A program made the position numbers and the translations under genes. The notes beneath the pieces are model-generated. The model was not told where the DNA came from and ran no database searches. It saw only the letters and a program-made list of their open reading frames with translations. A stretch of 47,019 nucleotides of DNA from Desulfuromonadales bacterium (GTDB lineage: Bacteria; Desulfobacterota; Desulfuromonadia; Desulfuromonadales; BM103): the NCBI GenBank assembly GCA_027065695.1, contig JAMONP010000017.1:1-47019 (forward strand), read 5' to 3'. Positions 1-47,019 of this stretch are shown in pieces; position 1 is the stretch's first letter, and every line of letters begins with the position of its first letter.

Positions 1-1
1 G

Positions 2-97
2 GGCCAATGCCTGGCAGTACTGAATAAAAATGAGGCGAGACAGAAGGTGGTATTAGATATGGTTTTTGATGCTCTGGAGAAAAAAGCAAGAGAGTGA
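2..97 (+). CDS. C-terminal end of an unidentified protein (partial)
   Basis: An open frame enters from the left edge and stops at TGA 95-97, giving 31 residues that end in an amphipathic, charged helix (VVLDMVFDALEKKARE). It is followed by a hairpin with T/A tracts on both sides, as expected at the end of a transcription unit. The fragment is too short to assign a family, and it could be a chance open frame. The call rests on the edge position, the helix-like composition and the terminator just behind it. Confidence 0.4.
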   Translation, partial: GQCLAVLNKNEARQKVVLDMVFDALEKKARE

Positions 98-116
98 ATA
101 TCTTGCTACCTTTTTT
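79..116. terminator. Probable bidirectional rho-independent terminator
   Basis: Arms AGCAAG (85-90) and CTTGCT (102-107) enclose an 11-nt loop. An A-run (79-85) lies on the left and a T-run (111-116) on the right, so either strand would yield a hairpin followed by U residues. It sits between a plus-strand gene end and the end of the minus-strand zinc-ribbon gene. The stem is only 6 bp, so strength is uncertain. Confidence 0.45.
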
Positions 117-126
117 GTTCATTCGC

Positions 127-318
127 TTAGAGAGAGCAACTCATGTCCTCGCCACAGCACATCGGCGACTTTATTTTGCCGTGTCCATTCGGGCATTTCG
201 AAACTTGCACGCTGTTGCCATCAGGCAGAACCAGGCTGTCATTCTCAAGGGGGCTATCACATTTGGCGCAGGTTGCATTGACGCCCATTCCACATTTTGC
301 ACAGGTATAGGTTGCCAT
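127..318 (-). CDS. Small zinc-ribbon protein
   Basis: This 63-residue protein has two CxxC pairs close to its N-terminus (CAKCGMGVNATCAKC, residues 6-20), followed by a CP-GHG stretch and a further MCC segment near the C-terminus. The arrangement resembles small rubredoxin-like or zinc-ribbon proteins found in deltaproteobacteria. An AGGAG ribosome binding site lies 6-7 bases before the ATG, which supports real translation. It is followed by a hairpin terminator and preceded by the cvfB gene on the same strand, about 90 bases upstream. The metal could be zinc or iron; no enzymatic role can be read from the sequence. Confidence 0.75.
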   Translation of the reverse strand: MATYTCAKCGMGVNATCAKCDSPLENDSLVLPDGNSVQVSKCPNGHGKIKSPMCCGEDMSCSL

Positions 319-411
319 TTTGTTTCTCCTAGAATGCTAGGGGTATTGAACTGCTTTATCTGACGAGAGGCCGGTTTGCTTCCAAGGCAACCGACAGATT
401 CTCACTCATAA

Positions 412-1239
412 TTAATCTTTTAACCGAATTCCGTCGTCTGTCAACTCTATCAAGTCAGTCTTATACAGGCCACCAACACCTTTCTTGAAAAGTTTTTTAC
501 TCATGCCGAGCACACTCTGAATCTCCTCGGCGGGACTTTTGTCGTGCAACGACAGAAAGCCCTGGTTCGCCGATAAAGCTTGCATGATTTTCGCTTTGGC
601 GTCGTCTCTATCCTCCCTGGTGCCCATACTAAGGGTGCAGTCAATTTTCCCGTCTGGGCGAATCTGGCGAATATAGCCTTTCAGATGGTCACCGTAGTTG
701 AGGCGATTGCCGATTTCGTCACGGTAGAGCAAGCCACCAAAACGGTGGTTAATAATCACCTTGGCACCAAGATCAGTAAACTGCCAGATGATCAGATCCA
801 CCTCCTGTCCATCACCAAGAGTCTCATCGGCACTGTATAGACATTTGTCAATACACGCCGTGCCGATCGGTCGGCCTTGACGGTCAAGACGGACCCTGAC
901 GAGATATCGACGACCTGGCTTCATCGATTCCGGTTGTTCTTTAAGCGGAACCAGGAGGTCTTTACTCAAGCCCCATTCCATAAATGCACCATGGACAGTA
1001 ACCTGATTGACACGCAGCAGGGCGAACTCACCAACCTCGGCTTTGGGTTGCCGCAGGGTCGCTACCGGCTGCCCGGTGGCATCGGCATAGACAAAAACGT
1101 CCAGCATATTGCCCGGGCTGATTGCCTCAGTAAGTTCATACTTAGGCAACAAGGCCTCTTGCCGACCGAGCCGCAGCCAGGCACCGTCATCGTCAATTGC
1201 ATACACTTTAAGCCGGTTCATGTGACCAAATTCGAGCAT
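412..1239 (-). CDS. cvfB: CvfB-type S1 RNA-binding protein
   Basis: The 275-residue protein matches the CvfB/YitL family: several S1-like OB-fold domains (about residues 3-60, 65-130 and 145-215), then a C-terminal winged-helix segment (about 220-275, containing LGMSKKLFKKGVGGLY). Typical stretches are GAWLRLG near the N-terminus and VHGAFMEWGLSKDLLVP in the second S1 domain. I chose the ATG at 1239 because a GGAG site precedes it. The longer open frame reaching 1377 has no ribosome binding site and runs into the promoter of the divergent uup gene. CvfB proteins bind RNA and affect expression of diverse genes; the target in this organism is unknown. Confidence 0.85.
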   Translation of the reverse strand: MLEFGHMNRLKVYAIDDDGAWLRLGRQEALLPKYELTEAISPGNMLDVFVYADATGQPVATLRQPKAEVGEFALLRVNQVTVHGAFMEWGLSKDLLVPLKEQPESMKPGRRYLVRVRLDRQGRPIGTACIDKCLYSADETLGDGQEVDLIIWQFTDLGAKVIINHRFGGLLYRDEIGNRLNYGDHLKGYIRQIRPDGKIDCTLSMGTREDRDDAKAKIMQALSANQGFLSLHDKSPAEEIQSVLGMSKKLFKKGVGGLYKTDLIELTDDGIRLKD

Positions 1240-1341
1240 CAAAATTCTCCGTTGAAGTCTTTGTTTCTTCATTAACTTAACATATACAGCAATAGCCTTG
1301 ACCAGAAACTCTGCATTCATCCACAAAGTTGTCAGTTTTGC

Positions 1342-1370
1342 TTTGCATAAGCGAACCCCTCTGCCATAAT
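1342..1370 (+). promoter_or_regulatory. Candidate sigma-70 promoter of uup
   Basis: TTTGCA (1342-1347) and CATAAT (1365-1370) are separated by 17 bases and lie 33 bases before the uup start. Four of six and five of six positions match the consensus. It lies in the divergent cvfB-uup intergenic region. Confidence 0.4.
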
Positions 1371-1403
1371 CCCCCACTCTGGATTTTCACGAGAAAGTGT
1401 CCT

Positions 1404-3281
1404 ATGGCCTATATCAATCTCCGCAATATCAGTCTGGCTTTTGGCGGGCCACCTCTTTTCGAGGATATTTCCCTGCGTATCAGCAAAGGTGAGCGCATCT
1501 GCTTGCTTGGCCGCAATGGTACCGGCAAATCGACTCTGCTTAAAGTAATCGCCGGTGAATTACCTCCAGATGGTGGTATCATCGACCGCCAACAGGGGTT
1601 ACGTGTTGCTCGCCTGGAACAGGATGTTCCCCGCGAACTTCACGGCACGATCTATGAGGCAATCGCGCAGGGTCTGGGACCGATCGGTGAGCACCTCAGC
1701 CGTTATCATAACCTGAGTCTGCGTATGGAACATGGCGAAGCCAATCTGCACGGCGCGCTCTCAGAGGTACAACATGAACTTGAGAGTTGTGACGGCTGGG
1801 CACATCAGCAAAGTATCGAGCAGGTTATCTCCCGCCTCAAGCTGCAGGCCGAACTCCAGGTTGCAAGCCTCTCCGGGGGTATCCTGCGACGCGTCCTGCT
1901 GGCCAGGGCGCTGGCCATCGACCCCGACATTCTATTACTTGATGAACCGACCAACCATCTTGATATCGAGTCAATCACCTGGCTGGAAGAGTTCCTGCAG
2001 CGCGAGAATATAGCCCTGGTTTTCGTCACCCACGACCGGGCTTTTTTACGTAAGCTGGCGACCCGTATTGTTGAAATAGACCGCGGTCGCCTGTTCGATT
2101 TCGACTGCGACTACGAGACCTTCCTACAGCGCAAGGATGATCTTCTGCACGCAGAAACCCAGGAACGCGCCCGTTTTGACAAAAAACTGGCTGAAGAGGA
2201 AATATGGGTCCGCAAGGGGATCAAGGCCCGTCGTACCCGTAACGAAGGACGCGTGCGAGCACTGAAGAAAATGCGCGAGGAGTTTCGGCAGCGACGCGAA
2301 CGGCTCGGCTCGGCTCGCTTCAACCTGCAAGAGGCTGAACGCAGTGGCAAACTGGTCGCCGAGTTAAATGGGCTGTATTTCGCCTACGGGGATTCGCCCG
2401 TGATCAAAAACTTTTCAACCACCGTGATGCGCGGTGACCGAATCGGCATCATCGGCCCTAACGGCAGCGGTAAAACCACCCTGCTCAAACTGCTGCTGGG
2501 CGAGCTAACCCCACAGCAGGGCGAGGTCAAACTCGGCACAAATCTACAGACAATTTACTTCGACCAGTTACGCGAGCAACTCGATCCAGAACTGACGGTT
2601 CAACAGAACCTTGCCGGGGAACAAGATACCGTCGTGGTCGGCGGCAAATCCCGCCATGTGATCGGTTATCTGCAGGATTTTCTTTTCTCTCCCGACCGCA
2701 TCCGCAGCCCGGTCCGCATCCTCTCCGGAGGCGAACGCAACCGACTGCTGCTGGCCCGCCTGTTCACTCGTGAAGCCAATGTTATGGTCCTCGACGAGCC
2801 GACTAATGATCTCGACCTGGAAACCCTTGATCTACTCGAAGAGCTGCTGGCTGAATTTAAGGGTACACTATTTTTGGTTAGTCACGATCGGGCGTTTCTT
2901 AACCGGGTCGTCACCAGCACCATTGCCTTTGAAGGCGATGGCCAGGTCTGTGAGTACATCGGAGGCTATGACGACTGGCTGCAACAGCGACCGCAACCAA
3001 AGAGTGATCTTGTACCAAAACAAACGCTGAAAGAAAAACCAAAAAAAGAACGCGACCGCAAATTGACTTTCAAAGAGAAGCAAGAAGTGGCGGAGCTGCC
3101 GCTGAAAATCGAAGCCCTGGAAACTGAAGTCGCCCAATTACACGCAAAGATGGCGGATCCAGATTTTTACCGAACGGCTGGAGCACAAGTCTCTGCGACC
3201 ACAAAACAGCTGGAAACAATCGAAGCTGAACTTGTCGAAGCTTATGCCCGCTGGGAAGAACTGGAGACCTTGAGCGGTTGA
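1404..3281 (+). CDS. uup: ABC-F family ATPase Uup
   Basis: This 625-residue protein has two ABC ATPase cassettes on one chain and no membrane segment, which defines the ABC-F class. The first Walker A is GRNGTGKST (residues 36-44), with signature LSGG and Walker B ILLLDEPTNHLD. The second has GPNGSGKTT, LSGGERNRLLLARL and VMVLDEPTNDLD. A charged linker separates the cassettes. The last ~70 residues form a coiled coil (KLTFKEKQEVAELPLKIEAL onward), the C-terminal DNA-binding domain typical of Uup; the length is close to that of E. coli Uup. Uup acts on branched DNA and ribosome-related processes. The start at MAYINL is preceded by GAGAAAG; the longer frame to 1329 overlaps the promoter. Confidence 0.92.
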   Translation: MAYINLRNISLAFGGPPLFEDISLRISKGERICLLGRNGTGKSTLLKVIAGELPPDGGIIDRQQGLRVARLEQDVPRELHGTIYEAIAQGLGPIGEHLSRYHNLSLRMEHGEANLHGALSEVQHELESCDGWAHQQSIEQVISRLKLQAELQVASLSGGILRRVLLARALAIDPDILLLDEPTNHLDIESITWLEEFLQRENIALVFVTHDRAFLRKLATRIVEIDRGRLFDFDCDYETFLQRKDDLLHAETQERARFDKKLAEEEIWVRKGIKARRTRNEGRVRALKKMREEFRQRRERLGSARFNLQEAERSGKLVAELNGLYFAYGDSPVIKNFSTTVMRGDRIGIIGPNGSGKTTLLKLLLGELTPQQGEVKLGTNLQTIYFDQLREQLDPELTVQQNLAGEQDTVVVGGKSRHVIGYLQDFLFSPDRIRSPVRILSGGERNRLLLARLFTREANVMVLDEPTNDLDLETLDLLEELLAEFKGTLFLVSHDRAFLNRVVTSTIAFEGDGQVCEYIGGYDDWLQQRPQPKSDLVPKQTLKEKPKKERDRKLTFKEKQEVAELPLKIEALETEVAQLHAKMADPDFYRTAGAQVSATTKQLETIEAELVEAYARWEELETLSG

Positions 3282-3419
3282 CAGCAAGCAATTTATTGTC
3301 CATTCCCTCGGAATTCCCTGTTTGCCAAAAATAGAACGTGCTATTTTTAAAGATTGTGACTCTTTGCGGTTTGCACCATAACAACGGGGTAATTCGTACC
3401 ACAGAAAATGAGCTGAATT

Positions 3420-5939
3420 ATGTCTAACGAATCATCACTCTATCAACTGGATCGTCCCGCCCGTTATCTGGGCGGTGAACGCGGCAGCATATGTAAAGAT
3501 TGGAACCAGGTCAAAGTGACCTTTGCCCTGGCCTTCCCTGACGTCTATGAAGTCGGCATGAGCCATATAGGCTCAGCCATCCTCTATAAGGTCCTCAACG
3601 ATACCTCATGGATCGCCGCCGAACGCGCTTACACCCCCTGGCCAGACCGGGAAGCACAGCTGCGCAACGACGGCAAGCGACTCGCATCTCTTGAGAGCGA
3701 TCGTGACCTGGCCGAATTTGACATTATCGGCTTCTCGCTGCAATACGAACTCTGTTATTCAAATGTCCTGGCGATGCTCGACCTTGCCGGCCTGCCGATG
3801 CGAGCCGACAAACGCGGGGAGCAGGCCCCATTAATTGTGGTGGGCGGCCCATGTGCCTTTAACCCAGAGCCACTTGCCGATTTTTTTGATTGTGCTGTAA
3901 TCGGTGATGGCGAAGACGTTATTATCGAGCTCTGTGCCGCAGTTCGCACCAGCAAAGCCGCAGGGGAGAACCGAAAAACCCTGCTGAAGCGTCTGGCCGC
4001 GATCGAAGGGCTCTATATTCCTTGCCACTTTGACGTGAGCTATAGACCAGATGGCCGGATTGCAGCAATCACAGCGGTAGATTCCCAGCAGCCGAAAGTC
4101 CGCCGTCGGGTCCTGGCCGACCTCGACGCCGCTCCTTACCCGGAACAACCGATTGTGCCTTTTCTGCGCACCATTCACGATCGGGTTGCCATCGAAGTGG
4201 CACGCGGCTGCACTCGCGGTTGCCGCTTCTGTCAGGCCGGTTACATATATCGGCCGGTGCGCGAACGACAACCGGATACAATTCGTAACCTGATTGACCA
4301 GATGCTGCGTCACTCCGGCTACGATGAGGTGTCACTGCTCTCTCTTTCGACCGGTGACTACAGCGCCATTGAAACCCTGATGCAAAACCTCATGGGCTGT
4401 TATGCCGACCAGCATGTGGCAATCTCTCTGCCCAGCCTGCGAGTTGGGTCCTTGACACCTACCTTGATGAACGAGATCAAGAAGGTGCGCAAAACCGGCT
4501 TTACCCTTGCCCCCGAAGCGGGCAGCGAACGCCTGCGCCAGGTGATCAACAAGGGGATTCTCGAAGAGGACCTGATTGCAAGCGCTCAGACTGCCTTTGA
4601 ACTCGGCTGGCGGATTATCAAGCTATATTTCATGATCGGACTGCCAACCGAAACAGAAGAAGACCTTGCCGCACTGGTCGACCTTGCGTCCCGCGTCAAG
4701 AAAGCCGGTCGCAGCACCCAGGGCGGTGCAGATGTCAACGTATCGGTCTCGACCTTTGTTCCCAAGGCTCACACAGCCTTTCAATGGGAAGCACAGATCG
4801 GTCTCGATGAGACGTTGGCCAAACAGAGGAAATTACGCGACGATCTCAAAAAGAAACGCTTGCGACTGAAATGGCACGACGCTGAGACCTCTTTACTCGA
4901 AGGCGTCTTTGCCCGCGGCGATCGTCGTCTGGGAGCTGTCCTTGAAGAAGCGGTCAAGCGTGGTTGTCGCTTTGATGGCTGGCGCGAACATTTTCACTGG
5001 GATTTATGGCAAGAGTCTTTTGCCGCCGTTGGCCTTGACCCGGACTGGTACCTGCGACAACGACTACCTGGAGAAATTTTCCCCTGGGACCATATCGACT
5101 CAGGAGTCACCAAGGCCTTCCTGTTGCGCGAGCGCCAGGCCGCCCTGCTCGGCAAAGCCACTCCGGATTGTCGTAACGGCCAATGCAGCTACTGCGGTCT
5201 CTGCGATTTTGACACCATTCGCCCACGCACGTCTGACAGCAATCGGCTGGAGCCTTTGGCAGATGAGCCAGAAACAGCTCTTCCAGAAGTGAATTTGCTG
5301 CCAAAACTGCGACTGACACTGACCAAAACCGGCCGGACAGCCAGTCTCAGCCACCTGGAGTATATGACTTTGATCCACCGGGCGGTCCGTCGCGCCAACC
5401 TGCCGGTGAGATACTCGGCAGGCTTTCATCCGGCTCCCCGCATCAGCTTTGGCGACGCGCTGCCACTTGGCATTTCCAGCGAAGCGGAGCTCATCGACCT
5501 GGCATTAACGACGCCCTGCCAACCGCAAGAGGCCCTTGAACGACTCAACCGGGAACTGCCGGAAGGGGTCCGCGTTCTGAAGTCTGAGATATGGCCGCGC
5601 AAGGGCGACGCTCCGGCCAACAGTATCCTGACGATGACTTACAGGGTGCCATTACCCAAAGAGATGGATGATCGCCTCGAAATGCGTCTGACTGATTTTC
5701 TCGAGCAGGACTCGGTAATAACGACAAGGAAGAAAAAAAATCGCCCCGTCGAAATCGATCTGCGCCCATGGGTTTCTGATCTGTACCGGCAGGGCACCCT
5801 GCTCTGGATGAAGATGCATTCCGGTAGCGCCCTCTTTCTGGCGGCCTATCTACTGGAGAAGGATGTCGAAGAAGTTCGCACCATGGGAATCTGTAAAACC
5901 GCTATCGAGTTGAAAAACGTGGGAATACAGGTAGATTAA
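3420..5939 (+). CDS. Radical SAM protein fused to a DUF2344 domain (TIGR03960/TIGR03936 type)
   Basis: The 839-residue protein combines an N-terminal B12-binding-like region (about 1-200), a radical SAM core with the iron-sulfur motif C264-x3-C268-x2-C271 (GCTRGCRFCQAG), and a C-terminal DUF2344 domain (about residues 630-839, LTKTGRTASLSHLEYM onward). A second cysteine cluster (CRNGQCSYCGLCDF) lies just before the DUF2344 part. This fusion is common in Geobacter relatives, where it sits beside the RNase G gene as here. The reaction is unknown; the DUF2344 domain and the RNase G neighbour hint at RNA modification, which is inference only. The ribosome binding site is weak. Confidence 0.88.
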   Translation: MSNESSLYQLDRPARYLGGERGSICKDWNQVKVTFALAFPDVYEVGMSHIGSAILYKVLNDTSWIAAERAYTPWPDREAQLRNDGKRLASLESDRDLAEFDIIGFSLQYELCYSNVLAMLDLAGLPMRADKRGEQAPLIVVGGPCAFNPEPLADFFDCAVIGDGEDVIIELCAAVRTSKAAGENRKTLLKRLAAIEGLYIPCHFDVSYRPDGRIAAITAVDSQQPKVRRRVLADLDAAPYPEQPIVPFLRTIHDRVAIEVARGCTRGCRFCQAGYIYRPVRERQPDTIRNLIDQMLRHSGYDEVSLLSLSTGDYSAIETLMQNLMGCYADQHVAISLPSLRVGSLTPTLMNEIKKVRKTGFTLAPEAGSERLRQVINKGILEEDLIASAQTAFELGWRIIKLYFMIGLPTETEEDLAALVDLASRVKKAGRSTQGGADVNVSVSTFVPKAHTAFQWEAQIGLDETLAKQRKLRDDLKKKRLRLKWHDAETSLLEGVFARGDRRLGAVLEEAVKRGCRFDGWREHFHWDLWQESFAAVGLDPDWYLRQRLPGEIFPWDHIDSGVTKAFLLRERQAALLGKATPDCRNGQCSYCGLCDFDTIRPRTSDSNRLEPLADEPETALPEVNLLPKLRLTLTKTGRTASLSHLEYMTLIHRAVRRANLPVRYSAGFHPAPRISFGDALPLGISSEAELIDLALTTPCQPQEALERLNRELPEGVRVLKSEIWPRKGDAPANSILTMTYRVPLPKEMDDRLEMRLTDFLEQDSVITTRKKKNRPVEIDLRPWVSDLYRQGTLLWMKMHSGSALFLAAYLLEKDVEEVRTMGICKTAIELKNVGIQVD

Positions 5940-6026
5940 TACTTAGTTGAAATTTCACAACAGGCGAAAAATACACAACGGACCAATAACCCAAACAAAG
6001 GTAAGGCAATACTTAAAGCAATTAAC

Positions 6027-6126
6027 TAACGCAAAGACGCGGAGACGCAGAGAGTAATGACCGTGATTGAGACGTTTCCCTGAGATTTGCGAGTTTTTAC
6101 TCTGCGTTCTTAGCGACTCTGCGTTA
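6027..6126. repeat. Intergenic inverted repeat (CGCAAAGACGCGGAG type)
   Basis: Imperfect arms of about 30 bases (6027-6057 and 6097-6126), both rich in ACGCAGAG/ACGCAAAGACGC words, flank a 39-base spacer. The same motif, in the opposite orientation, reappears at 31302-31328. This is a dispersed intergenic repeat rather than a gene. It lies between the radical SAM gene and rng, where a T-run (6130-6137) after the right arm could let it act as a terminator. Confidence 0.65.
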
Positions 6127-6205
6127 AACTTTTTTTGGGGTTATAGAACCAAAATTCAACATTTCGACTTAATTTATATTTTTAAACTTTTGAAGGAGAT
6201 CTATC

Positions 6206-7729
6206 GTGACCAAAGAACTGGTCGTCAATACTACGTCCCATGAGACACGGGTCGCGCTCCTGGAGAGCGGCCATATTGCTGAGCTCTACATCGAACGCAT
6301 TCGTGAGCTCGGCATCGTCGGCAACATCTATCGTGGCCGGGTCATCCGGGTTCTACCCGGAATGCAGGCTGCCTTCGTCGACATCGGCCTGGAGAAAGCC
6401 GCTTTTCTCTATGTAGCCGACGTGCTCGACGAGATGGAAGCTGTCGAAAACTACGTCGAAGTCGGTCACCGCCACAGCCAGCACGGCGAAGAGGCTGGCG
6501 AAGAAACCGGTGAAGAGCACCCACCACTACCGCCAATCGAAGAACTGCTGCAGGAAGGTCAGGACATCCTGGTCCAGGTTGCCAAGGAACCGCTCGGCAC
6601 CAAGGGTGCCAGGATCACCTCGCACATCTCTCTGCCAGGCCGCAATCTGGTATACATGCCGACCGTCGATCACGTCGGTATCTCACGACGCATTGAAAAC
6701 GAGGAAGAACGTGAACGCCTGCGTCACCTGGTGGACGTGTTGCGTCCGGCCGAGACCGGCTTCATTGTCCGTACTGCGGCAGAAAGCCGTGACGGCGAAG
6801 AGCTCAAGGCCGATATGGATTACCTGGTCAATCTCTGGGAACATATCAGCGAACACAGCGAGGACCAGAGCGCTCCCTGCCTGGTCCATTCAGATCTCGA
6901 TGTCACCAGCAAAGTGTTACGCGACATACTCACTGAGGATGTCTCACGAATCATCGTTGACCGACCTGACGAATATCGCAAGATCGTCAGGTTCCTGAAC
7001 ACCTTTATGCCGGGTCACAACTTCCCGGTCGAAGAATATCACGGCAGCGAACCGATTTTCGACACCTTCAGCCTGGAAGTTGAAATAGCTCGCGCCCTAG
7101 GCCGCAAGGTATGGCTGAAGAGCGGCGGGTATATCATTATTGAGCAAACCGAGGCGCTGACCGCCGTAGATGTCAACACCGGACGTTATGTCGGCAAGCA
7201 CAACCTGGAAGACACCATTCTCAAGACCAATCTGGAGTCTGTCAAAGAGATTGCTTTTCAGCTGCGCCTGCGTAACATCGGCGGTCTGATTATTATAGAT
7301 TTTATTGATATGGAAAAAGAGGCCCATCGCGACAAGGTCCATGCCGTCCTCGAAGAGGCCCTCAAAAATGACAAATCAAGGACCAATATTCTCAAGATAT
7401 CGGAACTCGGCCTGGTGGAGATGACCCGCAAACGGGTTCGTGAGAGTATCGGCCGAACCCTGTGCGTTTCTTGCCCCTACTGCGAAGGCAAAGGTTATGT
7501 AAAAAGCCGTTCAACCACTGTTTACGAAATTTTCCGTGAACTGCAACGCGAAATGAGACCAGCACCTGGCTACCGCATGACCCTGCTGGTCCACCCGGAT
7601 ATTGCCTCGATTCTCTATGATGAGGAGCGTCCCGGCATTGAAGAACTGGAGAAGACATTCGAAAAGCAAATCACGATTACAGCACGCCCGCACTTTCATC
7701 TCGAACAGTTCGAGATTATTGTTGGCTGA
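6206..7729 (+). CDS. rng: Ribonuclease G/E family endoribonuclease
   Basis: The 507-residue protein is a full-length RNase G: an N-terminal RNase H-like/S1 region (GNIYRGRVIRVLPGMQAAFVD), then the DNase I-like catalytic domain with metal-binding D322 (AVDVNTG) and D365 (IIIDFID). The zinc-link cysteines follow at C423 and C426 (SCPYCEGKG). It lacks the long C-terminal degradosome scaffold of RNase E. The GTG start follows a strong GAAGGAG site. Within the S1 region there is an acidic, His-rich insertion at about residues 92-112 (GHRHSQHGEEAGEETGEEH). RNase G cleaves single-stranded, AU-rich RNA in rRNA maturation and mRNA decay. Confidence 0.95.
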   Translation: MTKELVVNTTSHETRVALLESGHIAELYIERIRELGIVGNIYRGRVIRVLPGMQAAFVDIGLEKAAFLYVADVLDEMEAVENYVEVGHRHSQHGEEAGEETGEEHPPLPPIEELLQEGQDILVQVAKEPLGTKGARITSHISLPGRNLVYMPTVDHVGISRRIENEEERERLRHLVDVLRPAETGFIVRTAAESRDGEELKADMDYLVNLWEHISEHSEDQSAPCLVHSDLDVTSKVLRDILTEDVSRIIVDRPDEYRKIVRFLNTFMPGHNFPVEEYHGSEPIFDTFSLEVEIARALGRKVWLKSGGYIIIEQTEALTAVDVNTGRYVGKHNLEDTILKTNLESVKEIAFQLRLRNIGGLIIIDFIDMEKEAHRDKVHAVLEEALKNDKSRTNILKISELGLVEMTRKRVRESIGRTLCVSCPYCEGKGYVKSRSTTVYEIFRELQREMRPAPGYRMTLLVHPDIASILYDEERPGIEELEKTFEKQITITARPHFHLEQFEIIVG

Positions 7730-7760
7730 CGGCCAGAAGGCTGTCGGACTATACTGGCCG
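7730..7760. repeat. Short hairpin containing a repeat-end remnant
   Basis: Perfect 7-base arms CGGCCAG and CTGGCCG enclose GGCTGTCGGACTATA. The inner 12 bases CTGTCGGACTAT are identical to part of the terminal repeat of the hairpin element at 19042. It begins directly after the rng stop codon. It may be a solo end of that element or a chance match. Confidence 0.4.
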
Positions 7761-7807
7761 AATTACAACCGTATGCTACTTGATTTCATAATAAGGATTA
7801 TGCCCAC

Positions 7808-9721
7808 GTGAGCCAGTCAGCAACCCCATCACCTGGTGTCGCCCCCACGTCTCAGCAGCAGAGAAGTTCCCTTGCTATGCTTTCTTTAACCGCGCTCGGC
7901 GTCGTCTTCGGTGATATCGGCACAAGTCCGCTCTATGCGTTGAAAGAATGTTTTCACAGCAGCCATGGCCTCATGCCGACTCCGGACAATGTTTACGGGA
8001 TCCTTTCCTTGATTTTCTGGGCGCTGGTGTTGGTAATTTCTATCAAATATCTTAGTTTCATTTTGCGTGCGGACAACCAGGGGGAAGGCGGGATCATGGC
8101 GCTGACAGCTCTAATTCTGCCACATAAGACCCGCGATCAAGGGAACCGCAAGCTACTCGTTATTCTTGGTCTGTTCGGCGCGGCACTTCTCTACGGCGAT
8201 GGCATGATTACACCAGCGATTTCAGTTCTATCCGCTGTTGAGGGGCTGAAGATCGCAACACCTGCTGTTGCCCCTGTGATTATCCCAATAACCGTGGCGA
8301 TACTGGTATTCCTCTTCCTTATCCAGAGCCATGGAACCGGCAAGATCGGCGCAATCTTTGGGCCACTGACTCTGGTCTGGTTCCTGGTCCTGGCGCTCCT
8401 CGGCATCAGGCAGATAATCAATTATCCAGCGATCTTAACCGCTGTCAGCCCACATTACGCATTACATTTTCTTTTCAACAACGGCTGGACCGCTTTTTTG
8501 GTGCTCGGCTCAGTTTTTCTCGTCGTCACTGGTGGCGAGGCACTCTATGCCGACATGGGCCATTTCGGGGTAAGACCAATTCGCCTGGTCTGGTTCAGCC
8601 TGGTTCTACCTTCACTGGTCATAAACTATTTTGGCCAGGGCGCATTGTTACTGACGAACCCTGAAGCCCTGGAAAACCCCTTCTATCACCTCGCCCCACA
8701 ATGGGCACTGATTCCGTTGGTGATGCTGGCAACTGCTGCCACGATTATAGCTTCCCAAGCTGTCATTTCGGGATCCTTTTCCATCACCAGTCAAGCGGTA
8801 AGGCTCGGCTTCTGCCCGCGACTGAAGGTGGCTCACACTTCTGCCAGCGAGCGCGGTCAAATCTACGTACCGGTAGTTAACTGGCTGCTGATGTTTAGCT
8901 GTATCGGCCTGGTCATCGGCTTCGGGTCTTCAAGTAACCTGGCGGCCGCCTACGGTTTTTCTGTAACAACCGACATGGTCATAACCACCCTGCTCTTTTT
9001 CTTCGTGACCCGCGAACGTTTCCAATGGTCACTCCAGAGGGCGTTACTACTCTGTGGTGGCTTTCTTATTTTTGATCTTTCTTTTTTTGGTGCCAACTTC
9101 GCCAAGATCCTCCATGGCGGCTGGTTTCCGTTGATGGTAGCAGGTCTTGTCTTTACATTGATGTCAACCTGGAAGACAGGCCGAAGTATTCTTGCCAGGA
9201 GGATGCGTGCAAGCGCTGTATCGATCGATCACTTCCTGTCGTCAATCAGCATCTCCATGCCACACAGAGTTGACGGAACAGCTATTTTCATGACCGGAAA
9301 CCTACGTATTGCCCCTTCAGCATTATTGCACAACCTCAAACACAATAAAGTATTGCACCAGCGCATTGTCATTCTCTCAGTCGTCACGGAAGATGTGCCA
9401 CATGTACCGTGGTCACAGCGCAGCAAGGTAGAAGCTGTTGGCGATGGGCTCTATCTACTCGTGTTGCACTATGGCTTTATGGATGTGCCGAATGTGCCGA
9501 AGTTTCTTTCGACCCTGGAGGTAGGCGAGCACTCTTTCAAGATGATGGAGACAACCTTTTTCCTCGGTCGCGAGACCATCATCCCCTCGAAAAAGAAAGG
9601 CATGGCACTCTGGCGCGAACATCTTTTCAGGCTGATGTCGAGCAACGCTCGCACCGCCACAAGTTTCTTCAGTCTGCCACCAGGCCGGGTGGTTGAAATG
9701 GGAATGCAAATCGAGATATAG
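7808..9721 (+). CDS. kup: Kup-type potassium uptake protein
   Basis: The 637-residue protein begins, after a short polar N-terminus, with the hallmark ALGVVFGDIGTSPLYALKE and continues through about twelve hydrophobic membrane segments to near residue 450. A cytoplasmic C-terminal domain follows. Other family words are DNQGEGGIMAL, LYGDGMITPAISVLSA and GGEALYADMGHFG. Kup proteins import K+ with protons across the inner membrane. The length fits the family (E. coli 622). The GTG start at 7808 has AAGGA about 11 bases upstream. It follows rng after a 78-base gap that carries a small hairpin. Confidence 0.95.
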   Translation: MSQSATPSPGVAPTSQQQRSSLAMLSLTALGVVFGDIGTSPLYALKECFHSSHGLMPTPDNVYGILSLIFWALVLVISIKYLSFILRADNQGEGGIMALTALILPHKTRDQGNRKLLVILGLFGAALLYGDGMITPAISVLSAVEGLKIATPAVAPVIIPITVAILVFLFLIQSHGTGKIGAIFGPLTLVWFLVLALLGIRQIINYPAILTAVSPHYALHFLFNNGWTAFLVLGSVFLVVTGGEALYADMGHFGVRPIRLVWFSLVLPSLVINYFGQGALLLTNPEALENPFYHLAPQWALIPLVMLATAATIIASQAVISGSFSITSQAVRLGFCPRLKVAHTSASERGQIYVPVVNWLLMFSCIGLVIGFGSSSNLAAAYGFSVTTDMVITTLLFFFVTRERFQWSLQRALLLCGGFLIFDLSFFGANFAKILHGGWFPLMVAGLVFTLMSTWKTGRSILARRMRASAVSIDHFLSSISISMPHRVDGTAIFMTGNLRIAPSALLHNLKHNKVLHQRIVILSVVTEDVPHVPWSQRSKVEAVGDGLYLLVLHYGFMDVPNVPKFLSTLEVGEHSFKMMETTFFLGRETIIPSKKKGMALWREHLFRLMSSNARTATSFFSLPPGRVVEMGMQIEI

Positions 9722-9785
9722 TTGGCAGGTTCAGGAAAGGTTGCTAGTTTACGCACAACGCACAAACAAATCGACACCTTTTCCC

Positions 9786-9815
9786 TTGACATACCTGCAC
9801 CGACAAAAGTATAAG
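9786..9815 (+). promoter_or_regulatory. Sigma-70 promoter of rplU-rpmA
   Basis: A perfect -35 box TTGACA (9786-9791) and TATAAG (9810-9815) are separated by 18 bases, about 60 bases before the rplU start. This is the best candidate to drive the L21/L27 operon. Confidence 0.6.
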
Positions 9816-9876
9816 TACCAGTTCCTGAACGGACTAAGGTTCGTAATCAAAGGTACGAAAGTGAGGTGAACAGGCT

Positions 9877-10185
9877 ATGTACGCGGTCATTAAAACCGGA
9901 GGAAAGCAATACAAAGTTTCCGCAGGCGACCTTCTCAAGGTCGAAAAACTGGATGGTGCGGTGGGTGACACCATTGAACTGAACGAGGTCCTCATGGTTG
10001 GCGGAGAAGAGGTTAAAATCGGAACACCTCTCTTACCTGAAGCGAAAGTTGAAGCGCAGATCGTTGAACAGGGTAAAGACAAAAAAATCCTGGTCTTCAA
10101 ATCAAAGCGACGCAAAAACTCTCGCAAGAAGTACGGCCACCGTCAGCCCCTCACCCGTCTAAAAATTATAGATATTAAAGCTTAA
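9877..10185 (+). CDS. rplU: Large ribosomal subunit protein bL21
   Basis: The 102-residue protein starts [14 protein letters not shown], the signature of bL21, and ends with the basic [19 protein letters not shown] segment that binds 23S rRNA. It is the first gene of the rplU-rpmA pair, 11 bases before rpmA, behind a TTGACA/TATAAG promoter. Length and order are as usual in bacteria. It assembles into the 50S subunit near domains of 23S rRNA together with bL20. Confidence 0.97.
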
Positions 10186-10196
10186 GGAGTAAAACC

Positions 10197-10448
10197 ATGG
10201 CTCACAAAAAAGCTGGCGGTAGTACACGCAACGGTCGTGATAGTTGCGGCAAACGCCTTGGAGTCAAACGTTACGATGGCCAGTTGGTGACAGCCGGATC
10301 CATTCTGGTTCGCCAACGCGGCACGACCATTCATCCCGGCAACAATGTCGGCTGCGGCAAAGACTACACTCTTTTCGCTCTGATTGAAGGCAAGGTCAAG
10401 TTCGAACGTCTCGGCAAGGATCGTAAGAAAGTCAGCATCTACGCCTGA
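10197..10448 (+). CDS. rpmA: Large ribosomal subunit protein bL27
   Basis: The 83-residue protein begins [16 protein letters not shown], the flexible N-terminal tail of bL27 that reaches the peptidyl transferase centre, followed by the conserved GVKRYDGQ and [10 protein letters not shown] stretches. There is no Firmicutes-type cleavable N-terminal extension. An AAGGAG site precedes the ATG. A strong hairpin terminator follows the gene, so the obgE transcript is at least partly separate. Confidence 0.97.
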
Positions 10449-10474
10449 GGATAGGCTTCTAAACAAGTTTAAAA

Positions 10475-10505
10475 GCCCGAGGTTCTGTGTGAACTTCGGG
10501 TTTTT
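10475..10505 (+). terminator. Rho-independent terminator after rpmA
   Basis: Arms CCCGAGGTTC (10476-10485) and GAACTTCGGG (10491-10500) pair over 10 bp with one G-U, around a 5-nt loop, followed directly by TTTTT. It ends the rplU-rpmA transcript before obgE. Confidence 0.85.
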
Positions 10506-10556
10506 ATGTTAGTAAAGAAAGAATAACGTGCGAGCAACATCACGCACCAAAGAAAA

Positions 10557-11579
10557 ATGAAATTTATAGACGAGGTCAAAATATACGCCAAATCCGGTGA
10601 CGGTGGTCGCGGCTGTCTTTCTTTCCGTCGCGAGAAGTTCGTACCCCTTGGCGGCCCGGATGGCGGCGATGGCGGGCGGGGCGGCGACGTCCATCTTGAG
10701 GTGGACATGGCGCTCACAACCCTCCTCGATTTACGCTACAAACACCATCTCAAGGCTAAGAACGGCGTCCCCGGACTGGGTAAGAACAAGCATGGCAAGG
10801 GCGGTGATGACCTGACCATCAAGGTGCCACCAGGCACTCTGGTCTATGATGACGAGACCGGCGAACTGCTCGCCGACCTGACCAAATCAGACCAAGGGTT
10901 CCTCCTGCTTAAAGGTGGTCAGGGCGGTCGCGGCAATGCCCGCTTCCTAACCTCTACCAACCGGGCCCCCCGTCATACGCAACCGGGAATTCCTGGCGAA
11001 GAACGCACCCTGCGCCTGCAACTCAAACTGCTTGCCGATGTCGGCCTGGTGGGGTTGCCCAACGCTGGCAAGTCGACGCTGATTTCCTGTGTCTCTGCCG
11101 CGCGCCCAAAGATTGCCGACTACCCGTTCACCACCTTGGTACCAAACCTTGGCGTGGTCCGGCATGGCGACTTTCGTTCCTTTGTTATCGCCGACATACC
11201 AGGATTGATTGAAGGGGCCAGCGATGGTCAGGGGCTGGGCACCCGCTTCTTAAGACATATCGAACGTACCGATCTGTTTCTTCACCTCGTCGACCTATCT
11301 TGTCTACAGACAGGCAATCCTGTTGAAAACTTTGACAAGATCAACCGGGAACTGCAATGTTACAATCAGGCCTTGAGTGAGCGGCCAATGCTGGTGGTTT
11401 TTACCAAGCAGGACATAACCGAGGTTCGTGAACAGACAGACGAGTATCGTACACTCTTTGAAGATCGCGGCTTTCAGACGCTGGCCATCTCGGCAGTCAC
11501 CAGAGAGGGTTTGCCGGAACTCGTGACAACTATTGCCAGCGAACTGGACCGTATGCGCCAAGGAGACACAATAAAGTGA
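10557..11579 (+). CDS. obgE: GTPase Obg/CgtA
   Basis: The 340-residue protein has the glycine-rich N-terminal Obg fold (about 1-158, MKFIDEVKIYAKSGDGGRGC) and a GTPase domain (about 160-330). The G1 P-loop is GLPNAGKST, switch regions include YPFTTLVPNLGVV, G3 is DIPGLIEGA and G4 is FTKQD. It has no long C-terminal OCT domain, as in many proteobacteria. Obg binds the 50S subunit and couples ribosome assembly to growth state. Its position after rplU-rpmA is widely conserved; it likely starts a new transcript behind the terminator. Confidence 0.96.
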   Translation: MKFIDEVKIYAKSGDGGRGCLSFRREKFVPLGGPDGGDGGRGGDVHLEVDMALTTLLDLRYKHHLKAKNGVPGLGKNKHGKGGDDLTIKVPPGTLVYDDETGELLADLTKSDQGFLLLKGGQGGRGNARFLTSTNRAPRHTQPGIPGEERTLRLQLKLLADVGLVGLPNAGKSTLISCVSAARPKIADYPFTTLVPNLGVVRHGDFRSFVIADIPGLIEGASDGQGLGTRFLRHIERTDLFLHLVDLSCLQTGNPVENFDKINRELQCYNQALSERPMLVVFTKQDITEVREQTDEYRTLFEDRGFQTLAISAVTREGLPELVTTIASELDRMRQGDTIK

Positions 11580-11653
11580 CTCAGCTTGACAGCTATGGCA
11601 ACAAACAGTAGAGTTTACCTGTTTTTTCAACTACTTCCATAAGCAAAGATATA

Positions 11654-12790
11654 ATGCGCACAATACTTCTGGCACATGTCAAACGGGTGGTCATCAAGAT
11701 AGGCAGCGGCGTCATCTCTAACAGCACTGGCCTGGATCTAGATCAAATTGCCATGCTTTGCGAAGATGTTTATCAACTCCGCCAACGGGGCTATGAAGTC
11801 ATCCTGGTTTCTTCAGCAGCAGTTGCTGCCGGCAAAGCTGACCTGGGAATTGTCGGCAACACCCAGACCCTTCCTCTGCCTCTCAAGCAGGCAGCAGCCG
11901 CTATCGGCCAAAGTCGGTTGATGCGTGCCTATAAGGATGCGCTTCGCCAGTACGACTTGAAAGCGGCTCAGATTCTCCTGACTCGTGACGACCTCGCCAA
12001 TCGCCGCCGCTATTTGAATGCGCGCAACACCTTGATGACTCTACTCGAATATGGTGTTGTGCCAATTATCAACGAAAATGACACCGTAGTAATCGACGAA
12101 CTCCGCTTCGGTGATAACGACAACCTTTCGGCGATGACAACCAACCTCGTTGAAGCCCAGTTACTGGTGATACTCTCAGACATTGACGGTCTCTACGACA
12201 GCGATCCCCGGCACAACCCTGACGCCAGACTGATCTCCGAAGTTGAACGTCTGACACCGGAGATCGAAGCAATGGCTGGTAAAGAGGGAACTGCACTTGG
12301 CATAGGTGGCATGACAACCAAACTTAAAGCCGCCAAGCGTGCCACCCTGTACGGTGCCGGTACGGCTATCATAAACGGCCTGACACCTCACAACCTGCTC
12401 TATTTCTTTGACGGGCACGAACTCGGCACCTATTTTCTGCCAGCACGTGATCCGATGGCTGCCCGCAAACACTGGATCGCCTTCACAAAGAAGCCAAAAG
12501 GCCGATTGATGCTTGATGCCGGTGCCCAAAAGGCCGTGGCTGAACGTGGTAAAAGCCTGTTGCCAGCAGGAGTTAACAAACTCGATGGCAATTTTGAGCG
12601 CGGTGACGCCGTACGTCTTTGTGATCTCGACGGCAACGAGTTTGCCAAGGGCGTAACCAACTACAATGCTATGGAACTGCGCCGTATCATTGGCAAGAAA
12701 TCAACAGAAATAGAATCGATCCTTGGCTACCATTATGGCGATGAAGTTGTACATCGTGACAATATGGTGATTAGTGCCAGAGATAAATAA
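11654..12790 (+). CDS. proB: Glutamate 5-kinase
   Basis: The 378-residue protein has an amino-acid kinase domain (about 1-260; VVIKIGSGVIS, INENDTV, FGDNDNLSA, GIGGMTTKLKAA) and a C-terminal PUA domain (about 280-370), the two-domain form of E. coli ProB. It phosphorylates L-glutamate to gamma-glutamyl phosphate, the first committed step of proline synthesis, normally feedback-inhibited by proline. proA follows 34 bases downstream, so the two enzymes that handle the labile intermediate are co-expressed. Confidence 0.96.
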   Translation: MRTILLAHVKRVVIKIGSGVISNSTGLDLDQIAMLCEDVYQLRQRGYEVILVSSAAVAAGKADLGIVGNTQTLPLPLKQAAAAIGQSRLMRAYKDALRQYDLKAAQILLTRDDLANRRRYLNARNTLMTLLEYGVVPIINENDTVVIDELRFGDNDNLSAMTTNLVEAQLLVILSDIDGLYDSDPRHNPDARLISEVERLTPEIEAMAGKEGTALGIGGMTTKLKAAKRATLYGAGTAIINGLTPHNLLYFFDGHELGTYFLPARDPMAARKHWIAFTKKPKGRLMLDAGAQKAVAERGKSLLPAGVNKLDGNFERGDAVRLCDLDGNEFAKGVTNYNAMELRRIIGKKSTEIESILGYHYGDEVVHRDNMVISARDK

Positions 12791-12824
12791 TGTGCAAAGT
12801 AAGTAAGAACACAGGAGTTGAGAG

Positions 12825-14081
12825 ATGAGTGTAGCTAAACAGATGCTGCAAGTCGCACAGAATGCCAAGCGGGCATCCCAGACCCTGGCCAGCCTCTCCT
12901 CTGCAGTCAAGAATGAATTGCTGCAACAGATGGCCCAAGCACTTCTGAACCACACTGAAGCACTGATTGAAGCCAACGAGAAAGATCTGGTAGCTGCTCG
13001 AGTGGCCGGGCTGGCTCCGGCCATGATCGATCGCCTGGCCCTCGATGCTCAACGTATAAGGGGGATGGCCGACGGTTTACGCGAAGTTGCCGCGCTGCTG
13101 GACCCGGTCGGTGAAGTCACCGGCATGTGGCGACGCCCCAACGACCTGCAGATCGGCCGTATGCGAGTACCTCTGGGCGTTATCGGTATCGTTTACGAAT
13201 CACGCCCAAACGTTACTGCTGATGCGGCCGGGCTTTGCTTAAAGAGCGGCAATGCCGTGATTTTGCGTGGAGGTAAGGAAGCCATTCACTCCAACCTGGC
13301 TATCGGCAAAGTTTTGAAGAGTGAACTGGAGCGCATGCGACTCCCTGCTGCCGCTATACAGATAATTGAAACCACTGATCGGACGGCAATTCTCGAGCTG
13401 CTCAAGCTGGAAGAAGAAATTGACCTGATCATCCCGCGCGGCGGTGAAGGCCTGATTCGTTTTGTCAGTGAAAATTCGCGGATTCCAGTCATCAAACACT
13501 ACAAGGGAGTCTGCCACACCTTCGTTGATGCCAGCGCCGACTACGAGAAGGCGGAAAAAATCTGTATCAATGCCAAGGTTCAACGCCCAGGCGTCTGCAA
13601 TGCCATGGAGACCCTGCTCATTCACCAGGACATTGCTGAGACCTTCGTACCCCACATAGCCACGGCCATGCGTGCCCAAGGAGTGGAACTGCGCGGTTGC
13701 AAAACCACCTGTGAATTCGCTGCCGACGTCCAACCGGCAACCGAAGAAGACTGGTACGCCGAGTATCTCGACCTGACCCTCGCGGTGCGAATCGTTGCGA
13801 ACCTCGACGAGGCGATGGAACACATTCGCAAGTACGGCTCACTGCATACCGAAGTCATCATCACCCGCGACTACGAGAACTCACAGCGCTTTTTGCGCGA
13901 AATCAATTCAAGTGTTGTCATGGTCAACACCTCATCACGTTTTTCCGATGGCAACCAGTTTGGCCTCGGCGCAGAAATCGGTATCTCCACCACCAAATTG
14001 CACTCCTTTGGGCCCATGGGCCTGGAAGATCTAACCACTCGCAAGTTCATCGTGCTTGGCGACGGCCAGATACGCACTTGA
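12825..14081 (+). CDS. proA: Glutamate-5-semialdehyde dehydrogenase (gamma-glutamyl phosphate reductase)
   Basis: The 418-residue protein belongs to the aldehyde dehydrogenase superfamily. It carries the ProA hallmarks GVIGIVYESRPNVTADA, GNAVILRGGKEA, and the catalytic cysteine in QRPGVCNAMETLL. It reduces gamma-glutamyl phosphate with NADPH to glutamate-5-semialdehyde, which cyclises on the way to proline. An AGGAG site precedes the ATG. It is directly downstream of proB and upstream of nadD. Confidence 0.97.
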   Translation: MSVAKQMLQVAQNAKRASQTLASLSSAVKNELLQQMAQALLNHTEALIEANEKDLVAARVAGLAPAMIDRLALDAQRIRGMADGLREVAALLDPVGEVTGMWRRPNDLQIGRMRVPLGVIGIVYESRPNVTADAAGLCLKSGNAVILRGGKEAIHSNLAIGKVLKSELERMRLPAAAIQIIETTDRTAILELLKLEEEIDLIIPRGGEGLIRFVSENSRIPVIKHYKGVCHTFVDASADYEKAEKICINAKVQRPGVCNAMETLLIHQDIAETFVPHIATAMRAQGVELRGCKTTCEFAADVQPATEEDWYAEYLDLTLAVRIVANLDEAMEHIRKYGSLHTEVIITRDYENSQRFLREINSSVVMVNTSSRFSDGNQFGLGAEIGISTTKLHSFGPMGLEDLTTRKFIVLGDGQIRT

Positions 14082-14112
14082 ACCTAAAGTCAGTACTTAA
14101 ACTGAGTAAGTT

Positions 14113-14772
14113 ATGAAGATCGGCATCCTCGGCGGCACATTCAACCCGATTCACCTTGCGCACCTGCGCATTGTCGAGGAAGTGCAACGGCTATACGAAC
14201 TCGACAGAATCCTTTTTATCCCGGCTGCCGAACCACCTCATAAGGATGTTGCCGGGGGAACCCCCTTCTGTCATAGACTGGCGATGGTCGAAGCGGCAAT
14301 CCAGGACTATCCTGACTTTCAGGCCTCCGACCTGGAATTCCAGCGTAGCGGCAAAAGCTTCTCCGTCGACACTCTCGAAATCCTACGGCAACAAGACCCG
14401 CAAGGGAAACGCTATTTCATCATCGGCCTTGACTCTTACCGCGAGATTGCCTCATGGAAAGATTATGCCCGAATCTTCAGTCTGAGTCACCTGGTGGTAA
14501 TAACCCGCCCAGGGGTGCTGGTGAGCAACCAGCTCGAGCCTCTTGCCGTTGCGATTCGTGATGATTTCTGCTACGATAAGAGTATGGGGGAGTTTCAGCA
14601 CAAATCAGGCAACCGCTTGATTTTTCTGAAAGAAACGAACCTGGATATTTCATCGACACAGATCAGGGAGATGTTGGCCAACGATCAATCGATCCGTCAC
14701 TTGGTTCCTCCTGTTGTAGTCGATTACATTGAAGAGCATGGTCTCTACCAAAAACTAAAAGGGAGTCATTAA
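14113..14772 (+). CDS. nadD: Nicotinate-nucleotide adenylyltransferase
   Basis: The 219-residue protein opens with GILGGTFNPIHLAHLRI, the GGTFNP-x-H-x-x-H nucleotidyltransferase motif of NadD, and carries the C-terminal ISSTQIRE motif that completes the ATP site. It joins nicotinate mononucleotide and ATP to deamido-NAD. It lies 31 bases after proA and one base before rsfS, the nadD-rsfS-rlmH order common in bacteria. Confidence 0.96.
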   Translation: MKIGILGGTFNPIHLAHLRIVEEVQRLYELDRILFIPAAEPPHKDVAGGTPFCHRLAMVEAAIQDYPDFQASDLEFQRSGKSFSVDTLEILRQQDPQGKRYFIIGLDSYREIASWKDYARIFSLSHLVVITRPGVLVSNQLEPLAVAIRDDFCYDKSMGEFQHKSGNRLIFLKETNLDISSTQIREMLANDQSIRHLVPPVVVDYIEEHGLYQKLKGSH

Positions 14773-14773
14773 T

Positions 14774-15151
14774 TTGCTTTCAGAAGACCGGGCGCAAAAG
14801 TGCGCCGCCTTTGTCCTCGACAAAAAAGCTTTTAACGTCCGCATCCTCGACGTCCGCAAGATCTCATCATTAACTGATTTCCTCGTCCTTGCCTCAGGTA
14901 GTTCCGACCGTCAGGTCAAGGCAGCGGCCGACTCGGTTCACCTTGGCCTGAAAAATGGACATGACACCATGCCAATTGGCATGGAAGGACTCAACGAAGG
15001 CCGTTGGGTTCTGATCGACTACGGTGATGTCATGGTCCACGTCTTCCACGAACCCGTCCGTCTCTTCTACGATCTGGACGGCCTCTGGTGCGACGCCGAA
15101 GAAGTCCCGGTGCAAGAGGATACGCCAGCAACAGCCCAGGCCAGCTCGTGA
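14774..15151 (+). CDS. rsfS: Ribosomal silencing factor RsfS
   Basis: The 125-residue protein matches the RsfS/Iojap family (DVRKISSLTDFLVLASGSSDRQVKA, GLNEGRWVLIDYGDVMVHVF). RsfS binds uL14 on the 50S subunit and blocks subunit joining when nutrients are low. The start appears to be TTG at 14774, placed after GGGAG and one base past the nadD stop. Its stop codon overlaps the rlmH start, so the two are translationally coupled. Confidence 0.94.
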   Translation: MLSEDRAQKCAAFVLDKKAFNVRILDVRKISSLTDFLVLASGSSDRQVKAAADSVHLGLKNGHDTMPIGMEGLNEGRWVLIDYGDVMVHVFHEPVRLFYDLDGLWCDAEEVPVQEDTPATAQASS

Positions 15152-15618
15152 GGTTAAACCTGCTCTGCGTCGGCCGCCTGACCTTGCCTTACCTGAACGA
15201 TGGCTGTGCCGAATTTGCCGAGCGGCTCAAACGCTACCTGCCCCTCTCTATCACTGAAATCAAGGAATATAAAACTGGCCGCAAGCAGGATCTGCGACGC
15301 ATCATAACAACAGAGGGGGAGAATCTCGAGCAACGTATCCCGACCGGGACTTTCGTTATTGCCCTGGACCAAAGCGGCAAAAAAATGAGCTCGGAGCAAC
15401 TGGCCGATCTCATGAGCAACCATATGGTGCGCAGCCTGCCGGAATGGACCCTGCTGATCGGCGGCCCTTATGGTTTAAGCGAAACATTGCGAAAACGAGC
15501 AGATCTGGTATTATCCCTTTCGGCTATGACTCTGACTCACCAGATGGCACGGTTGCTGTTACTCGAACAACTCTATCGATGCTGTACAATTATCCGCAAT
15601 GAGCCCTACCACCATTAA
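15148..15618 (+). CDS. rlmH: 23S rRNA pseudouridine-1915 N3-methyltransferase
   Basis: The 156-residue protein is a SPOUT-class methyltransferase. The SAM-binding knot includes LLIGGPYGLSETL and ends with the conserved LSAMTLTHQMARLLLLEQLYR and RNEPYHH. The correct start is the GTG at 15148 (VRLNLLCVGRL), which overlaps the rsfS stop as GTGA; a longer open frame into rsfS has no support. RlmH methylates pseudouridine 1915 in helix 69 of 23S rRNA on assembled ribosomes. Confidence 0.96.
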   Translation: MRLNLLCVGRLTLPYLNDGCAEFAERLKRYLPLSITEIKEYKTGRKQDLRRIITTEGENLEQRIPTGTFVIALDQSGKKMSSEQLADLMSNHMVRSLPEWTLLIGGPYGLSETLRKRADLVLSLSAMTLTHQMARLLLLEQLYRCCTIIRNEPYHH

Positions 15619-15727
15619 TAGGATAAACAGGCCATTAAAGAATGATTTTCTTCGCCTGACGTCCATCTTTTGTGGTTAACTGCTCGTATATGTTCTAGAA
15701 TGCTTGGATGTTAGAAGGAGTAGATGT

Positions 15728-16078
15728 ATGAGTGAGGGGTTTGCTCAGATTAAAGAACAGCTGTTTAAAGAACGCCATGAGCTTTTGCAGGAAGTCAGCA
15801 ATTCCTATGAGGTCTGCCGTGATTTAGGACAGGACGGCGTGCCGGATATTGGCGATATGTCTTCTGTGGCTTACAGCCGCGACGTGCTGTTTAACGTCAG
15901 CGAAACCCAGCGTCAGCGTATCAATGACATAGATGTCGCTCTGCAGCAGATCGAAAAAGGGGAATATGGTATCTGTATGAGCTGTGGTGAGGGTATTTCG
16001 CCAAGACGTATGGAAGTCCGACCTTTTTCACGTTATTGTATTGAATGTAAAACCGATATTGAAAAACTTGGGGCGTAA
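15728..16078 (+). CDS. DksA/TraR-family zinc-finger regulator
   Basis: The 116-residue protein has a coiled-coil N-terminal part (about 1-70, including the acidic tip VPDIGDMSSVAYSRD) and a C4 zinc finger at the end (CMSCGE...YCIECK). In the family the coiled coil enters the RNA polymerase secondary channel and modulates initiation, often with ppGpp. The start at MSEGFAQ is chosen because AGAAGGAG lies just before it; the frame to 15704 has no such site. It follows rlmH after about 110 bases. It is shorter than E. coli DksA (151 residues), so it is best called DksA-like. Confidence 0.9.
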   Translation: MSEGFAQIKEQLFKERHELLQEVSNSYEVCRDLGQDGVPDIGDMSSVAYSRDVLFNVSETQRQRINDIDVALQQIEKGEYGICMSCGEGISPRRMEVRPFSRYCIECKTDIEKLGA

Positions 16079-16134
16079 CCAGCCCACTAACAGCTGACTT
16101 GTAGCCCCTTAGGGTTAATTCCAGGAGGAAACCA

Positions 16135-17517
16135 ATGACATTCATGGCGGTGATATTACTATTTATCTTCTTTGTCCTCTTTTTTCTCTATTTCTGGGGG
16201 CTCAACCCCCACATGATTACAATCTTTTACCTGCCGGAGCAAAGCCTGACCTATCCGGCAGCAATGATTATCATCAGTTGTGTCATTCTCGGTCTGGCCC
16301 TGGGCTTTGGCGCTCATGTTTACAGCACTGTAACTCAATGGATAAAACGTTGGAGACATGATCGCGCCGAGAAAAAACAACGTGAAATCAGCACCATCTA
16401 TCGCGAGGGTGTCGGCCGACTCCTCTCCGGTGACCTGAAAAAAGCCCGAGGTCTACTCAATAAAGCACTTGATCGCGATCCCAAGCGGGTTGACACACTG
16501 ATTGCCCTGGCCAACCTTGCTGGACAGGAAAGCAATTACACAGAAGGATTGGAACTACTACGTAAGGCTGGCGAGATCGACCCCAAAAGCATGGAAGTCC
16601 TTTTCAAGACTGCTGCTATCCAGGAAGAGACCGGTAATGACGAGGATGCCATTGCCTCTTACCAGGGCTTGCTTGCATTGGAAAAAGACAACCGAAAAGC
16701 GTTACGCAGCCTGCGAGACCTCTACATCAAACATGATCGCTGGCAAGATGCCCTGGAGAGCCAACGTCAGGTTCTGAAAGCCGGGCCTGGAGCCAATCGT
16801 GTTGCCGAAGAGAAGGAGATACTTCTCTTTCTGAGCTACGAAGTTGCCCGCCAGAAAATCAGCGGCGACTCCCCCAAAGAAGCCAAATCCGCGTTGAAGG
16901 ACATCCTGCGGCAAAAAGCTGAGTTTGCCCCGGCCCAGGTTTCACTTGGTGATGCCTATGTCGCCATGGACCGTGGCAGTGATGCCGTCAAAACCTGGCA
17001 AGAGGGTTATAAGAAACTCGGCAAAGGCGTTTTCCTTGAGCGACTTGAGGACTACTTCATGGAACGCGAAGACCCCTCTTCGCTGCTCAATTTCTTTCGA
17101 GGACTGGTTCTTGAACAGGGTGACGACCTGATATTCAGGCTCTTCTACGGCAAACTCTGCCTGAGGCTGGAAATGGTTGACGAAGCCAAAGTACAGCTAC
17201 AGGCGGTGGAAAGCTCCGGCGTCGAATCTTCACAAGTCCACCTGTTGCTGGCGGAGACTTACCGCCGTTGTCGTGAATCAGATGAAGCAATTGACGAATA
17301 CCAGAAGGCACTGGGCATCTCCAAGCGCCTGCACCTAAACTTCGTCTGTGAGAAGTGTCAGCACATTACTCCAGAATGGAACAGCCGTTGTCCTTCCTGT
17401 GGGGAATGGAATACAAACAGCCTGGTTGACCGCAAAATCATTCAGGAAGCCCGCCCCATCGCGCTTGGCAAAATGGCCATCCACCATGGTGAACAGGTAG
17501 AGTGGCAAGGGGCATGA
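16135..17517 (+). CDS. lapB: LapA-LapB-type fusion: two-TM LapA-like domain plus TPR domain and rubredoxin-like tail
   Basis: The 460-residue protein starts with two membrane helices (about 5-22 and 42-62) separated by a short loop, in the pattern of LapA/DUF1049, then a basic stretch ([14 protein letters not shown]). TPR repeats run from about residue 80 to 400. It ends with a rubredoxin-type metal site, CEKCQH...CPSCGEW, as in LapB/YciM. In E. coli LapA and LapB are separate proteins that tune LpxC turnover and lipopolysaccharide assembly at the inner membrane; here both appear on one chain. An AGGAGGAA site precedes the ATG. Its stop overlaps the gpmI start. The fusion reading is from motifs by eye. 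Confidence 0.82.
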
Positions 17518-19043
17518 GAAAACCGGTTGCGCTGATCATTCTTGACGGCTGGGGAATTAACGACAGCTGTGATAACAATGCTGTCTGCCTGGCGCAAACC
17601 CCACGTCTCGATGAACTGATCGACAACTACCCAGCCTCGTGGCTAAACGCCTCCGGCCTCAATGTTGGCCTACCGGACGGCCAGATGGGCAATTCGGAAG
17701 TCGGCCATCTAAATATCGGTGCCGGCCGTATTATCTACCAGGATCTGACCCGTATCAGCAGCAGTATCGAAGCTGGTGATTTCTTTACCAACCAGGCACT
17801 ACTTGAGGCCTTGGCTCGCATTCGTAACGCCGGTGGCAAACTGCACCTGATGGGGCTACTATCTGACGGCGGCGTCCATTCCCACAACACTCATCTCTAT
17901 GCCCTGATTGACTTGGCTAAACGTGAAGATGTCGAGGTCTGTGTTCACGCCTTCATGGACGGGCGGGACACCCCGCCGCAAAGTGGCGCCGGCTTCCTCG
18001 AACAACTCGAAGAGGAAATGACACGCCTGGGACATGGCTGCCTGGCGACCGTAATTGGCCGTTACTATGCTATGGACCGGGATAATCGCTGGGATCGCGT
18101 GCAACGGGCATGGCAAGCAATAGCACTGGGCCAGGGCCAGCCAGCCGACTCAAGCGCTGTCGCAATCCAGTCAGCCTACAAGGTCGGCCAGACCGATGAA
18201 TTTGTTGAACCACGGATTATCCAGCAAAACGGCTTGCCTGTTGGTCGCATCAACGACAATGACGGCATCATCTTTTTTAATTTCCGCGCCGACCGTGCCA
18301 GAGAGATTACCCGCACTTTCACCCAACCCGATTTTGCCGAATTTGAACAGCCCGAAGTGCCAAAGCTCTCGGCATTCACCTGCTTGACAGAATATGACGA
18401 AACCTTCGATCTGCCGGTCGCCTATGCAGCCGAGAGCTACCCCAGAATCCTCGGAGAAGTTGTCGCTGACGCAGGCTTACAACAGTTGCGTATCGCGGAA
18501 ACCGAGAAATATGCTCACGTTACCTTCTTTTTTAATGGTGGGGTCGAAAAACCTTTTCCCAATGAAGATAGAGCATTAATCCCGTCACCAAAGGATGTTG
18601 CCACCTACGATCTGAAACCCTCAATGAGCGCCCTGGAGCTAACAGATGAAGTGCTCAGACGCATTCAGACGAGAACCTATGATTTGATCATCCTGAACTT
18701 TGCCAATCCTGACATGGTTGGCCACACCGGTGTGCTATCAGCAGCCATTTCTGCTATGGAAACGGTTGACAACTGCGTGGGACGCATCGTTGATGCTCTC
18801 CTTGACGTTGGCGGTTGTGCCTTGATTACAGCCGATCATGGCAATTGCGAAATGATGCTTGACGAAAACGGTGTCCCGCATACTGCGCATACGACCAATA
18901 GAGTGCCGTTAATCCTGGTCGACCCTGATCACCGCCAGGCCGATTTGCAACCAGGGATTCTCGCCGATATAGCACCCACTCTGCTTGGCTTGCTGGAGCT
19001 TGCCGTGCCGGCAGAGATGACGGGCAAGAATCTTATTTTGTAG
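17514..19043 (+). CDS. gpmI: Cofactor-independent phosphoglycerate mutase
   Basis: The 509-residue protein shows the iPGM pattern: [12 protein letters not shown] with a metal-binding Asp, the phosphorylated Ser in [16 protein letters not shown], and a second metal cluster ([27 protein letters not shown]). It interconverts 3- and 2-phosphoglycerate with two Mn2+ ions. I take the ATG at 17514, which overlaps the upstream stop as ATGA; a GTG at 17502 in frame is possible. The stop TAG at 19041-19043 shares its last two bases with the left end of a repeat element. Confidence 0.96.
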
Positions 19044-19206
19044 CAGCCTGTCGGACTATCAGGGGCTGAAGCGAAAATTTGATTGTTTGAGACCAGATTT
19101 TAGCTCGTTTGAGATTAATAGCCTTAGCTATTGGTCGAAAAGAAGCTGAGATATGGGCCAAACAGGCGAATTTGCAGCCAGTTTATTGATAGTCCGAGAG
19201 GCTGCT
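19042..19206 (+). repeat. 165-bp long-hairpin repeat element, copy 1
   Basis: The ends are inverted repeats of about 20 bases (AGCAGCCTGTCGGACTATCA at 19042 and its near-complement ending at 19206). Inside, further complementary blocks (GGCTG..AAATT..TGTTTG against its complement near 19153-19179, and AATAGC/GCTATT at the centre) make nearly the whole element one imperfect hairpin. Reverse-complemented, it aligns along its length with 42041-42199. It begins on the gpmI stop codon, so it would be transcribed as a 3' untranslated hairpin. Confidence 0.75.
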
Positions 19207-19290
19207 GGCAGCTCAACCTTTATAATTGGCCATTTGGCTCGTTGTTGTTTGTAACTATCCAGTACAATCTGAACTATTGGTAGAATATCT

Positions 19291-19364
19291 GTCATCCCCG
19301 AATGGTTTTATCGGGGATCCATGCTTTTAAGGTCTGAATTCCCGATTACACCCTCGGGAATGAC
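19291..19364. repeat. Dispersed inverted repeat of the GTCATCCCCG type
   Basis: Outer arms GTCATCCCCGA and TCGGGAATGAC frame two nested small hairpins (CCCCGA/TCGGGG and TTCCCGA/CGGGAA) joined by ATCCATGCTTTTAAGGTCTG. This layout matches the very common bacterial 'GTCATTCCCG...CGGGAATGAC' intergenic repeats. The rest of the 19207-19408 gap holds no gene. Confidence 0.65.
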
Positions 19365-19408
19365 AATCTTTAATCGTAATTTTATATGTTTATATGGAGG
19401 GGCTTCTC

Positions 19409-20155
19409 ATGTGGACCAGCTGCCGACGAGCAGTGACAGCAAGCATTGATCTGCTATTACCACCGGTATGTTTGCTCTGTGGCAAATTCCTGCCGACCAA
19501 CCATAGCGTACAATCTTTCTGTCATGATTGCTTGGCAAGCATGTCTCCTCTGGGGCCAGCACATTGCAGCCGTTGCGCCCAACCTTTTCCTGATTCCACC
19601 TCAATACATCTCTGCGGCAACTGCCTGAAGCGGCCGCCAGCCTTCTCAATCGTCCACGCTGCAGGCCTCTACCAGGGCGGCATCAAAGACGCGGTTCAGC
19701 GGTTGAAATACCGCAATCAGATCAGCCTAGCGAAACCTCTAGGTCAACTCATCGGCAATGTCATCGAAGCGGCAAAGGCTGACTTTGTTCCGGATTGTAT
19801 CGTACCGGTACCGCTGCATCTTGATCGATTGAGACAACGCGGCTACAACCAGGCCCTAGAAGTAAGCCGACCAATCGCTAAACAACTGGGCATTACTGTC
19901 GATACCGGGCTATTACAACGCATTCGCAATACACCTCCACAGCAGGGCCTGCCAGCAATCGAACGCAGAAGTAATCTGCGCAACGCTTTTGACCTCACCT
20001 TGACACTGTCTGATCCTAGCTTAACTTCGGCAGCACAGCGAATTCTGCTTGTTGATGATGTCATGACCACAGGTGAAACAGTACGTGAATGTTGTCGAAC
20101 GCTTCTGGCGGGGGGCGTTGGAGAAGTTCAAGTTGCAGTCGTTGGTCGAGCTTAA
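19409..20155 (+). CDS. comF: ComF-family phosphoribosyltransferase-like protein
   Basis: The 248-residue protein has an N-terminal double zinc ribbon (CLLCGKF, CHDC, CSRCAQPF, CGNC within about residues 20-75) and a C-terminal type I phosphoribosyltransferase fold with the PRPP loop ILLVDDVMTTGETV. ComF proteins take part in DNA uptake or in pathways using phosphoribosyl substrates; the substrate is not known. The ATG at 19409 is chosen since GGAGGG lies 7 bases upstream; an ATG at 19394 precedes that site. Confidence 0.88.
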   Translation: MWTSCRRAVTASIDLLLPPVCLLCGKFLPTNHSVQSFCHDCLASMSPLGPAHCSRCAQPFPDSTSIHLCGNCLKRPPAFSIVHAAGLYQGGIKDAVQRLKYRNQISLAKPLGQLIGNVIEAAKADFVPDCIVPVPLHLDRLRQRGYNQALEVSRPIAKQLGITVDTGLLQRIRNTPPQQGLPAIERRSNLRNAFDLTLTLSDPSLTSAAQRILLVDDVMTTGETVRECCRTLLAGGVGEVQVAVVGRA

Positions 20156-20231
20156 TTAATCAATCGTTGTGACAAGTCCTGCCTTTCTGTTAAAATACCA
20201 CGATTATTTTATTCAACACTATGAATTCCTT

Positions 20232-21734
20232 ATGACTCCTTATAAGTCAATCATACAGAACATCACCCTTGAACAGACTCTGGGAACCATTCCCAGTGGT
20301 CTCTTTGTTGTCGACAAAGAGATGCGTATTATCTACTGGAATCCTGCTGCCGAGAGGATTACCGGCTTTTCTGAAGAGGATGCTGTCGGTAATCACTGCT
20401 CTTTTCTACAAGGCATTCCATGCGGCGACGGGTGTGGTCTTTTCAACGACAATATCCCCAAACCGATCATCGGCGCAAACTGTACTATTGTCACAAAATC
20501 CGGGGGGACAACCCATTTACTCAAGAACATGGAGTATCTGCGCAACGCCGAAGGGGAGATTATCGGCGGCATCGAATCATTCCACGACGTCACTCGTCAA
20601 CATGAACTCGAAGAATCGCTACGTGAACAAACAGCCACTCTCGAAGCTCGGGTCAAGGCACGCACTACAGAACTCAAAAAAAGCGAAACACGTTTTCGCG
20701 CGGTTCTCGACAACATGGATGATATGGCCTATATCGCCACAGAGGACTACAAGCTGACTTTTATGAACCGCGCCATGCTTGACATCTTTGGCAATCAGGT
20801 CGGCGAGGACTGTTACAAAGTTCTACACGACGGAACAACAGTCTGTTCCTGGTGCCCCATGAACAAAGTCTTCAGCCCGCGAACGGTACGTGATGAGCGG
20901 CAACTCGGTAACTTCGGCAGAATTTACGAGATTATCCATTCCCAGTTACCGGAAGAGGACGGCATTCGACAGAAGCTCGCTGTGTGTCGGGACATTACCG
21001 AGCGCAAGAAAGCAGAAACTGACCTGCGAGAAGCCAACCGTGAGCTTGATGCTTTTGCCCACTCCATCTCCCACGACCTGCGCGGCATCCTGTCTCCGGT
21101 GGTAACCTATATGGATTTCCTCCGGACAAACTACAAAGATGTCCTGGATAAGCAGATTCTTGAGATTCTCGGTGAAGTCGAACACCAGAGTGAGCGGGCA
21201 ATCGCTCTGCTTGATGATCTTCTTGACCTGGCGCAGGTCGGTCATGTGCAACCAGGCAAGTACCCAACTGACGTCAACATGATCGTCGATGAGGTAATTG
21301 CTGAACAGTCCATGGAAAACGAAGTCCTCCTGGAAATCCAGAGTGACAAGCTGCCAAAAACCTGGGTCCCCGAAACACTCATCTACCAGATCTTCGTTAA
21401 CCTGCTTGGCAATGCCCAGCGTTATGTCCCTGTGGAGAAAGGTCCTGTGGAAATCGGTAGTTGGGATGAGGACACCATGGCAATCTATTTTGTGCGCGAC
21501 CACGGCCAGGGTGTTGCCAACAAGGAGCAGGAGGATATCTTCGATATCTTCTACCGCGGCAAGATGTCCAAGGGGCGGCGCGGCACCGGCGTCGGGCTTG
21601 CCATTGTGCGGAAAATTGCCCTGAGGTGTGGAGGTAAAACCTGGGTGGAACAGACTCCCGGAGGTGGTGCAACTTTCTGTATTTCTCTGCCCAAAAATCC
21701 GACCTTTGGCAAGCGGGTCAAAGAAGACGCATGA
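20232..21734 (+). CDS. Orphan PAS-PAS sensor histidine kinase
   Basis: About 500 residues. The first PAS domain (about 10-130, GLFVVDKEMRIIYWNPAAERITGFS) is joined by a coiled coil to a second PAS (about 165-270). Next come a dimerisation domain with H-box H281 (SISHDLRGILSP) and an ATPase domain with N box (NLLGNAQRYV), G1 (DHGQGV) and G2 (GTGVGLAIVRK). No transmembrane helix is seen, so it is cytoplasmic. Both PAS domains carry cysteine clusters (C56, C65, C69 and C194, C205, C208). No response regulator is adjacent. Neither possible start (GTG 20169, ATG 20232) has a good ribosome binding site; I prefer the ATG. Confidence 0.85.
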   Translation: MTPYKSIIQNITLEQTLGTIPSGLFVVDKEMRIIYWNPAAERITGFSEEDAVGNHCSFLQGIPCGDGCGLFNDNIPKPIIGANCTIVTKSGGTTHLLKNMEYLRNAEGEIIGGIESFHDVTRQHELEESLREQTATLEARVKARTTELKKSETRFRAVLDNMDDMAYIATEDYKLTFMNRAMLDIFGNQVGEDCYKVLHDGTTVCSWCPMNKVFSPRTVRDERQLGNFGRIYEIIHSQLPEEDGIRQKLAVCRDITERKKAETDLREANRELDAFAHSISHDLRGILSPVVTYMDFLRTNYKDVLDKQILEILGEVEHQSERAIALLDDLLDLAQVGHVQPGKYPTDVNMIVDEVIAEQSMENEVLLEIQSDKLPKTWVPETLIYQIFVNLLGNAQRYVPVEKGPVEIGSWDEDTMAIYFVRDHGQGVANKEQEDIFDIFYRGKMSKGRRGTGVGLAIVRKIALRCGGKTWVEQTPGGGATFCISLPKNPTFGKRVKEDA

Positions 21735-21841
21735 ACAACTTATAGCATCAGGGGATATACTCCCGCCCAAACTACCAATTTGCCACAATTCAGCAGCACC
21801 TTCATAACAAGAACACATCTACGCAAACCCCTCGATTTAGC

Positions 21842-21869
21842 TTGACTTATTCCGCACCGCTGATATCCT
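21842..21869 (+). promoter_or_regulatory. Candidate promoter of ileS
   Basis: TTGACT (21842-21847) and TATCCT (21864-21869, preceded by TG as an extended -10) are 16 bases apart, 40 bases before the ileS start. The -10 is weak, so the call is tentative. Confidence 0.35.
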
Positions 21870-21908
21870 TCGTTGTTTCAATTGGCACCACTTTTGCGGA
21901 GCATCATC

Positions 21909-24683
21909 ATGGCCTATAAAGAGACCCTTAATCTTCCGTCAACCGATTTTCCGATGCGCGGCAACCTGCCTCAACGCGAACCGGAAATCATGCAACGTTG
22001 GGTGGAACTTGACCTCGACCGTCTGCTCAGCGAACCGGATCCAGACAAGCCGAACTTTACCCTGCACGATGGGCCCCCCTACGCCAACGGCAATATCCAT
22101 ATCGGCCATGCACTGAACAAGATCCTCAAAGACATTGTTATTAAAAGTAAACGCATGCAGGGCTTTTATGCACCCTACGTCCCCGGCTGGGATTGTCATG
22201 GCCTGCCGATTGAGTTGAAAGTCGATCAGAAGCTCGGCAAGAAGAAGCGCGAGATGAGCAAAGCCGAGGTGCGTAAAGAGTGTCGCGCTTATGCCCGTGA
22301 ATGGGTCGAGATCCAGAGCGATGAATTTCGCCGCCTGGGTATTTTCGGCGACTGGCAGCATCCCTACCTGACCATGACCCCCGGCTACGAAGCGACGACT
22401 GCCCGCGAACTGGCACGCTTTGCCGAAAGGGATGGACTCTACAAGGGACGCAAACCGATCCACTGGTGCTCGTCTTGTGTAACTGCCCTGGCTGAAGCCG
22501 AGGTTGAATACGAAGATCACACCTCACCATCAATCTACGTCAAGTTTCCATACCTGGATGAACTTCCCGAAGGCTTTACCGAGCTGGCTGAGAAGCCCCT
22601 TGCCTTCGTCATCTGGACAACAACACCCTGGACGATTCCGGCCAATCTGGCTGTTTGTCTGAACCCGGAGCTAGCTTATGTTGCCATCGACACCGGCGAC
22701 GAAATCCTGGTAATGGCTGAAGGGCTCTATGCCAAAGTTCTCGCAGAACTCAACATTACGGACTTTAAGGTCATCAAAACCTTCCAGGCCGACGTCTTTG
22801 AGAAGAGGGCATGCCGCCATCCCCTCTATGACCGCGCTTCATTGCTGGTTCTCGGTGATTACGTCACCCTCGAAGCCGGTACCGGTTGCGTGCATACCGC
22901 TCCCGGCCACGGTCAGGACGACTACCTGACCGGCCTTAGGTACGGGTTGGAAATTTACAACCCGGTGGATGATTACGGTCGTTACCGTAAAGACCTGGAA
23001 TTCTTTGGCGGCGAGAAAGTCCCTGCCGTCAACCCCCAGGTTTCTGCCAAGCTGGCTGAAGTCGGCGCACTCCTGAACGAAGACAAAGTCACACACAGCT
23101 ACCCGCACTGCTGGCGTTGCAAGAAACCGATCATTTTCCGTGCCACTGAACAGTGGTTCATATCCATGGAAGCCAACCAACTGCGGCAAAAAGCGCTCAA
23201 CCATATTAACGACGTACAATGGATTCCGCCCTGGGGACGTAATCGTATCTACAACATGATCGAGAATCGCCCGGACTGGTGTATCAGCCGTCAACGTAGC
23301 TGGGGTGTACCGATCACTGTCTTCTATTGCAACAAATGCGATGAAGCCCTGGCCGACGGTAAAGTCATGCACCACGTTGCCGACCTCTTTGAAGCAACCG
23401 GCAGTGACATCTGGTTTGAAAAGGACACCAAGGATCTAATGCCGGAAGGTACCGTCTGTCCGAGTTGCGGGTACGACGATTTCCGCAAAGAGATGGATAT
23501 CCTTGACGTCTGGTTCGACTCCGGTGTCTCTCACGCCGCCGTGGTAGAACAAAATGACCATCTCAAAACACCGGCAGACCTTTACCTGGAAGGCAGCGAC
23601 CAGCATCGCGGCTGGTTTCACTCCAGTCTGCTAGCTGCAGTCGGCACTCGTGACGCAGCCCCATACAAAGCAGTTTTAACCCACGGCTTTGTTCTCGACG
23701 AGAAGGGACGACCCATGTCCAAGTCGGTGGGTAATGTGGTTGCCCCTGAGAAAGTCATCAAGCAATACGGTGCTGAAATTCTGCGCCTCTGGGTCGCCAC
23801 CCAGGATTATCGCAACGACACCCGGGTCGGCGACGCAATTCTCAAGCAGGTCTCCGAGGCCTATCGACGCATCCGCAATACGGCTCGCTACATCCTCGGC
23901 AACATCCACGATTTTGACCCTGCCACAGACAGCGTTGCCGATAAGGATCTACTTGAAATCGATCGCTGGGCACTCTCTCGCCTGGAAGAACTAGCCACGC
24001 GGGTCAGAAAAGCGTATGAAGCCTACGAATTCCATGTACTTCATCACGCTCTGCATAACTTCTGTGCTGTCGACATGAGCGCTTTCTACCTTGATGTCCT
24101 CAAAGACCGGCTCTATACCTCGCCAGCAGCAGGGCATGCACGCCGCAGCGCTCAAACGGCCATGTACCGCATATTGGATACACTCACCCGCATGATGGCT
24201 CCGGTTCTTTCTTTCACCGCCGAAGAAATCTGGGGATTCCTCCCTGGTGAGCGTGAAGCTAGTGTCCACCTGGCGGGCTTTCCCAATTTTGAAGCTGGCC
24301 TGATTGACGTTGATCTTGAGAAAAAATATGAGCGCATTCTAGCGGTGCGCAGTGATGTTGCCAAAGTTCTTGAACAGGCCCGCACGGAAAAAACCATCGG
24401 CCATTCCCTCGACGCACGCGTGGAACTCGCTGCCGATGGCAACCTCGGTGCTTTTCTCACGAGCGAAGCCGAACAACTCGCCAGCCTCTTCATCGTTTCT
24501 CAAGTCGAGATCTGCGACAACCTTGACGACAGCAGTGCTGGCGAAAACCTGTCGGAGTTGAAGATCCGGGTCAGTAAAGCAGACGGCGAAAAATGTTCGC
24601 GCTGCTGGAATTATGCGACCACAGTCGGCAAGAGTGAAGATCATCCTGAAATTTGCCGTCGTTGTATTCAGGCTATTGCCTAA
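21909..24683 (+). CDS. ileS: Isoleucyl-tRNA synthetase
   Basis: The 924-residue class I synthetase carries the literal HIGH signature near residue 64 (NGNIHIGHALNK), an editing CP1 domain with the TTTPWTIPANLA stretch, the SWGVP region, and the KMSKS loop as PMSKSVGN. It ends with a zinc site (CSRCWNY...CRRC). It charges tRNA-Ile and edits valine. The start MAYKETLNLP is preceded by GCGGAGC; a longer frame to 21873 is not supported. The bacterial-type C-terminal zinc site and length match the standard housekeeping form. It is followed by a repeat and then lspA, a classic ileS-lspA pairing. Confidence 0.97.
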   Translation: MAYKETLNLPSTDFPMRGNLPQREPEIMQRWVELDLDRLLSEPDPDKPNFTLHDGPPYANGNIHIGHALNKILKDIVIKSKRMQGFYAPYVPGWDCHGLPIELKVDQKLGKKKREMSKAEVRKECRAYAREWVEIQSDEFRRLGIFGDWQHPYLTMTPGYEATTARELARFAERDGLYKGRKPIHWCSSCVTALAEAEVEYEDHTSPSIYVKFPYLDELPEGFTELAEKPLAFVIWTTTPWTIPANLAVCLNPELAYVAIDTGDEILVMAEGLYAKVLAELNITDFKVIKTFQADVFEKRACRHPLYDRASLLVLGDYVTLEAGTGCVHTAPGHGQDDYLTGLRYGLEIYNPVDDYGRYRKDLEFFGGEKVPAVNPQVSAKLAEVGALLNEDKVTHSYPHCWRCKKPIIFRATEQWFISMEANQLRQKALNHINDVQWIPPWGRNRIYNMIENRPDWCISRQRSWGVPITVFYCNKCDEALADGKVMHHVADLFEATGSDIWFEKDTKDLMPEGTVCPSCGYDDFRKEMDILDVWFDSGVSHAAVVEQNDHLKTPADLYLEGSDQHRGWFHSSLLAAVGTRDAAPYKAVLTHGFVLDEKGRPMSKSVGNVVAPEKVIKQYGAEILRLWVATQDYRNDTRVGDAILKQVSEAYRRIRNTARYILGNIHDFDPATDSVADKDLLEIDRWALSRLEELATRVRKAYEAYEFHVLHHALHNFCAVDMSAFYLDVLKDRLYTSPAAGHARRSAQTAMYRILDTLTRMMAPVLSFTAEEIWGFLPGEREASVHLAGFPNFEAGLIDVDLEKKYERILAVRSDVAKVLEQARTEKTIGHSLDARVELAADGNLGAFLTSEAEQLASLFIVSQVEICDNLDDSSAGENLSELKIRVSKADGEKCSRCWNYATTVGKSEDHPEICRRCIQAIA

Positions 24684-24687
24684 AGGC

Positions 24688-24812
24688 AACCGGGACGCGG
24701 CACGAGGGACGAGGCAAATCAAGCAACAAGCTTCCTAACGCCATCGAATCTGCTGCACTACTGAAGATTTTAGATCTTTCTCGTCCCGCGTCACTCGTCC
24801 CTCGTACCGGGT
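24688..24812. repeat. Inverted repeat with GGGACGCGG/ACGAGGGACGAG arms
   Basis: The left arm (24691-24713) contains GGGACGCGGCACGAGGGACG, and the right arm (24780-24812) carries the same words in reverse complement (CTCGTCCCGCG, CTCGTCCCTCGT). A 65-base spacer ends in GATTTTAG. A related copy lies at 31179-31298. It separates ileS from lspA and holds no gene. Confidence 0.65.
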
Positions 24813-24816
24813 TCCT

Positions 24817-25326
24817 ATGCCAAAATACCGCACACTATCGATCATCGCCGCTGTCATTCTGATTCTCGATCAGACGACCAAGCTGTACGTGGATGCCAAC
24901 TTTAGGCTCCATGAATCTGTTCCGGTGATCCGCGACTTTTTTCACCTGACCTACGTGCGCAACAAGGGTGCTGCTTTCGGCATCTTTTCCGACAGTGCCA
25001 TGCGCATCCCTTTCTTTATCAGCGTATCAATCATTGCCATGCTCGGTATCCTCTGGTATGTCAGACAGATCAGGGCGGACCAGAAGCTGGCACTTTTTTC
25101 CCTGTCGCTGATTTTTGCCGGGGCCTGCGGCAACCTGGTCGACCGTATTCGTCTCGGTGAGGTCATCGATTTTTTTGATGTTTTCTGGCAACGCTATCAC
25201 TGGCCAGCTTTCAATATTGCTGATTCAGCCATCAGCGTAGGTGTCACTCTGTTGTTTATTGAAATGTGGCGTGAAGATCGCAATAAAGCTACGGAGAATA
25301 CTGCAAATAAACATCAAGGAGAGTGA
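24817..25326 (+). CDS. lspA: Lipoprotein signal peptidase (signal peptidase II)
   Basis: The 169-residue protein has four hydrophobic helices and the two catalytic-Asp regions of LspA: GNLVDRIRLGEVIDF and FNIADSAISVG. It cleaves the signal peptide of diacylated prolipoproteins in the inner membrane. The start at 24817 has little of a ribosome binding site, because a repeat fills the space after ileS. A tiny lipoprotein gene follows 3 bases after its stop, so its product would be a direct substrate. Confidence 0.95.
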   Translation: MPKYRTLSIIAAVILILDQTTKLYVDANFRLHESVPVIRDFFHLTYVRNKGAAFGIFSDSAMRIPFFISVSIIAMLGILWYVRQIRADQKLALFSLSLIFAGACGNLVDRIRLGEVIDFFDVFWQRYHWPAFNIADSAISVGVTLLFIEMWREDRNKATENTANKHQGE

Positions 25327-25329
25327 AGC

Positions 25330-25458
25330 ATGAATAAGGTATTGATCGTTCTGGTTATGGGCATAATGATACTTAGCCTTTCCGCCTGCGAAACCATTAA
25401 AGGGGCCGGCAAGGACATAGAAGATGGTGGCGAATGGATTCAGAGAAAAGCAAGCTAA
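25330..25458 (+). CDS. Entericidin-like 42-residue lipoprotein
   Basis: Translation gives a short basic start (MNKV), a hydrophobic signal segment, the lipobox LSAC with the cysteine at residue 20, and a small hydrophilic tail (ETIKGAGKDIEDGGEWIQ). The KGAGKDI-GG pattern is that of the entericidin A/B family. An AAGGAGAG ribosome binding site lies 7-10 bases before the ATG, and the gene begins 3 bases after lspA. Entericidins are small envelope lipoproteins, described as an antidote/toxin pair in enterobacteria; here there is a single copy, so a toxin role cannot be assumed. Confidence 0.8.
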   Translation: MNKVLIVLVMGIMILSLSACETIKGAGKDIEDGGEWIQRKAS

Positions 25459-25497
25459 ACGGAAAGAGCCAGACCCTTATGAGGCGGCCTTTTCGTT
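25458..25497 (+). terminator. Possible terminator after the lspA operon
   Basis: AACGGAAAG (25458-25466) can pair with CTTTTCGTT (about 25489-25497) with one G-U, extended inside by GCC/GGC. There is no T-tract after it. It lies between the convergent lspA operon and the metal-exporter gene. Confidence 0.35.
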
Positions 25498-25521
25498 ATG
25501 TGCATAATGATCAAGATTATT

Positions 25522-26553
25522 CTACCAACCAGTAAAATAGCCAATTAACCCCAGAGTTAGGCCAACGGCAAAATTAATGGCCTTGACGCGGAAAAAGTTC
25601 ATACGCGAATCGGCCAGCATAGGCAGCATACCATGCCCATCCTGAACCACAGAGCTAGCCAATAGCACACTGAACGGCACCGCGCCTTGCGTGAAGAGTG
25701 TCAGGAAAACCAGATGGGGCCCAGATTCCGGGATCAAACCTACCAAGCAGGCGGCAAGTAACATGAGGAACTGATTGTCCTGCATCCAGCCGACAAGAAG
25801 AAACTGATCAACCAGCAGGTGCATTACAAAAAGGGCTCCAAAAGTCCACAGAAAAACCCTGGGCATATGGGTTTTTGCTACATGTTCCCAGAGATGTTTC
25901 TCCAGGAAATGATCTGGAACGGTTATCACAACAAACAGGGCCACGCCTGAAGTCAAAAGCAAGGTGACTCGCACCCAATTCCAGACAGGTGGCCCCAGAT
26001 ACCCGGCCAACAGACCAAAGACAAAAAGGATCAAAGCGAGGGTCAAAACCCCTCGAGAGAAAGAACAACCCTTCCACTGCTTAACAAGCGCCCCTTTCGG
26101 AAAACATTCACACACTTCTTCCTTGTGGCAATCATGTTCACACTGCGCTTCAGTTTGGCTGATAATTTTCCTGTCCAACAGAACATCAGTTAAAGCACCA
26201 GCAGACACACCGACAAAAACCAGGATCAGGAAAAGAAATCCAGCGGTCTCCGGAATCATGGCCAGCATCACAAAGGCCTCGTCGCCACTGGTAGCAATCA
26301 TGGCCGCGACTACTGCCCCCAACGAGACAACCCGGTGCGAATATAGCGCTACGACCGCAAAGGCACCCATACAACCGGGGGTTGCTCCCAGAAGTGCGGC
26401 CAACAGGTACTGCTGCCATCGATTAGCACGTAATTTACGCTGCCAGACACCCTGAGTGAGCACATTCAGGTATTCAATTACCAACATCATCACCAGGACA
26501 AAACCGCTGATCATGATGGCATGGGTAAGGCTGTCTTTAATTAGATTTATCAT
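25522..26553 (-). CDS. Putative 10-TM manganese/heavy-metal exporter (DUF2899/ArsP_2 type)
   Basis: The 343-residue protein is mostly hydrophobic, with about ten membrane helices and the family words ATPGCMGAFAVVALYSH in the first half and GLIPESGPHLVFL in the second. A hydrophilic loop at about residues 137-151 is rich in Cys and His (CEHDC, CHKEEVCECF), plausible as a metal-binding site. Family members are annotated as putative manganese transporters or heavy-metal exporters; the substrate is not established. It is a single-gene unit, convergent with lspA and divergent from the aminotransferase. Its ribosome binding site is poor. Confidence 0.8.
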   Translation of the reverse strand: MINLIKDSLTHAIMISGFVLVMMLVIEYLNVLTQGVWQRKLRANRWQQYLLAALLGATPGCMGAFAVVALYSHRVVSLGAVVAAMIATSGDEAFVMLAMIPETAGFLFLILVFVGVSAGALTDVLLDRKIISQTEAQCEHDCHKEEVCECFPKGALVKQWKGCSFSRGVLTLALILFVFGLLAGYLGPPVWNWVRVTLLLTSGVALFVVITVPDHFLEKHLWEHVAKTHMPRVFLWTFGALFVMHLLVDQFLLVGWMQDNQFLMLLAACLVGLIPESGPHLVFLTLFTQGAVPFSVLLASSVVQDGHGMLPMLADSRMNFFRVKAINFAVGLTLGLIGYFTGW

Positions 26554-26667
26554 AGGCCCAATGTTAGAATAATTTATTAAATGCTACAACCATCGTAGTG
26601 ACCGTCAAGCAAATTCAGGTTATAATTAAAAGATATCATTATCGATCACAGTGAAGGAGACCATCCT

Positions 26668-27837
<1,170 letters not shown>

Positions 27838-28366
27838 AGGATATGTGACTACCGAAAGGCGGACCATATTATCGAATGAATGACCTCGCTGCAGCGGGTC
27901 CGATTAATCCCAAAGACATGGAAGAATGAGTTGCAACAATATATATAAGAACACTGTCTGGTTTACTTCCAGTCGTCACTGGTAATGGTGACTTATATAA
28001 GAGATTAAACTTGCTGTTCGAGTCCAGCACGGCCCCCAAGTACGGACAAAGATGGGCACTGGGAAGAGAAGCTTGATATTTAAAGTGGAATCAGCTAGAG
28101 CTTCAGCGAATCCGCGTTAAACAACTGGTCTTGTTAATAATTGTTGCCGCTCTTACTACACATCAAGCTCCACAATTCTTTTTATAGTCATAAACACAGA
28201 GCAACTTCCTGTAAGGCGTATCTGACTTATTTCCAAAGTTCCTCAAGTAATTCTCAACCTCTTCTAGATCTAGTTTGTCATTTTGGGTAGACCAAAGAAT
28301 TGCGTTTAACTTATTGCTTGCCGTTATAAATAAGAATCCAGTGTTATGATATTGAAGTGGCGGTTC
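27838..28366. other. Gene-poor intergenic stretch
   Basis: Over 500 bases with no open frame that looks coding on either strand, and more AT-rich than its flanks. It holds small inverted repeats: CCAGT/ACTGG at 27969-27982, and the near-palindrome GACCTCGCTGCAGCGGGTC around 27882. It may be decayed sequence from a lost gene. I cannot assign a function. Confidence 0.5.
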
Positions 28367-28615
28367 CTAACGGCGGGGAATCAAGCAGATAAGCCAAGAG
28401 ATCACAAAACCCCAAACCATGCTGTTGGCTAAGAACAACAATAGACCGAAAATGCCACCGGTCCTGATCCCTCCGAAAAGAGTCAGCGTCGGTTGTAACA
28501 GAATCGGCAGAATCCAGGTCCCGGTGGTGTTCCCCTCCAACCCCAATCCGAAGAGAAGAAACAACACCACACAAGCAGCAACATGAAATCCTGAAAAGAT
28601 CAAGCTTTTACGCAT
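28367..28615 (-). CDS. Small membrane protein of unknown function
   Basis: The 82-residue protein is almost entirely hydrophobic, with three likely membrane helices (about 4-25, 32-48 and 54-78). It has a basic start (MRKS) and a basic end (PRR). It lies 20 bases downstream of fumC on the same strand, with a GGGACGAG sequence before the ATG, so it is likely cotranscribed with fumC. I do not recognise a family. It could be a small membrane component or, less likely, a chance hydrophobic frame. Confidence 0.6.
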   Translation of the reverse strand: MRKSLIFSGFHVAACVVLFLLFGLGLEGNTTGTWILPILLQPTLTLFGGIRTGGIFGLLLFLANSMVWGFVISWLICLIPRR

Positions 28616-28635
28616 CTCGTCCCGTATCCCGGGTT

Positions 28636-30042
28636 TTACCTGGTTTTTCCAGGTATGCCGGCTTCCGTCATTGGTCGCGGGTCGAGAAGCTGATTCAGCT
28701 CTTCTTGCGGAAGGACCCTTTCTTCCAGCGCGACTTCTCGCACGGTCTTGCCGGTTTCATGGGCCTGCTTGGCGATAGCGGCAGCGCGATCATAGCCGAT
28801 CACCGGAGCCAGGGCGGTGCACATGGCCAAGCTCTCCTCGATCAGGCCTTCGCAACGTTCGCGGTCTGCTGCGAGCCCCTGCAGGCAGCGCTGGTTGAAC
28901 TGTCCGATGGCATTGCTGAGTAAATCGATTGATTGTAGCAGGTTGTGCGCCATCACCGGCATCATGACATTCAGTTCAAAGTTGCCTGCCAGGCCGCCAA
29001 GGGTGATAGTGGCGTCATTGCCAATCACCTGGGCGCAGACCTGCATCAGGCTCTCCGCCATAACCGGGTTGACTTTGCCGGGCATGATCGAGCTGCCCGG
29101 TTGAACTGTTGGCAGCTGCAATTCGCCAAAGCCGCAACGTGGACCACTGGCCAGGAAACGGATGTCATTGGCAATCTTGAACAGGGCGACAGCCGTGGTT
29201 TTCAAGGCACCGCTGGCGGCCACCACCTGCTCCTTGCCGGCTTGGGCGGCAAAATGGTCTTTTGCTTCACGCAGCGGCAGTCCGGTTTCTTCGGCCAATC
29301 CGGAAATCACTTTCTGCGCAAATTCCGGGTGGGTGTTGAGACCCGTACCGACTGCTGTGCCACCGAGGGGAAGTTCGCAAAGGCCGTCTTTGGCGCGCTC
29401 CAGTTCGCTGGTAACCAGGGTGACCTGACGGAAGTAGCCACCGAAGATCTGGCCGAGACGAATCGGCGTGGCATCCTGCAGGTGGGTGCGGGCGATGGTG
29501 ATGATATCGTCAAACTCGCGGGCCTTTTCACCGAGAACTTTACAAAGGTCACCAAGCGCGGGCAACAGCTGTTTGTTAATTTCCTCGGCAGCGGCCAGAT
29601 GCATGGCTGTAGGGATAACATCATTGCTCGACTGGCCGAAGTTGACGTGATCGTTGGGGTGCACGGCGCGACTGCCGAGTGGTTCGTCAAGAAGTTGGCA
29701 GGCACGGTTGGCGATTACCTCATTGGCGTTCATGTTGGTGCTGGTACCGGAGCCGGTCTGGAAGATGTCGAGAGGAAAGTGATCGTCCAGATCGCCGCCG
29801 ATAATTTCCTCGGCGGCAGCCATGATCGCCAATGCCACACGCTCGTCGATCAGGCCAAGTTCACGGTTAACCTGGGCGGCATGTTCCTTAACCAGGCCGA
29901 GGGCGCGCAGAAAGGGACGAGGGAAGCCGATTCCGGAGATAGGGAAATTCTCTTTGGCTCTGGCTGTCTGGGCGCCGTAGAGGGCAGCGGCGGGCACCTT
30001 CATCGTTCCCATGGCATCTTTTTCAGTACGATTAGCAGACAT
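28636..30042 (-). CDS. fumC: Fumarate hydratase class II
   Basis: The 468-residue protein belongs to the fumarase/aspartase superfamily. Family words are DIFQTGSGTSTNMNANEVIA, the substrate-binding GSRAVHPNDHVNFGQSSND, TARTHLQDATP and the mobile catalytic loop GSSIMPGKVNP. The HPNDHVN variant and the GLAGNFELNVMMP stretch favour fumarase C over aspartase. It interconverts fumarate and malate without an iron-sulfur cluster. AAGGAAAC precedes the ATG. A small membrane protein gene follows. Confidence 0.93.
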   Translation of the reverse strand: MSANRTEKDAMGTMKVPAAALYGAQTARAKENFPISGIGFPRPFLRALGLVKEHAAQVNRELGLIDERVALAIMAAAEEIIGGDLDDHFPLDIFQTGSGTSTNMNANEVIANRACQLLDEPLGSRAVHPNDHVNFGQSSNDVIPTAMHLAAAEEINKQLLPALGDLCKVLGEKAREFDDIITIARTHLQDATPIRLGQIFGGYFRQVTLVTSELERAKDGLCELPLGGTAVGTGLNTHPEFAQKVISGLAEETGLPLREAKDHFAAQAGKEQVVAASGALKTTAVALFKIANDIRFLASGPRCGFGELQLPTVQPGSSIMPGKVNPVMAESLMQVCAQVIGNDATITLGGLAGNFELNVMMPVMAHNLLQSIDLLSNAIGQFNQRCLQGLAADRERCEGLIEESLAMCTALAPVIGYDRAAAIAKQAHETGKTVREVALEERVLPQEELNQLLDPRPMTEAGIPGKTR

Positions 30043-30304
30043 TTTTTTGTTTCCTTAATTTTTGTTGTCTCCAAAGGGGTCTTCAGGTAAGAGCTTCTTC
30101 ATAAAATCATGAATGGTTTCAATGCTTTCAGCATACCAACAGGAACGCTGGTGTCAATGGTGCACTTCACAGTTTAGGTTCTCCGTAATGCCCGCGACGA
30201 CACAGAGGGCTTACACTCTATCTTCCACCGCTCATTCACGGATTCAGCAACTTTGAAAAAGTTTTAGTTTTGATAAAGTTTCCTCTTGGTTAGAATGGCT
30301 GTCT

Positions 30305-31174
30305 ATGTCAACCCTCGCTTTCACATTGATTCTTTTTTCTGCCTTGATGCATGCGTTATGGAATCTGCTGGTTAAACGCAGCCAGGACAAGACTGTTTTT
30401 ATCTGGTGGATGTTTGTTGCTTCGGGCAGTTTGATGAACCTGGGATTGCCGTTTGCCGGCACCTTCCCTTTGCCCTCTTTACGCGTGGTCGGCCTGGCGG
30501 CCGTTGGGGCCGTCTGTTTCATGCTCTACCATCTTTTTAATGGCCGAGCCTATCGCAGTGGAGATCTTTCACTAACTTATCCACTGGCGCAGACTTCGAT
30601 GTTCTGGGTACCGATCTGGGGTGTGCTGATCCTCGGCGAAAAGGTTTCCGGCCTTGGCGTGGCAGGGATCGGCCTGATCCTGTTCGGGGCGTATTCGATA
30701 CAATTGCGGGCGCTGGCCTGGAGCGAGGTTGTGCGGCCTTTCCGCAATCTGCGCGATCCGGGGGTGATGGCCGCACTGGCTGCCGGTTTCATCTACTCGG
30801 TCGGTTCAGTTATCGATAAGACTGGTGTCATGCTTTACTCGGTCTTTCATTTTACCTACCTGTTGGTTGTTTTCATGCTGCTCTTCATGACCATGAATAT
30901 CATGCGGCCTAAGTATCGGGGGCGCATTCTGGCAGAATTCAGGAACAGTCGGCTCCTGGTGTTCGCCGCTGGGCCGGTTATGATGGGTTCTTTCTTCGCT
31001 TTCCGCTACGGCTTGAAGCTGTCGCCGATGAGTTATGCTGTGCCGATGCGCCAGGTCAGTTTGCTGATCGGCGTACTTATCGGTGTGCTGTTTCTCGGTG
31101 AAGCTTGTGGCAGAATTCGTTTCGCTGCTACTTTGTTGATTCTTGGTGGGGTTGCTTTGATTCGGTTTGGGTAG
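30305..31174 (+). CDS. EamA-family (DMT superfamily) permease
   Basis: The 289-residue protein has about ten hydrophobic helices arranged as two EamA repeats (about 5-140 and 155-288), with the typical SALMHALWNLLVK start, YPLAQTSMFWVPIWGVLILGE and YAVPMRQVSLLIGVLIGVLFLGE. Such proteins export or import small metabolites such as amino acids; the substrate here is unknown. It appears monocistronic, and a repeat follows right after its stop codon. Confidence 0.88.
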   Translation: MSTLAFTLILFSALMHALWNLLVKRSQDKTVFIWWMFVASGSLMNLGLPFAGTFPLPSLRVVGLAAVGAVCFMLYHLFNGRAYRSGDLSLTYPLAQTSMFWVPIWGVLILGEKVSGLGVAGIGLILFGAYSIQLRALAWSEVVRPFRNLRDPGVMAALAAGFIYSVGSVIDKTGVMLYSVFHFTYLLVVFMLLFMTMNIMRPKYRGRILAEFRNSRLLVFAAGPVMMGSFFAFRYGLKLSPMSYAVPMRQVSLLIGVLIGVLFLGEACGRIRFAATLLILGGVALIRFG

Positions 31175-31178
31175 GACA

Positions 31179-31328
31179 GGGACGCGGAACGAGGGACGAG
31201 AAAAGCTGGCAACCTAATCTAAAGCATACCAAGGATTTTAGTGCTCAAGTCTTTTTGCTTTTGACCTTCGCGTTGCTCGTCCCGCGTTCCGGTTTCCCTT
31301 TGCGTCCTCCGCGTCTTTGCGTTAAAAC
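31179..31328. repeat. Composite intergenic repeat (GGGACGCGG arms plus CGCAAAGACGCGG motif)
   Basis: The left arm GGGACGCGGAACGAGGGACG (31179) and right arm GCTCGTCCCGCGTTCCGG (31275-31292) are inverted. They match the repeat between ileS and lspA. The following TTTGCGTCCTCCGCGTCTTT (31299) matches, in reverse, the repeat at 6027. Two dispersed families thus abut here, between the EamA and HD genes. Confidence 0.65.
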
Positions 31329-31360
31329 TACTGGTACTGTCCCATTGACAAGGAATCACC

Positions 31361-31942
31361 ATGAAAAATATCGCCAATTTTCTCTTCGAAGCCGGAATGC
31401 TCAAACGCACACCACGCACTGGTTTCCAGTTTCTAGGCTCCGGTGCCGAATCGGTGGCAGAGCATATCTTTCGTGCCAGTCTGATCGGTTACACCCTGGC
31501 CCAACTCGATGATGAGGCTGATGCCGGTCGGGTTGTGTTGCTCTGTCTTTTTCACGATATTCCCGAAGCGCGCACCGGTGACCAGAACTACGTCAACAAG
31601 AAGTACGTCAAGGTTGATGAGCGTAAAGCAGTTGAAGATCTTGCCCGCACCCTGCCTTTCGGTGATGATTACCGCAGTCTGCAGTATGAGTTCATGGCCG
31701 GTGAAACGCGTGAAGCATGCATTGCTCACGATGCTGATCAGCTGGAAATGATTCTGGCGCTGAAAGAATATAAGGATCTTGGCAACCGCTATGCTGATGA
31801 GTGGTATCCGGTTACGCTCAAGCGACTGCAGACGGAGGTGGCAAAAACCCTGGCGGAAACGATCTGGGAGACCGATTCAACTCGCTGGTGGTTTGATGAT
31901 GATACGGATTGGTGGGTTAAGGGCCAGAAAGACGGAGACTAG
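31361..31942 (+). CDS. HD-domain hydrolase (YfbR/HDDC2-like 5'-deoxynucleotidase)
   Basis: The 193-residue protein has the HD metal site: H35 (SVAEHIFRA), H65-D66 (LFHDIPEARTGD) and a later Asp (IAHDADQLEM). The E-A-R-T-G-D stretch is characteristic of the YfbR/HDDC2 group, which removes phosphate from deoxynucleoside 5'-monophosphates. AAGGAAT precedes the ATG. Its TAG stop coincides with the first three bases of a MITE-like element, and its tail (WWVKGQKDGD) may be original or slightly altered by that insertion. Confidence 0.87.
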   Translation: MKNIANFLFEAGMLKRTPRTGFQFLGSGAESVAEHIFRASLIGYTLAQLDDEADAGRVVLLCLFHDIPEARTGDQNYVNKKYVKVDERKAVEDLARTLPFGDDYRSLQYEFMAGETREACIAHDADQLEMILALKEYKDLGNRYADEWYPVTLKRLQTEVAKTLAETIWETDSTRWWFDDDTDWWVKGQKDGD

Positions 31943-32102
31943 TGTCCCGTGCGGTTAATCGTGACGCGTAATTCTGAGATATTTTGGTTACTGTCAAGGC
32001 GTGCCGATGAAGGCCTAGCGTGCGTTAAGCCAAAGAGGCGCAACGCAGACAGCGGGCAAAAGGGCCAGAATTAAAGGATAGGATTAACCGCACGGGACAC
32101 TA
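31940..32102. mobile_element. 163-bp MITE-like element with 21-bp perfect terminal inverted repeats
   Basis: The two ends (31940-31960 and 32082-32102) are exact inverted repeats of 21 bases starting TAGTGTCCCGTGCGGTTAAT. Inner complementary blocks (TAATTCTG/CAGAATTA and TTTTG..CTGTC/GACAG..CAAAA) extend the hairpin inward. There is no open frame inside. The TA at each outer end fits a TA target-site duplication of the IS630/mariner type, but this is inference. The left end supplies the stop codon of the HD gene. Confidence 0.75.
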
Positions 32103-32175
32103 GGAAGCTTGGGGCTGGAGGCTGGCGAAGGCAGTCTATTCCAATCCGAAGATGAGTCTGAAGGGTGGGTCTGAA

Positions 32176-32937
32176 TCAACCGGCGAGTAAACGTTCATCG
32201 ATAGATTCAAAGAGTTGGTGTCTGGCCTCTTGCAGGCGCTTAGCTGCTTCATTATCGCTGATCGCATAGGCAATGTCATCCATTGATTGGAAAGTCAGTC
32301 CGGGCTTGAGAAACTGCGCGGCGTTTGGGAGCGATTTGAGTTTTTCATAGGGCGTTGTCATGTGTTCGTAACGGTAGAGTTTTTTCTGTCTGCCTTTGGC
32401 ATCGGTAATAATTTCTGGAAAGAAACAAGGCCGATGATAATTGACGTAGGGCACGAGATGCTCCTGATTAAAGCGGTTCACTTGAGGGGCGAATTTTTGC
32501 GGGATGTGGCAGTAGCCCAGAATTTTCCGCACAACGGCAGCATTTTTCGACTCAGCTAAGGCGTTGTCGTTGCAATGTCTGGAGCGTGATTTGGTCAACT
32601 CGATCCGAAGCTTCTCCAGAAGTTCTGCGACCCGGCGATTGATGTACTCTGAGCCGTTGTCGGCATGGAACCCGAGGAGCTGAAACGGGAAAGTTTCAAG
32701 CAGAGCCGCCAGCGCCGGAATCATGAAATGCTCGGAGATCCGTTCGACGGTGAACACGACCTCAAACTGGGTCACTTCATCGACCGCATTGATGTGATAG
32801 AGCCCCTTTTTTCCGTCCTGATCTCCTTGGTGAACGGTATCGATACGGATAAATCCCGGCTGGCCTTGCGGGTCGGGCTTGCGGCGGACTCCGATCATGT
32901 TTTTTGTTGGCCGGGTTTTGGGTTTACACGGTTTTTG
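32176..32937 (-). pseudogene. 5'-truncated DDE integrase/transposase
   Basis: The open frame of 240 residues (start at 32898) is the catalytic core and C-terminus of an rve-type integrase. It shows Asp in FIRIDTVHQGD, Asp in GFHADNGSEYIN and Glu in NALAESKNAAV, so the DDE triad is intact. In-frame homology-like sequence (KPKTRPTKN) continues upstream of the first ATG to about 32937. It then meets a stop near 32963, and the N-terminal DNA-binding half is absent. No terminal repeats of an intact insertion sequence are seen. It is therefore a remnant. It sits at the left edge of the accessory catabolic block. Confidence 0.8.
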
Positions 32938-33094
32938 ACATGAGGTAGAAATGAGTAGCTGTCAATTTGGGGTTGTGTCTTTGTTGGGAGGGGCTTTTTA
33001 TGGCAGCTTCACGTCAACCTATCAAAAGTGAATTCTTGTCACCTGATTCTTGAAGAGAAGAAAGAAGCCATGAATAGTTAGTGAGTTACAAACC

Positions 33095-33115
33095 AAGCGA
33101 TCATTTTTGTCGCTT
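33095..33115 (+). terminator. Possible small terminator upstream of dgcN
   Basis: AAGCGA (33095-33100) and TCGCTT (33110-33115) pair around a 9-nt loop and are followed by TTTA. It sits 22 bases before the dgcN start. It could end a lost upstream transcript or act in the dgcN leader; the stem is short. Confidence 0.3.
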
Positions 33116-33136
33116 TTTATCTAGCGGAAACCACCC

Positions 33137-34132
33137 ATGCAAATAATCCCTCCTTACCTCTTGTTTATAGGTGATGCCACAGATCACCTTTCCATTAAGA
33201 TGGCCCGGGGCGCAGCTGATTGGTGTCCTGAACTTTGTGTTGGTGAGTACCGCCTGCCTGGCTGTACCGTATCAACTGGTCTGGAGAGCGTTCAGATCAA
33301 AGAAGCCGCAGCGAAAGGTGCAAAAACATTTGTCCTCGGTTTTGCGAACAGCGGTGGTGTTCTCGATAAAAAGTGGCTACCGATCATTTTAGAGGCGCTG
33401 GAAAGTGGTATGGATATTGTCAGTGGTTTGCATGACAAACTTGCTGACTTTAGTGAACTTGCTGAAAAAGCAGCGCAAACGGGCTGTCAATTGCTCGATA
33501 TACGTCATCCAACCACAACGTTCAAAACAGGGACCGGCATAAAGCGCTCCGGAAAACGATTATTGACTGTGGGGACTGACTGTTCGGTTGGCAAAATGTA
33601 CACTTCTCTCAGCCTTGAAAAAGAAATGAGAGAACAAGGAAAAGACGTAGCTTTCAAAGCTACCGGTCAATGCGGCATTTTAATTGCGGGCCAAGGTATT
33701 GCTATTGATTGTGTTATCGCCGATTTTATCTCCGGTGCAACCGAATCACTGTCCCCTGCTGCGGCAGAAAACCACTGGGACATCATCGAAGGGCAAGGGT
33801 CCTTATCACACCCAGCCTTTGCTGGAGTGAGCCTGGGTTTACTGCACGGCTCCCAACCTGATGCTATCGTCATTTGTCATGCGCTGAATCGCACCCATAT
33901 GCGCGGCCTGCCCGAAAGTAATTTACCGAGTATTGGGCAAACAATTGAACTTAATTTACAGTCCGCCAAACTCACCAATCCGGATGTCCGTATCGTCGGT
34001 ATTACCATTGACACTTCAAGCGTAAGTGCCGAAAAAGGTCGTTCTGTCTGTGCGGAAATCAGCGAACAATTCTCTCTGCCTTGTGTTGACCCACTGCGTG
34101 ATGGCACGAAAAAAATCGTCGATAACCTTTAA
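33137..34132 (+). CDS. dgcN: D-glutamate N-acetyltransferase DgcN (DUF1611 family)
   Basis: The 331-residue protein matches DUF1611: an N-terminal Rossmann-like part (about 5-135) and a C-terminal P-loop-like domain with GTDCSVGK at residues 146-153, then KATGQCGILIAGQG and IIEGQGSLSHPA. Members next to an enolase-superfamily gene are named DgcN. They are reported to acetylate D-glutamate so that DgcA can racemise it to N-acetyl-L-glutamate. dgcA follows after 41 bases on the same strand, as expected. Codon choice (CAA, TTA) differs from the housekeeping genes, suggesting transfer. The alternative is a generic DUF1611 enzyme in peptide metabolism. Confidence 0.8.
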   Translation: MQIIPPYLLFIGDATDHLSIKMARGAADWCPELCVGEYRLPGCTVSTGLESVQIKEAAAKGAKTFVLGFANSGGVLDKKWLPIILEALESGMDIVSGLHDKLADFSELAEKAAQTGCQLLDIRHPTTTFKTGTGIKRSGKRLLTVGTDCSVGKMYTSLSLEKEMREQGKDVAFKATGQCGILIAGQGIAIDCVIADFISGATESLSPAAAENHWDIIEGQGSLSHPAFAGVSLGLLHGSQPDAIVICHALNRTHMRGLPESNLPSIGQTIELNLQSAKLTNPDVRIVGITIDTSSVSAEKGRSVCAEISEQFSLPCVDPLRDGTKKIVDNL

Positions 34133-34173
34133 GGGTCTGTCAGTCCATCAATGAATCGATTGTCGGTGTCATC

Positions 34174-35205
34174 ATGAACTATCAACTCAAAGTGTATACG
34201 CAACGCCTGCCGTTAAAAGCCGTGTTTCGTATTGCGCGAGGGACAAAAACGGCAGCAGCGGTTGTTGTGGTGACAATCTTTGATGGCAAGTATTATGGTT
34301 GGGCCGAAGCAGTACCCTATGCACGATACGGAGAATCAATACAAGCAGTTGTTGAACAAATCAACCACTTAAACAATACTCCTGTTAATAAAGACAGTGT
34401 TGACGATCTTGTTGCCGCTTTGCCTGCCGGTGCTGCTCGCAATGCGCTCGATTGTGCTTTATGGGATCTTAAAGCAAAACAACAGCAGACATCTGTTGCT
34501 CAATTGCTTGCATTAGATGCGCAAAGTCCCTGTGTGACAGCACAAACCTTAAGCATAGATACGCCACAGGCCATGGCGGCAGCAGTAACCGCTATGCATA
34601 ATCCGCCTTTGGTCAAAGTCAAGCTTGATAATGTAGATATTATTGAGAAAATGACCGCCATTCAACAAGCTGCACCTGACAGCCGATTTATCGTAGATGC
34701 GAACGAAGGCTGGTCAATCGAAGATTTGCAAAACTGTTGCGCTCGTTTGATATCACTCAACGTCGTTTTAATCGAACAACCTTTGCCTGCGGATAATGAC
34801 CAAACGTTGATCGATTATGACTCCCCCATTCCGTTGTGTGCGGATGAATCCTGCCATACCAGTGCTGATTTAGATTATCTCCAGGGCAGATACCAGGTCG
34901 TCAATATCAAACTTGATAAAACTGGCGGTCTAACCGAAGCTGTGCATTTAGCTGCTGAAGCTAAAGCGCAAGGGTTTGATTTAATGCTTGGTTGTATGGT
35001 CGGCAGCTCTTTAGCTATGGCTCCGGCTTCATTGTTGGCATCGCAAGCACAATTTATCGATTTGGATGGGCCACTACTTATTGCTGAGGATCGACCTTTT
35101 GGCTTTGAATTTGAGCAAGGTGTTATGCAACCATTGCAAGCAAGTTTATGGGGCGGCGGCAGCGACAGGAATTACTCTTTGGCGAGAGAATTGTTTAACC
35201 ATTAG
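34174..35205 (+). CDS. dgcA: N-acetyl-D-glutamate racemase DgcA / dipeptide-epimerase-like enolase superfamily protein
   Basis: The 343-residue protein has a capping domain (about 1-115) and an enolase-superfamily barrel with all catalytic residues: K148 and K150 (KVKLD), metal ligands D175 (VDANEGW), E201 (IEQPLP) and D224 (ADES), and K246 (NIKLDKTGG). This is the muconate-lactonising/L-Ala-D/L-Glu epimerase subgroup, which abstracts an alpha proton on either face. Pairing with dgcN points to racemisation of N-acetyl-D-glutamate. A strong bidirectional terminator follows. If the pairing were accidental, the best alternative is an L-Ala-D/L-Glu epimerase. Confidence 0.82.
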   Translation: MNYQLKVYTQRLPLKAVFRIARGTKTAAAVVVVTIFDGKYYGWAEAVPYARYGESIQAVVEQINHLNNTPVNKDSVDDLVAALPAGAARNALDCALWDLKAKQQQTSVAQLLALDAQSPCVTAQTLSIDTPQAMAAAVTAMHNPPLVKVKLDNVDIIEKMTAIQQAAPDSRFIVDANEGWSIEDLQNCCARLISLNVVLIEQPLPADNDQTLIDYDSPIPLCADESCHTSADLDYLQGRYQVVNIKLDKTGGLTEAVHLAAEAKAQGFDLMLGCMVGSSLAMAPASLLASQAQFIDLDGPLLIAEDRPFGFEFEQGVMQPLQASLWGGGSDRNYSLARELFNH

Positions 35206-35234
35206 GTTGGGACAGGCTCTGGTTACAAGTAAAA

Positions 35235-35267
35235 AGCACCAAAGCGATAGCGCTTTGGTGCTTTTTT
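35235..35267. terminator. Strong bidirectional terminator between dgcA and the TAXI gene
   Basis: Perfect 12-base arms AGCACCAAAGCG (35235-35246) and CGCTTTGGTGCT (35251-35262) flank a 4-nt loop. AAAA lies on the left and TTTTT on the right, so both convergent transcripts can be ended here. Confidence 0.9.
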
Positions 35268-35293
35268 ACTTTCTTCTCAATGCATAATAAAAT

Positions 35294-36268
35294 CTACATC
35301 AAGCCAACTTCCTTATAATACTTGATTGCACCTCTATGTAGCGGAGCAGAAAGGCCGTCCTTGATCATTTCTTCTCTTTTCAGGACGCTAAATGCCGGGT
35401 GCAGTTTTTTGAAGTCGTCAAAGTTGTCGAATACTGCTTTGACAATGTTATAAACAACGTCTTCAGGAACCTTGGAAGAAGTGACAAAGGTAGCACCGAC
35501 ACCAAAGGTTTGAACGTCGTCAGGGGTCCCGCGATACATTCCACCAGGGATTACCGCCGTGCGGTAGAAATCATTATCATTGACCAGCTTATCAATTTCA
35601 GGGCCGGTAACATCGATAAGATGAGCATCGCAGCTGGTTGTTGCCTCTTTAATCGTACCGCTTGGGTTGCCAACCGGAAAGACAATCGCATCAACTTTAT
35701 TATCGCACAATGCTGCTGACTGCTCGGATGATTTCAGTTCTGAAGCGATCTTGAAATCTGCGGTTGTCCATCCCATAGCTTCCATGATGACTTCCATGGT
35801 GGCGCGAGTTCCAGAACCGGCATTACCGATATTGACCCGCTTGCCTTTAAGGTCTTTAAAGCTTTTGATTCCGGAATCGTCACGAACAACAACGTTGACC
35901 GGTTCAGGATGGACGGAGAAAACAGCGCGTAAGTTTTTGTCTGGGCCTTGGTCTTTGAACTTTTTGGTGCCGTGATAGGAATGATATTGCCAGTCTGACT
36001 GAACGGTTCCCAAATCAAGTTCACCAGCCCTGATCATGTTCAAATTGTAAATAGACCCACCTGTGCTTTCAACTGAACAACGAATACCATGACTCTTTCT
36101 GTTCTTGTTGACCAGGCGGCAAATAGCGCCACCAGTAGGATAGTAGACTCCGGTAACACCACCGGTGCCGATAGTGACGAACTGCTCTTTTACCGCTTCA
36201 GCCGGGGGAACTGAAATAAAACCGGTTGCAACAGCGAAAGCCAAAAGGAACACAAACAATCTCTTCAT
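35294..36268 (-). CDS. TAXI-family TRAP transporter solute-binding protein
   Basis: The 324-residue periplasmic protein has a signal peptide (about 1-25, [17 protein letters not shown], cleavage after AEA) and the TAXI hallmarks [32 protein letters not shown] and [24 protein letters not shown] proteins bind dicarboxylates or glutamate-like ligands and deliver them to a fused TRAP permease. No permease gene is present in this window. It is the last gene of the minus-strand operon, 99 bases after the aminotransferase gene. A good GAGGAGG site and a TGTTCAC palindrome precede it, so it may also have its own promoter. Confidence 0.92.
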
Positions 36269-36298
36269 AGTAACTCCTCCTCAAAAAAGAATAGATTC

Positions 36299-36317
36299 TG
36301 TTCACCCAATGTGAACA
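36299..36317. promoter_or_regulatory. Candidate operator upstream of the TAXI gene
   Basis: The arms TGTTCAC and GTGAACA are perfectly inverted around CCAAT, 31 bases before the TAXI start codon. They resemble the TGTTCGC/GCGAACA palindrome in the IclR-CoA-transferase intergenic region, though the central spacing is 5 rather than 3 bases. Confidence 0.45.
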
Positions 36318-36367
36318 TTTCGTAAAGTTATTTAATCCTCTAATAGGTAATTAAACTCTTTCGATGA

Positions 36368-37723
36368 CTATAGTAAATCCTTCAGTTTGCGGAACCCGCT
36401 CAACATTACCTCAGAAAGCGTATCGATTTCCTGCTTAGCCATGACCGTAGAAACAGCCGCTGAGCAAGTGTTGATCATCATGATACGATTGTCGAAGAGG
36501 TGATCAATCAGTACTTTTATAAGCTTGGCTTCATCGGGGTTTACATAGACCGAGCGGTAACCTCCTGAGACTTCAGGCTTGAGGTGAATCCGAAACATAG
36601 AACCAGCACCGGTTACGCAGGCCGGGATACCAGCAATCTGGATCGCCTCGGTAATCTGCTTGCGAGCTTGTTCCGCCAGTTGATTCACCTTCTTAATGGC
36701 TGTGTCATCAAACATTCTCATTGCTGTATAGCCTGCGACCATGGTCATTGGGTTCGCCGAGAAGGTTCCGCTCTGAGGAAAGAGGAGGTTTCCCTCCAAT
36801 GGATTCATAACATCCATCACATCTTTGCGACCGGCCAGAGCCCCGACCGGGAAGCCACCACCAATAATTTTCCCCAAGGCGGTCAAATCTGGAGTCATAT
36901 CGTAGTGTGCCTGGGCGCCACCGTAGCTGGAACGGAAGGTAATTACCTCGTCACAGACAAGCAGTACATTATGGTCGTGAGTCCACTTGCGCAGTGCACT
37001 AACGAACTCAGAAGTAGCAGGTAGCAACCCGATTCGGTGCGGCATAAGATCCACCAGAACGCAGGCTAGCACATCGGCATTTTTATCTAAAATTGCAATA
37101 GCCCGCTCTGGGTCATTGAAGGGAATCACTATTACGTCATTCAAAACCGAGGAAGGGGTGCCGTGTGCAACAGGAACGCTGGCGGGTTCTCGGGCATCCC
37201 CCCAATTTGAAGGATCGGCTGTCTGACTGACTTCAGCGAAGTCATAGAGGCCGTGGTAGGACCCTTCAACTTTGGCAATCTTTGGACGCCCGGTATATGC
37301 ACGAGCCGCTTTCAAACAAGTCATCACAGCTTCGGTGCCGGAGTTACAAAAACGTATCTTGTCAAAACCGACATTGCGATCACACATGAGTTCAGCGTAG
37401 TTTACTTCCACCTCTGTTGCCATCGCGAAAGCCGTACCCTTTTGCAACTGTTCTGTAAGAGCTGCAATGATGACAGGATGGGCATGGCCGTGGATTAATG
37501 CTGCCATGTTATTAGCAAAGTCTATCCGTTTTACCCCTTCGATATCGGTTACGTAACAGCCTTCACCCCGCTCCGCATAAGCAGGATGAGGCAGTCGTAA
37601 AATCGTGTTGCGGCTAACGCCGCCAGGCATAACTTTGCAAGCCCGTTGGTAAATATCCGCACTAGGAGAACATTTTGTCTGAATTACTTTGCTTTGCGGT
37701 GTCGTTATTTTTTTTTCGTCCAA
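36368..37723 (-). CDS. Class III aminotransferase, GSA-aminotransferase/beta-amino-acid-aminotransferase type
   Basis: The 451-residue protein is a fold-type I class III aminotransferase: CNSGTEAVMTCLKAARAYTG, GSYHGLYDFAE, VCDEVITFRSSYGG and the cofactor lysine K285 ([13 protein letters not shown]). It resembles beta-phenylalanine-type aminotransferases and glutamate-1-semialdehyde aminomutase. The true hemL lies at 40622, so this copy has another job. Where HemL reads EPIAGNMG, it reads DLMPHRIG, a marked active-site-region change. It lies 30 bases after the CoA-transferase genes. I infer conversion of a beta-amino acid to a 3-oxoacid that the CoA-transferase then activates. The start is TTG, and the N-terminus is about 20 residues longer than usual. 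Confidence 0.82.
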   Translation of the reverse strand: MDEKKITTPQSKVIQTKCSPSADIYQRACKVMPGGVSRNTILRLPHPAYAERGEGCYVTDIEGVKRIDFANNMAALIHGHAHPVIIAALTEQLQKGTAFAMATEVEVNYAELMCDRNVGFDKIRFCNSGTEAVMTCLKAARAYTGRPKIAKVEGSYHGLYDFAEVSQTADPSNWGDAREPASVPVAHGTPSSVLNDVIVIPFNDPERAIAILDKNADVLACVLVDLMPHRIGLLPATSEFVSALRKWTHDHNVLLVCDEVITFRSSYGGAQAHYDMTPDLTALGKIIGGGFPVGALAGRKDVMDVMNPLEGNLLFPQSGTFSANPMTMVAGYTAMRMFDDTAIKKVNQLAEQARKQITEAIQIAGIPACVTGAGSMFRIHLKPEVSGGYRSVYVNPDEAKLIKVLIDHLFDNRIMMINTCSAAVSTVMAKQEIDTLSEVMLSGFRKLKDLL

Positions 37724-37753
37724 AATGCGCCCCTATGGGTAGGACTATTAATT

Positions 37754-38428
37754 TCAGTCATTATATTGGTGATCGATCAGCAGCTTGCTACCGGTGCGCT
37801 CTTGAACATAATCGAAACTGATCCCAGGGGCCAGTTCCACAATTTTAAAGCCACCAGAAGTAACATCGATGACAGCCAAATTTGTGTAGATCCGGCTTAC
37901 CACCGCCTTGCCGGTCAACGGATAACTACAGAACTCGAGCAGCTTTGGATCACCAGTTTTGGTACAGTGCTGAGTAATAACGTAGATCGTCTTGATCCCG
38001 GCAACCAGGTCCATCGCCCCGCCCACGGCCGGAATGTCATCAGGTTCACCGGTCGACCAGTTAGCCAAATCTCCTTGTTTGGAGACCTGCATTGCTCCAA
38101 GAACGCAGATATCAATATGGTGTCCGCGGATCATCGCAAAACTGTCGGCATGATGAAAAAAGCACGCACCAGGGATAGCCGTCACCGCTTTTTTACCTGC
38201 ATTAATCAAGTCAGGATCGCTATTCTCAGAAGTGGGAGCAGGTCCCATGCCTAGTAAGCCATTTTCAGTATGATAGATTACTTCACGTCCTTCAGGGACG
38301 TACTGTGCCACCATCTCGGGGATACCGATTCCCAGGTTGACATAGGAGCCATCTGGGATATCCAGAGCAGTCCGCTTAGCCATCTCTTCACGTCTCCAAC
38401 CCAACTGCAGGTTGTTAGATGTCAACAT
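37754..38428 (-). CDS. 3-oxoacid CoA-transferase subunit B (3-oxoadipate type)
   Basis: The 224-residue protein matches subunit B of family I CoA-transferases: YVNLGIGIPEMVAQYVP, the catalytic glutamate E55 in ENGLLGMGP, DLINAGKKAVT, FFHHADSFAMIRGHHIDI and GDLANWSTG. The last words and DIPAVGGAMDL resemble PcaJ, the 3-oxoadipate:succinyl-CoA transferase subunit, more closely than ScoB. It moves CoA to a 3-oxoacid through a glutamyl-CoA intermediate. Its ATG overlaps the end of subunit A by 7 bases, so translation is coupled. Subunit assignment is sure; the acid used is not. Confidence 0.9.
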   Translation of the reverse strand: MLTSNNLQLGWRREEMAKRTALDIPDGSYVNLGIGIPEMVAQYVPEGREVIYHTENGLLGMGPAPTSENSDPDLINAGKKAVTAIPGACFFHHADSFAMIRGHHIDICVLGAMQVSKQGDLANWSTGEPDDIPAVGGAMDLVAGIKTIYVITQHCTKTGDPKLLEFCSYPLTGKAVVSRIYTNLAVIDVTSGGFKIVELAPGISFDYVQERTGSKLLIDHQYND

Positions 38429-39135
38429 GGATAGCTCATCCCTTCTGCAATAAGTTTCGATTCTTGAACAGGATCAGATATGGCAATCACCCGGTCTACA
38501 AAAATTCCGGGAGTAACAACTATCTCCGGGTCGATGGTGTCAACTTCGACCAATGTGCCAGTCTGAACGATCGTTTTTGTCGCCGCCATAGCCATGATCG
38601 GCGCAAAGTTTCGTGCCGTTTTGTTGTATGTCAGGTTGCCATAGCGATCTGCACACTTGCACTTGATTAGTGCGAAGTCAGCTTTCAATCCGTATTCCAT
38701 AACATGGTTACGGCCATTGAAGTGGCGGTGCTCTTTACCTGCAGCGAGAGGTGTATCGACTGAGGTGGCGGTAAAAAAAGCCGGGATGCCGGCCCCTCCG
38801 GCACGGATACGCTCCGCCAGAGTTCCCTGAGGAACCAATTCCAGCTCTATTTTCCCGTTGCGATAGAGCTTTGGGAATACCTTGGATCCAAGAGTGCGCG
38901 GATAAGAGCAGATCATTTTACTGACCTGTCCATTTTCTATCAGGGCGGCCAAACCAACATGGCCACTGCCAGTATTGTTGTTAATCACGGTCAGATCTTT
39001 GGCTCTCACGTCAATCAGAGCATGAATCAGCTCAATGGGACTACCCGCTTCACCAAAGCCACCTATCATGATTGTTGCACCATCGAAGACATCTGCTACC
39101 GCGGCCGTAAGTGAATCTATGCGCTTGTCAATCAT
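38422..39135 (-). CDS. 3-oxoacid CoA-transferase subunit A (3-oxoadipate type)
   Basis: The 237-residue protein is subunit A of a family I CoA-transferase: ATIMIGGFGEAGSPIELI, LTVINNNTGSG, ELELVPQGTLAERIRAGGAGIPAFFT, ADFALIKCKCADRYGNLTY and ARNFAPIMAMAA. It resembles PcaI. It is the first gene of the operon A-B-aminotransferase-TAXI. No aromatic-ring degradation genes are in the window, so the usual beta-ketoadipate pathway role is not supported locally. The ATG is directly preceded by GAGG, an unusually tight spacing. A palindrome-rich region lies upstream. Confidence 0.9.
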   Translation of the reverse strand: MIDKRIDSLTAAVADVFDGATIMIGGFGEAGSPIELIHALIDVRAKDLTVINNNTGSGHVGLAALIENGQVSKMICSYPRTLGSKVFPKLYRNGKIELELVPQGTLAERIRAGGAGIPAFFTATSVDTPLAAGKEHRHFNGRNHVMEYGLKADFALIKCKCADRYGNLTYNKTARNFAPIMAMAATKTIVQTGTLVEVDTIDPEIVVTPGIFVDRVIAISDPVQESKLIAEGMSYPC

Positions 39136-39176
39136 CCTCGTTGTGTCTCTTTCTGGAGGGTGCTCCTAGATGCACA

Positions 39177-39192
39177 ATTAGGTATATCTAAT
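39177..39192. promoter_or_regulatory. Short palindrome in the CoA-transferase leader
   Basis: ATTAGGTATATCTAAT is a near-perfect palindrome (arms ATTAG/CTAAT) 42 bases upstream of the subunit A start. It could be a regulator site or part of the -10 region; nothing decides this. Confidence 0.3.
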
Positions 39193-39217
39193 CACTCATG
39201 TTCTTCTCTATCTTGAC

Positions 39218-39240
39218 TTATGTTCGCAATGCGAACATAA
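39218..39240. promoter_or_regulatory. Perfect 23-bp palindrome, candidate IclR-family operator O1
   Basis: Arms TTATGTTCGCA and TGCGAACATAA are exactly inverted around a single central A. It lies between the divergent CoA-transferase operon and the PcaR/PcaU-type regulator gene. The TGTTCG half-site is like those of PcaR/PcaU-class regulators. It is the strongest candidate binding site in the window. Confidence 0.7.
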
Positions 39241-39255
39241 GTTCATTGTGCGTAC
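39241..39255. promoter_or_regulatory. Degenerate second operator O2
   Basis: GTTCATTGTGCGTAC follows O1 immediately and matches the core GTTCGCAATGCGAAC at 10 of 15 positions. Its centre is 19 bases from that of O1, about two helical turns. Tandem sites are common for this regulator class. It overlaps the palindrome TTGTG/CACAA (39246-39259). Confidence 0.4.
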
Positions 39256-39437
39256 ACAAAAATACCAAAGCCACGTTATGAATACAAGTTCTTATTTGTA
39301 TATTTATTGTGCAGTTCGAGTTTTATGCACCGCTAGAAGCGGCAGAAAATTGGATCCCACATTAATTAAATTGTTAAATCTTTGCGAAAACAATCCGGAA
39401 TGAAGACTCCAGGTTGTGTATATTCACTTCTCAGAGA

Positions 39438-39456
39438 CTCAAGCTTGAGATATAAT
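39438..39456 (+). promoter_or_regulatory. Palindrome and -10 box of the IclR-type regulator gene
   Basis: A perfect palindrome CTCAAGCTTGAG (39438-39449) is followed at once by TATAAT (39451-39456), 34 bases before the regulator start. No good -35 box is seen, as in promoters that need or are blocked by a regulator. A role in autoregulation is inference. Confidence 0.45.
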
Positions 39457-39489
39457 TTTTGTGATTAATACTGGTTTAGCGGAGAGCAC

Positions 39490-40260
39490 ATGTCATCATC
39501 CATGAATACAAAAGACTTTATAACGTCACTCGCCAGAGGTTTGAAAGTTATTCAATCCTTTGATAAAGAACACAGGAAAATAAGTCTTTCTCAGGTTGCT
39601 GCGAGAGCTGAACTGAACCGTGCTACTGCTCGTCGATTTCTCTTCACTCTAAAAGCATTGGGCTATGTCAACAGTGACGGAAAGTTGTTCTGGTTATCTC
39701 CTAAGGTGCTGGAATTAGGTTATTCTTATCTCATATCTCAACCTATTACAGATATTGTCCAATCCTTTGTCGACCAAGTCAGTTCACAGGTCGGGGAGTC
39801 CTGTTCGGTCTCTATTCTTGACGGTACGGAAGTAGTCTATATATCCCGTCGAATGACAAAACACATTATGAGTATTTCGCTGAATGTCGGAACTCGCTTA
39901 CCTGCTGTTGCAACTTCTATGGGGCGGGTACTGCTTGCTGATAAAAGCATCGAGGAATTGAATGTAATTTTGGAAAAAGTGCAATTTCAAAAATTCACAA
40001 AACACACTTTGACTGACGAGCAGGCCCTCAAGGATGAACTATTGAAAGTTCGGGATCAGGGTTATGCCATAGTCAGTGAAGAACTGGAACTAGGGCTAAG
40101 GTCAATAGCTGTGCCTATCTACAATAAATATGACCAGATAGTGGCATCAATCAATGTTGGCACCCAGGTAGCGAGAATCTCTGAGCAAGAGTTGACCAAA
40201 CGTATCCTGCCTTGCTTGCAAAATGCTGTAACAGAGATCAGGAAGGTCCTTTCAGTGTAG
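39490..40260 (+). CDS. IclR-family regulator of the PcaR/PcaU/PobR subgroup
   Basis: The 256-residue protein has an N-terminal winged helix-turn-helix (about 10-75, FITSLARGLKVIQSF, ISLSQVAARAELNRATARRF) and a C-terminal effector domain (about 85-250, VVYISRRMTKHIMSISLNVGTRLPA, TSMGRVLLA). The words SLARGL-VI-SF, RATARRFL-TL and MGRVLLA are those of the beta-ketoadipate-type regulators, which sense aromatic acids or 3-oxoadipate-like ligands. It is divergent from the CoA-transferase operon with palindromes between, so it probably controls that operon and itself. GCGGAGAG precedes the ATG. Confidence 0.9.
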   Translation: MSSSMNTKDFITSLARGLKVIQSFDKEHRKISLSQVAARAELNRATARRFLFTLKALGYVNSDGKLFWLSPKVLELGYSYLISQPITDIVQSFVDQVSSQVGESCSVSILDGTEVVYISRRMTKHIMSISLNVGTRLPAVATSMGRVLLADKSIEELNVILEKVQFQKFTKHTLTDEQALKDELLKVRDQGYAIVSEELELGLRSIAVPIYNKYDQIVASINVGTQVARISEQELTKRILPCLQNAVTEIRKVLSV

Positions 40261-40576
40261 ATTTAAGTCGCTATTCAGTAAAAAAAGTTCTTGACGGTGT
40301 CTCTTGTAAATTGATGAAAAACACCTCGTTATCGACACATCTCAACTACCTGAGTGAGGAGATTGATATGGGGGCTGTAGGCGATTTTGATGGTGAGTAT
40401 CTCCAGGTCTCATACCTTAGTGTGGTCGCTAAGTTCTAAGGTTCGATCAATCATTAGAGCGTCAATAAAGGCCGCTGCAGAGGGGAGAGCCGGACAGTTA
40501 TGGCGTAAGCCACGAAAAGCAAATCCCTATCATTTTACCGACACCACAAAGCAATGATAGGCACAGCGTAGATAAG
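40261..40576. other. Gene-free stretch with structured DNA
   Basis: No convincing gene is present. Near 40501 TGGC-GTAA-GCCA could form a GNRA-capped hairpin, and CCTATCATT (40526-40534) pairs perfectly with AATGATAGG (40553-40561). A short frame ending at 40439 has no recognisable product. The region lies downstream of the regulator gene; I cannot match it to a known RNA. Confidence 0.45.
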
Positions 40577-40615
40577 AGGAACCCAACTTCAGAACGAAGC
40601 CGGGCTCCTTTTACT
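40577..40615. terminator. Terminator between the regulator gene and hemL
   Basis: AGGAACCCAACTTC (40577-40590) and GAAGCCGGGCTCCT (40596-40609) form a 14-bp stem that is fully paired with G-U pairs in the minus-strand RNA and has A-C mismatches in the plus-strand RNA. TTTT follows on the plus side. It lies 13 bases past the hemL stop. Confidence 0.6.
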
Positions 40616-40621
40616 TTTTCA

Positions 40622-41905
40622 TCAAAGGGTTTTGAACGCCTTGTTCGCCGCCTCAATAGTTTTGTCGAGATCTTCTAGCGAGTGGGCAATGCTCATAAAT
40701 CCGGTCTCGTATTGCGACGGAGCCAGGTTGATTCCTTCATCAAGCATGCACCGGAAGAATCTGGCAAAAATCTCTGGCGTCTCCGCTTTAACGTCACTGA
40801 AGTTACAGACTTCTTCTGCCTGGAAATAGGTGCAGAACATACCCCCCACCCGCTGTAGTGAGGTTGGTACCTTAGCTTCTGTGGCTGCCTCTTGCAGGCC
40901 CTTGCAGAGGTAGGCGCTCTTGTCTTCGATGCCCTCATAAAAGCCGTCTTGTTTGAGAAGCTGCAAGGTAGCGATACCGGCGCTCATGGCCAACGGGTTG
41001 CCGGACAGCGTGCCAGCCTGGTAGACGCCACCTTCGGGCGAGAGGTAGTCCATGATCTCCCGTTTGCCGCCAAAGGCACCAACTGGCAGACCACCGCCGA
41101 TGATTTTGCCGAGTGTGACCAGGTCGCCACGGACACCAAAGCGTTCCTGGGCACCGCCATAGGCAACCCGGAAGCCAGTCATGACTTCATCAATAATCAA
41201 CACGATTCCCTGGTCGTCGCAGAGTTGCCGCAAGCCTTCAAGAAACCCTGGTTTGGGTGCTACACAGCCCATATTGCCGGCAATTGGCTCAAGGATGATG
41301 CAGGCGATTTCGCCGGGACTGGCAGCCACCATTGCCTTGGTTTCCTCAAGATCATTGTAGGTGGCCGTCAGGGTGTGCTTGGCAAAATCGGCCGGGACGC
41401 CGGAGGAGGTTGGTACGCCGAAAGTTGCCAGGCCGCTGCCGGCTTTCACCAGCAGAGAGTCGGCATGACCGTGATAGCAACCGTCGAATTTCAGGATCTT
41501 GTCACGGCCGGTGTAGCCGCGCGCGAGACGGATCGCGCTCATGGTCGCTTCGGTGCCGGAGGAAACCATGCGGATTTTTTCAATGTTCGGATAAGCCTCA
41601 CAGACCATTTCAGCCAGCTGTGTTTCACGAACAGTAGGAGCACCGAAAGAGGCTCCGGTTGCAGCTGTCTGCTGGATCGCCTCTACGACCTTCGGGTGGC
41701 AATGACCGAGGATCATTGGTCCCCAGGAACCGACATAATCAATATAGGCGTTGTCGTCAACGTCGAAAACTTTCGAACCGGAAGCGCGGGCGATAAAGAT
41801 CGGATCGCAGCCAACGGATTTGAATGCGCGGACCGGGCTGTTAACGCCGCCCGGAATAACTTGTTTGGCTTTAGCAAAGAGGTCGGAAGATTGCTGATGC
41901 TTCAT
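40622..41905 (-). CDS. hemL: Glutamate-1-semialdehyde 2,1-aminomutase
   Basis: The 427-residue protein carries the HemL words [75 protein letters not shown] and the cofactor-lysine loop [17 protein letters not shown]. It makes 5-aminolevulinate from glutamate-1-semialdehyde in the C5 haem pathway. The length is standard. AAGGAG precedes the ATG. It is monocistronic here, convergent with the regulator gene and divergent from rnf. It is a distant paralogue of the aminotransferase at 36368. Confidence 0.96.
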
Positions 41906-42040
41906 GGTGGCTCCTTGGTTGCTTGAGTCGGTGTCGCTACACTACTAATGTGTCGGAAGTAATGTCCCTGATGACTTTCGTATTGCAGCCAGTCTGTTAG
42001 CATAGCCTCCGAGAGCTGTCAAGCTGCTGTCTGCTTGTTT

Positions 42041-42199
42041 TAGGAACCTGTTCGACAATCCATGCTCGGCTGCAAACCCAGCTGTTTGGCCCATATTTCA
42101 GTTCCTTTTCGACCAATAGTTATTACTCTCAAGCGAGCCAAAATCTGTTCACAAACTTCTGGGTTTTCGTTTCGACCCTTATTGTCGGACAGGCTCCTA
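42041..42199 (-). repeat. 159-bp long-hairpin repeat element, copy 2
   Basis: Ends TAGGAACCTGTTCGACAAT (42041) and ATTGTCGGACAGGCTCCTA (42181-42199) are inverted with two mismatches. Read on the minus strand it aligns end to end with copy 1 at 19042-19206, including the near-identical core TATTGGTCGAAAAG and ATATGGGCCAAACAG. It lacks 6 bases of the central loop. It lies in the hemL-rnfA intergenic region; outside it and the rnf promoter this gap (41906-42374) shows nothing else. Confidence 0.75.
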
Positions 42200-42314
42200 A
42201 GCTTGGTCTGGCGCTCTGGTCTTCGACTACAACCTTGATCTTCTGCTAATCAGTTAGGAACTTGTTTGGTCATCATTTTTGAAATGAAACTGAAAGAATT
42301 TCATCGTATTGCGT

Positions 42315-42343
42315 TTGACATTGACCAATATCTGATTTATAAC
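42315..42343 (+). promoter_or_regulatory. Sigma-70 promoter of the rnf operon
   Basis: A perfect TTGACA (42315-42320) and TATAAC (42338-42343) are exactly 17 bases apart, 31 bases before rnfA. An inverted pair TGAAAT/ATTTCA (42280-42285, 42298-42303) lies just upstream and could be a regulator site. Confidence 0.7.
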
Positions 42344-42374
42344 CGCTGGTCTGACCAATTCTCAGGTAGGGTAC

Positions 42375-42956
42375 ATGGCTGAACTATTACTCATTCTGGT
42401 AAGCGCCATTTTCGTCAACAACTTCGTGTTGGCGCGTTTCCTCGGTATCTGTCCGTTCCTGGGTGTTTCCAAGAAAGTGGAAACTGCTCTGGGAATGGGG
42501 ATGGCCGTGACTTTTGTCATGACTGTGGCCACGGTGGTGACTTGGTTTGTCCAGTACTTTGTTCTGATCCCCTTCGGTATCGAATATCTGCAGACGATTG
42601 CTTTTATCCTGGTGATCGCTTCACTGGTACAGCTGGTGGAAATGGTGATCCAGAAGGTAAGCCCGGTGCTCTATCAGTCGCTGGGGATTTTCCTGCCACT
42701 GATTACGACCAACTGTGCGGTTCTTGGCCTGGCAGTTCTCAATATCCAGAAGGATTACACTTTTCTGGAGGGGGTTGTATTTGCCATTGGTGCTGCGCTC
42801 GGCTTTACCCTGGCTCTGGTTCTTTTTGCCGGTTTGCGTGAACGACTTGAACTCAGTGCGGTGCCGCAGAGTTTTCGTGGTACCGCAATCGCCCTGGTGA
42901 CGGCTGGTCTGTTGTCGCTTGCCTTTATGGGTTTTGCCGGAATGGTTAAAGGATGA
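42375..42956 (+). CDS. rnfA: Rnf electron transport complex subunit A
   Basis: The 193-residue integral membrane protein has six hydrophobic helices and the RnfA/NqrE words [35 protein letters not shown] cut by helices, [13 protein letters not shown] and [12 protein letters not shown]. The two half-channel cysteines in ICPF and TNCAV are present; in the complex they bind an intramembrane iron-sulfur cluster with RnfE. It opens the rnfABCDG operon behind a consensus promoter; rnfB follows after 10 bases. AGGTAGGG precedes the ATG. Confidence 0.96.
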
Positions 42957-42966
42957 TGGTTGACTT

Positions 42967-43809
42967 ATGCTCGCGTCTATACTGAGCCTTGGCGGTATCG
43001 GCCTGTTTGCTGCCGTTACACTTGGCTTTGCTGCTAAAAAGTTTGCCGTTGAAGTCGATCCACGTGAGATGGCTGCCCTTGAGGTCCTGCCTGGGGCCAA
43101 TTGCGGTGCCTGTGGCTTCCCTGGTTGCGCCGGTTATGCCAAGGCCCTGGTGGCTGGCACGATTGACTTAAACCAGTGCCCTCCGGGTGGGGCCGATGTC
43201 GTGACGAAATTGGCTCATATCCTCGGTGTCGAGGCCTCGGCAACCGCCCGGCAGATTGCTGTGGTCCTCTGCCAGGGTGATAACCGTAAGGCGCAGCTCA
43301 AGTACCGTTACCTGGGGTTGGAGGACTGCACAGCGGCACAACGTATTGCCGATGGCCCGAAAACCTGCCCAGGAGGTTGTCTGGGCCTCGGTTCCTGTCA
43401 GCGAATCTGTCCCTTTGATGCCATTGAAATGACTGCTGATGGCCTGGCAGTCATCAGTCGTGAGAACTGCACCGGCTGTCGCAAATGTGTTGCCGTTTGT
43501 CCACGCGATGTCATCCACATGACACCCTATGAGTCCGGGGTCCATGTACTTTGTAATAGTCATGACAAAGGTGCCGTAGTGCGCAAGTATTGCCAGGTTG
43601 GTTGTATCGGTTGCAACATCTGCAAAAAAACAGTTCCTGACTCCTATAAAATAGAGAATTTCCTTGCTGAAGTTATTTACGAGCAAGATACCGAGGCGGG
43701 CGAGGCGATTGCCAAATGTCCGACTAAATGCATCATGGATTTTAACGTGGGGTATCCGGATGGCAGCAGCTACTTGCCTGCTGTTGCAGACAAACCGCAT
43801 GCGGCCTGA
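42967..43809 (+). CDS. rnfB: Rnf complex iron-sulfur subunit B
   Basis: The 280-residue protein has one N-terminal membrane helix (about 2-20), the four-Cys domain NCGACGFPGCAGYA with a further C near residue 67, and then several ferredoxin-type motifs (CLGLGSCQRICPFDAI, CTGCRKCVAVCP, CIGCNICKKTVP, CPTKCIM). RnfB takes electrons from reduced ferredoxin and passes them into the membrane complex. The third and fourth ferredoxin motifs are split by an insertion, as in other deltaproteobacterial RnfB. It lies between rnfA and rnfC. Confidence 0.95.
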   Translation: MLASILSLGGIGLFAAVTLGFAAKKFAVEVDPREMAALEVLPGANCGACGFPGCAGYAKALVAGTIDLNQCPPGGADVVTKLAHILGVEASATARQIAVVLCQGDNRKAQLKYRYLGLEDCTAAQRIADGPKTCPGGCLGLGSCQRICPFDAIEMTADGLAVISRENCTGCRKCVAVCPRDVIHMTPYESGVHVLCNSHDKGAVVRKYCQVGCIGCNICKKTVPDSYKIENFLAEVIYEQDTEAGEAIAKCPTKCIMDFNVGYPDGSSYLPAVADKPHAA

Positions 43810-43837
43810 TTTCGGTGCGCAAAGTTGATTTACTGAG

Positions 43838-45154
43838 ATGAAACTGAAAACTTTCACAGGTGGTATTCATCCTCCGGACAATAAGCAGTGGTCGTCGCAC
43901 AAGGCGATCGAAAACTGTCCATTGCCTGCAGAGTTTATTGTGCCCCTGGCCCAGCATATCGGTGCGCCGTCTGTTGCGTGCGTGGAGGTTGGCCAGCATG
44001 TGGCCAAGGGGCAGGAGATCGGCTCAGCCAAAGGTTTTGTCTCCGTGCCGGTGCATGCGCCAACATCAGGCGAGATCGTTGCCGTCGAGAGTCGCCCTCA
44101 TCCCTGGGGGACAGCACTTCCGGCAGTCGTGATCAAACCGGATGGTGAGGATCGTTGGTCGGCAGAGTTGCAGCCTGCTGATCCGAGTGACTTGTCAGTC
44201 GATGACATGGTTGAGAAAGTTCGCCAGGCCGGTGTAGTTGGTATGGGCGGTGCGGCCTTCCCGGCGCATGTCAAAATGTCACCGCCGCCAGAAAAGAAAA
44301 TCCGTACTCTGATTTTCAATGGTGTCGAGTGTGAGCCCTACCTGACCGCAGATCATCGTATGATGCTCGAAGAGCCGGAACGTATTCTGCGGGGCGTTGC
44401 CCTGTTGCAATATGTGTTTGGAGCTGAGCGCGTTGTCATTGGTGTTGAAGCGAATAAGCCGGATGTGATTGATCTTTTGGAGAAGGAGTGTGCCGGGACA
44501 CCTGTTGAGATCATGGCTCTGCAAGTCAAGTATCCGCAGGGTGCTGAAAAACAACTGATCGCTGCGGTGACCGGGGGCGAAGTCCCATCGGGGGGCTTGC
44601 CGATGGATATCGGTGTTGCGGTGCACAATGTTGCAACGGCTGCTGCGGTGACTGATGCAGTCATCCATGGTCGACCGCTGATTGAACGTATCTGCACAGT
44701 GACAGGCCCCGCAATTCGTGAACCGAAGAATCTGAGAATACGCATCGGTACACCGCTCTCCCACCTGGTGGACGTCTGCGGTGGGCTGGTCGAGGAACCG
44801 GGTAAAATTATCCTCGGTGGTCCGATGATGGGTTTTACTCAGCTTGGTTTCGATGTGCCGAGCACTCGGGGAACCTCCGGCCTGCTCTTGTTGCGCTCTG
44901 AAGATGTTGCCGCGCAGCCGGAAGGGCCTTGTATCCGCTGCGCACGCTGTGTGCAGGCTTGTCCGATACATCTCCTGCCGGCCACTATTGCTGCATACGC
45001 TCGTCGGGATCTGCTGGCAGAAACAGAAGAATATTGTGCCATGGACTGCATCGAATGCGGTAGCTGCAGCTACGTCTGTCCGGCGGCGATCCCGCTGGTG
45101 CAGGCAATTCGTTATGGCAAGGCAGCCATACTCGCCAAGAAAAGGAACTCTTAA
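43838..45154 (+). CDS. rnfC: Rnf complex NADH-binding subunit C
   Basis: The 438-residue protein shows the RnfC layout: an N-terminal barrel-sandwich part (FTGGIHPPDNKQWS, GFVSVPVHAPTSGEIVAVE), the flavin/NADH-binding domain homologous to complex I 51-kDa subunit (GVVGMGGAAFPAHVKM, FNGVECEPYLTADHRMM), and two 4Fe-4S motifs near the end (CIRCARCVQACP and CIECGSCSYVCP). It exchanges electrons with NAD+/NADH on the cytoplasmic side. It lacks the long repetitive C-terminal extension of E. coli RsxC. rnfD starts 5 bases downstream. Confidence 0.96.
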   Translation: MKLKTFTGGIHPPDNKQWSSHKAIENCPLPAEFIVPLAQHIGAPSVACVEVGQHVAKGQEIGSAKGFVSVPVHAPTSGEIVAVESRPHPWGTALPAVVIKPDGEDRWSAELQPADPSDLSVDDMVEKVRQAGVVGMGGAAFPAHVKMSPPPEKKIRTLIFNGVECEPYLTADHRMMLEEPERILRGVALLQYVFGAERVVIGVEANKPDVIDLLEKECAGTPVEIMALQVKYPQGAEKQLIAAVTGGEVPSGGLPMDIGVAVHNVATAAAVTDAVIHGRPLIERICTVTGPAIREPKNLRIRIGTPLSHLVDVCGGLVEEPGKIILGGPMMGFTQLGFDVPSTRGTSGLLLLRSEDVAAQPEGPCIRCARCVQACPIHLLPATIAAYARRDLLAETEEYCAMDCIECGSCSYVCPAAIPLVQAIRYGKAAILAKKRNS

Positions 45155-45159
45155 GTAAA

Positions 45160-46155
45160 GTGAGTCAGCAACTCTACCTGTCATCCTCGCCGCATATTCA
45201 TTCAGGCGAAACCACCACCAAGGTGATGCACGCAGTGTTTTACAGCCTGCTGCCGGCCTGTGGTGTAGCGGTCTACTTTTTCGGCCCATCGGCCCTGACC
45301 GTTTTGTTGATTGCGACTCTCGGCTGCCTTGCGACTGAAGCTGTCTGCCAGCGCCTGATGGGGCAACCCGTGACCATTGTCGACGGCAGCGCTGCAATCA
45401 CTGGTGTTCTGCTGGCGCTCAATCTGCCGCCGACCAGCCCCTGGTGGCTGACTCTGCTGGGGTCGGTGATTGCTATTGCAATCGGTAAACAGGTTTACGG
45501 TGGCTTGGGCTCGAATCCTTTTAACCCGGCTCTGGTGGCCAGGGTTGTGCTGCTCATCTCTTTCCCCGTGCAAATGACGACCTGGTCGGTACCGGCACCT
45601 CTCGGTACCGGCCTTGACCTGGTTACAACTGCTACCCCGCTGGGTGAGTGGAAAAACGCGGTCATGCTGACCGGAAAAATGCCCGTCGATATGCAAGGCA
45701 GCATGTCAGAGTATTTCTTCGGCAATATGGCCGGCTCCATCGGCGAGATTTCTGCGTTGGCACTTCTGCTGGGGGCGGCCTATCTTTTCTACAAACGGAT
45801 TCTGACCTGGCATATTCCTGTGGCTTTTATCGGCACCGTGGTTCTGCTGTCGGGGTTATTCTGGTTAGTAAATCCGGGGAAATATCCAGATCCGGTTTTC
45901 CATTTGTTGACCGGCGGCCTGATCCTCGGCGCTTTCTTTATGGCAACGGACATGGTTACTTCACCGGTTTCTGTTAAGGGAATGTTGTTGTTCGGAACAG
46001 GTTGTGGTTTGCTGACTGTGCTGATCCGACTGTTCGGCGGTTATCCTGAAGGGGTCTCTTTCGCTATTCTGCTTATGAACGCCGCGACGCCGTTGATTGA
46101 TCGTTACACCCGGCCAAAGACGTTTGGTGCTTTAAGCCAGAGGGGGACGCAATGA
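45160..46155 (+). CDS. rnfD: Rnf complex membrane flavoprotein subunit D
   Basis: The 331-residue protein has about nine to ten membrane helices and the family words HSGETTTKVMHAVFYSLLPA, GGLGSNPFNPALVARV and GAFFMATDMVTSPVS. The ApbE flavinylation motif D153-LVTTA-T159 is present, so T159 should carry covalent FMN. It forms part of the ion path with RnfG. The start is GTG at 45160 with AAGGA upstream. Its stop overlaps the rnfG start as ATGA. Confidence 0.95.
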   Translation: MSQQLYLSSSPHIHSGETTTKVMHAVFYSLLPACGVAVYFFGPSALTVLLIATLGCLATEAVCQRLMGQPVTIVDGSAAITGVLLALNLPPTSPWWLTLLGSVIAIAIGKQVYGGLGSNPFNPALVARVVLLISFPVQMTTWSVPAPLGTGLDLVTTATPLGEWKNAVMLTGKMPVDMQGSMSEYFFGNMAGSIGEISALALLLGAAYLFYKRILTWHIPVAFIGTVVLLSGLFWLVNPGKYPDPVFHLLTGGLILGAFFMATDMVTSPVSVKGMLLFGTGCGLLTVLIRLFGGYPEGVSFAILLMNAATPLIDRYTRPKTFGALSQRGTQ

Positions 46156-47019
46156 ATAGTATGCCGCGTCTCATACTGGTGTTGACCCTGATCACTGCTG
46201 GCGCCGGTCTGATTCTCTCTCTGGTCGAAACGGTCACTCGTGAACCGATTGCAGAACAGCGTCGTCTGGAAACCCTGCGAGCTTTGCAGGCGGTAATGCC
46301 GCCAGCTGACAATGCTCCTGACGAAGATACTGTACAGTTATTGACTGGTCAGGACAAACGTGGCCGCGATAAGTACAGAGTTTTTTTCCGTGGACGTAAG
46401 GGCAGCGAACTGAGTGGGGTTGCCTTTAAGGTGATTGCGCCTGATGGTTATAGTGGCAATATCAGCGTGATGGTGGGTGTTGATGCCAAAGGAACTGTTA
46501 CCGGGATTGAAATCCTGAGTCACATGGAAACGCCTGGGCTGGGCGATAAAATAGTTCTTCCCGCTTTCAAAGATGTTTTTGTAGGCAAGAATCTAGATAA
46601 TGCTGACTGGCGGGTAAAAAAAGATGGTGGCGAGTTCGACCAGATTACCGGTGCGACAATTTCTCCGCGAGCCGTGGTTGGTGCTGTGCGCAAGGGCCTG
46701 GAATTCTTCCGTGACCATAGGATCGAGATCCTTGCCGAAACAAAGGCTAAGGCTAAAACAAAGGCTAAGGCTGAAACAAAGGTTAAGGCTGAAACAAAGG
46801 CTAAGGCTGAAACAAAGGCTAAGGCTGAAACAAAGGCTAAGGCTGAAACAAAGGCTAAGGCTGAAACAAAGGTTAAGGCTGAAACAAAGGCTAAGGCTGA
46901 AACAAAGGCTAAGGCTGAAACAAAGGCTAAGGCTGAAACAAAGGCTAAGGCTGAAACAAAGGCTAAGGCTGAAACAAAGGCTAAGGCTGAAACAAAGGCT
47001 AAGGCTGAAACAAAGGTTA
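46152..47019 (+). CDS. rnfG: Rnf complex FMN-binding subunit G, C-terminus repetitive and cut by the window end
   Basis: At least 289 residues are visible. One N-terminal membrane helix (about 5-25) anchors a periplasmic FMN-binding domain (about 80-190) with HMETPGLGDKI and the flavinylation motif D163-QITGA-T169, so T169 should hold covalent FMN. From residue 195 the frame enters a tandem repeat of AETKAK and runs to the edge with no stop. Ordinary RnfG ends near residue 190-210, so the repeat is an unusual extension. The start overlaps the rnfD stop. rnfE is expected next but is outside the window. Confidence 0.93.
   Translation, partial: MNSMPRLILVLTLITAGAGLILSLVETVTREPIAEQRRLETLRALQAVMPPADNAPDEDTVQLLTGQDKRGRDKYRVFFRGRKGSELSGVAFKVIAPDGYSGNISVMVGVDAKGTVTGIEILSHMETPGLGDKIVLPAFKDVFVGKNLDNADWRVKKDGGEFDQITGATISPRAVVGAVRKGLEFFRDHRIEILAETKAKAKTKAKAETKVKAETKAKAETKAKAETKAKAETKAKAETKVKAETKAKAETKAKAETKAKAETKAKAETKAKAETKAKAETKAKAETKV
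46734..47019 (+). repeat. 18-bp coding tandem repeat in rnfG
   Basis: The unit GCTGAAACAAAGGCTAAG is repeated head to tail, 15 full copies and a 16th cut by the window end, all in frame (AETKAK). Unit 1 begins GCC, unit 2 has AAA for GAA, and units 3, 8 and 16 carry GTT for GCT (valine). Otherwise the copies are identical at the DNA level, which indicates recent expansion. The window ends inside it, as an assembly would break at such a repeat. Confidence 0.95.

Follow-up and report, generated by a model that had tools for sequence, protein, structure and literature searches.

The window analysed here comprises the entire contig C17 (47,019 bases) from an assembly of 108 contigs and 3.39 Mb (99.95% complete, 1.2% contamination). 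Its last part carries, all on the forward strand, rnfA (42375-42956; TIGR01943, 296.6 bits, cut-off 229.3), rnfB (42967-43809; TIGR01944, 114.8 bits, cut-off 68.7), rnfC (43838-45154; TIGR01945, 438 amino acids, 575 bits), rnfD (45160-46155; TIGR01946, 380.6 bits, cut-off 207.05) and the core of rnfG (46152-46736), and as rnfE lies directly after the rnfG stop codon on a second contig, C60, the placement in an rnfABCDGE operon holds. The RnfG core, which scored 170.8 bits with TIGR01947 (cut-off 102) and 78.6 bits with PF04205, consists of an N-terminal helix and an FMN domain with the flavin motif TGATIS, which includes Thr169. From position 46737 onwards rnfG continues into an array of 18-bp repeats.

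An AlphaFold2 (AF2) model based on a 26-sequence alignment (mean pLDDT 89.5, pTM 0.67) has the RnfG fold with an N-terminal helix predicted at residues 3-48, a break at residues 195-198 and then one single helix spanning residues 199-287. The core of the model matches the solved Azotobacter vinelandii RnfG (8ahx_G) with a Z score of 20.0 (188 aligned residues, rmsd 4.4, 39% identity). The FMN domain and the flavin motif are intact; G167, A168 and T169 of the motif are invariant in the 26 aligned sequences, and ApbE is present in the same genome (contig C98, 279 bits). By analogy with T225 of Vibrio cholerae NqrC, Thr169 would be the flavin acceptor position (PMC12174285). The same paper describes RnfG and NqrC as proteins with a single helix in the membrane and an FMN domain that is periplasmic or extracellular, on which description our assignment of RnfG to the periplasmic side is based. 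It also describes electron shuttling by a 25-30 degrees rotation of the FMN domain, as shown in NQR and proposed for RNF. PMC3543383 deals with the energetics of Rnf in Pelobacter and not with tails.

An in-frame 18-bp array extends rnfG

Tandem Repeats Finder (TRF), run at its default threshold (score 50), detected one array in the whole window, at 46737-47016 (period 18, 15.6 copies, 97% matches, no indels, score 539). Read unit by unit, the array occupies 46737-47019 on the forward strand with 15 whole units (46737-47006) followed by a 13-bp partial unit (47007-47019), where the contig end cuts it. The open reading frame from 46152 passes through the array in the rnfG frame and off the contig end, in agreement with the sequence-only reading of this DNA, according to which at least 15 near-identical in-frame copies had been added to the FMN subunit of Rnf. 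Among the 15 whole units, 12 encode ETKAKA, two ETKVKA and one KTKAKA. The GCT-to-GTT change, which had been ascribed to three units, was indeed found in those at 46773-46790 and 46863-46880 and in the partial unit that forms the final bases of the contig (47007-47019), while a GAA-to-AAA change (E to K) in the unit at 46755-46772 had not been mentioned.

We searched the genome for the unit pattern, allowing at most two mismatches, and obtained 20 forward and no reverse matches, all of which are on C17 or at the start of C60 (control with the pattern read backwards: none in either orientation). With no match elsewhere at this threshold, unit copies in other parts of the genome were rejected as a source of the array. 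The far end of the array, C60:1-134, consists of eight bases of a unit and then seven whole units (two KTKAKA, three ETKVKA and two ETKAKA), after which GAAGGAGACAAGCCATGA encodes EGDKP and a stop. This stop overlaps the start of rnfE (ATGA; C60:149-742, 287.4 bits with the rnfE model), and in comparisons with six genus relatives the encoded RnfE is identical at 163-184 of its 197 residues, for which reason we regard C60 as the continuation of the C17 array. Both a stop and rnfE, proposed as something to look for behind the repeats, are thus present.

A direct overlap between C17 and C60 was considered and rejected, as none is exact and the near overlaps (21 and 57 bases) have two mismatches. 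For this reason we claim a minimum length and no total: 22 whole units and a further 21 bases of incomplete ones without overlap, or approximately 20 units if the imperfect 57-bp overlap were real. Provided that C17 and C60 share no sequence at their ends and the reading frame continues from one to the other, the tail amounts to about 143 residues, 94 in the window and 49 on C60.

Contig breaks of this type normally arise from arrays that are too long to resolve. It is conceivable, nevertheless, that the true array is short and that the assembler inflated or scrambled it at the ends of both contigs, given that the break falls inside the array, that the order of units is unreliable in repeats exceeding the read length and that assembly errors have been attributed to tandem repeats (PMC6868369). 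We give this explanation little chance: each of the two contigs has one unique flank, they differ in unit order and lack an exact suffix-prefix overlap, and even the best near overlap leaves about 20 units. The existence of a second contig with the other end of the array argues against a pure assembly artefact and largely, although not wholly, removes the caution expressed in the sequence-only reading.

Recent growth of the array

The 22 whole units belong to three types (14, 5 and 3 units) that vary at positions 1 and 11 only; the other 16 of the 18 positions, silent third positions included, are invariant. Both variable positions represent transitions that change the amino acid, and there is no silent and no frame-breaking change. 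Because only two of 18 positions vary and silent changes are absent the array appears to be young, and the pattern points to very recent growth or homogenisation, which is what had been suggested from the near-identity of the copies. In an array of this youth, a set of variants that all change the amino acid, with none silent or frame-breaking, is not clearly explained by either drift or selection. A few codons at the free C-terminal end were probably enlarged by slippage or by recombination of repeats in unequal register. Duplication of blocks of units, for which the recurring GTT change had been taken as a hint, is plausible insofar as the GTT and the AAA variant each occur more than once and both C17 and C60 contain a K unit with a GTT unit behind it, but the order of units in an assembled repeat is unreliable.

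The insertion site in genus relatives

The array is located between the LAE codons, with which the conserved FMN domain ends, and the last four codons, GDKP, which also contain the GGAG ribosome site and the overlapping rnfE start. RnfG was matched in nine of the 11 genomes of the genus, that of the window included; there was no RnfG match in the other two (G009 and G010; the two are 82% and 87% complete). The eight relatives match the full 195-residue RnfG core at 70-84% identity and the long tail is absent from all of them, six ending 6-7 residues past the point where the array starts and L046 and L050 being just as short. The site without an array is seen most clearly in LAEAKGEKP (G004) and LAENQGDKP (G014, from another genus of the family), as compared to LAE-[TKAKAE]n-GDKP here. 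One of the genus relatives has, in addition, a second RnfG-like reading (L023/L026; G002:C338:3927-4385) in which the parts that match query residues 1-83 and 126-195 directly adjoin, as if 42 codons had been lost in frame.

Because the units are 18 bp long, and because rnfE depends on the same stop, the frame would be kept, such that RnfG would end at the same stop and rnfE would still be translatable by coupling. The array might be thought to act at the RNA level, e.g. by setting the translation of the coupled rnfE, as the rnfE GGAG site follows it directly and the start codon of rnfE overlaps with the stop of rnfG. However, the stop/start overlap is of the same kind in the relatives without repeats, and stops in every unit close the rnfE frame, which precludes a longer RnfE from an upstream start; we see hardly any likelihood in an effect of this kind.

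RnfG tails in other bacteria

For comparison of tail lengths, RnfG-like proteins were gathered from several samples. In the order, 112 of 136 genomes gave a match, 82 of these (including the window's own) over the cut-off, and the best RnfG of the other 81 was read together with three weak ones. The phylum sample gave matches in 147 of 395 genomes, 114 over the cut-off and some shared with the order set, and 20 places with large open frames were read, including G281 (101.5 bits) and G295 (88.1 bits), which score below the cut-off. In the class of an Aliivibrio genome (236 of 369 genomes matched, 212 over the cut-off) we read 34 places with open frames of at least 250, among the matches listed. 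With 80 of 315 named-record loci added, the survey comprised 220 loci, and after L112, L113, L114, L208, L210 and L232, which are without the flavin motif, had been dropped and duplicates merged, 168 distinct proteins with the motif remained; some of these are weak relatives below the cut-off, the phylum and class samples are biased to long frames, and large groups such as Firmicutes, Bacteroidota and archaea lie outside the survey.

Counted from GAT of the flavin motif to the stop, these 168 other RnfG-like proteins have a median of 35 and a maximum of 79 residues versus 172 here (123 in the window and 49 on C60), which supports the view that such a tail is unusual for RnfG. No K/A/E repeat was found among the 15 longest of the other tails. 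The two longest, L218 (G686:C31) and L245 (G681:C27) with 79 and 74 residues, have an acidic or proline-rich composition, and TRF gave no repeats in them. Many of the large open frames (up to 750 codons) were discarded since they are open upstream of the gene and do not represent tails, and the short repeats of two copies that TRF reported for some further tails at a low threshold (e.g. L213, 15 bp x 2.0, score 46; L248, 9 bp x 2.0, score 36) were taken as chance.

Two of the surveyed tails resemble the present one in having in-frame 18-bp units right before the RnfG stop. These are L098 (G069:C106), of PAPQVV type with 3.6 copies of 18 bp (89% matches) just before the stop, and L211 (G281:C19), of AAVAVP type with 3.8 copies of 18 bp (82% matches, 10% indels) or, as alternatively scored, 3.0 copies of 21 bp; the L211 protein, at 101.5 bits, is 0.5 bits below the rnfG cut-off of 102. 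In contrast to the present array, their units are built from proline, alanine and valine and number fewer than four, and since the unit sequences differ the repeats presumably originated independently. The C-terminal site of RnfG thus appears to be permissive, although two cases are too few for a rule about 18 bp.

Predicted structure and charge of the tail

The predicted tail helix has a block pLDDT of 75 for residues 201-210 and of 86-91 for the ten-residue blocks between 211 and 270, followed by blocks with 80 and 63. AF2 readily calls simple A/K/E repeats helical, and we therefore consider the helix as a predicted tendency. Hence, of the lysine-, alanine- and glutamate-rich helical tail that had been proposed, the composition is borne out, and the helix is so as an AF2 prediction. 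The net charge of the summed tail (94 + 49 residues) is approximately +28. Within the 94 residues encoded in the window there are 14 E-K and 14 K-E pairs at i+4 and none at i+3. In single alpha-helix (SAH) segments opposite charges are spaced at i to i+4 along a long helix, and the tail has this charge spacing over a helix (199-287) that is predicted by AF2. The product would accordingly be an RnfG with some 143 or more extra periplasmic residues in a predicted straight cationic helix, and if helical throughout, 143 residues at 0.15 nm each correspond to about 21 nm. We disregarded the fold matches obtained with the tail by itself (Z under 6), which are hardly informative in the case of a bare helix, and also its NCBIfam hits to EntB, EntC, a serine-rich family and tolA, all of which are far under their cut-offs and reflect composition only.

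Comparison with repeats in TolA and RnfC

One of the two closest precedents is Escherichia coli tolA, where a lysine/alanine-rich 15/18-bp intragenic repeat encodes a long periplasmic helix of an inner-membrane protein (PMC3477136). According to that report, the repeat (13 imperfect units) is part of domain II and connects two further domains, its copy number ranges between 8 and 16 among 234 isolates and alters stress tolerance, and its contraction is RecA-dependent and occurs at 6.9e-5. The rnfG array shares with tolA the in-frame 18-bp lysine/alanine-rich units and a periplasmic helix, which here is predicted only, and it differs in that it forms a terminal tail, that its units are nearly identical and that it was read in one genome. 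Homology to TolA was rejected (TIGR02794, tolA_full; 19 bits against a cut-off of 59.45, with a match to the repeat region 196-286 only). We use tolA, by analogy, to illustrate what a periplasmic repeat of this type can do, and not as an indication that the rnfG array does so.

The other close precedent is found on another Rnf subunit, RnfC (RsxC), which may carry tails rich in K/A/E. In nine of ten loci with gamma- or betaproteobacterial titles (L184, L185, L187, L188 and L190-L194; no RnfC part was found in L189) RnfC continues for 130-399 residues past the last Fe-S motif with a K/A/E fraction of 0.33-0.54, and six of these loci (L184, L185, L188, L191, L192 and L194) show, on visual inspection, plain repeats of the AAIARAKAKK type. 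RnfC of a Magnetococcales locus has 108 such residues after the last Fe-S motif. By contrast, the RnfC proteins of three Desulfuromonadales (the window, L115 and L121) end 23, 23 and 26 residues past this motif and have no K/A-rich repeat tail. While the RnfC tails resemble the present one as K/A/E-rich C-termini on an Rnf subunit, they are carried by a different subunit, are found on the cytoplasmic side of the membrane and consist of longer and more diverged units. The structures of A. vinelandii RnfG (8ahx) and of other Rnf/NqrC proteins share the core fold and the flavin motif and lack a long tail, the four sequence-matched Rnf chains ending 4-13 residues past the last residue of the match. 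A K/A/E-rich tail on an Rnf subunit is thus not new as such; what is new is the other subunit, the other side of the membrane and a very young array. We know of no RnfG with a long tail built from repeats, and no report of a repeat tail on RnfG was found in the literature searched (open-licence papers only).

Possible roles of the tail

Taken together, we favour as the likely reading that rnfG carries a recently expanded in-frame 18-bp minisatellite whose product is an extension that can vary in length, is tolerated because the C-terminus is permissive and affects Rnf mildly at most. Both the variability in length and the tolerance are what we infer, the comparison including one genome of the species. 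The C-terminus of RnfG is on the swinging FMN domain, where a long tail would then be tolerated, and the array is probably an incidental case of a known route by which genes change length.

Alternatively, the tail could be a selected periplasmic spacer or anchor, i.e. a single cationic helix of approximately 21 nm that attaches to peptidoglycan, to the outer membrane or to an acidic redox protein in the periplasm and in this way holds the swinging FMN domain in position or limits its movement. Selection for the product could be reflected in the net charge and in a composition cleanly suited to helix formation, and the long confident AF2 helix with its charge of +28 agrees with such a role, although AF2 readily calls A/K/E repeats helical, as discussed above. 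The location of RnfG on the periplasmic side and the rotation of the domain in NQR, proposed also in RNF (PMC12174285), as well as the known effects of repeat number in tolA (PMC3477136), are likewise in its favour. The tail is, however, missing from the eight genus relatives with a full RnfG and from the 168 other RnfG-like proteins, and we regard a selected spacer or anchor as unlikely. A bolder version, in which the tail acts as a length-tunable periplasmic arm on the swinging Rnf domain, sufficiently long to span much of the periplasm, that docks to peptidoglycan or a periplasmic cytochrome, thereby changing Rnf coupling or opening an outward exit for electrons, with copy number as a fast evolutionary dial, has in our judgement very little chance of being correct.

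The array places a predicted tolA-like helix on a moving part of a respiratory ion pump. If the copy number varies between isolates, these would form a natural length series to test whether the RnfG swing tolerates or uses the load. Moreover, the insertion site suggests that repeats can arise repeatedly in the codons immediately ahead of a coupled start codon, which would offer them a free site. Elsewhere in the window, the reverse-strand segments 40622-41905 and 37754-39135 carry what we take, from their appearance, to be genes for glutamate-1-semialdehyde aminotransferase (hemL) and two CoA-transferase subunits.
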